The translations under genes were made by a program, and so were the position numbers. A stretch of 64,000 nucleotides of DNA from Opeltia flavorubescens (lineage: Eukaryota; Ascomycota; Lecanoromycetes; Teloschistales; Teloschistaceae): positions 682,001 to 746,000 of the forward strand of contig KE546981.1 of NCBI GenBank assembly GCA_000442125.1. The letters run 5' to 3'. Below the pieces are notes generated by a model, which was not told the DNA's origin, ran no database searches, and saw only the letters and a program-made list of their open reading frames with translations. This document shows positions 1 to 64,000 of the stretch, piece after piece; the stretch's first letter is position 1, and each line of letters begins with the position of its first letter.

Positions 1-1090
1 TACTAGCTAGTATAGTATTAAGCTTATTTTATAAGGATTAGCTCTAGCCTTCATAAGCTAATCTCTATAAAATTTCTAAATCGATAGATATATATTAAAA
101 TATAAAAAAACTATAAAAAAGAAAATACTAAAAGTAGCGAACGGTAAGATTATTATAGTAGTTAATTTATAAATTAAATAGTCGGTTTTATTAATCTTTT
201 AACTTTTTTATATTATAAACCCTCGCCAGCTAGCGCAGTTATACTATATCTTATACTATAGCGAACAGTAAAATTATTATAATAGTCGATTTATAAAGCT
301 AATAGTCTGCTTTTTAGATTACTATTCTAACTTATTAGTATAGTAGGACAACTTTTTCTAATATTTACTACTTTTACCAGCTAGTATAGTTATACTATTT
401 TTTATATAGTTCGGCGGGAGGAAATACTTAATAAGGCTCTAGCGGGAAAAAATACTCGATAAAGCCCTAGCGGGAGGAGATACTCGATAAGGCTCTAGTA
501 AAAGGAGGTGTTTAATAAAATATACGATAGAGGTCTATATATTGCTGTATATACTATTAACCGTTTTTTTAAAACTTTAACGCTATTTAAAATATATACT
601 AATCGTTTTTAAATAAACCTTAGCTATAGAATCGAAACTTCTAACGAGGAATATAAATATCGTAGGAGAGGAAAATATTAGTAGAATAGCTCTATTATAG
701 CGCTAAAACACCTATTAGATAATAAAGAATCTAATATTTATAAAAAATATAGTATTTTATTTAATTATAATAAGGCTATTATATTTATATTATATATATA
801 TCGTATTCTTATATATTTTTTAGATTAAATTAATATATATATCTTTTAAAAAACTCTATATTCGTTTTATATTATATTATATTATATTATATTATATTAT
901 ATTATATTTTATAATATATAATATTTTTATTTAATGTTATATTATAATATATAACTATAGTATAATATAGCTTATAATAGATTTATATATATAATAATTT
1001 ATTCTACTATGAAATTATATTACTATTATACTAATAATATATATATAGTTTATTAAATATACGGTAAAAGCCTTGAAAGTATAATATATA
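1..1090. repeat. Family X repeat, uninterrupted copy (cut by window edge)
   Basis: This stretch aligns base by base with 22670-23461 joined to 31140-31357. Shared landmarks include the CGCCAGCTAGCGCAGT motif, a G-rich minisatellite, and the final block ending near AAATATACGGTAAAAGCC. At 860-864 it carries a single attcg where the second copy carries a 7.7-kb insertion flanked by two attcg copies, so it is a paralogous empty site. No coding capacity is visible. The family class is unknown: it could be a long LTR, a UTR or a satellite-like element. Confidence 0.8.
413..519 (+). repeat. G-rich minisatellite, about 28-bp units, 4 units
   Basis: Four head-to-tail units of the type GCGGGAGGAGATACTCGATA plus AGGCTCTA, the last degenerate. 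The same array sits at the equivalent place in the other family X copy (23023-23130), so it belongs to the repeat and not to the locus. Confidence 0.75.
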
Positions 1091-4000
1091 TATTTACTCG
1101 GTATAATCTAGATATTTTTAACTACCAGCTATCGAATAAAAATATCGCTTTTATAAAAGTTAATATTTTTATTTATTTACCTCGTAATTTACAGGCTTTT
1201 CGTATATAATATAATAATAGAATAAAAAAAAAAGTTAAATAATAAATAATATAATATAAATTTTTATCTAAATTATTAAATAAATAAGTATCTAATTAGT
1301 AATGATTATTAAATAAATAGAGTATCTTAATAATAAAGTAAAAGTAAACCTATAAAATAAATTTATAAAATTATTTAAATTTAATACCGCTATCTATATT
1401 ATAATTAGATTTTATATTATAAAGTTTAAAGACTATAATCTAAAGTTTATAATCGCCCGAAACTATAAAAAAAAATATAATCTTTTAAATAATAGAAGAT
1501 AAAACTATTAACGGATATTATATATAGCGATACCTCGTTAATAAATTTACTATTTATCCTTTTTATTTTTCTTATCGCTATTTTTATTACTATCCTTTTT
1601 TTTATTACTATTGTTTACTTTTATAACTCTTCTATTACTTTTTATATTATTATATAAAACTTTATATTAACGAATTAAATCTAGTAAATTGCTAATTTAT
1701 TTCTATATAAAGTTATTATTTAACTTTGGATATTCCTTTATATTTTTTTTTACTTTTTTAACTTTTTATAACTCGCGAATTAAATCTTTAATAGAAATTA
1801 TAAAATTATTAAAATTAATTATATAATTAAATAAATTAAGAATATTAATATAATTAAATTAATATATAATTTATTATATAAGATTCTTTTATTAATCTAA
1901 TATAAACTTAACTCTAAATATAAAGTTTATAAAGATATTTAAATAATAATTAACCGCTAAAAAAAAATTATATATTATAGATAAAATATAAATTTAAAAA
2001 TATATAATTCGCTTTAAAATTTAAACGTACTATTTTAATAATATTAATAATAGATTTAGCGAAATTAAATATAAAAGTATATAATAAAAAGGTATATATA
2101 TTAATAAAAAGCTATTAAAATATAAATATTTTTATAATATAATTAAAAGTTTTTATTTTATTATTTATAATTAATTAATGAATTTTAAATTTTATATTTT
2201 TAATATTTAAATTATAAAAAAAAAGATAAAAAATATTTACTTTTATATTAATTATATAAAACCGTTTTTAATTAATAATATTATCGTTAATTTTATTTTC
2301 TAATTCCTTTTATTTCTAAATATTTTTATATATTAAAGATTTTTATACGTCCTAAATAATTTTATATATATTATTAAAATAATATTATAAAAATATATAG
2401 ATTCTATAATTATTCAAAAGTTTTTTTAATTTTATAACTAAATTTAAATATAAATTACTTTTTATATTTTTAAAATTAAAAACGTATTTAAATTTTATTT
2501 TATTATAATACTATTTTAAAAATTATAGTATATAAGTTTTATTATTTTTAAAGCTTTTTAAAAAGTTTTAAATTATAATAAAATTTAATTAGGTAATATT
2601 AATATAAAATATCTATAGTTAATTATAATTAAAAAATATAAAATATATATTAATTTTTAATTATTAGTATTTTTTTTATTAAATTTAATTTTATATATAA
2701 TTTTAAATCTAAACGATAATATATTAATTTTATTATTTAATATTTAATAATATTTTATAACTTTTAATATTAGATTTTTTTTATTATTTACGAAATAATT
2801 ATATTTAATAGATTTAAAAGAAGATATAAATTTAACTATTTTATAAAAAAAACGACGATATTTTTATAAAGTATTTTAACTTTTAAAATATAAATCTAGA
2901 TTATTAAATAATTATTTATAAAATAGAAAATCTAGATCCTTCTATTATATATATATAATTAAACTTTAAATAATATTATTCTATATTATTATCTAACTTA
3001 GTTTTTTCGGATTTTATAATCGCTTTTAGGATTTTTTAAAAATTACTAACTATAATTAAAATTATAACTATTTAATTTAAATAAATTTAGAATATTAAGT
3101 TTAGAATATTATAATTTAATATAAAAAAAAATAAATAAAAATAAAAAATTATTAATTAAAATACTTTACGATATATAATATAAAAAAGAAAATATATAAA
3201 TATTATATATAGCGATTTTAAAAATTTAAATAAAATTTAAAAAATTCTACTACTAATATAAAGTAGAAAATTACGTAATTATATAAAATAAACGAATTAT
3301 AAAAAATATATTATAATACTTTTTAATATTTTTAATAATAAATTTAATATATAGAATACTAATTATAATAATAAATATCTGCTTTAATAATATATTAATT
3401 TATAGATCTTATTAATAGTAAAAGCTAATTCTATATTTTTAAAAAGTTTATAAATATATTTATTACTAGCTTTAAATAATAAATATATTAGTTTTTATAA
3501 TCTAGTAATTAAAATATCTAGTATTAAATTTATAAAACCCGTATTCGAATTATAGTAAAAATATTTATACTAGCTAGTAAAAGCTTAAAAACTTTACCGA
3601 CTAATAAAAAACTTTTTTTTTTTAATAATTATTTCTAGTAATTAATATAGTATATAGCTTCTTTTTTATTTATTCTATTTACAATTACTATTCGAATTTA
3701 AAATTATAAATTAATACTTAAAAGTTTTTTAAAAGAATATTTAAAAAATAATTAAAAATTTTTATATTATCTATTAAATTATTTTTATATATTCTATTTA
3801 ATTTTAAAAGTATAATTTAATATTTTAGAATCTTTTAAAAAATTATTTTAAAAAATATTAAAAAATTAAATTAAATTTATTATTTAAAGTTTATATCTAT
3901 ATTATATTATAATTTATAAATAGGCTAGTAAAAAACTAGCGTTAACTATTAGTAATTAAAGGATTTAGTAAAAATCCGCTATTAAATTATTTAAACGATT

Positions 4001-5562
4001 TTTAAAAAAAGTATATTTTTTAATATTCTCAATGTTTTTTATTTATAGCTAATAATTTAAATTAAACTATTTATTAATTATTTAATTTAACTTTTTAAAA
4101 TTTATTTAAACTTTTTTTTTTCTTTAAAAACTCTAGAATAATATTTAATTATTTAAAAAATTTTTATTTATAAATATATTAATATAAATAATAATTATTT
4201 AATTTAAATAACTTTTTAAATAAAATATTTTTAAAGTTTAAAATTTAATAATTAATAGTTAAATATAAATAATTAATATATTTAATATACTTTAAATTTT
4301 TTTAATATATTTTTTAAATCTAATATATTCTAATACTTTAAAGTTAATTTTTATAATAATTTAATAATTTATTTAAACTAAAAATCCCTATTTTAATAAA
4401 AATAGAAAGTTTTAAATTATAAAACAATATAGTTATTAAAAATATTAATATAAATACTATCCCTATTATTTTATAAGATTTTCTAATTAATATTTTATAT
4501 TAAAGTATTATTTTTATTATTCATAATATTTTTAAAATAATTAAAAATATATTAACTAATAGTTTATTATTTATAATATTTAATAAAAAATAGAATAAAT
4601 TTAAATAAATTAGAAATTGTTTTAAAAATAATAATTATAAAGCTAATATTAATTATAATTTTAAAATATTACTTTTTAAAATAATAAATATCTATAAAAA
4701 TAATAAATTATTATAATAAAAGGAATTTTTATTTAAAAATAAATTAATTAAAGCTAGTAATAATTTAAATAATAATTTATTAGAGTATTCTATATCTATA
4801 ATTTAAAAAATACTATAATTTAATATACTTTTACTAATAAAAAAAAATTAAACTATTATAATAAAAAATAATTTTAAACCGCTTCTTTATAAATAAAATA
4901 AACGATTTATTTTAAATTTCTTTATAATAATAAATATATAGTATAAAGTTAATAATATTATATATTATTAATATTAAAATTTATTTAAAATATTTTTTTT
5001 ATTTAATAATTTAAAGCTTTTATATTTTTTTTTATAATTAATTTTAATATTAAAAAGATATTTTAAAAAATAATTACTTTTATTACTTTTATAATAATAG
5101 CTTTTTAATTTTAAATTAGAAAAAATTACTATTATAATTCTAGTAGAAAAAAATAAAAAAGATATTTAATAAAATAATATAAAAGATTGTATTTTTAAAA
5201 TTCTAATTATTTTTATATATTTTCTAAATTTAAAGGAATTGTTTAAGGTTATAATTCTATTAAATTTATTTTAATAGAAAATATATATTAATATAAAGTA
5301 TATTATAAATAAATTTTCAAAATTCTCTTATTTTATAGTATAGCTAATATTTAATTTATTTAATTCCGGCGAATATATTTAATATCTAAATAGAAAAATT
5401 TTATTTTTTTCTAATATCGTATTTTATTTTTATAGAGTAGAATTTTATTATTATTTTATTATATTTTAATATTATCTAAAAAGAGTTTATATAATTAAAA
5501 AAGATTTTATTTTTTTTAAATTATTTAAAGATTTTAGAAAAATTAAACTTTAAATATAAAAG
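1091..5562. repeat. Unclassified RIP-degraded relic, left part
   Basis: About 4.5 kb of extreme AT sequence with no open frame and no family I recognise. It directly abuts the 5-bp duplication of the 5568-13477 element. The sequence from 13483 rightward is therefore probably its continuation, split by that insertion. I see no terminal repeats for it. Confidence 0.4.
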
Positions 5563-5567
5563 CTATA

Positions 5568-5772
5568 TATTATATAGTAGGTATAGAGTAATTATATTAT
5601 ATTAAAGGTAAAGAATTATCTATCTATAGAATCTATAACTAAATAAATATAGGCGTTAAAAGGCGCTAAACCTAACTAGATAAACTTATTTAAAAGGCCT
5701 CCTTTGAGTTATAATAGCTATTTAGCTCTACCTACTCTATTAGCTTTTAACCTATACGGTATAACCGTAATA
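5568..5772 (-). repeat. LTR of G2 (left)
   Basis: This 205-bp LTR aligns end to end with 13273-13477. It is flanked on its outer side by ctata (5563-5567). Because the element reads leftward, this is the downstream (3') LTR. Confidence 0.85.
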
Positions 5773-6275
5773 GATACCGGTAATAAATAAAGCTATTAGC
5801 CTTTAATAATAGATTTTTTCTCGCCGATAAGCGGCTCTTTAATTTACTTTTACTATTTAATATTAGTATTAATATTATTAACGGCCTTATTATAATTTAA
5901 AACCGATTCCGAGCTAAAACGGTGCTTATACTCTTTTATTAGTACTTTAATATTACCTAGGCGGTATTTAAATCTCTACTAGTTATTTTTAAATCTATAA
6001 TTAACCTAATAAATAAAATATTAAATAGAAAAACCTTTATTTTTATAAATACGGTGCTTTTAGAGGATTTATTCGATTTTAAACTTTTTATTATTATTAA
6101 TAATAACTAGGGGTATAGATATATAATAGCGCTAGTAGGGATTATTACTAGAGTTAGTAGTAAGCTTTAAATATATTATTAATATTACATCGTAAATTTT
6201 TATAGTAGATAGTAGCTTTAAATAGTAAGCTAATAGTCTAATACGTTTAATAATTTTAAAAAAGCCTACTAGCTA

Positions 6276-7003
6276 CCTTAGGGGCACTCTATCAAATTTT
6301 AACAAGAAATCTACAGCTATTTTTTTGTAAACCTTATTTTAATTAGCTGTTAAAATAACGTTTTATTAAACCTGATTTTCTATATAATAGTAAGTGAAAA
6401 TCAATTTTATATACTAACAAATAGCCTGTTTACAAGATAGAAAATACTGTTTTTTAAAAATCTATATTACTTGCTATATCGCTGGAGAAACATTATGTTA
6501 TAAAATGTTAAAAAGAGTTTTTAAGCTGTTAAAATGTATTTTTAAGCTGTTAAAATGTATTTTTAAGCTGTTAAAAGCTTGTTTAGAAAAAATTACTCTA
6601 ATTTTTATAAGAAATAAGCTAGCAGTATATAATTGATTATATAAGCGTTTTTTCTATAAATAGTATATAGTGCAGCGGTCTAGCTTTTAGAAAATTTAAT
6701 TAGATTTGTTTAGTCAGTACCTAGTAGCTAGCTATATCCAATTAAAAAATTTTAGCCGTAGGTTTAGAGTTCGAATCCATCAGTTTAAGTGTAAAAAATA
6801 GTGATTAGTGATAGATAAAGATTAGTCAGCGGTAAATATAAGCTTTTTTTGTATAAATTTGCATAATTTTAGTATAAATGTTCCAGGGGATATGGCACAA
6901 TGGACTTGTGTGTACGATGATTATTCTCACACGATATTCTTACGAACATGGCTGCGAACATCGTGAGAACATCCTGTTGAAAATTCAGCGTGGTCCCCTA
7001 AGG
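6276..7003. mobile_element. TA-flanked non-autonomous DNA element (MITE-like)
   Basis: Terminal inverted repeats CCTTAGGGGCAC (6276-6287) and GTGGTCCCCTAAGG (6990-7003), the latter with two extra bases, are flanked by TA on both sides (6274-6275, 7004-7005), as for Tc1/mariner-type insertions. Length is 728 bp with no ORF. The interior holds a tRNA-like Pol III unit, a 21-bp tandem repeat at about 6498-6570, and a hairpin at about 6920-6975 with arms containing TTCTCAC and GTGAGAA. The right 120 bp keeps normal CA/TG content while the surrounding gypsy fossil does not. It therefore inserted after most RIP, or is too short or too rare to be targeted. Confidence 0.75.
6655..6850 (+). ncRNA. tRNA-like Pol III unit (SINE head or Pol III ncRNA)
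   Basis: An A-box-like TAGTGCAGCGG lies near 6667-6677 and a B-box-like AGTTCGAATCC near 6766-6776, with a run of seven T (a Pol III terminator) about 70 nt later near 6844-6850. The A to B spacing of about 100 bp is too long for an uninterrupted tRNA, and no full cloverleaf forms. Reading it as a tRNA-derived SINE, or a Pol III transcript captured inside the TA-flanked element, is inference. Transcription is untested. Confidence 0.5.
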
Positions 7004-10000
7004 TATTATTTAATCTTTTTAAAAGTAAATTTTAGTATATTATAGCTTTAATATAAACGTATTTTTATAAAATCGCTAATCTTAAAATAAACTAGTTAGT
7101 AGTATATATTATAATATTTTTTTATTTTTATTATAATAAAAGTAATAGTATTTTTAATATTAATATATATAAACCGGTACTTTTTTATAGTTACTAATAT
7201 TATAATATTCTATACTATAAATATATTTATAGGCTCGTTCATTTCTAAAATAATTAGATTATAATAACGAGTTATCTATATTATAGCTAGAAAAATAGCT
7301 AGTTCTTTAATAAAAGCGTCGGCGGGAGTTTTAAAATCTAGCGTATTTTTTAATTAAATAGTTTATTTAGAGTTTAATAAGTATAAAAAATCTAGTATTT
7401 TATAAATTTTAAATTTAAATAATACTTTATTAGGTATTTTAAATATAGAGCTATAGTTTATAAAATTATTAAAAGCTATTAATATTCGTAAAAAAATAAT
7501 AGGCTATAGCTTAAAATAATTTAGTATAGTAATATAATAGCGTATAATAATTTTAGTAGTTTAAATAAACTATTTTAATATATTATTAATTTATAAATAC
7601 TAAATAGTAGAATATTATAAATTTACCTTTAATATTTTAAATATCTAGCGCTATAATTAATTTATAAACTTTTTATTATAATCTAAAATTACTACTTTTA
7701 ATATACTTTAATTTAGTTTTACTAGTTTATTTAATAACTATTTAACCTATTATTTACCGCTTTAAATAATTTTTTTAGATATATAGGTAACTACTTTAAT
7801 AAATTTATTTATTACCGATATATAATAATTATATTTTTTATATAATTTTAGTAGAGCGAGAATAAAATCGATAATAAACGTATAAAATAGTTTTATTAGG
7901 CTAAATACTAGCTATAGAATTTCGTATAAGCGGTAGTAAAATATTTAATTATTTTAGTACTATAAATAATAGTAAATAAACTTATATAGTTTTATTAATA
8001 TATTATATAAGGTATATAAAAGCCTTTTATTAAATATTTATACGTATATATATAATCGGGGTAGCCTATTTTATTATATACTAGCTAGAATACTTCTTTT
8101 TCTATATCTATAGGTATTATTAAGTATAGGCCTTATTTATTATCGTTGAAATAGAGTAGCGCGTTAATAATATAATATAATAGTTTAATAATATTATTAT
8201 TTAATTTTATATTAGTTTTAATAGATTCCTTAATTTTAATCTAATAGTTTTTTTTATATACCTATCGATTAATTATTAGCGGAATTCGGTTAATATTTCT
8301 ACTAGATTTACCGGGAAATAATATATTATAAAGGCCTCTATATTTAGCGATTCGTCTATTTCTAAGCGGTATTTATAACTAGCGAGCTTTAATAATATAT
8401 CTAAAACCGTATTTATAATCTTAAATTTATAATAAATATTAAATTTAAAATAATAAAAATATTTAAAAGCTTATATTAAATAAAAATTAAGCTTTTCTAT
8501 AAATACTATATTTAAACTAGTCTAGTATAAAATATTGATTATAGTAAAATAGTCTGTATAAATAATAATAATATATTTAGCTATTTTAATTATATAGCGA
8601 ATTTTTTTAATTATTTAAACGATATTTATAACCTTTAATTTTATAGGTTAATAGTATAAATAAGCGGTTAAAGAATAAAATTAATCGCTTAAATTTCTAT
8701 TTAAATTCTTTACCTATTTTATAAATAGCCTTGCCTATATTATAATAGATATAAATTATAAAACCGAATTCTTTACTAGTATTTAGATCTATATATAATA
8801 CTAAATTTTTATTAAAATAGACTAGGATTAATAGCGATAAAAAAAGTTTCTATAGATAATAAAACGCGTTAAGCTCTTTAAATATAGGTATTATTAGTAG
8901 ATTCCGGGTAATAATTTTTTTATAAATATTACCTTTAACGGTAATATTATAGTTTATATAAATTTTCCGCTTTTAAAATAATTTTATAATAATTATATAA
9001 TTATTAATATACTACTAAAGGTAGCCTATTAAACTTAAATATTTTTCTAGTTATTAGAGCGTATATAGAAACGAAAGCTTTAAAATTACTTCTAGCTTAT
9101 TTTTTATAATAATAAGCTCGAAGATATTAACCTTTTAGTTTAATAAATATATAAATATATAATTAATAAATAATTTTATAAATAATAAATATAAATTTAT
9201 AGTATTACTATACTAAAAATCTAATTAAAATACTCCGCGTGTTTTTCTATTAAAGAGGAAAAAACTATAATATTATTAATATAAGCTCTATAAAAGGATT
9301 AAAATAAGTATAAAATTTTATTTATTATTTATTATATATAAGCTAGTAAATTATAATAGCCTATTATTAATATTTTAAATATTTCTTATCTTTAATACGA
9401 GACTATTATTAGGCGGTAGGGATATTATTAGTTAATCTACTATTAATAGAAGAAGTTTATAAAGTTAATTATAAAAAAAACTTTAATACTATAAATTTAC
9501 GCTAGAATTTCTATTTATAATAGAACTAGATAGGTATTTAGTATTATAATCTTATTAAATACCCGAATATTAATAATAATACGGCTTTTAAAACTCTAAT
9601 TAGTATTTTTCTAAACTATAAAATAAAAAAACGAAAATAAGATAGTTATAATAGTTTATTTTATTTAATTTTATTTATAAAACTTATTAAAGGCCTTATT
9701 AAAAACCTCTTTATTATAAATACTAATAAAGTATATATAAGCTTACTAGGGTTTATAAATCTACTCCTAGTTTTCTATTAGTAGAATATTTATATATTCT
9801 AACTCCGGTATATTAATTACGTTACTAGTATTTTATTATAGGCGCGGGTAATATTTAATCGGAATAATTAGAGTAGCTTATTTAATTTATATTTTAAAAA
9901 TCGTTATTTATATAAAATATACTACTTCTATTTAATAGTTAGGATTAATAAATAGTATAACGGCGGTATTTAAAGCTATAGTAGCTATTATAATAGCTAT

Positions 10001-13000
10001 TATATAGCGTTTAAAGTTCTTTAAAAACTATTTAAGCTTTTATTTTAATATTTTAGTAGCTAGTTTATAGTTTTTTAAGTTAATTTAATAATATTTATTA
10101 GCTTTATATTCGTGAATAGTATCTAATTAAATTTCTATAACTAATTAGATAAGTAATAGCGAATTATTCTAAATATAAATTATTTAAATATATAATCTAC
10201 GATATATATATAACTAGCGAGGGTATTTAAAATTTTTAACTTATAGATAAAGTTACGGTTTTATAGAAAATTTAAAGGTCTTTAATATAGGCTAGTAATT
10301 TTAACGATTTTATTAGCGTATAATAGTATTATAATATATTAAATACTATAAATAATAATATTTATTCTAGTACTTTTAATACTAGTAGCGATTAATATTA
10401 TTATATTATTATAGGAGCTAATAGTTATCGTATTTATAAATAAATATATATTAATATTTTTAGGCTTTATAATATTAATATTAATAAGTATATTAATATT
10501 TAAATTGTCTATTAAATAGAACTCGCGTATAATAATAATAAGCTTTATAACCCCTTTATTAGGTATAAAAATTTTAATAATTATAAATTTAATAATATTT
10601 TATCGTCTTTTATTAATACTTTTAATAATTATAAAAATTAGTATTTTTTAAATTATAATATATGGTAGCTATTTTAATAGAAATTTTCGGTTAATTAAAC
10701 TTATTATATAGCTTATATTCTAATAAAAGCTATAATTTTTAGCGTTTAATTATAAACGAATATCTATAATTATATAATAGTATTTTTAAAAGGTAAAGCC
10801 TATTATTAATATATCTTTTACGGTTAAACGAATTAACTAGGATATTTATAGTAGTAGCTATTTAATAATCTCTAATTTAATAATTTTTAATATATTTTTA
10901 AATAGTTTAACTGGTTTTAAATAAGTTTACGCTAGTACTAGTAGTATATTTAGCTTAATAGTTAGCTTAACTATAATAGCTATAATTAAAAATAGTTTTT
11001 TACTATAACTAAAGCGTAGATACTAATATAAGGCGTTATTTAATTTAAAAATTTCGTTATATTTATTATATTAATATATTCTAACTAGTTTAAGTTCCGC
11101 GCGCTTTATTATAATAAAGTAGAGTTCTATTATATTATTATATTAATTAGGATTTTTAATAATAATATATAGGGCTTTATTAAACTTTTTATCTACTATA
11201 TATTCAGCTTTAATAAAGTCCGTTAATTAATAGAAGCTATTTTTATAATTCTAGTATTATTTTATTTTATCGCCTGGAATCTATTTACCGGAAGCTTTTT
11301 ATTAGAAGTAGGCTCGCTAGTTATTTAGCTAGCGATTTCCGTATAAATTCCGGTTATTATTATACTATTAATAGCTATAATTTTACTAGTTTTTAGTTTA
11401 ATTTTATTACGGCGGAGTATTAGCTTTAAACGGAAACTATTAATAAGTATTTTAAATAATACNCTAATTATTCTACGTACTCGGTTTACTCTTAATTAAT
11501 AAAGCTTATAAAACCGTAGAAAAATTCCGGTATTAATATATAATAAAAAATATATTCGGTTGGTTTTTTTATATATAGTTCGGATATATAAATAGATATC
11601 TAGGCGTATAAAAGGAGTTATTTTATAATAGCTAGTATACTATTACTTTTATATATTATTTATCTTTATCTTTTTAAAAAGAGTTTAGCTTTAATATTTT
11701 ACGGTTTTTATTACTACTATAAATATTAATCTAATTATTTTTTTTATTTTAAAAGAACTTATAAAAGGTTTTAATAATAATTATTATAGTTTTATCCGAA
11801 ATTAATATTTGTAATTAAATATTAAAATATTTAATACTAATTATTACTTAAATATTTTTAATAAATATTATCTTTATATTTTTTAGTTTAATAATAATAT
11901 TATTAAAATATTTTAAAAGATCCTTTTAAACCTATATATTATTAATAATATAGTATATATATTCTAGCTACGCTAATATAGTAGACGGTAGCTCGTTAAA
12001 ATAGTTTTTAAAAAATATATACTATAGTTTAATATTTTTATTTAATTATAGCGATTTATAAATAGGTTTATTAATTATAATAATAAATTATATAATTATT
12101 TCGCTTTATAAATAAAAATCTAGATTATAACGTATTAATAATATATTTATCGTTTTATATTTAATTTTTATACGCTATATAAAAGTATATATATTATAAT
12201 AAATATTATACGATTTTATAAACTTTATAAACGGTTTATCGCTATTTAGTTAGAATAAACTAATATTATAAACCTTTTATTATAATTTAATGATCGTTAA
12301 TATAGCTACTAGATTTATTAATATAATAATTATTTAATTCTAGAAGTTTTATATAAAAAATTATTTTAATTAAATTAGATAGGCGTTTATAAGTAGTTAT
12401 TTATTTAAAAAAGCTTACTACTATTATAGCGGATTACTATTATTTATAAATCCACCCTACTATTATTATAATAGAATTCCTACTATATTTAGCGGCGGTA
12501 TAACACTCTCTTCTAATTTTATTAAATAAAGTAGGCTAGATTCGGTATTAAAAATATAATTTCGCTATTTAAATATATTAATAAAGTCGGTAATATTTAT
12601 AAATTTATTAAGTTATTATAAGTTTTTTAGTAAGCTTAAAAGATAAAAATAAAGGTTTAAATTATTTTAAATAAAATTTATAGCTAGCTTTTAAATATAA
12701 ATTTAAAAGCCTTTATTTTTAAAGATTATAGTAGTATTATTATAGAAATCGCTTATTATTTTAGTAAAAATTTATAGGTACTCGTTTTAATCCGTAGAAT
12801 AAGTAGTAATAAAAACTATAATAGCTTTTATTATACTAGTTTAAATTATTCGGCTATTAGAAGATTCTTATATTAAGAAATAATATAGGCCTAGACTTCT
12901 TTTATAAATATAATCGGTATAAACTTTAAAAATTATTATAAAAGCCCGATTCTATTCTAAAAATTATTTAATATACTTTTAAAACTTTTTAATATAAAAA

Positions 13001-13272
13001 ATAGCTATAATAAAAGCTAGTATAATAATAAAGTTAATTAAGTCCTTTAAATTATTATAGAAAATATCTAGAACTTTACTAAAAGGACTAGAAACTAAAA
13101 TATATTTTAGTTAATTCTATTAATTAAGTATTAATATAGAAGCGATGGTTTAATAAATAAAAAAGTATTAGACCTATTTAAAAGATCTAGTATTATATAA
13201 TAATTAATAGTATATATATACGGAAGTTAATAGTACTATATTTTATATAAATTATTTTTAATTACTATTATT

Positions 13273-13477
13273 TGTTATATAGTAGATATAAGGTAATAAT
13301 ATTATATTAAAGGTAAAAAACTATTTATTTATAGAATCTATAACTAAATAAATATAAGCGCTAAACGGCGCTAAATCTAACTAGATAAACTTGCTTAAAA
13401 GGCTTCCTTCGAACTATAATAGCCATTCAGCCCTACCTGCCCTATTAGTTTTCTGCCTATACGGTATAGCCGTAATA
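13273..13477 (-). repeat. LTR of G2 (right)
   Basis: This 205-bp copy begins TGTTATATAG and is better preserved than the left LTR. It is followed by ctata (13478-13482). In the element's own orientation this is the upstream (5') LTR. Confidence 0.85.
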
Positions 13478-13482
13478 CTATA

Positions 13483-16400
13483 TATAGGCTTTTAATTTTA
13501 ATAAAAATTAATAGCGTATATAATTTATTAGAAAATAATAGGAAAAAAATAATTATTTACTATAAAATAATTATATATTATTTTTTTATAATAAATTATA
13601 AAGTATATAATAAATATTTACTTCGATTATTATTATAAAAATTTAAAATCTATTTTAAAAAATTCTATTATATTATTATTTAAATATATAATAAAATCTT
13701 TCGTTAAAAATATAGTAATATTAAAGTTTAAAAAAATTATTTTTTTATAATTATTATTTATACTTTATAAAAATTTTAAATTAATATATTATAAATAAAA
13801 TTTTTTTAATAAATTTACGATTATAGAATAAATTTTATTAATATTATTAATTATATTTATTAATATATTTAGCGTATATAAAAATATATATTAATTATTA
13901 ATAAAAATTTATACTATTATTATAGCGATAGACTAATAGAAATAAAAAATAAATAAATTTCTTATTTATAATTTAAATATATCTTTTTAAAATTAATTAT
14001 TTTTAAAGCTAATATTTTTTTTTTATTTTTAAATTTTATATAAATAATTTCTTTAATATTATTTAAATTTTATTATCTGGAATATTATATTTAAATAAAA
14101 GTATTATAATAAAAATTAATAACAAAAATATTCTAGTTTTAATATATTTTATAGCTTTTATAAATAAAGGCTTTTTTTTAAAATTATTTTTAACAAAATA
14201 TTAATTATATATATAAGCGATATATTATAATAGTTATTTAGCTTTAAATTAATAGGTTTAAAAATAGATTAAAATTATTTAAAATATTTTATTTTTAAAA
14301 ATTAAAAATTTAATTTTATATTTAATATTTATTTAAATACCTACGTATATTATTATACTTTTTATAAAAAAGTTAAAGGCGATATTTTAGTTAAAATTAA
14401 TAAATAAAAGGCCGGCCTATATTTTAAAATATTTAATATAATTTTTTTTCTTTTATTAAAAGGCGATATATAGCTAATAATATATAAATATAAAATTTAT
14501 TTAAATACTATTTATATAGATAACTCCCTTTTTAAACTTAGTTTATTTTAAACCTATTAATATTATTTATTTTAAATATATAGGAATTTTATATAAAATA
14601 TAGTATATTTTATTTAAGATTATTCTTGTTAATAAAGTTAAAGTAGTTTATATTATAAAATTAAAATATTTTCTTTTTTTTTAATTAAATAAAGTTTTAA
14701 TCCGTTATTTATTATCTATAATTTTTTTATATATAAAAGCTAGTATAATTATTTATTATTATTCCGTTTCTATTAAAGTTATAGTTTAAACTAAAATTTA
14801 TTTAGTTTATCTATTTAAATATAATTTAAATAATAATAGTTTAAAATTTAAATAATATTAATCCCGTAAATTATATAGTTTTATATTATACCGCTATTAT
14901 AAAAAATAATATAATCATTCTAGCTTTTAATATATTTATTAACGATTAATTTTAAATAAATAAACTTTTTAAATAAAATTAAAAAACTTTTTAATAATTT
15001 TTTAAATATATAATAATTCTAATAATCTTTAGATTTAAGCGAGGAGACGAGAGTTTTAATTTTTATAAACTACTAGCTTTAGCTATTCTATTATAATAAA
15101 ACTTCTAAAATTTTATTAATAAATTAAATTAACTAGATTTTAATAGTAGCGATAGTAATATAAAAAATAATTTTTTTTTTTTAAATCGATTAGTTAGAAG
15201 AAATTTAAAATTTTAATAGTACTATTATAAAAAAATTTCTAAAGTTTCGAAAAGTTTTTAACCAGTTTAATATCTATATTATTTTATACTATATAAATAT
15301 TATTATTAAATATACAACCTTAAATAATATTATAATATTTATTAAAGAAAATAAATATTAATAAAAACTCCTTTTTTTTACTTTAAATTAGGCTTTAATT
15401 ATTCGATTTTTTTTTTATATACTACTATAATAATATCGAGCGTATTTACTAATATAATATTAGTAGATATAAATTAATTATAATAAATACTAATAAATAT
15501 AATATTATTAAGCCTTTTTTATTAAAAAAATCGCTTTAATAATATTTAAAGTTTTTATTCGCTAGTTTATATTTAAAAAACGAACTAGAGCTAATATAAA
15601 AAATTTAATAACTTTATTATTAATATTTATTTCTATTTTAAAACTTTTTTTTTTAAAATAATAAATAGATAATATAAAAAATGCTAAAGTTTCTATAATT
15701 ACTGATAATTAATATTTAAATCTACTAGTAATCGGGTATCTAATAATTTTATATATTAAAAAATATTTTAGCTAGCCTATCTATTTAATACTAATAATAG
15801 AGGAACTATTTAAATAAATATTTTAATATATATATTAAAAGGATTATTATAAAAACTATATTATTTTATTTAAAACTCGGATTTAATAATATAATAAATT
15901 AAACTTTATAAATTTATAAGTTTTTTTATTTTTTTTTTTTTTATAATATTTTATACTTTAAAGTTTCCTTTAAAAATTCTTTAATTATAAATTAATACTA
16001 TATAAAAAGCTAATATATTATATTAGAGTATTAAAATATTATATTATATTTAAAATTAGCGATTTTATAATAATTTATAATTAAAAGCTTAAAAAAATTA
16101 ACGGTTTATTTATATATAATTTTACTAGTATTAAATATATACTTTTCGCCTATATAATATATATAGAAAGCTTTTAAAAAGAGTTTAATTAAATTAAAGA
16201 TTATATTTATTATAATTATAATCCTATATTAAATATACTCTATAAAAAGCTTTTTAAACGTATAAATATTATTAAATTACTAGATATTGAAATAAAGAGA
16301 TATTATATAATTAATATATATTAAAAATTAAAATAGTCGAAATTATATTTAGAATATAATATAGGCGATAAAACTTTTTTTTTATTATTATATTATAATT

Positions 16401-17190
16401 ATAATATCTAATTTATATAGATTTTTTATATAGTACTATTTATTTATATTTAATATTTATTATAATATAAATAAATTTTTTTCTTTCTAAAATTAGAGGT
16501 AAAATTTTAGATTTTTAAATTTAAAATTATTTTTTTAATTTATAAAGCTTTTAATATATATTTTAATTTAAATATATTTTATTATATTTTAAATATTTTA
16601 ACGTTTTAATTATTATTATAGAATTTTATTATTTTTACTTTTTATTTTTATTCCTATATTTACTATAAATTATAACTTTTTCGTCTACTATTTTAAACTT
16701 TATATACTCTCTATACTATATATTATTTATAGATTTAATTAGTAATAGATTTATAATAGACTTTAATCTATTTATAAATAAAAGAAAGAGCTAATATTTA
16801 AAATACTAGTATTTTTTAGTATTTATAATAAGTTTAATTTTAATATAAAACCTTTAAATCTTTATTATTTTTTTTTTAATCTTTAAATATTTAATATATA
16901 TATATAAACTTAAATTATTATTTATAGACCTTTTTATTTTATAAAGCCTTTAAAAAATATTATAGCGGGAGAAGTTATATTATTTAGATTATAGATATTT
17001 ATAAAGGTTATAAAAAATATAAACTTTATTTTTTTTTAAATATCTATAAATCTATATTATTAAAGGAATATTTAAACTTTAAAATAACTTTTTAAAATAA
17101 GCCTTTAGAGCTTTAAATATAATAAATTTTATAAAATATATCTCTATTAAAAGTTATTATAGATTTTATAGGATATATATAGGCGTATAA
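13483..17190. repeat. Unclassified RIP-degraded relic, right part
   Basis: Probably the continuation of 1091-5562 beyond the G2 insertion, because both flanks of G2 abut the ctata duplication. It is very AT-rich. Short frames around 16190-16320 on the plus strand look like remnants of a protein-coding gene, but I cannot assign a family. No terminal repeats were found. Confidence 0.35.
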
Positions 17191-17192
17191 TA

Positions 17193-18116
17193 TCAGCAAA
17201 ACATTTAATGGAATTCTAGATAGCTATTTTTGTTTCGTAGGATTAGTAGTAGATACCGCGGATTCGCTGTATCTGTAGTTTCTGCAGCGAATCTGCTGTA
17301 GATTAGTAGAAAAATAACGTGATTTTTTAAAAAAAATTAAAATAGGNTAAATAATATAGAAAAAATATAATTAATTTATACGAATACGAAAAGCTTAAAA
17401 ATAAGCTTATTTTTAGCTCCCGCGTTATTCGGGTAGTCTCTAGCGCTTAGATAAGCCACGCTAGTAGAATTTTAATTAGTTTAGCGCGTTTTTTAGCTAA
17501 ATTATACTAGTATAATATATAATATATATAACTAGTACTGGGCCACCGTTCCAATGGGATTTTGCTGCTGGTAGCTGGCAGCTAATAAAGCTGGCAAATG
17601 GTAGGACTGGTAACTGGTAGGGCTGCTAGTCAGCGTAGTGTAGCTAGAACTTCTATACGCTATAACGCTACTAATTTTAGTCCGATTTTTAAAATTTTTA
17701 TACTATTAGAATACGCTCGTTTAGCGTTTTAAACTAAACTACTATATATACTACTATATACGAAACTAACGAAGTTATTTAACTGTAAAAAAACCAGCTA
17801 TTTTAATAGTTAAAGGTACTAATTAGATTTATAACTACGGTTATTCGATACTAATCGATAAGATTTCTACTTATTTCGGGTCAGGAAGCCGATAAGGGAC
17901 GTTTTCCAATATATATATAATAATATAGTCCTAGTAATAGCTAGGATTTAGAAGAAATTTTAAAGGTTTTTTAAATTAGCTGTTAAACGTTTATTAAACG
18001 CCTGCTAAACGTTTATTAAACCTATTAAAATCGGTAGCCTGCCCGTATATAAGCAGATAAAATTATACGGCAAAAATAACGAAAATCCGTATCTACTACC
18101 CGAATAGTTTTGCTAA
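17193..18116. mobile_element. TA-flanked DNA element, interrupted by a ~370-bp element
   Basis: The ends TCAGCAAAAC (17193-17202) and GTTTTGCTAA (18107-18116) are inverted copies with one mismatch, flanked by TA on both sides (17191-17192 and 18117-18118). Near the left end GATTCGCTG and CAGCGAATC form a 9-bp stem around 17269-17301. A member of the ~370-bp repeat family (17537-17910) sits inside, so the element was originally about 540 bp. There is no ORF, suggesting a non-autonomous Tc1/mariner-type element. Confidence 0.55.
17537..17910 (-). repeat. ~370-bp repeat family, copy A
   Basis: The best preserved copy of a family also seen at 34389-34763 and 40414-40779. In family orientation it starts ATTGGAAAACGTCCC and ends GGCCCAGTA after a GC-richer tract with repeated CTGGTA/CTGGCA steps. 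It has no terminal inverted repeats. Flanks are TATATA-rich and look like imperfect 10-14-bp duplications of AT microsatellite, which would fit a SINE-like element. No clear Pol III boxes were found. The class is unknown. Confidence 0.7.
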
Positions 18117-18493
18117 TAAATTCGACGCGAGTTTTAAAATAACTAATATCTATTTATATTTAAGTATTTACCTATAATATTTATTTAATTCTAAATATAT
18201 ATTTTAGATTATTAAAGTAGTAATAGGCGCGTACTTAAAATATATTAAAATATTAAATATATAGTAAATATAAAAATTAATATATATCTATAATAGAATT
18301 TATTATAATATTTATTTATATTTAAAAATAAATTTTAGATTATTAGGGTAGTAATAAACGCGTTTTTAAAATATATTAAAGCGTTAAAATATAATAAATC
18401 GGATATATTAAATATAGTAAAAAAAAAGAAATATAAAAATAAAAAAAGCTTATAATAAGTATCTAAAAAATTCTAAGTCCCTTTCTCGCAGCC

Positions 18494-18495
<2 letters not shown>
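18117..18495 (+). repeat. Degenerate direct duplication, ~131-bp period
   Basis: Two units with a shared block ATTTTAGATTATTA (about 18201 and 18332), followed in each by GTAGTAATA and then AAATATATTAAA, are offset by 131 bp. The sequence is RIP-degraded, with no other recognisable content. Confidence 0.5.

Positions 18496-18532
<37 letters not shown>
18496..18532 (+). repeat. 37-nt poly(T) tract
   Basis: An uninterrupted run of 37 T directly after an undegraded GCAGCCAG, followed by a T-rich region with TTTATT repeats. On the minus strand this is a poly(A), so it could mark the 3' end of a retroposed (LINE/SINE-type) relic extending rightward to about 19.8 kb. A microsatellite is equally possible. 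Confidence 0.6.
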
Positions 18533-18534
<2 letters not shown>

Positions 18535-19860
18535 TTATTCGTTTATTTGTTTATTTCTTTTATTTTTTCTTTTTTTTTAGGTTATACTTAACTATTTTTG
18601 TTTATTTCTTTAACTACTATAAGTTTTATCTACTACTTAAACTATCTTATAAATCCTTTTTAATCTTTAAATTTATTCTAGAATTATATTATATATTTAA
18701 AAGATTAATATATATTTATTTATAAAAAACTTTTTAAATATATAAAATTAAACTTTATAGTTATTTATAAAATATTATTATTTCCGGTTAATCTAAAAAA
18801 TAAAATAACGTAATTTAATATATATAATCGCTAATAAAAATTTTTAAATACTAGAATCCGTTTAAACCTAAAATCTATAAATTTTAAAGAATATAAAAAC
18901 TAAAAAACTAAAAATCTAATAGTATAAAAAGTTTAAAACTATAGTTATTAATTTTATTTAAATAATTTATCCTTTATTAAAATTTAAATATTTATATAAT
19001 AATAGCTTTCTTTAATATTTAAAAAATATATTAGAATAAATTAAAATTTAATATATTTTTAATAAATTTATAATAATTATAAAAAGATTTTAAAATTTAT
19101 AATATACTTTTTAAACTTATATTAACTTTAAAATATACCTTTTATTTTATATATTAAGGAACTTTATAATATTAAGCTACCTTTTATTAATAGTTATTTT
19201 TTTAAAATTTAAAGCGATTTGGATAATTAAATAAAAGGGCTAGTAAAGCTAGATTTTAAATAATATTATAAAGGTTTAGAATTTAAATAAAAAAACGAAA
19301 ATAGATATTATAGTAAAATTTTCGATTTAATTTATAAAAGATATTAATAATTTATTTTTTTTAAAAGCTTAATTAATAATTTAAATTAGTATTTCTTTTT
19401 TAATTCTTTCTATTTATATTAATAATAAATAATTAATTTTATATATTAATACTTTTATTCTAATTTAAGTTCTTTTATTAATATATTATATACTTTTATT
19501 TAATTATTTTAATTATTTTTTATTTATATTTATTTATATCTTTTATTAGTTTTAGTTTTTTATATATATTATTTTATAGTTTTTAATTATTTTTTAAATC
19601 TAAAAATTTATTTATAATTTTTTATTATCTATTAAAAATAAAATTTTATTTATAGTTTAAAAATATAAAAGTTTTATTAGATATTTATACGATTAAATAT
19701 ATAATAATTATTTTATAAATATTTTAAATATTAATAGTAATATTTTTATTTAATAAAACTATTTTTAATATTATTACGGAAATATTACTTTATTTTTTCT
19801 ATTTAAAATAGTAAAAACTTATTAAAAGTAATTTAATCGTTTAACTATAATAGCTACTAA
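18533..19860. repeat. AT-rich relic, unclassified
   Basis: About 1.3 kb without open frames. If the poly(T) at its left edge is a retroposon tail, this would be the body of that element on the minus strand. No coding motif is legible. Confidence 0.3.
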
Positions 19861-22800
19861 TATAATCTATTATACGCTCTCGCTAGCTAGTATAAAATAA
19901 GATTTTCTAAACTATAGCTATTTTATTATAAAGAACAATTTTAACCTATAAATAAACTATTCTAGAAATTTATTAACTACTTTAATTCTTATTAATCAGC
20001 GCAGTATAAAATTTACTTTATAAAAATCAGTTTTAATAAGCTAATTTCTATAAAGTTTTTATATTATAATTAAAGGATTCGATTAAAGCGAGCTTCTACT
20101 AGCTAGTATAAATATTTATTTATTTTATTTATAATTAATAATATAACTAACTCTATAACTTTTAAATTAGTATAAAAATTTAATATATCAAATCGTATAA
20201 TTAGAATTCTAATAAAGCCTAATTATATTTAAAATAATAAGAGTTTAATCTAGTAAATATTTTTAAAGGAACTCAATTTAGATTTAATTATAATTATATT
20301 ATAGTAAAAAATAATTCTAACCTTTAAATAAACTTTCTAATAATTTATTAAAAAAAGAATGAATTTTTTAATAATAATAAACGGTAGGCGATTATATTAA
20401 AATTTTATTATAAATATTTTAGAATTTTAAAACTTTAAAAAGTATTATTTAAATATTTAACTATAGAAATACGGATAAAATATAATTATTATTATCTATA
20501 TTTTATATATTTTAAAGTATAGATTAATAAAGCGAATTCGTATAAAAATAGCTAATAATTAAAGAAATTACTTTAAAATATAAGTTTTTAATTTAAATAC
20601 CTTTATATATTATTAATTATTTCTTTTATTAATAATTTTCGTTAACTAGTATAGAATTAGAAATAAATAATATTTAATAATTATATATACGAAAATAGTA
20701 ACGGAATAATACTTCCGCTAATAGTATTAAAGAAATATAAACGAGTCGGTAGTATAAAAAAGCCTATTATTATAGATTTCAGCCTCCGCCAACTAGTATA
20801 ATACAACGTTTTTTTTTTTTTACCGTATAAAATAGATATACTTTTTATAATAAATAATTATTTTACCCTATTTAAATATATACGAATCTTATATATTTTA
20901 TAGTATAAAAATATTTTTACTATTAATCTATCTATAGTTTACTATTTTATAGAGAGTTTTTATTAAAAAAATCGAATTTAGAGTAAATATATTCAACTAT
21001 TACTAATTATTAAAATATTTTCTAGATTTTTTATAATAACTATAGTATCCAAGGTAATTTACTAGAATATTTTATTTCTACCAGCCTATAGAATTATAGA
21101 GTTATAAAGTTATAGAATTATAGAGTTTAGAAAATATTTAAAAAGTTTACGCTATTTAAAAAAGGTTTAAATACTAAATCTTTTAATATATTTTATAATA
21201 AACCCTTACTAGTTAGTATAATATTAAAATTTTATATTATAAAGCTGGGTTTTTATAGAATTATAGTTAAAAGTTTTAAATAAAACTTTTACTAGCTAGT
21301 ATAATACTATTTTTTTTTTATTATAAAGCTAGTCCATATAATTAATAGTTAATAAATTAAAATAAAATAGATTTTTAAATTTATATAAATTTAATATACT
21401 TTTTTTTAATATTTTAAATATTAATTTATCTATAATTAATATTTAAATAATTAAAGCTTTTACTAGCTAATATAATATTAAAATTTATTTTATATTTATT
21501 ATACTAAATATTTAATATATAATAAAAACTTAAAATTAATAAAAATAATAATTATAAAATATAATTAAAATAATAGTCCTTTTATTTATATTTAATAATA
21601 AGCTCGCTATTTTATAAAATAATATAAATATATATATTAATTAAAATATAGAAAATAATATTAAAAAAATTATAGATTTAAATTTTTACTAGTTAGCGTA
21701 ATTCTAAAATTTTATTTTATAGAACTAGTCTCTATAAAATTTTTTAAAATTATAGTTAGAGGTTTTAGATAAAACTAGTTTTTAAATTTTATTAGGCCTA
21801 TATAATTATAAAGGGCCTATATTAATATAGTATAGCTTTTTATAATATTCTAATAATTAACTTCTCTATAATTGATAATTAAACAGTTAGAGTCCTTGTT
21901 AACTAGTGTAGTACTGCTTTTTTTTTTACTATAGAGCTAGTCTCTATAGCTAATCAGCCGTATCCTAGTTAAAGGCTTTAAAAAGCGAGTCGATAAAACC
22001 GAAGTCCTCGCTAGCTAGCGTAGTATAGCTTCTTTCTTGCTATAGCGAACGGTAAAATTATTATAGTAGTTAACTTGTAAATTAAACAGTCTACTCTATT
22101 AATCTTCTAACTTTTTCGTATAGTAAGCCCTCGCCAGCTAGCGCTAGACTGGTTAATCGGCCGGGTATTCTAGATAGATTTAGGAACCGGAACCGACCCG
22201 AGTCGGGTTATAAAAATTTATAACCCGACCCGGGCGGTTCCGGGTTAAACTCGGGTACCTGGGTTTAACCTAATTTTAGCTTAATTTACTAAAAATAGTA
22301 ATATTTTATAAAAATAGCGCTAGTTTTAAAAAAAATAGATTACTAATATTAAAATTTTTTATTTTTAATAAAAATTATATAAAATTTATAATAGATTTAA
22401 TATTAAAAATATATTTATAACTATTTTATTTAATTAAATATTAATTTTTTTTATATTTTAACGCTAAAATCGGTCGAGTCGGGTTATAATCGGCCGACCG
22501 AATATAATATAAGTTCGACCTAACTTATAGTTAGGTCGGGTTTCGGTCCTAAAAATTAGTACCGACCCGGGTTCGACCCGACCCGACTCGACCCGACCTG
22601 ACCAGTCTAGCTAGCGCAGTCAGCTATATCCCAGTTAAAAGCCTTAAAAAGCGAGTCGATAAGTCCTCGCCAGCTAGTGCAGTATCAAACTTATTTTATA
22701 GGGATCAGCTCCAGTTTTAATAAGCTGATTTTTATAAAATTTTTGAACCGACGGGTGCGTATTAAAACGTAAAAAAACTATAAAAAAGAAAGTACTAAAA

Positions 22801-23015
22801 ATAGCGAACGGCAAGATTATTATAGCAATCGATTTGTAAAACTAACGGTCTGCTTTTTAAATTATTATTCTAACTTATTAGTATAGTAGGACAACTTTTT
22901 CTAATATCCACTACCTTCGCCAGCTAGCGTAGTAATACTATATCTTATAGAATAGGACAACTTTTTCCAATATCTATTGAGCCTCCGCTAGCTAGCGTAG
23001 TTATACTATTTTTTA
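19861..23015 (+). repeat. Array of degenerate CTAGCTAGCG-core repeats
   Basis: A motif of the type CCTCGCCAGCTAGCGCAGTA recurs at least a dozen times at irregular 80-300-bp spacing. Examples lie near 19876, 20093, 20785, 21205, 21290, 21455, 21687, 21895, 22006, 22129, 22667, 22915 and 22983. It is often followed by TATAC/TACT and a T-run, then TATAGAGCTAGTCTCTATA-like sequence. It also occurs at 1-20, about 222 and about 375 in the other family X copy. The later units are far less RIP-damaged than the earlier ones. This looks like a decayed tandem or composite repeat of unknown class. Confidence 0.6.
22145..22609. mobile_element. hAT-type MITE with perfect 8-bp target duplication
   Basis: Perfect 9-bp inverted termini TAGACTGGT and ACCAGTCTA bound a 465-bp element. 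Identical 8-bp flanks GCTAGCGC lie at 22137-22144 and 22610-22617, the duplication length diagnostic of hAT transposons. Both ends carry clustered GACCCGACCCG / CGGGTCGGG subterminal repeats in direct and inverted order, and the core is AT-rich. No ORF is present, so it depends on a transposase elsewhere. It interrupts one unit of the CTAGCTAGCG array. Confidence 0.85.
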
Positions 23016-23461
23016 TATAGCTCGGCGGGAGGAAATGCTCGATGGGGCCCTGGTGGGAGGAGGTGCTTGATGGGGCCCCTGGCGAGAGGAAATACTTGAT
23101 AAGGCTGGCGGGAGAAGATACTTAATAAGGTATAGTATAGATATTCGCTACTACTATATATACTAACTTGCTGTTTAAAACTTTATAGTTAGCTTTAACG
23201 CTATTTAAAATATATACTGGTCGTTTTTAAATAAACTTCAGCTATAAGATCGAAGCTTTCAACGAGGAATATAAATATTGTAAAAGAGGAACTGCAGCGC
23301 TAGAATACCTACTAGATAGTAAAGAATCTAATATTTATAAAAAATATAGTATTTTACTTAATTATAATAAGGCTATTATATTTATATTATATATATATCG
23401 TATTTTTATATATTTCTTTAACTATTTTAATATATATATATTTTTCGAAATTTTATATTCG
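22670..23461. repeat. Family X repeat, second copy, left part
   Basis: Aligns with 1-864 of the window. It is cut after attcg (23457-23461) by the Ty3/Gypsy-like fossil at 23462-31139 and resumes at 31140. It is less degraded than the first copy, for example in its G-rich minisatellite. Confidence 0.8.
23023..23130 (+). repeat. G-rich minisatellite in family X, 4 units
   Basis: Units of about 28-29 bp of the form GGCGGGAGGAAATGCTCGAT plus GGGGCCCTG lie head to tail. This is the better preserved version of the array at 413-519 and one of the most GC-rich spots in the isochore. Confidence 0.75.
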
Positions 23462-23718
23462 TGTTATAATTAGCAATAGTCTAGCTTATTATAATATTGT
23501 AGAACCGTTATATAACTTCGGCTAAGACGTTATATCGCCACGTTATACTAGTAGAAAAGGGGGCTTATATAATTAGAGGAATTCCCTCTAATATTTATAG
23601 CTTTTTAGATATTAATATATATATATTCTTTATATATAGCTTTATATATACGATAGTAGAACGCTAGATTATTATTTATACTTTTATATAGTTTCTCTAC
23701 TATTATATCCTTTTTATA
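23462..23718 (+). repeat. 5' LTR of G1
   Basis: 257 bp, aligning end to end with 30883-31139. It starts TGTTATAATTAG directly after the attcg duplication. Confidence 0.85.
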
Positions 23719-26700
23719 TTTTAATATTTTTACTTCTTATAAAAAGCAGTTCGACTATATCGCGAAGCTATAACGCGAGATAGTAATAATAATACTATAC
23801 TTATAACTAGATTCTAACTACTAATAAATATAGTTATACTATAAGATAATAATATAGATAAACTTATTAGCGACGTTTTAAATACGAAGATTCGAGCTTT
23901 TAAAATAAAACGAACTCTAGTTTATTAATAAAAAAGGTTAGAAATATTAAAAACTAAAAAAAAATTAGGATTCCCGAAGCTATTTACTATTATATATTAA
24001 TAATAAGCTTTTAAAACTTTAATTAACGATTTTAAACGTATTAAAAAATAAAAAATAAATAAAAAATTGAAATTAAAAATCTTTAACCCTATTTAATATA
24101 AAAATAAAAGTTATATAAAGTATACGCTATTTAAATATAAATATAAATACGTTTTTAAAATTCGTTTAATTATATATAAAATAGAAGCTTTAAAGATTCT
24201 ATTTAGTATAGACTATTTTAATTATTATCCGGCGAATATATAAAATTAAATTAAAAAAATAAATTTAAATATTAGGTTTAAAATAATTTAAAAAGAATAA
24301 TAAAAACTTTTATTAGATTAATTTAACCCTTAAACTATCTATAATATTAAAATAAAATTATAATATTTTAACGCGAGATATTATAATAGATAAAATATTT
24401 TTTTATTTATTAAATATTTAAAAGACTTTAAAAATTATATAAAAGAATTTTTATTAAATTATATTCGGATAAATATCCTAAAAAACGCCCTTTAGAATAG
24501 TATAGCCGATAAAATATTTAAAATATTTAATTTTTTAAAAATATATTAAGGGATTATTAATTAAATAATTAAAATTAAATTAGTTTAATTATAATATTAA
24601 GCGCGTATTAGTTATAATAATATAAATATTAATATATTAAATTTTAAAAGTTATAGAAGTAATTAAAAAGAATAAAGTTTATTTAATACTATTATACTAG
24701 CGATTAGCGCGAATATAATAATAATTAGTTATAGAAATTATAAAAGCTAATATAATTTCTAAAATTATAGTTTAAATAATAGCCGCGGATTTTATAAAAA
24801 TAGTAATATATTAACGACGATTATTTATTAAAAATATAGTAAAGAAGGTTATAAAAGATCTAATTACCCTTATAAAAATAAAAAGGGAAAATATAAAACC
24901 TAATAAATATTATTTTTATACTATTAAGTCGCTAATAAATAGGGCTATAGATATTTTATTTAATTATAAACGTAATTATTTAAAAAAAAAATAGAAGGTT
25001 AAATTAGCTATATTTATTAATTATAATATAAGCCTGAATTTTATATTATAATACTATATAAAGAAACTAAAGCTATATAATAACCGCGATATTAAAGTAC
25101 CGGTTAAAACGCTAAATAGTACGAGTTTAATTTATTTTTAAAAATATAAACTTCCGGTTAATTTTATTAATTTAAAAAAAAAATTTAAAATAATAATAAA
25201 TAAATATATTAAAGTAAATATTAAATTTTTTAATATTATATTTAACCTTCTATAATTATATTAATATAATCTAGATATTAACTAGGTATATATATAATAG
25301 ATATAACGCGATTCCGGCGCTATTCTAATAAGAATAGATATTAAACTAATCCCGGCTAAAAAATTAGAATACTTACTAAAGGTAGAAAGATTTAAATAAT
25401 TATACTTTTTTAGTATAGAATTATATAATAAAAACGATGTAATCGCTTTATATAGCGCTAAAAAAATAATTTTACTTAAAAAGTATACCGATCTAGAAAA
25501 GGTTTATAATTTTTAAAGAGTTAATAAATTTCTTAAATATTTTATAAATAATTATACTATTAAAATAACGGGTAATTTATTATTTAAACTTTTATATAAT
25601 TTTTTAATTATTAAATTAAAGGTTTTATAGATCTATATTAATAAAAATCTAATAAAAGGGTTTATCTATTATTTAATATTATAAGCTAGCGTTCTAATTA
25701 TATTTATAAAAAAAAAATAATAACTTTCGTCTTTATATTAACTATTAAAAGCTAAACCGGGTTATTATTAAAAACCGGTACCTTTTTTTTCTAATATTAG
25801 AAGCTTTAAATAGGCTATATAAAATAATAATCTTTATTTATTTAAATATCCGGAATACCTACTATTATATTAAAATCCGGAAAGGCGATAAATAAAAAAT
25901 AATATTTTATATTTATTATAACTATTTTAAATATTATATTATCTTATTTAATTTAATAAATACCCCGGCTACCTTATAAATATATATTAATAATATTTTT
26001 AAAAACTTTCTAGACTTTTTTATTATAGTATATATAAATAATTTACTAGTTTATTTAAAAAATAAAGCCGAATATTTAATATATATATAAAAAATCCTTA
26101 TAAAGCTATAATAATATAGGCTATATATTAAATTAGAGAAGTATTTATTTAATATATATAAAATTAAATTTATAAAATTTATTATTCGCCTTAATAATAT
26201 TATAATAAAAAAGTCCTATATTAAATATATAAAGAATTAGCCCTTTTTAAAATTATATTATAATATATAATATTTCTTCGGATTTATAAATTTTTATCGA
26301 CATTTTATTAAAGTATTTTTATAGATAATACTACCGCTAATATTATTATTAAAAGGCGGTAATAAAGAGAAGTTTAATATTAAGTTTATTTTAATTAAAA
26401 AAGTAGTTAACGCGTTTAAAATATTAAAGGAATATTTTATAAAAGCGCTTATTTTATAATAATTTGATTATATATTCTAAATTTATATTAAAATAAATAC
26501 TTTAAAATATACTATTTTAGTAATTATCTTATAGCTTTTTAATACTAGTATATAAATCTACTAATACCTTATTATTTATTAATTCTAGAAAAAAACAACG
26601 GCTAAACGTAACTATAATATTAAAGATTTAGAAATACTAGCTATTATTTATATTTATAAATAATAGCGATATTATATTAAAAAAGCTTTTTATAGAATAA

Positions 26701-29700
26701 AAATTATTATTAATTATATAAATCTTTATAATTTTTTTATAAAGAAGGAGTTTAGTTATAGAAACGTTAGATAATAAAAACAGCTAACTAGATTAGACCT
26801 AGACCTAAAATATAAACTAAATAAATTAAACTCTACTAATATAATATTATAAAAAAATAACTATAAAGTATTTAAAACCTATATTACTTTTAATATTTTA
26901 AATTAAAAATATATTTATTTAATTTTATATTCTAGAAAGTCTTAAAATAATTTTAAAAAAAATATAAAACTAATTATAAATTTTTTAAAGATTTAGTACT
27001 ATCTAGTTAAAATTTTTATAAAATAAAATAAAAATAAATTTAAAAGCCTATAAAAAACTTTAAATAATATTAGAAAATCGCTAAAAAATAATAAAAAAAG
27101 CTGTTTTAATAATAAAATATTGTTAATTAATTTTAAAAATATTTAAAAAAGCTTTTAAAAATTATTTAAAAATATTAAAACTATTATTAAAAACGTTTAA
27201 AAAGTAGTAGTAATATATTATATAATAAAAAAAATAAAAGCTAATATTCCTAATAAAAAAAGTAAACTTTTAAAGAATACTTTTAAATACGGATTTTTAA
27301 TAAAGGATTATATATTTAATACTTATATAAAAGCGTATAATAATATTATATTATTTATATCTTTTTATAATTAAAAAATACCCTTAATATTAATTAAAAA
27401 AAAAGATAAAAATACTTTAAAAAGCGATATAAAAGTATTAACTCCGTTTTTTATAATTAAAAAAAAATTTTTTAAAATAAAAAAAAGGTAGATATTAATA
27501 AAAACTTATAATTCTAGAGTATATAAAAAACTAAAAGTTTTTTATAAATTTAATACTATTATATATAATAACGTTTAGTTAATTCTTTTAAATAATTTTA
27601 ATAATTTTAAAAAATTATAATTAAAGCGATAAATTATTAAAAAAGTAGCTTTAAAAAATATATATAATATACCTCTACTATTCTTTTATTATATTATAGA
27701 AGGATTTTAAAAACTCAATAATATAGCTAGAAAATTAGTATTTCTAAAAAAAAAATTATTTAATAATTCGTTAAATATTTATATAATATTAAAATAATTT
27801 AATAAAAGCTATAAATAATATTAAAACTAAAAATTACTTTATTATAATAAAAAATAGTATTTATCCTTTAATATAATTAAATAAAAAGCCTTTAAATATA
27901 ATTATAATAATTTTATAATAAATTATTTTAATTATAAAAGAATATTAAAGCTTATTTATTAAAAATATTTTTAGCTAGATATAATAAAAAATATTAAATA
28001 TTATATATATACCTATAATATATATTACTAGGTAAAACCTATAAGATATAAATTATATAGCGAAATATAACCGTTAAAAAAACCTTTAAAACTATTTAAC
28101 GATTTAATTATAAATTTTATTACTAATTTATTCTTATATAAACGCTTCCGCGTTATATATAATTTAATTTTTATAATAATCGACTATTATATAAAGCTTA
28201 TTATATATATTTTATATTAAATAACTATAATTATAAAAAAACTAGCGGATACCTTTATTAATAAAGTATATAGCTATTATAATATATTTAAATCACTAGT
28301 TTTTAATTAAAAGACTTTTTTTATTTTATAATTTTAATTTATTTTTTATTATTATTTAAAGATTAAATATTATTTAAATATTATTTTCTATTTATAAACT
28401 AATAAATAAATTAAACAATAAAACTAAACTTTAAAATAATTTTTAAAAGACTTTATTAATTATAATTAAAATAATTAAAATAAATAATTATTTTTTATAA
28501 AATTTATATATAATAATAGTAAGTATATTTTTATTAATATAATATTATTTTTCGCTATTATTAATAAATATTTTAATTTAAAAAATAATATTTAAATTAA
28601 TAATATTAAAGATAATATATTAAAAGCGCGTTAATCTATTAAAAAATATATATATATATATATTTAGCTTAAAAATTAATAAAAATTAATAATAAAAAAA
28701 TAATTTAAATATTATAATTAAAAATATTTTATAAAATCTTTTATTATTAATAGTATAATATAATTAAATAAATATAATATTAAAATAAAAAGATTATTAA
28801 AAAAACTAAATTATAAATTCTATAGATTTTTTAAAATAATAAAACTAGTAAACTTATAATTATATCGTTTAAAACTTCTAATATTAATAAATTATATTTA
28901 TTTTATTTTTTATATTTCTCTTTTTAAACTATATATAATAGTAGAAAAAAAAATAAAAAAAATCTATTACTTCTACTTATTAATAATAAAAAATAATATA
29001 AAAGAAAAAAAAGATTTAATTTAAAATAGTATTATAGGAAATTATAATATTTAATAAAATAGTTTAATTATAACTTTAAAAATAATAACTAGCTTAATAT
29101 TAAAGAAATATTAAAAGCTAGTGAGTATATAAAGGATTTTGATTATATATATTCTAAAAAATTATTAAATAATAATAAAAAGGACTTTTTAAAAAAGAGA
29201 TAAAAAAAAAAAATAAATTATAATTAAACTATATATAAGCGTATAAATAAAGTAATAAGTAAAGTAATAAATAATACTAGAAATATAAAATAGTAATAAA
29301 AATAAAATTTTATATAATTATTAAAGTTTACTAGTAGAATATATATTAGAAGATATATATTCTAAAATATATTATTAAAAAAGGTTAAAATTAAAAAAAG
29401 GCTTTATTAAAATATAGACTTTAAAATTATAATTACTTAAAAATAATATAAATTTAAGAATAGAATATAGGAATAAATATATAAAAATAAATATTAAAAA
29501 TAGAGATAAAATATTAAACGAATATAAAATTATATAATAATACTATTTTTTTTTATCTCGTTTTTATTAATAAAAGAAAGATTATTTTTTTTAATTGAAT
29601 TTAATTATTTTTTTTTAATAATTAAAGGATTTAAGCGGTTCTAGTATAAAATTAGCGTTTAAAATCGTATAAAAGGGGTAAATATATAATAAAATATATT

Positions 29701-30882
29701 ATATTAATATTTATATTAATCGATTTTTTTAAAATATAAATAGCTTTAATAATATTAAAGATACTAATAATCTTTTTTCGCCGCGTTTTAGCTTTTTTTT
29801 AAGTTTTAATTTATTTACGGCTAGAAAGAATAATAGTACGCGAATAACATATAATATATCGCTTTTTATTATTATTAATAATATTAATAGTAATAATAGC
29901 GGAGATTATTTTATTAATAATCAAAATAAATTTCTAAAGGATCTATATAAATTAAAAAAGCTACCGCGATATATAGACTTAATATACTAGTTTATATTTT
30001 TTTTAAAGCTTAAAATAACGCGTATAATATTTAAAGCTAATACTAGGTTTTATATAATAAATAAAAGTATAGTAAATAATAAAATTATTTTTTATTTATT
30101 TTTTATTAAAAGTTATTAAATAGTAGTACTAAATAAGCGATATATACTATAATACTAGTTTTAATATACCGATAGTAGTAATCCTTTTATATAATTAGAG
30201 TATTTAGTAATATTAAAATATCGGGCGACTATATATTCTAGAGAGTTTTTTTAGTTATAAGAGTTTTAAAAGCTTTAGAACCTATAATAAAAAATATAAA
30301 AGTTAGAAAAGATTTATAAAAAAATAGAGCTAATAAATAAAGATAAAATATAATAAAAATAATAAAAACCTAAATTAAAAAATAGGTTTATATTAAAAAA
30401 GAAATATTTATTATATATTTATAAATAAAAAATAGAATTATACTATTTAATATAAGGTTTATAACGCTAATAATATAAATTAAATTATTTAAAGTTTAAT
30501 AGTTTTAATTATTTATAATTATTATAGTATAGTATAGCTATTAAATAGAGTTATTAAATAATATTAATTTTTATAAATATATTTTAGCGCGAATATTTAA
30601 TAAGTATTAAAGGATATTAATAATATATTATAGCGCGACGGTTGATATTAATATTAATACTAAATAATCTTTAATATATAAAATAAAGCTATTTATATAT
30701 TTTATATATAATAATAGAACGCCTAGTATATAAATATATATTAGCGTTATATACCTTCGAGTTATTAATTTAACTAATACGCGTTTAAATACGCGCGCTT
30801 TATATAAANNGCTTAGCTATCTATTATATATATATCGCCTAATTATAGAATAGTAAGGATACTAGTATAAAAAAAGGAATAT

Positions 30883-31139
30883 TATTATAGTTAATAATAG
30901 TCTCGCTTATTATAATATTATAGAGCCGTTGTATAACTTTAATTAGAATATTATATCGCTATATTATACTAGTAAAAAAGGGGGCCTATATAATTAAAGG
31001 AACTTCTTTTAATATTTATAGCTCTTTAAATATTAATATATATATATTCTCTATATATAGCTCCGTATATACGATAGTAGAACGCTAGACCATTACCTAT
31101 ACTTCTATATAGTTTCCCTGCTATTATATCCTTTTTACA
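30883..31139 (+). repeat. 3' LTR of G1
   Basis: 257 bp ending CTTTTTACA, followed by attcg. The pair differs mostly by C-to-T and G-to-A type changes. Confidence 0.85.
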
Positions 31140-31357
31140 ATTCGTTTTATATTATATTATATTATATTATATTTTATAATATATAATATTTTTATTAAAT
31201 ATTATATTATAATATATAGCTATAATATTATATCGTTTATAATAAATCTATATATATTATAATTTATCCTATTATATAATTGTATTACTATTATACTAAT
31301 AATATATATATAGCTTATTAAATATACGGTAAAAGCCTCTAAAGTATATATAAAGTT
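31140..31357. repeat. Family X repeat, second copy, right part
   Basis: Matches 860-1090: the ATATT tandem run, then the block containing CTAATAATATATATA and the final TTAAATATACGGTAAAAGCC. Similarity to the first copy stops at about 31357 / 1090, giving the right limit of family X. Confidence 0.75.
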
Positions 31358-32190
31358 AAAAAATAGTTTAAAAATATTATAAAAATATTAAAGTTTTTAG
31401 ATTATAAATATTTCTACTCTATAAAAATAATCTAATATAATATTTATATCGTTAATACCGGTTTTTTAATTAATAAAAAAAATAATAAAAAAAGCTTTTT
31501 ATATTTAAATAATATATATAACTTTTAATTTTATAATTAGTTATATTATCTAGATTTTCTAAATAAATAGAATTATATAACGGATTTCTATATAAGGACG
31601 GCGTTAAAAAATTAAATCTATAAGGAAAGATATTTCTAGCTCCTTAAATAATTCCGTGTATTTAGCGAAAAATAATTATATAGGTTTAAAAGTAGTAATA
31701 ATTCATTATAATTTATAATTTAATAAACTATTATTTATATACTTTCTATTTAATAAACCGTTTATTATAATAAAAGTTTAATAAAATAACGCTATTTAAG
31801 TAAGATTTAAATAATATACTACTACTATTTTAAATATTTAATAAACTATCGCTATTATTATATAATTTTATAATATCTATCTATAAGTTCCTCAGCTATA
31901 TCTAATCTATATTATATTTATTAAATATATAAGCGAGGTTTAAATAATAGTACTCTAAATAATAAATAATAAATTTTAATTATTTTATTTTTCGAGCGTA
32001 TTTAAAATGAAAACGAGCTATTTATATTATATATTCTATATTAAGTATTATACTAGATAAGTACCGAGCGATTTAAAAAAAAATAAAATAGTTCTATAGA
32101 CTCTAAAATATAATATACTCCTAGAGCTGTTTAAGCTATTTAAGCCAAATTTTAATTCTAGGGTTTGTTTTATAAATTTAGAATATAATA
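31358..32190. repeat. AT-rich relic between family X and the reversed gypsy copy
   Basis: About 830 bp without open frames. It occupies the place where the reversed copy should have its 3' quarter and 3' LTR, but it does not resemble the equivalent part of G1 (29770-31139). Origin not recognised. Confidence 0.3.
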
Positions 32191-34388
32191 CCCTCGATAT
32201 TATTAAAACTATTTATATTCTAAAAAAATCGATTAATATAGATATTAATATAATATATTTTATTATATATTTACTTTTTTTACGCGATTTCACGCGTTAA
32301 TTTTATATTAAAACCGCTTAAATTCTTTAATTATTAAAAAAAAATAGTTAAATTCGGTTAAAAAAAATAATCTTTCCTTTATTAATAAAAATAAAATAAA
32401 AAAGGATAGTATTATTATATAATTTTATATTCGTTTAATATTTTATATTTATTTTCGGTATTTATTTTTATAAATTTATTCCTATATTTTATTTTCGAGT
32501 TTATATTATTTTTAAATAGTTATAATTTTAAAATCTATATTTTAATAAAGCTTTTTTTTAATTTTAACCTTTTTTAATAATATATCTTATAATATATATT
32601 TTTTAATATATATTCTATTAATAAATTTCCGTATTTATATAAATTTTTATTTCTATTATTATTTTATATTTCTAATATTATTTATTATTTTATTTACTAC
32701 TTTATTTATACGTTTATATATAGTTTAATTATAATTTTTTTTTTTTTTTTAGAAAAGCCCTTTTTATTACTATTTAATAGTTTTTTAGAATATATATAAT
32801 AAAAGTCCTTTATATATTCGCTAGCTCCCGACGTTTTTTTAATATTAAGCTAATTATTGTTTTTAAAGCTATAACTAAACTATTTTATTAGATATTATAA
32901 TTTTTTATAGTATTATTTTAAATTAAGTACTTTTTCTATTTTATATTACTCTTTACTATTAATAAATAAAAATAATAAATTTTTTTTATCTTTTTTTTCT
33001 ACTATTATATATAGTTTAAAAAGAAAAATATAAAAAATAAAATAAATATAATCTATTAATATTAAAAATTTTAAATAATATAATTATAAGCTTATTAGTT
33101 CTATTATTTTAAAAAATTTATAAAATTTATAATCTAGTTTTTTAATAGTCTTTTTATTTTAATATTATATTTATTTAATTATATTATATTATTAATAATA
33201 AAAGATTTTATAGAATATTTTTAATTATAATATTTAGATTATTTTTTTATTATTACTTTTTATTAGCTTTTAAGCTAAATATATATATATATATATTTTT
33301 TAATATATTAATATATTTTAAATATATTATTTTTAATATTATTAATTTAAATATTACTTTTTAGATTAAAATATTTACTAATAGTAGTAAAAAACGGTAT
33401 TATACTAGTAAAAGTATATTTATTATTATTATATATAAATTCTATAAAAAATAATTATTTATTTTAATTATTTTAATTATAATTAATAAAATCTTTTAAA
33501 AATTATTTTAAAATTTAATTTTATTATTTAATTTATTTATCGATTTATAAATAGAAAGCGGTATTTAAATAATATTTAATTTTTCAATAATAGTAAAAAG
33601 TAAATTAAAACTATAAAATAAAAAAAGTTTTTTAATTAAAAACTAACGATTTAAATATATAATAATAACTATATACTTTATTAATAAAAATATCCGCTAG
33701 TTTTATTATAGTTATAGTTATTTAATATAAAATATATATAGCGAGTTTTATATAGTAGTCGATTATTATAAAAATTAAATTATATATAATACGGAAGGGT
33801 TTATATAAAAATAGATTAATAATAAAATTTATAATTAAATCGCTAAATAATTTTAAAGATTTTTTTAGCGGTTATATTTTATTATATAATTTATACCTTA
33901 TAGGTTTTATCTAGTAGTATATATTATAAATATATATATAGTATTTAATATTCTTTATTATATTTAACTAAAAGTATTTTTAATAAATAAACTCTAATAT
34001 TTTTTTATTATTAAAATAACCAGCTAAAAAATTATTATAATTATATTTAAAGGCTTTTTACTTAATTATATTAAAGGATAAATATTATTTTTTATTATAA
34101 TAGAGTAATTTTTAATTTTAGTACTATTTATAACCTTTATTAAACTATTTTAACGTTATATAAATATTTAATACATTATTAGGTAATTTTTTTTTTAAAA
34201 ATACTAATTTTTTAATTATATTATTAAACTTTGAAAACCCTTTTATAATATAGTAGAAGGATAATAAAAATATATTATATATATTTTCTAAAGTTGTTTT
34301 TTTAATAATTTATTATTTTAATTATAAATCTTTAAAATTATTAAAATTATTTAAAAAAATTAATTAAATATCGCTATATTATATATAT

Positions 34389-34763
34389 ATTGGAAAACGT
34401 CCCTTATCAGCTTCCCGACCCGAAATAAATATAAATCTTATCGGTTAGTATTGAATAACTATAGTTATAAATCCGGTTAGTACCTTTAACTACTAAAACA
34501 GCTGGTTTTTTTATAATTAAATAACTTCGTTAGTTTCGTGTATAGTAGTATATATAATAGCTAAATTAAAACCGCTAAATAAGCGTATTCTAATAATATA
34601 TTTTTTTTAAAAATCGGACTAAAATTAGTGGCGTTATAGCGCGTAGAAGTTCTAGCTATACTACGCTAACTGGCAGCCCTACCAGTTGCCAGCCCTACTA
34701 TTTGCCAGCTTTACCAGCTGCCAGCTACCAGCAGTAAAATTCCATTGGAACGGTGGCTCAATA
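34389..34763 (+). repeat. ~370-bp repeat family, copy B (nested in the gypsy fossil)
   Basis: In family orientation on the plus strand it runs from ATTGGAAAACGTCCC to GGTGGCTCAATA. The matching stretch of G1 near 27560 lacks it, which proves insertion. It is visibly less RIP-damaged than its host, especially in the GC-rich CAGCCC/CCAGC tract at 34664-34735. Confidence 0.7.
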
Positions 34764-37700
34764 CTAGTAGAATAGTATTAAATTTATAAAAAGCCTTTTA
34801 TTTTTTATATACTCTAGAACTATAAATTTTTACTAATATCTATTTTTTTTTTATTTTAAACGACTTTTTTTTAATTATAAAAAATAAAATTAATATTTTT
34901 ATATTACTTTTTAAAATACTTTTATCTTTTTTTTTTATTAATATTAAAAGTATTTTTTAATTATAAAAAAGTATAAATAATATAATATTATTATATTTCT
35001 TTATATAAATATTAAATACGCGACCCTTTATTAAGAATTTATACTTAAAGGTATTTTTTAAAAACTCGCTTTTTTAATTAAAAATATTAGCTTTTATTTT
35101 TTTTACTATATAATATATTATTACCGCTTTTTAAATATTTTTAATAGCGATTTTAATATTTTTAAATAATTTTTAAAAGCTTTTTTAAATATTTTTAGTT
35201 TTTAATTTATAATATTTTATTATTAAAATAGCTTTTTTTATTATTTTTTAGCGATTTTTTAATATTATTTAAAGTCTTCTATAAACTTTTAAATTTATTT
35301 TTATTTTATTTTATAAAAGTTTTAAATAGGTAATATTAAATTTTTAAAAAATCTATAATCGATTTTATATTTTTTTTAAAATTTTTTTAAAATTTTTTAA
35401 AGTATAGAATTAAATAAATATATTTCTAATTTAAAATATTAAAAACGATATAGACTTTAAATATTTTATAGTCGTTTTTTTATAATATTATATTAATAGG
35501 GTTTAATTTACCCGGTTTATACTTTAAATCTAAGTTTAATCTAATTAACTATTTTTATTATCTAATATTTCTATAACTAAACTCTTTTTTTATAAAAAAG
35601 TTATAAAATTTCGTATAATTAATAATAACTTTTATTTTATAGAGGATTCCTTTAATATAATATCGCTACTATTTATAGGTATAAATAATAGCTAGTATTT
35701 CTAAAATTCCGATATTATAGTTATACTTAATTATCGTTTTTTTTTTAAACTAGTAAACGATAAAATACTAACGGATTTATATACTAATATTAAAAGGCTA
35801 TAAAATAATTACTAAAATAGTATATTTTAAAGCGTCTATTTTAATAGAAATTTAGAATATATAATTAAATTATTATAAAATAAGCGCTATTATAAAATAT
35901 TTTTTTAATATTTTAAACGCGTTAACTATTTTTTTAATTATAATAAATTGAATATTAAATTTCCTTTTATTACCGCCCTTTAATAATAATATTAATAATA
36001 GTATTATTTATATAATTATCTTAATAAAGCGTTAATAAAAGTTTATAAATTTAAAAAATATTATATATTATAGTATAACTTTAGGAAAAGCTAATTTTTA
36101 ATATATATTTTATATAGGATTTTTCTATTATAATACTATTAGAATAAATAATAAATTTTATAAATCTAACTTTATATATATTAAATAAATACTTTTTTAA
36201 TTTAATATATAACCTATATTATAATAGTTTTATAAGAATCTTTTATATATATATTAAATACTCGACTTTATTTTTAAAATAAATTAGTAAATTATTTATA
36301 TATATTATAATAAAAAAGTTTAAAAAATCTTTAAAAACGCTATTAATATATATTTAAAAAATAACCGGGGTATTTATTAAATTAAATAATATAATATAAT
36401 ATTTAAAATAGTTATAATAAATATAAAATACTATTTTTTATTTATTACTCTTTTAGATTTTAATATAATAGTAGATATTTTAGATATTTAAATAGGTAAA
36501 GATTATTATTTTATATAGCTTATTTAAAGCTTTTAATAATAAGAGTAAAAAATATTAATTCTTAATAATAACCCGGTTTAGCTTTTAGTAGTCGATATAA
36601 AAGTAAAAATTATTATTTTTTTTTTTTATAAATATAATCGGAACGCTAGTTTATAATATTAAATAATAGATAAATCTTTTTATTAAATTTTTAATTTAAT
36701 AATTAAAAGATTATATAAAAATTTAAATAATAAATTACTTATTATTTTAAAAATATAATTATTTATAAAATATTTAAAAAGTTTATTAACTTTTTAAAAA
36801 TTATAAACCCTTTTTAAATCGGTGTATTTTTTAGATAAAATTACTTTTTTAGCGTTATATAGAGCGATTACGTCGTTTTTATTATATATTTTTATATTTA
36901 AAAGGTATAATTATTTAAATTTTTCTACTTTTAATAGATATTTTAATTTTTTAGCTAGGATTAATTTAATATTTATTTCTATTAGAATAATACTAGAATC
37001 GCGCTATATTTATTAAATATATACCTAGTTAATATTTAGATTATATCGATATAATTAAAAAAAGTTAAATATAATATTAAAAAACTTAATATTCGCTTTA
37101 ATATATTTATTTATTATTATTTTAAATTTTTTTTTTAAATTAATAAAGTTAACCGGAAGTTTATATTTTTAAAAATAAATTAAATTTATATTATTTAATA
37201 TTTTAACCGGCGCTTTAATATCGCGGTTATTATATAATTTTAGTTCTATTATATAATATTATAATATAAAATTTAGACTTATATTATAATTAATAAATAT
37301 AATTTATATAATTTTTTATTTTTTTTTTTTAATAATTATATTTATAATTAAATAAAATATTTATAATTTTACTTATTAGCGATTTAATAATATAGAAGTA
37401 ATATTTATTAAAGAAAATTTATTTCCTTTTTATTTTTATAAAAATAATCGAGTTTTTTATAATTTTCTTTATTATACTTCTAATAAGTAATTATTATTAA
37501 TACGTCGCTATTTTTATAAAATCTATAGCTATTATTTAAGCTATATTTTCGAGGATTATACTAGCTTTTATAATTTTTATAACTAATCGTTATTATATTC
37601 GTATTTATCGCCGGTATAGTAATATTAAATAAATTTTATTTTTTTTAACTATTTTTATAGCTTTTAAAATTTAATATTTTAGTATTTATATTATTATAAC

Positions 37701-38585
37701 TAATACGCGCTTAATATTATAATTAAACCGATTTAATTTTAATTATTTAATTAATAATCCTTTAATATATTTTTAAAAGGTTAAATATTTTAAATATTTT
37801 ATTAATTATACTATTCCGAAGGGTATTTTTTAAGATATTTACTTAAATATAATTCGATAAAATTTTTTTTATATAATTTTTAAGGATTTTTAAATATTTA
37901 ATAAATAAAAAAATATTTTATTTATTATAATATTTTATATTAAAGTATTATAATATTATTTTAATACCGCGGATAATTTAAAGGTCGAGCTAGTCTAATA
38001 AAAATTTTAGTTATTTTCTCTAGATTATTTTAAATCTAGTATTTAGGTTCGTTTTTTTAATTCAGTTCTATATATTTGCTAAATAGCGATTAAGATATTC
38101 TATATTAAATAAAATTTTTAAAGCTTTTATCTTATATATAATTAAACGAGTTTTAAAAATATATTTATATTCGCGCTTAAATATTCCGTATAGTTTTTAC
38201 CTTTATATTAAATAGAATTAAAAACCTTTAATTTTAATTTTTTACTTATCTTCTACCTTTTAATATATTTAAAATTATTAATTAAAATTTCGGAGGTTTA
38301 TTATTAATATATAGTCGTAGATAGTTTCGGAAATTCTAATTTTTTTTTAGCTTTTAATATTTCTAATCTTTTTTATTAATAGACTAGAGCTTATTTTACT
38401 TTAAAAATTTAAATCTCTATATTTAAAATGCTATTAATAAATTTATTTATATTATTATTTTATAATATAATTATATTTATTAGCGGTTATAATCTGGTTA
38501 TAAGCGTAATATTACTATTATTATTTTATATTATAGCTTTATAATATAGTCGAACTATTTTTTAAAAAAAATAGAAATATTAAAA

Positions 38586-38842
38586 TATAAAAAGAATATA
38601 ATAGTAGAAAAATTATATAAAAGTATAAATAATAGTTTAACGTTTTGTTATCGCTTATATAAAGCTATATATAGAAAATATATATATATTAATATCTAGA
38701 CAGCTATAAATATTAGAGGGAATTTTTTTAACTATATAGACTCCTTTTTGTACTAGTATAATATAGCGATATAATATTTTAGCCGAAGTTATACGATAAT
38801 TCTATAATATTATAATAAATTAAACTATTACTAATTATAATA
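38586..38842 (-). repeat. 5' LTR of the reversed G1-family fossil
   Basis: 257 bp, reverse-complementary to 23462-23718 over its whole length and more degraded than the G1 LTRs. Confidence 0.75.
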
Positions 38843-40413
38843 ATTATAAAGAGAATTTAAAGAATTAAATTTAATTAAAAAAAAATAATTATAAAACCGG
38901 AGGTTTAGCGGGTATAAAATTTATAAAAAATAGAATTATATTTAATATAAATAGCGTTTATATTTAATAAAAATCTTATAAATTTTAAACTACTAATTTT
39001 TTAATAATTTATTCTATTATTATCTAGATAAACGTCTTTTATATTCTACTATATAATTTTATTAACTCGAGGTTCGCAAGCTATTTATCTAGCGATTTTA
39101 TAATTTAAATTTATTATAATTTAAATATAATTATTTAAGATATAAATAAAAAACTCAAATAAAAATTTATATAATCGATATTATTTTTTAATTATTTATT
39201 ATTTTATTTTAAAATATATTAATAAATAATAAAATTAAAAATTATAAATATTATTTAAATAATTAAAAAAATCTGTTATATAATAAAAATATTTAAATAT
39301 TTTATTATTATTTTAATAAAAAATTTTATTTTAGTTAATATTTTATACTAGATTGGCCAAAATATATTTATAAAAATTTTTTATTTTTTTTTTATATAAA
39401 TTTTTAAATATTTTTTAGAATTTAAATTTAATATTTATTATAAATTTTTAATTATAAATATTATTTTATTAATATTATAAAAATTTATTAAGTATAAATA
39501 TAAATTGAAATTCAATAAATTATTTAATATAAATATCTTTTAATAAAAAAGCCCGAAATTTTTTGAAAAAAATTATAAAAAAATTTATATTTATAATAAT
39601 TATATTTAATCTTTTATAGCTAAAAAATTAAAAATTTAAAAAAAATAATTTTTATTTTTTACAGCTCTATTAGGCTTTTTAGCCCTTTATAAATTTTTCA
39701 GTTTTATTAAATTTTTTAGCTCTTTTAGCTTATTCAGCGAGCGTATAATAAAAATCGCCAGCGCAAATCTTTTATAGCTAGTAGCACTACTAATTTTTAT
39801 CTAAATTTTAAAACTTTTAAACTATTAAAATATATTTATTAAATATTCTAAACTAAATTATTTTGTATATTATTATATAAAAAATAAAAGGAGTTATACT
39901 AATTATAAAATCTAATTGGATTTTAATATTTCTCGTTTATTAAACGCAGCTTATTGCTAATAAATAAACGGGTAGAAAATAATTTTCAATATATACTGGA
40001 CTCTTTTTTTATTGATTTTTTTATAAAAAAAATATATAAATTTATTAATAATATTAATTAAATTTTATTAATAATTAATTAATAAATATATTAAAAAAAC
40101 TTTTTAAATTAAAATCAAAAAATCCGTTAAAATTAATATAAAAATAGATAATAATATAAATAAACTATTATATTATATTATTAACGTTTTATTTTATTTT
40201 TATAATATTAAATAAAATTTTTATTTAATAATATCTATAAATATAAAAAAAAAATATTCTAGTTAATATAATATAAGATAAACTATTTCGATTATATATA
40301 TATACGTTTAATTAAAAGCTTTTATATATTTAATATATTATTAATATTATTTAAATTTATTCTCTATTATTTATAATATTAAATTTAATTTATATTTTTT
40401 TTATTATATATAT
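38843..40413. repeat. AT-rich relic with a distant member of the ~370-bp family
   Basis: Mostly featureless AT sequence. Between about 39650 and 40000 the order of blocks (GCTAGTAGCACTACTAATTT, then TTAAACTATTAAAATA, then CTAAACTAAATTATTT) parallels copy A of the ~370-bp family in reverse orientation. This suggests an old or sister-family member. No other feature seen. Confidence 0.35.
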
Positions 40414-40779
40414 ATTGGAAAACGTTTTTTATCGGCTTTTCGACCCGAAATAAATATAAATTTTATCGGTTAGTATTAAATAAAAGCAGATATATTTTAG
40501 GTTTAGCGCCTTTAATTACTAGAATAACTATTTTTCTATAAATAAATAATTTAACCAGTTTCGTATATAGTAAATTATAAAATAGTTTAATTTAAAATAT
40601 TTAACGAGTATATTCTAATAGTATAAAAATTATTAAAATCGGACTAAAATTAAAGGCGTTATAACGCGTAGAAATTTTAGTTATATTATACTAGCTAGTA
40701 GCTCTACTAATTACCAGTTCTACTACCTGCTAGCTGCTAGCAGCCAGCAGCAAAATCCTATTAGGATAATAGCCCGGTA
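40414..40779 (+). repeat. ~370-bp repeat family, copy C
   Basis: Starts ATTGGAAAACG and ends near GCCCGGTAC. Flanking TTATTATATATAT repeats on both sides resemble a target duplication of about 13 bp. It is more degraded than copies A and B but collinear with them. Confidence 0.65.
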
Positions 40780-42004
40780 CTTATTATATATATTAAATTT
40801 AATAGCTAATATATAATTTAATAAAATTATTATATAAATTTATTATTAATTTTATTTTTATTCTATTAAAATTATATAAAAAATAAAACTGTAATATATT
40901 AATAATAAATAAATTTATTTAAAAAAACTATTTAAAATTATAAATAATAAATTTAATTATTATTAAATAAATAATAAATAATAATTAAACTAGTAATATT
41001 AATTTAAAGTATATTATTATTAATAATTTTTAATCGCGATAAAAATTTTATTAATTATATATTATATTAAATTTTTAAATTATTAAAAATAAATCTATAA
41101 TATTTTATTTTCTAATATCTATAAATTAATAATAAATTAAAAAAATCTAATTAAATTATTAAAGTTATTATATACTATTATATTACTATATTAAAAAGTT
41201 TTAATTTATAATTTATTTTTTTTTATTAATATTAATAGTATTTAATAATTTTTTAAATTCTAAATTAATAAAAATAATTTTATAAATTATAATTTTAAAT
41301 ATTATTCGAATTTAAAATTAATAAAATATTAGATTTTTTATATTTACTAGATTTTAAATAAAGTATCCAGTTAAAAAATATATTAAACTCTTAAAATTTT
41401 ATTAATATTTTTTTTTAAAAACCAGTTATTTTTTTAATAATATTATAAATTTTTTATTTTTATAATATAATTATTTTAAAAATTAATAAACCTATAAATA
41501 AATCTATAATATAAAATTTTTATTTTATTTTTAATTTTAAAAAAATACTAGTTTATATATATTAATAACTAATTTATTTTAAAATTAATAATTTTATAAA
41601 AATATTATTATATTAGAATTTTATTATATCAAAATTTACTTTTTAAAAAATCAAATAATATTTATTAAATTTTGTAAAATTATAAATTTATTATTTAATA
41701 TTATTATCTATTTATATATTTATAATAAAATATTAATAATATATTTAAAATCTACTAGTAATTTTAATAATAATTTATACTAGCGCTATTATATATCTAT
41801 TACTCTAATTATTATTAATAATAATAAAAAGTTTAAAATTAAATAAATAATTTATAACCGCTAAATTTATAAAAATAAAAATTTTTTTATTAAATATTTT
41901 ATTCGTTAAATTATTTGTAAATTTAAAAAATATTATTTAATATTTAAATACTATTTTTAAAATATATTAAAATATTAATTAAAATTATAAATACTATTTT
42001 AATC
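40780..42004. repeat. AT-rich relic
   Basis: No open frame or terminal structure is visible. It may be further interior sequence of the G2-family fragment that becomes recognisable from 42005, but I could not follow the alignment this far. Confidence 0.3.
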
Positions 42005-42351
42005 TAGAATCGGTTCCTAATTATAATAAAATCGTTAATATTATTAGTATTAATATTAAATAGTAAAAATAAATTATAAAGCCGTTTATTAACGAAAAAA
42101 AATCTATTATTAAAAGCTAATAGTTTTATTTATAACTAGTATTTATTATAGCTATATTATATAAATAGAAAGCTAATAAAATAACTAGAATTGAATACTA
42201 ATTATTATAGCTCGAGAAAAGCCTTTTAAATATATTTATCCAGTTAAATTTAATACCTTTTAACGTTTATATTTATTTAGTTTTAGATTTTATAAATTAA
42301 TAATTTTCTATTTGTAATATAATATTATTATTTTCTATTTATTATATAATA
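42005..42351 (+). mobile_element. Fragment of a second G2-family LTR element (end plus LTR)
   Basis: Reverse-complementary to 5568-5910 of G2. About 140 bp of terminal interior sequence is followed by one LTR at about 42144-42351. The rest of the element is missing or too degraded to trace. A broken fossil. Confidence 0.65.
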
Positions 42352-42739
42352 ATTTTCTATTATATTTTACTATACTATAAATTTTTTTTTATTATAAATA
42401 TAAAATATTCAATTATATTTATCGTTTTTAAAATAATAGTATCAATAAATTCGCGTTTTTAAACAAATTTTTTTTTTAAATTCTTTTAATTATTATTATT
42501 AAAATATTAAATCTATTTTAAAATTCGTTTTTAAATAAAAATATTGATAAAAATTTTTAAATATATATTATTTTTTGAAAATAAATAAATATTTTATTTA
42601 TATTAATAAAAAAAAAAAAACTTATAACTATATCTAATAATTTTTTTATAAGGATATAAACTCTAGCGCGGTATAGCCCCAACAGATAATTATTATTATT
42701 CGGATATAATATTCCTAGTAAAAAACCCCCTTATTCTAT

Positions 42740-43610
42740 CTACGTATAAGTATCGATTACTTAATGTAGAATACAGCGTGGCGAAGACAACGCGATCGGC
42801 AGTTAGCTTCTCTACTGGGCTGGGAACCAGGTAACTGCAGTTATCTATAGTGGCGACAAACGTGTTAGGGTAGAGGCCCACAGTGTCAGCCATAGGTATC
42901 GCATCCAAGAAGCAAATCTGGTGATTGCAGAGGATGGTGCGAGCTCAACACTTCGGCAACAGGTATTTCGCAGTGTACGACGTAGCTACGTAGGGTACGC
43001 TGTATGGACAGGACTCGTTCAGGAAGACAAGCTCTCTGATGACATCTTGAATCTCGTAAGGGATTTGGTAACGTTCTACGAATCAAGGACCCAAATGATC
43101 GTCTATTTCATCCCTGGAGAATACGGGTCCCTAGAACCGGGCCACTGACTTCTCAAGTGGATCTGGTATAGAGGATATCAGCTCGGTTCAGCAAAACATG
43201 ATGCCCTCATGACTGATTCACATATTGGGAAGCATTCCACCACAGTGCTGGCTGGGTTGGTGGCCCCCGGATTGTGGAATAGTCAGCGACATCTGGCAAA
43301 CAAATTGCTACATCTTGGGTTTGCAGAAATTGTATGCGAGACAATGATGCCGTTTGTGCAAAGCATCACAGAAACGATTGCAGAAGAGCCATCATTTTTT
43401 GACGGTAAAGTCTGCTTTTGGGCGATGCTATTGCTGGGCTTCGCCCCCGTACAATGGAGAGCACCAATCAAGCAGCTTTCAATGCGCTCCAACTGTACAA
43501 ATACACCAGAGGTGAAATAAACTTGGAGGATTTGGAAAGCGCAGCCGTGGGGTATGCTTCGCATACGTATGGTCCGTTGGATGGTCTCGATGGGCTCCTC
43601 GTAATTGGCG
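42740..43610 (+). pseudogene. FAD-dependent monooxygenase (PHBH-type) pseudogene
   Basis: Family features appear in order. These are a segment reading VEYSVAKTTR, a frame-shifted segment ending LVIAEDGASSTLR (the DG motif of aromatic-ring hydroxylases, GAT-GGT at 42933-42938), YVGYAVWTGLV, FIPGEYGSLEPG, then LLKWIWYRGYQLG after an in-frame TGA at 43146-43148. HSTTVLAGLV, FFDGKVCF, a further frameshift near 43418 and GDAIAGLRP (third FAD-site motif, 43421 on) with STNQAAFNALQLYKY follow. The N-terminal GxGxxG domain is missing: upstream sequence dissolves into the AT isochore. Its end overlaps the converging dioxygenase pseudogene. A small-molecule hydroxylase function is family knowledge, and the gene is clearly dead. 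Confidence 0.8.
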
Positions 43611-44779
43611 GAAAAGGAGAATGCCATGCTGTATCAGTCTTGACGAGATTCATTGGTCGCTTTATGCACAGTGCTTTTATAGAGGCCGTTAGTGAGATGC
43701 AGTGGGATGACTGTTAGTCTAGAGGATCTCATCGACAAAGGTAGAGAAAAAACTCATGAAGTCTCTGATATTTACCACGCGGCCTCCGACCAGTCGCTCA
43801 ACTGCTGTCCAGTAATAACTGTCTTGAGGAAGTGCTTGCAAACCAGCAGCATCGGGGGATTGCAAAAGCAGAGTAATGAACTCAAAATCAGTGTGAGTTC
43901 GGATCCCCGTGTAGTCCGCAGCGGAGGGTGCAGCCGACAGATGACAGGCAGGGTAATAAAGCAGGCGAGCTGTTTCACCAGGGTGAGTGGTAGATATCGA
44001 AGTAATCTTCGGGCAACTGCAGCGACAGCGCAATGATGCGAAGGAGGTGTTTCGAGAGCTGAAGGAGCTACAGTCTGACAGCTGGCCCCAAGCCATGCTG
44101 GACAGCATGAAACACAGCGTTTACCTACTTGGCCATAGATCCTTTGTATACCTTAGAAGAAGCCAGGGAGGTCGGCCTTTTCCGGCCAGATACTGTATAT
44201 TGAGGTGCTGACATCCTCCACATACTTGCCCTCTCCACCCGAGGGATACAGCTCGGCCTGGTATCCCCAATTAAAGACTTCTTTGTGCTCGAGGGGTCTT
44301 TTGGGTTTAGAGATGTTGCCGTCTTCGAGTGAAGCCAGATATTCCGAGTACTCGGATGGCCCCCATCCCCGAAGCATGGGTGAATGTTTAACACGAAATT
44401 TCACCTTCTTCTCCTGGGGTAGGTCCTTGAAAAACCTCTTCGCCAGAGCTAGGGCTTTTTCGCATACTTAATTGGGGATACCGTGATTGATGACCTGAAA
44501 GAAGCCAATATCTGTGCGCGCAGGGTATATCTGTCTTGCGACCTTCATGCGAACCTGAAGGGAAGGGGAAAAGGATGGAGCAAGACTGATTTTTGGGACT
44601 CGATGAGCAAGCGGAGCATCAGTATCCGCTATGGTTGCTCTGTTCAAGATGACTTGGAGATCCAGCTGGGCTTGCTGAAGTTCGGGCACAATTCCAGAGA
44701 TTGAGGATGATGTGCGCTGGTGGTAGTGGCACCAATCATAAGCAACTTTTTTGATGACTCGATTGAATGCCCCCTTCAC
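43570..44779 (-). pseudogene. 2-oxoglutarate/Fe(II) dioxygenase (isopenicillin N synthase-like) pseudogene
   Basis: Minus-strand segments in family order. IGFFQVINHGIPN is followed by an in-frame TAA (44468-44470) and then KALALAKRFFKDLPQEKK. EYLASLEDGN, HKEVFNWGYQ and IWPEKADLPGF come next. Then IALSLQLPEDYFDIY shifts frame into HPGETARLLYYP. GIRTHTDFEFITLL carries the iron-binding HxD (about 43887-43895), and NGLYKSTVHKATNE carries the distal His (about 43665), with a TGA in the following SRQD-YSMAF segment. Enzymes of this family hydroxylate, desaturate or cyclise small molecules, often in secondary metabolism. At least two in-frame stops and frameshifts make it non-functional. The TAA fits a CpA-to-TpA change. 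Confidence 0.85.
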
Positions 44780-44845
44780 AAAAGCTCAACAACAGTTCTT
44801 GAACAAACGTCTTTTCGATTCACATGTGAATTCGCTCTGTTACTC

Positions 44846-44899
44846 ATGACCATGATCCATGTGAGATTTAATCTTACGGCCTTGCTTAATAAATTATAG
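44846..44899 (+). promoter_or_regulatory. Upstream ORF before VAS1
   Basis: An 18-codon frame (ATG at 44846, TAG at 44897-44899) ends 50 bp before the inferred VAS1 start. Its product would be short, hydrophobic and basic with no acidic residues. It could act as a uORF if the transcript starts upstream. The role is inferred; no transcript data. Confidence 0.3.
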
Positions 44900-44949
44900 G
44901 CGCAACCTGATTGTCATTATTGCCCCGCAGAGTCGTTTTTACTACGGCC

Positions 44950-47900
44950 ATGGGTCCATCTGCAGTGCATCACCAAACGGGTTAGTCATTTTTCAATCTT
45001 GTGTGAGAGCGGGGTTGACCCTCTGTAAAGCCCTTAACACAGCTCGGCCAGCGGCTCAACAGGCTCTCCTCACTTCAACTCCCACTGCCCATGCCACCAC
45101 CGTCACAGAAGGTACCGAAGGTGGAGTGGAATACCCGCAGGCCAAGAGACGAGGTGCGTGACATTCCCATTGCCGGTTGCTTGCCGCGAATTGCCTCCAT
45201 TCATCTCCGTGCTGACGGACACTACATTATTTAGACGAGAAAGAGCGCCTGAAAGCTGAGAAACTCGTGAAATTTAAAGCCAAACAGAACAAATCGAGCA
45301 CATTAACTGTACCAAAGAAAGAGGGGGTGGCTAGGTCCAATACTGTCGATGCCTACGAGCCCAAAAAGGTTGAACAAGGCCGTTACGAGTGGTGGGAGAG
45401 CAATGGCTTCTTCAAACCCCAATTGCACAATGGCAAGGTCAAGCCCGAAGGCACGTTCGTCGTTCCTATCCCCCCACCGAACGTTACTGGATCTCTGCAC
45501 ATGGGTCACGCCTTGACAAACGCCTTGCAAGATGTCATGGTACGTCACGCTCGCATGCTCGGCAAATCTACTCTTTGGGTGCCAGGATGTGACCATGCGT
45601 CCATCTCAACTCAAGCAGTAGTCGAGAAGATGCTTTGGAGAACACAGGGGAAAACCCGTCATGAGATTGGGCGTGATAAGCTCCTAGAGATGATCTGGGA
45701 GTGGACACGAAAGTATAAGGGAAACATTACGAATCAACTTAAGCGCCTTGGTGGCTCCATGGACTGGGGACGTGAAGCGTTCACAATGGATGAGAATTTG
45801 ACAGAGGCAGTCAAGGTTACTTTCATCCAGCTCCATGAAGAAGGTATCATCTACCGCGCTGATCGACTGGTCAATTGGTGTTCAGCCCTGGAAACTTCGC
45901 TGTCAAACATTGAGGTCGACAACAAAGAGCTATCGGGCCGTACCAAGCTAAGTGTACCAGGTTACAGCAACACAATTGACTTTGGTGTCTTGACATATTT
46001 TAAATACCCGGTCAAAAAGTCCAACGTCGCTGCTGTGGACCACGAAAATTTCGCCGACTGTGATTTCATCGAGATTGCCACTACGAGACCAGAGACGATG
46101 CTTGGCGATACTGCGATCGCGGTACATCCTAGCGATAATCGGTACACACATCTTATTGGCCGCACAGCTGTCCACCCATTCATTCCCGAACGCCATATCG
46201 CAATTATAGCCGACGCGGAGGTGGATCCTGGATACGGTACGGGAGCTGTTAAAATTACCCCGGCTCACGACCCCGCGGACTTTGTCAAGGGCAAAAAGCA
46301 TGACTTAGAGTTTATCAATATCCTGGAAGCTAACGGATCGCTGAATAAAAATGCTGGCCCGCGATTCACTGGTCAGAGGCGGTTTGAAGCACGTTATACC
46401 GTAGTGGCCGCATTGAAACAGAAGGGCCTCTATATAAAGGAGGAGTCTCATGCAATGACAATTCCGATCTGCCAACGTAGCAAAGACATTATTGAACCAC
46501 TCTTGAAGCCCCAGTGGTGGATGAAGATGAGCGATCTGGCGCGGGCCGCTGATTCTGCCGTTATCAATAGTGAAATCAAGATACAGCCCCGGACGGAAGA
46601 GAAGCGGTTTCACAACTGGATGCAAACAGTTCAGGATTGGTGTCTCTCACGTCAACTTTGGTGGGGTCATCGTGCACCTGCCTATCATATCCAGATCGAA
46701 GGGATGGATCCTGACGAGACCAGCGCGGACGATACATACTGGGTCTGTGCACAGAATGAACTCGAAGCTTATACGAAGGTCAAGAAGAAATTTCCGAGTC
46801 ATAATTTCACAATCCATCAGGACGAGGACGTTCTAGATACGTGGTTCTCCGCTGGATTGTGGCCATGGGCCATCCTTGGCTGGCCAAAAAAGACCATTGA
46901 TTTCGAATCGTTCTACCCGACCTCAATACTGGAGACTGGCTGGGACATTCTATTCTTTTGGGTTGCAAGAATGATCATGCTAGGTATTAAGATGACGGGT
47001 AAGGTACCGTTTAAAGAAGTCTACTGTCATTCACTGGTCCGAGATTCCGAGGGGAGAAAAATGTCAAAATCTCTCGGGAACGTAATCGATCCATTAGATA
47101 TTATTAATGGCATAACGAGCGAGGCACTCCAGGCACAACTGAAGTCTGGCAACCTTGATCCTCTCGAACTCGAACGCGCGTTGGCTTATCAGCTATCCGC
47201 GTTCCCGAACGGCATATCGGAGTGTGGTGCTGATTCCCTCAGATTTTCGCTGGTCAACTACACCACTGGCGGAGGCGACATCGCGTTTGATATCAAGGAG
47301 ATTGAGGCCAAGAGACGATTTTGCAACAAGATTTATCAGGCGACAAAATTCGTTCTAGGTAGACTTGGGCAAGAATTTCAACCTACTTCAGGCCCAATCC
47401 AGCCATCTACGCTGGCAGAGAAGTGGATTCTCCACAAATTGAATTCCACAGCAAGCACAGTCACTCAAGCCATCGAATCTCGAAACTTCTCGGTTGCAAC
47501 ATCGGTGCTTTACCGATACTGGATACACGAACTTTGCGGCACATTCTTAGAGAACTCTAAAATTGTACTTCGATCAGAGACCGATGAAATCGAGCGAGAG
47601 TCGATCCAACAAACTTTGTACTTTGCACTGGAGGGTGGCTTATTACTTCTTCATCCTATAATGCCATACTTGACGGAGCATCTCTGGCAGAAGCTACCAC
47701 GCCGTGAAGGTGACACTACAGCCAGCATCATGATTGCAAAATACCCTCAGTACAATATCCTATGGGAAGATCCAGAGGCAGTGGAGGACTATGAGTTCAT
47801 CCGGTCAATAGCCGACGGTATCCGTGGCTTGCTCTCCACCTACGGCTTCAGAGAACCAGGCAGTGTCCTTATCAGATTGCATAACGAGGAACGCATGAAT

Positions 47901-48278
47901 CTTGTTCAGAACCAAGCCACCATGATTATCTCTCTAGGCGGCAAGTATTTGGGAGAAGTCACTTGCGAACATTCTTCTCCTGACTCGCCTCTTCCCAAAG
48001 CGTATGCTCTTCGAAGTATCAATGATGATGCTACGGTTCTCTTAAAGATAGGCACTGGAGTTGACTTGGAGGATATAAGATCTAAGCAACAGCAGAACCT
48101 GGACAAGGCTCAAAGTAATGTGCAGAAGAGCCAGGCCATTATAAGTCAGATAGGATGGTCTAGAGTGGGAAATAGAATGAAAGCAGAAGAAAATGCAAAA
48201 TTGCAGAATTCGCTGAGCGAAGTGGCTCGACTTGAAGCAGCACTGGTAGAGCTTCAGAGACTTATGTTGGAAGCCTAG
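44950..48278 (+). CDS. VAS1: Valyl-tRNA synthetase (cytosolic/mitochondrial)
   Basis: Charges tRNA-Val with valine and edits mischarged threonine. Exons 44950-44980, 45043-45153 and 45235-48278 give 1,061 residues. Both introns (62 and 81 nt) have GT-AG ends and keep frame. The class I signatures are present: PPPNVTGSLHMGHAL with HMGH at about residues 136-139, and GRKMSKSLGN at about 655. Editing-domain motifs such as TTRPETMLGD, the anticodon-binding domain and a C-terminal coiled-coil arm of valyl enzymes follow. Length fits fungal Vas1. The first 33 residues have no acidic side chains and could serve as a mitochondrial presequence, as the single fungal gene usually supplies both compartments. 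The start is inferred from splicing and family similarity. Confidence 0.95.
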
Positions 48279-48608
48279 CTTGTAGAATATGGAGGGGTAC
48301 TTCCTTTTGCAGTTTTGCCGATAGGTCCTAGGTTTAGAGGACTCTAAATACCCCTCGTCACAGCAGGTGAAGTAAGCGCCGGTAGTCGACCTTTTCGCTT
48401 CACGTGTTGCGGCCACACCACTCACTAGCAGAGGTTCAGTCAGAATAAAAACGGTGATTTATATGAAATTATCATAATCATCAGTCGAACTCGGCGTCGA
48501 TTAATCATAGAGTGAATATTAAAAAGTAAGGATTTTTATATTCGCGCTATAATTCGAATTATCGAGCATGATTGTTTCACAATTGATATCTTCGTGACCG
48601 AGGCACGC
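48279..48608. other. Intergenic, no gene seen
   Basis: Contains the VAS1 3' flank and a 14-bp palindrome ATAATTCGAATTAT at about 48549-48562. No conserved frame or RNA fold was recognised. Confidence 0.5.
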
Positions 48609-48612
48609 AAAA
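48609..48612 (-). terminator. Pol III T4 terminator for tRNA-Trp
   Basis: TTTT on the minus strand, 15 nt past the tRNA 3' end. Short, but sufficient for fungal Pol III. Confidence 0.5.
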
Positions 48613-48626
48613 GTTTAAAGTTTAAA

Positions 48627-48752
48627 TGAACCACACCTGATTTGAACAGATAACCTTTCGATCTGGAGTCGAACGCGCTACCGTCTATTGTCCATATTAG
48701 TATGGACAACAAGATATACTGAGAAAGAAAAGACATACTGCGCCAGCGGTCC
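48627..48752 (-). tRNA. tRNA-Trp(CCA) with a 54-nt GT-AG insert in the D-loop
   Basis: Removing 48685-48738 leaves a 72-nt cloverleaf. Acceptor GGACCGC pairs GTGGTTC (two G-U) with discriminator A. The D-stem is GCGC/GCGC with loop AACGGTA. The anticodon stem TTCGA/TCGAA is perfect with loop CTCCAGA (CCA, Trp). The variable loop is AGGTT and the T-arm is ATCTG/CAGGT with loop TTCAAAT. The insert splits the D-loop between two A residues, and its removal restores the canonical eukaryotic tRNA-Trp string GGCGCAACGGTAGCGC. There is no intron at the usual 37/38 site. The insert starts GTATGT, has a pyrimidine tract, TACTAAT and ends TAG, which looks like a small spliceosomal intron. The B box is intact, and the A-box core TGGCGCAGT runs into the insert. 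A disrupted, inactive gene is the main alternative. Confidence 0.88.
48685..48738 (-). other. Candidate intron inside tRNA-Trp
   Basis: 54 nt on the minus strand. The 5' end is GTATGT, then TCTTTTCTTTCTC, then a perfect 9-bp hairpin (arms TTGTCCATA and TATGGACAA, loop CTAA), ending AATAG. The branch-like TACTAAT lies across the loop, about 12 nt from the AG. Length and signals match the protein-gene introns of this window (48-65 nt). It is not a bulge-helix-bulge tRNA intron that I can recognise. Confidence 0.75.
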
Positions 48753-48766
48753 AGTTATCAACAGCT

Positions 48767-48774
48767 CTTTATAT
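48767..48774 (-). promoter_or_regulatory. TATA-like element upstream of tRNA-Trp
   Basis: ATATAAAG on the minus strand at about -15 to -22 from the tRNA 5' end. An upstream TATA can help TFIIIB placement in fungi. It may matter here because the internal A box is interrupted after its core. Inference only. Confidence 0.4.
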
Positions 48775-48926
48775 TGTCTTATTTATTATTCTGGGTCGTT
48801 CCCGAGCTCTTGGCATCTGCCTCTGTCACCAAATAATCAGGGTAAAGTTTGAATCGCTTGCTATCATTATAAACCTTCCAAAAAGAGGGCCCTTTCCATG
48901 TCCGGAAGCATTTTTTAAAAATCTCC

Positions 48927-50779
48927 ATGATGGCTACTGTGGCCACCTCACTTGCGAAATCCCTCCCCAAGCCAAAGTACACCGGTGACTCTGAAGAACT
49001 TTCAGGCCACACGCACAGCAAGGGTCCTGTGATTTTAGGCACGGGGTCAGTACATGACACGAAGGTTCTCTTACAGGTATTTGGCTCTCCGCCAAATCGA
49101 ATTACATACATCGGGCTAATGTGCAATATGCAGCGTACCGGACCTCCTCCTTATGGATCTAGGATTGGATGGCGGCCACGTTCTCCAGACGATTTCGGCG
49201 ACGGAGGCGCATTCCCCGAGGTCACGGTAGCCCAGTACCCTCTTAATATGGGTAGAAAGTCTACGGCATCATCGAATGCTCTTGCCTTACAGGTAGATGC
49301 AGAAGGCAAGATCAAATACGATGCCATTGCAAGACAGGGCCACAACGACAAACGGATAGTACACACATCGTTCTCAAGTCTGATTCCCATGCGGCAGCGG
49401 GCCGATGTTGGTCAAATATCTCTCGAACGACCATCAGAAGAGGAGATCGCCGCACAGACCGAAAAGACAAAGAAGGCCTTGGAAACCCTAGTTTCTGGTG
49501 CAGTTGCAGCTCAGAAGCCGAAAAACGTCAAGGGAATATCTCGGTCTGATCCCACATATGTCCGTTATACGCCAGCGAATCAGATGGGTGACACTTCCGC
49601 AAAGAATGATCGGATCATGAAGATAGTACAACGCCAGCAAGACCCCATGGAGCCGCCCAAATTCAAGCATAAAAAGATTCCTAGAGGTCCACCTTCCCCA
49701 CCCCCACCTGTGATGCATTCCCCCCCCCGAAAACTCACCGCCGAGGATCAAGAAGCATGGAAGATACCGCCCACTGTCTCAAATTGGAAGAACCCCAAGG
49801 GCTACACGGTACCTCTGGATAAGCGCTTGGCTGCTGATGGAAGAGGCCTACAAGATGTGACCATCAACGATAAATTCGCCCAATTCGCTGAAGCGTTATT
49901 TACGGCTGATCGCCATGCTCGTGACGAAGTCAAGCAACGAGGCATAATGCAACAGAAGCTTGCTGAGAAGGAGAAGCTACAGAAGGAGGAACAACTACGT
50001 ATGCTTGCGCAGCAAGCTCGTGAGGAACGTGCTCAAGTCGGCAGACATACATCTCGGCAACGTTCTCCTAACCGTAGTAGGAGTCGGTCAAGCAGCTCGG
50101 ATCACACCGACAGTGAAGACGGCGAAGCAGCACGTGAGCGTGAGCAAATGCGTCGAGAACGACGGCAGGAGAATGAAAAGCGGCAACGGCAAGCTCGCAT
50201 GGGTACCGAAAGACGAATGCAAATGATGGCTCGAGAGCAGAATCGCGACATTTCCGAGAAAGTTGCACTGGGCTTAGCAAAACCGAGCCAGTCGTCCGAG
50301 TCGATGTGGGATTCAAGACTCTTTAACCAAAACAGTGGGTTCAATTCGGGCTTCAATGAAGATCAGCCTTACGACAAGCCCCTCTTTGCTGCACAAGATG
50401 CTATCAGCAGTATATATCGCCCACGTCCAAACGTAGATGATGATGACGACAACGAAGAAGCTGGTGGAGCAGAATATGACAAGATCCAAAAGTCAAACCG
50501 ATTTGAGGTTTTAGGGAAGGCCAAGGGCGGATTCAAGGGTGCAGAAGATGCTGAGGTAGGGGATCCTGAACTATGTCAATGACGGAACTATTGCTAATGA
50601 TCGCCAAGGCTCGTGATGGACCCGTGCAGTTTGAGAAGGACAATGACCCATTCAATATCGACGAATTGATCAAGGATGCAACGAGAGGTAGCTCATCGGG
50701 AACGAAACGATACGGCATGCAAGAGGATGCTGACTCAAGATCGTCGAAGCGTGCAAAAGTAGACGAAGACGATAGATAG
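48927..50779 (+). CDS. PRP45: Pre-mRNA-processing protein 45 (SKIP/SNW1 homologue)
   Basis: A spliceosomal SNW-domain protein active in the second splicing step and in the NineTeen-associated complex. Exons are 48927-49076, 49134-50555 and 50609-50779, giving 580 residues. The first intron (57 nt, GTATTT...CTAAT...CAG) is a multiple of three with no stop, so an unspliced frame also reads through, but the family aligns only when it is removed (joining to RTGPPPYG). The second (53 nt) restores the conserved end ARDGPVQFEKDNDPFNID and the basic SSKRAK tail. The SNWKNPKGY signature is at about residues 266-274, with an Arg/Ser-rich stretch and a charged coiled coil after it. Tandem ATGs at 48927 and 48930 make the exact start ambiguous by one codon. 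Confidence 0.95.
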
Positions 50780-50979
50780 CAAGGAAGAAATTACACCTTA
50801 GTCTACCATCTCGTGTCCTGAATTTTGCTTTATCAATGTATTATGCTGTAGACTATCGTGGAATAGTACTTTCTTTCTGACGAAAGGGTATGATGAGTTG
50901 TTAAGTCTTATGGCGCACCTGCTTCCTGGATATCGTGGCGCCAACGCCTGTATCTACGCTTTCAAAGCGTTAAGTGTGG

Positions 50980-53774
50980 TCATTGTTTTCGATGCTCTGG
51001 ATGGCTGGCGAGTTGACTGAGGACATAATCTAAAACATACCCATTCTCGTCCGCCACCTTTGTTAAGTCTGTTTGGATAGCCCCAACCACTCTCTGCGCT
51101 ACTCTTAATTCTTGGGAGAGCGAAGTCATGTGATCCTTTAGGAATGGACCTTGTGTACTTAGCAAGCACTCGATCCAGCGTAAGTTTCTTTCTAAGTGTG
51201 GCGAGGCATCGGTGGTCTGCGCTACTAGACGAATCAGCCGTGCAAGGTAGACTGCCGGTAATTCATTGATTAGCCCACGGATTTCTGTGAGCGGTATGGC
51301 TTCGTAAACTCGTTTTAGTAGAAAGCTCTCGTTGAGGCGGAAACCCATGATAAGGGCGCGGAGATATTGCCGCTCCTTCAGACTCGTCAACGTGCTGGCA
51401 CGCGTAACATCAATGTCGAGATCGAAAGGATCGAAATGCCAAGTGTGATCGAGGGAGTAAACGAGTAAGCCTTCCGTTGATGCTGCGCAGAAAGCTCTAC
51501 CAGTCGGAGAAAATGCCACTGCTGTCACCCGGACCTCTGGCCGGACGCGTCTCGATGAGAAATCGCCACGTCTGGCACCCGGTAAGGTACTGTCATCAAC
51601 ACTCGGCGACTCAGCCTTTCCGATTAGAGAAATTGCCCGGCCCGCTTCTGTAAGCGTACTGCTATTAAGGTACTCCTGAGTCCCATCAAGAGACAAATTG
51701 ACGGAAACGGTGTATTTTTTCAAAAGACTGCCGGTGATAACATCATACAGGCATAGGTATTTGGAGTTACCACCAGCGATCATGCAACTGCCGTCCAAAC
51801 TATACGAAAGGCAGTTGAAATTCTTGCTCCCTGCGACATTCGCCGCCGTGCGTCGGTCACCCAATTTTCGGACCCCAGAGATGTCTCGGCGGGTGTCCAG
51901 GCCGGTAGATTGAGTCGCTTCGGCTATTGACCAAAAGGTCAACTGTCCGTCCAGCGTGGAAACGGCAACTTGCTTCGAGTCTGGCCGGATTAAGACGGCT
52001 GTGATATCCGATTGTAGGTGTAATGCCTCACTTGATTGAGTTCGATCGAATATGTTCCAGACACGCACTGTATGATCCCAGCTGCCGCTAACAAGAATGC
52101 CCCCAGCAGGAGCGAAATCTAATGACGAAACAGGGCCCTCGTGGCCTGCCAGTTGGTCTAGAAGCTGTCCTGTCTGCACGGACCAAACGTGAACATTGGA
52201 AGAATCACTCGATCCCGCACAAACGACATCGCCGCTGGGGTCCACAGCCAGGGAAGTAAAGGACAAGCGTGTTGGTGCACTAAAGGTTCGAAAGTTACGA
52301 TATCTGATCAAATCCCAAGCGCGTACAGAGCCATCAAGGCTTGCTGTAAACAAAACATTTCCTTTCTGCGAAAATCTGCATGCCGTCACGCCACTAGAGT
52401 GTTCCGTGAAAGTGACGATACAGAAACCGGACTGGACATCCCAAACTTTGACTTTTCCGTCATCCGCTGCCGTAACGACACGATTTCCTTCGGGGGAGTA
52501 AACCAAATCATTTATCGCATCGAAGTGCCCTTGCTGCTTTAGTATGTAGGATTCAGATTGCCATTCCCATACAAGCAATTGCCCAAGCTTCGCAGCTCCC
52601 AGGGCAAGCCAATCTCCCGATTGATTGATGGCGATGTCATCGATTCCTTGCTGCGAGAGACTACGCCTACATCAGACGTAGCTCCGAAAACGTTGGTGAT
52701 CTGACAAACCTTAAAGTATGAATCATATTAAAGTCTGGGAGCTCGTATAAAGCAAAGAGGCCATTCGAAAACCCGGAAATAAACATATTGGAGGGAGGAT
52801 GGTATGTTGCGCACGCTACCTTCGTATTTTTCTGATTGAAATAATGCTTTCGAGCGATCCTCCATCTTGCTGGTGTGTTTCCATTACCATCATCATCTTG
52901 TTCAGGGATGCCGGCTGGTGATGAGATATACCGCCATTCGAACAGGGCGCCATCTTGGCTGACAGTAATTATCTGGCGACCGGTTAGGCATGTCTGGAGA
53001 GTTTAGGATAGCCAACCCACCGCTTCCTGATCGGCCGAGAACCATGCCCCAATGACTGCCTCTTTGTGGCCTCCCAGGGTCGTTGGCGTAAAGTCCTCCT
53101 GTGGGCTCACGCTCCAGATACGCACCGTAAGATCTCTGGCAGAACTTAGAAAGAATCTAGTATCGTTGGACCATTGCAAGCATGATATCACATCGTGATG
53201 TCCTGCATGCACTCGATGCCGCGCAAACGGGGAGAAATCAAGTCCATCGACCGAGGTAGAATTGGGACTTGAGGGAATGTGCCACACTTCGACTTGGCGA
53301 TCGACACCTGCAGCGAAATACCTGCCGGAGGGAGAGATTGCTAGGGCGGTGATAGGTGCTTTTAATGAGAAGTGATATAGAGAAAGCTGGTGGGGCAAGT
53401 ACGTGAGGATTGCTCGTCCATCCTCATCTACAGAGAGCAGCAACTTCCCATCAGACGTCAAGGCGAGACGCGAGATATTCCGTCGATGAGAGAACGGTAA
53501 AGTGTGAGATGAATTTCTACAATTTATGAGTAGCTGGAAGGTGAATTGATGATTGGAGTAATGACGAGCAACGTATAATAAAGCCTACCGAGATAGATTG
53601 AAAATACTGACACGATTTCCTACTGGGGACAACAACGAATTGCCATCTGGTGTGAAGACTAAGTTGCCCTTGCAATACACAGTCCCGAGAAGATTGGAAA
53701 ACTAGAATGGGTTAACGACTTGACGGGGCTTTTTCATGGCTGCAAGTGGCGCACACCTTAAAATCCGTCTTCAT
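50980..53774 (-). CDS. PWP2: Periodic tryptophan protein 2 (UtpB complex, U3 snoRNP)
   Basis: A scaffold WD40 protein of the small-subunit processome (UtpB), needed for early pre-18S rRNA cleavages in the nucleolus. Five exons on the minus strand: 53757-53774, 53589-53701, 53021-53516, 52710-52972 and 50980-52660. Introns are 55, 72, 48 and 49 nt, all GT-AG and in phase. The product is 856 residues, the usual size. It starts MKTDFK/FSNLLGTVY as in the family, has two WD40 propellers (for example LLLSVDEDGRAIL, QLLVWEWQSESYILKQQGH, GSWDHTVRVWNI) and a C-terminal Utp12 domain from about residue 706 to 850. The first exon is only six codons long. It converges with PRP45 across 200 bp and diverges from the septin gene. 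Confidence 0.95.
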
Positions 53775-54155
53775 CACGCGTCAAAAGAGAAGATAATGTC
53801 AAGTCGAACTAAAAAGCGCCAATACAGGGTTGTCACTATGTACATGTACGGAATATCGTATTCCGATATGGTCTTCGAAATTATAGACGGGGATTATTGA
53901 CCCTCGGACGTCTTATAGCGGGTCGAATTACTGTGGAGACGTTCACCATTCCTTCTAAGTACTAGCGCAATCGAACCCCCTTTACTGCTGTTGATGCCAA
54001 CATGATATCTATGGTCGTCGAAATCTGGTGATCAGCTGCGCAGTAAGGTTGACATAAGCTCTATCGAAGATTCTCGGAGATCCTCTCCGTTCTCCTCCAA
54101 TCTTCAAGCCGCGTAAAAATCAACCTAAATCGTTGCACTCCAATCGAATAACAAC
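53775..54155. promoter_or_regulatory. Divergent promoter region PWP2 / CDC12
   Basis: A 381-bp spacer between the two start codons. No conserved motif stands out. It must hold both promoters. Confidence 0.5.
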
Positions 54156-55668
54156 ATGGCTGCGGTTTCTGAGGCAGCATCCCCAATTGGGATTGCAAAT
54201 GTAAGGGAGGAACTCCAATTGATACACTTGGCTGTATACGCAGTATGCTCAATTTGCACATAGCTTCCAAACCAACGGTATAAATCCCACGAAGGCCAGT
54301 CAGCGGGCCGTGCAAAGACATTGGTTGATTTTAACCTTCAGACACAAAATCGTTGCAAAACGAGGCGCCGCTTTTACAATAATGGTAGAGATGTATTTCG
54401 GTCCCATAGGAAGGCGATCAGGTCATTGACACAGTACCAGGTTGCAGGCGAATCCGGACTCGGCAAGACGACTTTTATCAACACTCTCTTTTCGACGACA
54501 ATTAAGAATTATGCTGACCACCGGCGCCGTCATGCCAAGCAAGTCGACAAGACTGTTGAAATTGAGATAACAAAAGCCGAATTGGAGGAGAAGTTCTTCA
54601 AAGGTACCATGCGACCGGGCTCTTCTATCTAAGGACTATCCTTAGTCCCGTGTCTGACGCGCTTCTAGTCCGCTTGACAGTAATTGATACCCCTGGGTTC
54701 GGCGACTACGTGAACAATCGCGATTCGTGGATGCCCATAATCGAATTTCTCGACGATCAGCACGAATCTTACATGCTCCAAGAGCAGCAACCGCGGCGAG
54801 TGGATAAGATAGATCTCCGTGTCCATGCGTGTCTTTACTTCATCAGACCCACCGGGCACACCTTGAAACCTTTGGATATTGAAGTGATGAAACGTCTGAG
54901 TTCAAGGGTGAATCTCATTCCTGTGGTCGCAAAGGCGGACACCCTCAGTCCGGCCGATCTTGCTCGCTTCAAGCATAGGGTGCCTTTACCTGATGGTCTT
55001 ATCCTGGTTGAGAGCTGGCTGACATTGGTAGATTCGAACGGTGATTGACGCCCAGGGCATCCGTATTTATCAACCCCCATTGGAGGAAGATGATGAAGGT
55101 GCTGCTCAGCATGCAAAGAGTCTGATATCTGCTATGCCGTTTGCTGTCATCGGGTCGGAAAAGGACGTTAAGACATCGGACGGAAAGGTACTGAAGGGCC
55201 GTCAGTATGCTTGGGGCGTAGCAGAGGTCGAGAACGAGGACCACTGTGATTTCAAAAAACTACGGTCCACACTAATTCGGACCCATATGCTGGATTTAAT
55301 CCATACGACTGAGGAGATGCATTACGAGGCATATCGAGCGCAACAAATGGAGACTCGCAAATTTGGTGAAGCTCGACCGAAGAAATTGGACAATCCCAAA
55401 TTCAAGGAAGAAGAGGAGAGCTTGCGAAAGCGTTTCACGGAGCAGGTCAAGATAGAAGAGAATCGGTTCCGGCAATGGGAGCAGAAACTGATATCCGAAC
55501 GCGATCGTTTAAACAAGGATCTGGAAAGCACGCATGCTGCGTAAGTACACCAAGTGCAACCCAATTTACATGGTCGATTAACTTATCACTTGGAACAGCA
55601 TCAAAAACCTCGAACAGGAGCTCGAGCAGATGCAGGGTAGTGTGCAAAGAAGCCACGGACGTCGCTGA
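54156..55668 (+). CDS. CDC12: Septin, Cdc12/AspC class
   Basis: A GTP-binding septin that assembles into hetero-oligomeric filaments at septa and hyphal tips. Seven exons: 54156-54200, 54264-54277, 54342-54384, 54441-54603, 54669-54979, 55032-55540 and 55599-55668, giving 384 residues in continuous frame. G1 P-loop GESGLGKT is at residues 37-44, DTPG at 95-98, AKAD at 176-179 and the septin unique element WGVAEVENEDHCDFKKLR downstream. A C-terminal coiled coil (KFKEEEESLRKRF to LEQELEQMQ) ends SHGRR. Start MAAVSEAASPIGIANLPNQR and the last exon match the AspC class. The second exon is only 14 nt. Introns are 52-65 nt. Confidence 0.95.
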
Positions 55669-55932
55669 AGAGATAGATGTGGAGCCTTCCTTCGACCCGG
55701 GTTTGCACAATGTATCTTGATCAAAGGCTGTTTTTCGGTGTATCAGAAGATTCTATCTGGCGTTTTCCATCTCGGGAGAAAAAGCAGGTGCACTGTGCTT
55801 AGTAGTAGAAATCTCAATTGACCTATGCTCTTAATGCTTGCTAGACAAAGATCGTTGTATAACGCTCCGCTAGTGATCGTTTGCAAGTACAATATTGTGC
55901 GTCCCTTCTACCCAACCCAAGCGCCGTAGCAT

Positions 55933-57286
55933 ATGCAGAGTCCAACGAACTTCAAGCTTAAGGTTTCTCTTTTTTCAATCACGCGCCTGCCACCTTTTCC
56001 AAAAGTCACGGACCCAAGGTTTGCCATGTAATGATAATCCCCAGTAGGCATGTGGCAACGCTTAGTGGTCATGGAGGTCATCGGCCGTTTAAAAAAAATA
56101 ATCGGGACACATAGGCTGATCACGGTGCAGGTGCAATCCACTGTGTACGGTATAGCTCTGGCTTGGGCCAATATGTATGAGGATCCCAGCCTCCGAAGTC
56201 CTTCGGTACTGGCCTTACTGACAAACATCAAGATTCTAAGCGGCTCGTCCGACCGATCAATCCGGCTATACAATCCCGCAAAAGCATGCCTTTCCGCGCC
56301 CGGTTCTGGCCTTGTTCAGACCTACTCTGCCCACGGATACGAAGTCTTGGATATCTCCGTGACCGAAGACAATGCTCGGTTCGCAAGTGTGGGTGGGGAC
56401 AAACAAGTATTCCTCTGGGATGTTGCAACCGCACGGACACTGAGACGATGGGCGGGCCACTTTGGAAGGGTGAACTGTGTGGATTTTGGGGGTGAGGAAG
56501 GAAGCGTTGTTGCCAGTGGTATGTCCTACAGCTACGACCATGTAGAAGGCAGCAATTCATGCGTAGGACTAGGCACAGCAAGTATCAAGAAGACACGACT
56601 GATTCGTGATTCGTTCTCTAGGTAGCTTTGATGCAACTGTGCGCCTTTGGGACTGCAAGAGCCAGTCAACCAAGCCCATACAGGTGTTCGAGGATAGCAA
56701 GGACAGCGTCAGTAGCTTACACGTCCTCGGCCATGAAATCGTCACAGGCAGCGTGGACGGGAAGCTGAGGCTTTATGACCTGAGGATGGGGATGATGTAC
56801 GTCGACACTGTCGGTCGTAAGCAGCCCTTTATCCAATTCCCTTCGCTCAACATATGTACTGAATTGACATCCAACCAGATTCGATAACCTCTGTCCGGCA
56901 AACGAGTGATGGCAACGCTATTCTGGTTTCTACGCTCGACTCTACCATTCGACTTATGGATAAAAGCAACGGCCAGATGCTGCAGAATTATAAAGGTCAC
57001 TTCAATAAAGAATACCGAATCCGGTCCTGTCTGGGGTTCGGAGATACCGTAGTAATCAGCGGCAGCGAAGATGGGAAGATATATATTTGGGATGTTTTGG
57101 AGGGTAGAGTCATGGACACTCTTCTGGCTCACAATGGTAAAGTACCCAGTGCTGTGACTTGCAATAGCGTTCGGAAGGAATGGGCAAGCGCAGGTGCGGA
57201 TGGTATGGCACAAATTCCTCGCATGCTTTGAGGGTGGCAACTAAATGGGTGCAGGAACCGTAAAAATATGGGGTACACCAATATAG
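55933..57286 (+). CDS. WD40 repeat protein, WDR83/MORG1-like
   Basis: Homologues scaffold MAP-kinase modules and also copurify with spliceosomes; the fungal role is not settled. Exons 56048-56076, 56131-56174, 56233-56518, 56622-56813, 56879-57202 and 57255-57286 are well supported. They join HVATLSGHGG, AIHCVRYSSGLGQY, ILSGSSDRSIRLYNP, SFDATVRLWD, DSITSVRQTSDGNA and GTVKIWGTPI-stop. They make a seven-bladed propeller with the family marker DLRMG. Introns are 52-103 nt. The first exon is uncertain: ATG 55933 to 56018 keeps frame only through a 29-nt intron (56019-56047), unusually short. With it the protein has 330 residues, the family size. It follows the septin gene on the same strand. Confidence 0.85.
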
Positions 57287-57531
57287 GACTGAGCAGAGAC
57301 ATTTCAGCATATCGACCATAGCTCGCGGTCGAGTTGCTTCAATATGGAAAAGCAAGCCTGGAAATACGAGGATTCTGGACGCGGAATGATAAACGTGAGA
57401 TGAGCGTATCATCTGAATGTACAAGTGCCCTTCCTCCTCTCTGCATGCTGGATTCAAGTAAGCAATGAAACAGATTATGCGGCTTTTGACATGATCAGAG
57501 GACTTTGTTTTGGTCGCAGACACCGGAAGGT

Positions 57532-58761
57532 TTACGATAAGCTTTCACGTTTACCAATATCTTCTATACGTAAGGCTTCTACGGCCTGTTTCAAGTCCTT
57601 TTCTTCCACCATGACAGTGCCGGTACGAGCCGTTGATAAATAGGACATCTCGATTGCATTCATAAGAGCACCATTATCGCTGCGCCCACAAAGTCGATCT
57701 GCAACACCGCAGATGATGCCCGTAGCTTCTAGGGGAAGCGGTCCCAAGTCCAGCATGATAGGCACCAAAAAATCTTCCTTGTTCCCAAGGAGCACACTTT
57801 CGGAGTCAAAATTAGCGACGAGTTTTCTGTCTATGAGTAACGATGCCGGCTCAGAGGAAGTTAATGTCAAGCTAAGGAAACGTGGTTGGTAGACAAAACA
57901 CTTGGTCAGCCCCACCTGCAGTGCCATCTCATCAGCTGTAAAACTGCTTGGAAGGTCACGGCGACCGGCACACTGGAGGAGGCGGATATCGGTATCCACT
58001 TGGGGAATTATCTCGCGCCGCTTCAGGAGAGCAAAAGTACGAGCTTGTAGCTCACTGACCGTAACTGGTGGGGGAGTTGGTGGCGACATGGTTCCGAACG
58101 ATGAGGTTGATGACTTGTTTCGATCGTGGCGAGCGGCTGGATTGACGTACGCCTCTGCCGTCTGCTCGAATTGGAAGCCACGGTCTTCAAGAGCCCGGAT
58201 GACCTGTCCCTTCGATTTGGCAGGGACCAGAATGTAATCTGAAAAGTACGTGGTGAAGAAGAATATGGAGCTGTGAGACTTAGAGCACGCTAATACTGTG
58301 GACAAAGCACTCGACGGACTTACATGCCTGCAAGAGCCAGAGGACTCGTCAACTCTAATACACGCTTCCCAGCTTCTAAACCCTCTCCTTCAACCGACAT
58401 GATCACAAAATCTTCTGGCGACACCAGCGCGCCATCGCTCTTAGTAGCCTCGGAAACCTCCGCTGAGCTCTTAGAGGCAGGAAAGAGTTCTTGCGCCAAC
58501 GCTTTTGTACAGACGATGGAGCATTCAATAGGAGTGATAGAAACATTCAAGAAGGGATATTGATTCGCCCAAGAAGTGCTAGGTTCCTGCGGTTGTCCAG
58601 ATATCTTGATGTCTCCAGGTGACCGGTGAACTGGGAAGATTAGTTTCAGGATCGATTGCAGATATGATTGGTATTGATGCAGAGGGATATGAATCAGGCT
58701 TAAACGGGCATCCTACACCAACGATTAATGGGTTAATACCAGCCTAATCAACTACTGTCAT
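57532..58761 (-). CDS. ACT_7-domain protein (CASTOR/GATSL-like fold)
   Basis: Exons 58756-58761 (start ATG-ACA, tentative), 58324-58712 and 57532-58270 give 377 residues. The 53-nt second intron is clear (GTAAGT...CACAG) and joins LALAG to ISIFFFTTYFSDYILVP. The 43-nt first intron is short and the two-codon first exon rests only on frame and on the family-like DARLSLIHIPL beginning. Paired ACT-like segments occur at about residues 3-35 with 108-165, and again in the C-terminal half, reminiscent of the amino-acid-sensing CASTOR proteins. Ligand and function in fungi are not known to me. A proline/serine linker (SPPTPPPVTVSEL) separates the halves. It converges with the WD40 gene. Confidence 0.75.
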
Positions 58762-60594
58762 TCTGCCAAGGGCTCCTCGCGTCTAAGGCCAATATATGGA
58801 GCACTCTTGCACGAGATTTCTTGCCGGAGTCAACTCACAACGAAGTGGATCTGGGCCGACATGAGAACCGATGACTGCTGCTCCATAATAAGACAAATCA
58901 GCCTACGATGGATTGATGAATGTAAGCCTTGTATGAAGGCTGAATGACGAATACTGAAGATATGCACAAAATATTCGATGTTTAAAGATTACTGATGTAG
59001 AGCACATGGAAACATCGAAGCAAGACACATGGGAAAAGGTTGGATACCGGAGAGGTCTCGCGGCGTGCCTTTGATGGAATGCCATGCCAGCAAGACAATT
59101 TAAATGAGAGGAACGGGGGTTGTCGGCGGTTCCGTAACGAATCACAATAAACGCAAGGAACTTTTACAGCAAAGAAAGGTTTGGGGCGCAAAGGTCACGT
59201 AGCAATTTGACTCGAGAGCAAGTTATGCGGCACAATGTCTCGCAGGATTCAGAGCCCACGATAGAACATAGAAGCAGTCACCTGGCAGCGTCCGGGTGAA
59301 GAGACCGAACAAAGCAAACGGGTGCCAATGAAAGGTGCAAGAAGATCAGACGGCTCACCTGCGGGAAAGGCTATAGCGAGCGATGTCTGTGCTCAGCATT
59401 GAAGCAGTCCAAGAATCGAGCCTTGGCGTTGAAGGAGTAGTGATGCACGTTCAAGTTGGCTGCGGTATGCAGGTGTCGGCGAAGCGTGGGGTAAAGGGTG
59501 GGTGGGGAGTGAGAGTTATGACTCGGAGTAACTTTGATGTACGTGGATTATGTCAATGGCGCTGCAGTTGTTGTAAAGCGAGAACTGGTAGTTTTCGATA
59601 CGCCCTGATTGAAGTTCATTGATCGATTTGATTGGATGATGGGCTCGATCCTGTAAGACCACACGAGATGTTAAGAGGGTGAAAGACGAGTATGGTCTCT
59701 TAGCTAGGCGGTAGGAATGATTGCGGAGTTTAATGGCTGTCGTTCTGGTGCAGGAACAGCAGCAAGTCTTGAGCATGAAGCAGGCCTAGCGGTCCATGTG
59801 ATCGGAGGAGCAAATTCACTTGCCTGGTTATAGCATCGATATCCGCTCAATCACCGATAGATTAGTGTTGGAGCTAGACCCGGCGTCGGCCAGCAATCAG
59901 ATGAAATGCCTTATCCCATAGCAAAGGGCTATGGATCGAAGCTAGGATGAGAGCTGACAAAACGAAGACTTCTTTGGAAAACTGTGACCTGATATGCTGG
60001 ATGAACAAATGCAATAATTGCTTTCTGTTATATGTCGATGAACAGCATTTCTCATTCTGCTCTATGTTATCACGTGCATGTCCACATGCTTCGTTGGTGC
60101 AGACTCAGCATACGCTGGGCAGCAAAAGAATCGACGGAGGCGCCAAGAACAATAATGTCAACTGATACGATATCGAAACTCCCAACTTTGTTGCGGAGCA
60201 AAGTGCAATCCATCTCGAAGTCAATGGAGGGCCGGCCACCTCATGCTCGACTAGCCTTGGGCTTATGCACGTCCCCCTCCTCTGCCCGTCCGTGTGCCTT
60301 TTCCCCCTCGCCCCCCACACTTCAGGCACCCGAGATGCATGTCATGCATCTTACTGCTTCAGGTTTTTCCCCATATTCTCCCATGGCTGCCGAATCAGGG
60401 TCCAATATGCAGGTCAGGCATTCTCGCCCCACCCTTTTCTGGGAGTCCGATTTCAACCTTTGTGGGGTGCCCGCACGAACAACTCGAATGTTCAGGCACC
60501 AATTGGATGTCGATTCAGCGTCGACGTCGATAGCTATCCGTCCAAATGGTGTTCTTTCCATTGGCTGAGGGATCTAGCTAGCGAAGTTGTATAA
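58762..60594. other. 1.8-kb intergenic region, no gene recognised
   Basis: Composition is normal and both flanking genes are on the minus strand, so it holds the upstream region of the ACT gene and the 3' flank of the CID gene. Several unrelated short frames exist, the longest 178 codons at 60032-60568 on the plus strand, with no family resemblance. A CACGTG E-box-like site lies near 60071. No RNA gene was recognised. Confidence 0.5.
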
Positions 60595-62360
60595 TCAACG
60601 GCCGGGATATCTTCGTCCTTGGCTGGCTGCCGCGCCGTTTGATTCATTCCATGGCTGGTTTACGCGACTGGTAGGATTGCCGATATTTCCCTGATATCCT
60701 TGATTTACGGCCTGGTCGAAATGTTGCCCATAAGATGCGCTCGCTGGTGTTACATTTCGGTTGAAATTAGGTGGCACCGGTGGTGGTGGCGGCGGCGGCG
60801 GCCAGAGGCCTTGATAGTTTGGAGGCGGCGGTGGAGGGACCGGTATGTGGCCAGGACCGAAGAAGCCTTGATGGAGGAAAGGTGGGACGGGGGACGTAGT
60901 TTGTAAATTTCCACCGCTTGGTATGGTTGCAGTTGAATTGTTCTCGTTACCTGCCTGAGGATCTTCTCGTACTCCAACATCAGGTGGCGAGTAAGATCCA
61001 GTCCTTGATCGCAGAGAATCGGACCGGCCACGTGAATTCGTTCCCGGGTTGTAGCTTCGACTGGACTGCTGTAGTTTGGGCCGATTCCTTGATCCTGAGT
61101 CCGAATCACTGCGTCGTCTTCGTGTGCGACGTGCCGCTTGTCCACTGGAGGAAGTGCGTGACGCTGCCCTCGAATGTGATCGACTTCCGCTGCTCTCCGA
61201 ATAGCTGTAGCGGCGCTTCCTACGAGGACTTTGGCCTATCCGATGATGCTGAAGAAGAGAACCGGGGCTGGGATCCCTGAGGTCGCGCAGCTTCATCCTT
61301 TTGCAGAATGCCTCAGACCATCCATAGTACCCTTCACCATTCGAACCAGCTTCACAGGTATCATAGCGTAATATCGGTTGTCCTAGCTCATCAATATCCC
61401 ATTTTTCCTTGTCATTCTCGGGCCGGGCTGTCTCGTAGATGGCCCGAGCGTCATGAAGAAAGGCTCTTACTACATGTATCAACCCGTCATCTGCTGGACC
61501 TGCACGTAACGCCACGGGTTTCACTGCCTGTGGGTTGATGGGAGATAACGAATTTGGTACGATAAATGGCATCAGGTTACCGGCAGGTAGATCATAGAAC
61601 GGAGTCGAGATATCTCCGTGGACGGACGGCATTATGTACGGGGCGTCTTTGCGGTCTTCGCTTGTCAACGCGCACTCCGCAGATTCCGATCCTTCCATAA
61701 GAGCGACATTTTGCGCAAATGCATCACTGCGATTGAACGCCTTTGCGACGGTCTCTCGTAATGCTGCGATATATGAGGAAGGATAGTATTCGTGCTCGCT
61801 CCAAATGTCGATTAGGTCTTCAAGCTTCCGAAAGTGCCGTGAATACTTTAGTGAGTTGTATGCTGACGCTTGTGCTACTAATTGTGTGATATAAGTCTCG
61901 AGTATTTCGATAAATGCAGCCGTGTCTACGACAGTGGCGTCGTGAAATTTGGAATGATGAAGGATATCATGTAGTAGATACAAGATGTTAAGCTGCCGCT
62001 GCCGGCATGAAATGATTACTCTTCTAGCTTGACCGGAGTCACTGGTGCTTGGGCTTGTGGCAAGAGACGCGGACAAGGCGACAAGATACTTTCCGAATGC
62101 ACCAGTCCTGATAGTCGAAGGGCCAATATGTTTGAGGACCCAATCCTTACAATGCTATTGTCTCTTGTATTCAGCCATGTCATCGCTATTTCGAAACTTG
62201 ACCATCAAACCTGAATATTGGCCGCTGAGCACTGTAGTAATAAAACATCCAACAGATTTTGAAACTGGGCGATGTCTGTCCTTGATAATGAGCCGGGCTC
62301 TGGTCGGATGAGACTGGCAGCGAGAGAAGCCTTGGCGATTGCGACGGAGTGTGCTGCCAT
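60595..62360 (-). CDS. CID-domain, SR-rich pre-mRNA processing protein (CHERP-like)
   Basis: Two exons, 62211-62360 and 60595-62154, with a 56-nt intron, give 569 residues. The start MAAHSVAIAKASLAAS and the join SAANIQ/HCKDWVLKHIGPSTIR complete an N-terminal CID/RPR domain (about residues 1-160, including LNILYLLHDILHH and LIDIWSEHEYY). This fold binds the RNA polymerase II C-terminal tail. A Ser/Arg-rich block (RRKRRYSYSESSGSRSHSR) and a long proline run with Gly/Asn-rich tail follow. The order matches CHERP-type splicing factors rather than Pcf11 or Nrd1. Function in fungi is inferred from domain content. Confidence 0.85.
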
Positions 62361-63351
62361 ATTGACTTAGACAAGGGAGACCGGGTAGGAGCAAGTAAGA
62401 TCAACAAAATCTAAGCCGATAATATGATTCTCGGGAGAAAAGTCTCGTGCATAGGAGCACGCGTCTGTTTAGCGCAAGAGCGCTTGCTCAAATTCCATCC
62501 TCGTCATCACTTAGTAATCAATGTCCGATTGGGTTCGTCTTCAATTGCCTGTCTGATTGTTTTACCACAAGGTTTTCCCCTTCAAATTAGCTAAATTTTT
62601 CATTAATATAGCAAGCTACTCAACCTTTTTGTAAACTTCAACCTTCTTTGTTCTTCATCCTTCGTACAAACTTATCTTGCGTTTCTTCCGATCGAGGGAC
62701 CGCCGCCTCGGCCCACCTCTATCCCCCCCTGGTGTGCTAAATTGGTGAGTTGAATAAATTCAATTGTTCAGCAATGATAGACCAGCTAACGATCAGAAAT
62801 GAATCAGATTCGAGATTTTTTTGAATCATTCATTGTCAATCCAAACATTATTTCAACCGTGATAGAGTATTCCGATATCTGCTTCAATCTGCGAGCTCTA
62901 CGTTCTCTCGAACCACCGTGAGAGAGAAGTTCTTACAAGACGATATGCTATGAAGGAATCATCATGGAAGCACCAAAAGCAAGTTCCATCACAAGCAATA
63001 ACGACGCCAACAGTGATACGTTCCACTAGCCATTGTAGATCTTTCAAACCTTGTATTTCCTAAGTGCCTTATAAGAATTAATCTTGGCACTCTTTATCCA
63101 TACATCACTTGAAATTTCCGAAAGTAATCAAAGAGTGTGGAGAGGTGAGGTTGTGTGATATTTCTAGGTGTAACACTGCTCGACACTTTTTGCGCCGAGC
63201 TCCCTGGTCTTATGGCATTGCGGTAAAATTACATGAACAAAACATGCGACTACTTCCCTGGCTCTCATTCGCTTTCCGTATCGCTCACGTGCATTTATGG
63301 GTTGGCGCTTTAACTGCCTCTGCCTGCTTATATTAGGCGTGCTCGGCGGCT
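62361..63351. other. Intergenic region with a pyrimidine-rich promoter-like tract
   Basis: Between the start of the CID gene and the 3' end of the DUF4748-like gene. A C/T-rich stretch (about 62560-62735) resembles Pezizomycotina core promoters with transcription starts reading rightward, but no convincing ORF or RNA follows. A 5-bp hairpin CTCTC/GAGAG is near 62907. Nothing else seen. Confidence 0.4.
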
Positions 63352-63728
63352 TTAACTGAAACGGTCCCCTCTTTTAGCTCGATATGGTACTGCTGCCTCG
63401 TACTGGCTCTGACCCTGAGCTTTTGATCCACCATTATCAGATAGATGATCTGTAGGCGCTGGATCATGGCTGGCTTCTGTGCTTGGACTACCAGCGTGAT
63501 CTGCTTTGCGATGGTGTGTCTTGGGTGATAGTCTCTTAGCGCTATTCTCGATGGACTCGGAAAGCCGCCGCCGCTTCATATCCGCTTCATGCCGTGCTGC
63601 CTTGTCCGCGTTGATAGATCTTTTCGCAAAAAAGTAGGCGCCGCCTCCAGCTTCGACACCAGATTTAGCGTATGGTAGATTTAACCGATGGGCAAATGTT
63701 ACCAACAATCAGAGTGCCCCAACCAATC
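63352..63728 (-). CDS. Small mitochondrial-type protein, DUF4748-like (5' exon unresolved)
   Basis: Exons 63703-63728 and 63352-63650 are joined by a 52-nt intron (GTAACA...branch GCTAAAT...GAAG). Together they read IGWGTLIVAGGGAYFFAKRS and INADKAARHEADMKRRR: one short membrane segment followed by a basic helix, the pattern of fungal DUF4748 proteins. A low-complexity polar tail of about 75 residues follows. Upstream of 63728 an exon ending in phase 2 is needed. Several ATGs lie at 63790-63870 but none is decisive, so the N-terminus (probably a targeting segment) is not annotated. Family assignment is from memory of the motif and is moderate. Confidence 0.65.
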
Positions 63729-64000
63729 CTACAGAGGTGGCCAAGTCAGCTAGGTAGTGTCATCGGAAACTGGTCATACCAGGTAGACCGGATCTGACAT
63801 AAATTAGTGGAGTCACACCACACTGGGTATGGTCGGAAACTTCATGCCTACCGTGTTCATCGTTATTGGAACGATTGCCACAGGAGTGTCCGAATGCAAT
63901 TATTTGATTTCGGCGAAGTAGAAAGGCTACCTTACTACACCAGAGTGTCAAGCGCCAAGCGCGGCAGCAGCGGCAGTGAAGGCCAGCCTTATGAGTCATG
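63729..64000. other. Right edge, 5' region of the DUF4748-like gene
   Basis: Should contain the missing first exon and promoter of the minus-strand gene ending at 63352. No other coding frame is recognised before the window ends. Confidence 0.4.

Follow-up and report, generated by a model that had tools for sequence, protein, structure and literature searches.

Introns of mRNA type occur in fungal genes for U6 snRNA, a product of RNA polymerase III (Pol III), and one was reportedly described by Takahashi in 1993 in a fungal U2 snRNA gene; spliceosomal introns in the rRNA genes of ascomycetes and lichens are likewise said to have been described by Bhattacharya in 2000. The canonical site of introns in nuclear tRNA genes is position 37/38, where yeast tRNA-Trp carries its own. 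Spliceosomal introns in ascomycete rRNA genes also figure in a study on the lichen Cladonia grayi, whose rDNA intron of 57 nt was removed by yeast spliceosomes from Pol I transcripts, one base of its donor having been changed to the yeast form (PMC8527467). Ectopic tRNA introns form a separate record: the red alga C. merolae has introns in the D-loop, with bulge-helix-bulge motifs, and the nucleomorph of G. theta has many ectopic introns without a defined motif of this kind; eukaryal endonucleases are assumed to have evolved together with position 37/38, apart from that of C. merolae (PMC3978253). The tRNA and pre-mRNA splicing pathways are treated as separate machineries in a 2026 review (PMC13149111).

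The locus that we present here belongs to the window, namely the whole stretch of 64,000 nt from Opeltia flavorubescens that was analysed, and sits in a 648-nt gap separating the genes for valyl-tRNA synthetase and SNW1/Prp45 (table 1). Our favoured reading, to which we assign a probability of about 0.6, is that it represents a normal cytosolic tRNA-Trp(CCA) gene with a U2-type intron in the D-loop, which the spliceosome would remove. Like the canonical intron of nuclear pre-tRNAs, the insert interrupts a nuclear tRNA-Trp gene, but it does so at 14/15 and leaves 37/38 empty, the anticodon loop being uninterrupted. It shares the D-loop with the ectopic introns of red algae, and differs from those of C. 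merolae in having GT-AG signals instead of a bulge-helix-bulge, which was not found (PMC3978253). With the lichen rDNA intron it has in common the short length, the residence in a structural RNA gene not transcribed by Pol II, the yeast-like branch site and the same spacing from branch site to intron end; the lichen host, however, is an rRNA transcribed by Pol I and its intron was experimentally shown to be removed, whereas our host is a tRNA and the evidence comes from sequence (PMC8527467). The introns of fungal U2 and U6 snRNA genes are comparable as mRNA-type introns in small noncoding RNA genes, yet these snRNAs work inside the spliceosome while the tRNA works in translation.

Table 1. 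Features of the split tRNA-Trp gene and its neighborhood, numbered along the window.
Feature	Position	Strand	Remarks
Valyl-tRNA synthetase gene	45267-48278	plus	
SNW1/Prp45 gene	from 48927	plus	
Split tRNA-Trp(CCA) gene	48752-48627	minus	54-nt insert between two exons
tRNA-Trp exon 1	48752-48739	minus	acceptor 5' strand, positions 8-9, D-stem 5' strand, A14
Insert, mRNA-type (U2) intron by sequence, 54 nt	48738-48685	minus	D-loop, between A14 and A15
5' splice site GTATGT	48738-48733	minus	
TTTT run within intron	48731-48728	minus	possible weak Pol III terminator
11-bp hairpin, loop CUAA	48711-48686	minus	in 3' half of intron
Branch-site-like TACTAAT	48702-48696	minus	presumed branch A at 48697
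3' splice site TAG	48687-48685	minus	first AG after branch site
tRNA-Trp exon 2	48684-48627	minus	D-arm remainder, anticodon arm, variable loop, T-arm, acceptor 3' strand, A73
Anticodon CCA	48666-48664	minus	
Box B core GTTCAAATC	48647-48639	minus	
First TTTT run downstream of gene	48612-48609	minus	14 nt past tRNA 3' end
Next downstream run TTTTT	48525-48521	minus	
Sub-threshold match to snoZ196/R39 C/D snoRNA family	48516-48435	minus	26/55 bits, E 0.13
PWP2 intron 2, 49 nt	52661-52709	minus	9-bp hairpin, branch site in loop
Dioxygenase-like gene pieces	44153-44785	minus	weak DIOX_N match, beside AT-rich block

Once the insert is removed, the two exons join into a 72-nt tRNA-Trp(CCA) with 21 of 21 stem pairs (7 in the acceptor stem, 4 in the D-stem, 5 each in the anticodon stem and T-stem), of which 18 are Watson-Crick and three G-U (G2-U71, G6-U67 and U50-G64), and its predicted fold is the cloverleaf. 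The residues A14, A15, G18, G19, U48, A58 and A73 are all present; the spliced tRNA is identical to human tRNA-Trp in 57 of 72 positions and to the yeast one in 53 of 72, and its D-arm agrees with the human one throughout. ARAGORN calls the spliced sequence tRNA-Trp(cca), its span of 74 bases arising from one extra base added at each end. The unspliced gene, conversely, gives no tRNA with ARAGORN even when anticodon-loop introns are permitted, and neither this program nor Rfam reports any tRNA in the whole window under normal settings. Under permissive settings the tRNA model of Rfam gives the unspliced locus 23.8 bits, below its cut-off of 29, and takes the 5' acceptor strand from intron bases.

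The boundaries of the insert can be read directly off the intact exons. Among 5,565 possible excisions, a single one, that of positions 48738-48685 with GT and AG ends, exactly restores TGGCGCAAYGGTAGCGC, the D-arm conserved among eukaryotic tRNA-Trp. Since a looser criterion (a D-loop made of A, then A or G, then 1-4 bases, then GGTA) is satisfied by 19 excisions, the exact boundary depends on the Trp D-arm being conserved. When 17,816 excisions, each 10-140 nt long, were made around the gene, ARAGORN called a tRNA in 347, the top score of 116.4 being common to the 54-nt GT-AG excision and to a 52-nt GT-AT excision that would leave a D-loop of 9 nt. Along the window there are 2,608 excisions of 40-80 nt of the form GT[AG]..YAG (1,273 in the GC-rich part and 1,335 in the AT-rich part, with stretches near the ends excluded), and just one of them, corresponding to our insert, gives a tRNA; none of the 5,083 intron-like excisions from three shuffles of the GC-rich part did so.

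As reference for the splice signals we considered nine mRNA introns of the window, with borders defined by eye, belonging to the genes for PWP2, a septin, a WDR83-like protein and an ACT-domain protein. The spliced reading frames are open for all of them, and six are confirmed by gapless alignment across the junctions with solved chains of PWP2 (two of two), septin (two of three) and WDR83 (two of three), while for the third intron of the septin gene, the third of the WDR83-like gene and the intron of the ACT protein the support is the reading frame; two further places that may hold introns, one in the dioxygenase gene and one near the start of the WDR83-like gene at its 5' end, were excluded as unclear. 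The lengths of the nine are 48, 49, 52, 52, 53, 58, 62, 65 and 103 nt, with a median of 53. With matrices derived from these introns the insert scores 18.3, versus 9.0-17.2 for the nine scored leave-one-out, and is the best of the 127,892 54-mers on both strands of the window, none other reaching its value; with matrices from the six confirmed introns it scores 16.85 and is still first among the same 127,892. Shuffled versions of the insert never attained its score (0 of 20,000). An alternative of 61 nt, which uses the same donor with a TAG in exon 2, has an equal score but would break the D-arm.

In detail, the GTATGT donor recurs in one of the nine mRNA introns, that at 56519-56621 in the WDR83-like gene, and the presumed branch A lies 12 nt from the end of the insert, compared with 9-19 nt for the sites chosen in the nine, several of which offer two candidates. 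TACTAA occurs in none of the nine (0/9), hence the branch site of the insert is more yeast-like than those of its neighbours; stronger signals may be required of introns that reside outside genes transcribed by Pol II. The closest solved relatives of PWP2 and Prp45 point to a filamentous ascomycete as host, which may be lichen-forming or related to such fungi. mRNA introns are often flanked by AG and G; the exon borders of the insert are GCA and ACGG instead. Taking together the GT and AG ends fixed by the tRNA, the top splice score and the fact that no bulge-helix-bulge was found, the sequence traits of the insert are almost certainly those of an mRNA-type intron. The preliminary description of this DNA, which had proposed an mRNA-type GT-AG intron within a tRNA gene, is in this respect borne out: the excision gives the perfect 72-nt tRNA-Trp(CCA) and, alone among 5,565, recreates the conserved D-arm; GTATGT, TACTAAT about 12 nt from the end and the final TAG all stand at the boundaries set by the tRNA; and the 54 nt match the size of mRNA introns in the window (48-103 nt). 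The pyrimidine tract that it had also listed is present, but its place is after the donor and before the branch site.

Our comparison with the lichen rDNA intron is based on its last 18 bases, available as a printed primer (PMC8527467). Of these, 13 are alike in the insert, much of the likeness coming from the branch motif and the AG, which are spaced equally in both introns, whereas the nine mRNA introns share 3-9 of 18 with the insert and 3-8 of 18 with the lichen intron; the counts are made in end register, so that an equal distance from branch site to end favours the lichen match by itself. The matches listed from open-access literature, subscription papers being mostly outside its scope, include no spliceosomal intron in a tRNA gene. 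The earlier statement that there was no described precedent therefore stands for tRNA genes, within that literature, and falls for non-mRNA genes at large, given the introns of rRNA and U2 snRNA genes. A pattern of the interrupted D-arm found six matches in a collection of genome contigs, all bacterial and none preceding, by eye, the remainder of a tRNA-Trp, and it had 0 matches in a collection of viral contigs; three scans of the latter with uninterrupted patterns of eukaryotic tRNA-Trp likewise gave 0, so that this collection supplies no set for comparison.

The 3' half of the intron contains the 11-bp hairpin of table 1, which together with the TTTT run is new with respect to the preliminary description. 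Nine of its pairs are perfect, its predicted energy is -12.8 kcal/mol (z -3.84), a stability that none of 200 shuffles equalled, and its pair probabilities are 0.64-1.0. The last base of the loop is the presumed branch A, and the 3' arm stops one base short of the intron end. A perfect 9-bp hairpin arose in 121 of 100,000 shuffles, and 14 of 4,290 54-mers sampled from the GC-rich part have one. A comparable arrangement is found in intron 2 of the PWP2 gene, where the foot of the hairpin is the 3' splice site and removal is required by the PWP2 protein. Altogether, a branch A left unpaired within at least 7 pairs is predicted in three of the nine mRNA introns, this one included, and the hairpin of the insert need not, therefore, forbid splicing; such predicted structures would speak for compatibility, not for function. 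Shuffling retains a hairpin-held branch site in 134 of 2,000 cases for the insert and 350 of 2,000 for PWP2 intron 2. An enrichment of hairpin-held branch sites was considered and dropped, three of nine introns being too few to claim it.

The origin of this structure can be viewed in relation to fungal introner-like elements and symmetrical (stw)introns, which are U2 introns of small size, have inverted repeats or a stable predicted structure, insert without flanking duplications and have attained many copies in genes, the terminal repeats of the stwintrons being 45-55 nt long (PMC8469720). The insert resembles these elements in being a short intron of U2 type by sequence, and its hairpin may recall their symmetry; it departs from them in its single copy in the 64-kb window, its tRNA host and the shortness of its hairpin. 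This hairpin is confined to the 3' half, with no terminal inverted repeat spanning the whole intron, and neither insert nor hairpin has a second copy within the window, where the extra matches to the hairpin are those against its own opposite strand. By analogy, it may be a remnant of introner-like symmetry or a means of presenting the branch site. We also noted an 11-nt near-repeat on the minus strand (10 of 11 bases), formed by CAGTATGTCTT at 48740-48730, which spans the 5' splice site, and by CAGTATATCTT at 48721-48711, 19 nt further into the intron.

How could such a gene produce a functional tRNA? The intron, perhaps descended from an introner-like element, splits box A after TGGCGCA in exon 1, which we take to be the first seven bases of this box, while box B, with its presumed core GTTCAAATC, is intact. 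Pol III would transcribe the gene through these two elements, and the GTATG at the intron start may, in our own reading, partly continue box A. With 54 nt between A14 and A15 no normal tertiary core is expected, and the precursor would stay in the nucleus, where the spliceosome would cut at GUAUGU, UACUAAU and UAG, joining A14 to A15; the signals that it would need appear to be those used elsewhere in the same genome. In the ensemble of predicted structures, mean pair probabilities are lower in the precursor than in the spliced RNA for the D (0.33 versus 0.53), anticodon (0.36 versus 0.69) and T stems (0.38 versus 0.65), and higher for the acceptor stem (0.98 versus 0.87). Yet in its fold of minimum energy the unspliced RNA still has the four tRNA stems, arranged around the hairpin of the intron, and this makes misfolding and nuclear retention less certain than the ensemble values suggest.

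A further complication comes from termination. The first run downstream of the gene is also just TTTT, and consequently a Pol III for which TTTT suffices as a terminator would end its transcript within the intron, yielding a truncated product. For the yeast enzyme longer runs are said to be necessary; if this applies here, the real terminator may be the distant TTTTT. Near this run, 110 nt downstream of the tRNA and on the same strand, lies the sub-threshold snoZ196/R39 match, which includes AAATCACC and is possibly a snoRNA, possibly a chance hit.

These difficulties would fit a dead gene. According to this alternative, an mRNA-type intron, introner-like or reverse-spliced, recently landed in one of several tRNA-Trp genes, splicing from the Pol III transcript is inefficient and the exons belong to a pseudogene that has not yet decayed. 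The TTTT run, the split box A, the strong hairpin covering the branch site and the lower probability of the D, anticodon and T stems in the precursor all fit, and a very recent insertion would account for both intact exons and strong signals. Against it stand the undamaged exons, in which the 21/21 pairs and the ARAGORN call reveal no decay of pseudogene type, albeit in a manner compatible with a recent pseudogene, and the splice signals, which outrank those of every other 54-mer in the window. We regard a dead gene as the main rival of our favoured reading, though a rather unlikely one.

The remaining explanations change either the enzyme or the transcript. An ectopic intron of tRNA type, as in red algae, nucleomorphs and archaea, processed by tRNA splicing endonuclease and tRNA ligase, would find support in the D-loop introns of C. 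merolae, and many ectopic introns of G. theta do without a defined motif, so that the want of a bulge-helix-bulge is not decisive; the presumed co-evolution of eukaryal enzymes with position 37/38, C. merolae excepted, goes against it (PMC3978253). At the junctions of the insert, a central helix between the end of exon 1 and the 3' end of the intron was sought with 3, 4 or 5 pairs and strand ends no more than 3 nt away from the cuts; none was complete, the best having 1/3, 2/4 or 3/5 pairs, and the GT-AG ends would be coincidental despite a splice-signal rank of 1 in 127,892; we consider this route highly improbable. A complete 4-bp helix of opposite polarity, pairing precursor bases 18-21 with 71-74, was not counted, since under the polarity rule of bulge-helix-bulge cleavage the cuts would fall on the wrong side. 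We discarded also Ire1-type (HAC1) splicing, as the junctions lie outside small hairpin loops, and group I or II introns, for which 54 nt are too short. Hardly more credible is that the intron is spliced from a Pol II noncoding RNA running through the tRNA, for instance together with the snoRNA-like element at 48516-48435, the tRNA being then cut out: the downstream match on the same strand and the harmlessness that the intronic TTTT would acquire suit this idea, while the weakness of the match and the intact box B do not. Finally, a chance insertion or assembly error that happens to start with GT and end with AG could be invoked, the insert being known from a single sequence, but a tRNA from one in 2,608 excisions, a D-arm restored by one in 5,565 and the first place among 127,892 54-mers render it extremely improbable.

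If the spliceosomal reading is true, the spliceosome can serve the tRNA pathway and the supply of tRNA-Trp would depend on splicing capacity, while the range of ectopic spliceosomal introns would extend from rRNA and snRNA genes to tRNAs. Whether a spliceosomal, introner-like intron has invaded a tRNA gene transcribed by Pol III so as to make the spliceosome an obligate maturation enzyme for this tRNA-Trp is, in our judgment, evenly poised. Since scars are poorly tolerated in a tRNA, excision has to be precise to the nucleotide, and such a gene would offer a sensitive system for how introns enter genes, bearing also on the question of whether splicing requires Pol II and a cap.

In the same window, positions 1-42500 form a very AT-rich block, with 10-20% GC in most 2-kb steps, which adjoins gene-rich DNA of about 48% GC. 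The TpA/ApT index is 1.20-1.28 in the block versus about 0.67 in the gene-rich part, and (CpA+TpG)/(ApC+GpT) is 0.14-0.19 versus about 1.3, values for the block that we take to be the signature of heavy repeat-induced point mutation. Beside it, the dioxygenase-like pieces have a stop near 44470 between two parts of one apparent frame, and this gene may be decayed or carry an unclear intron.
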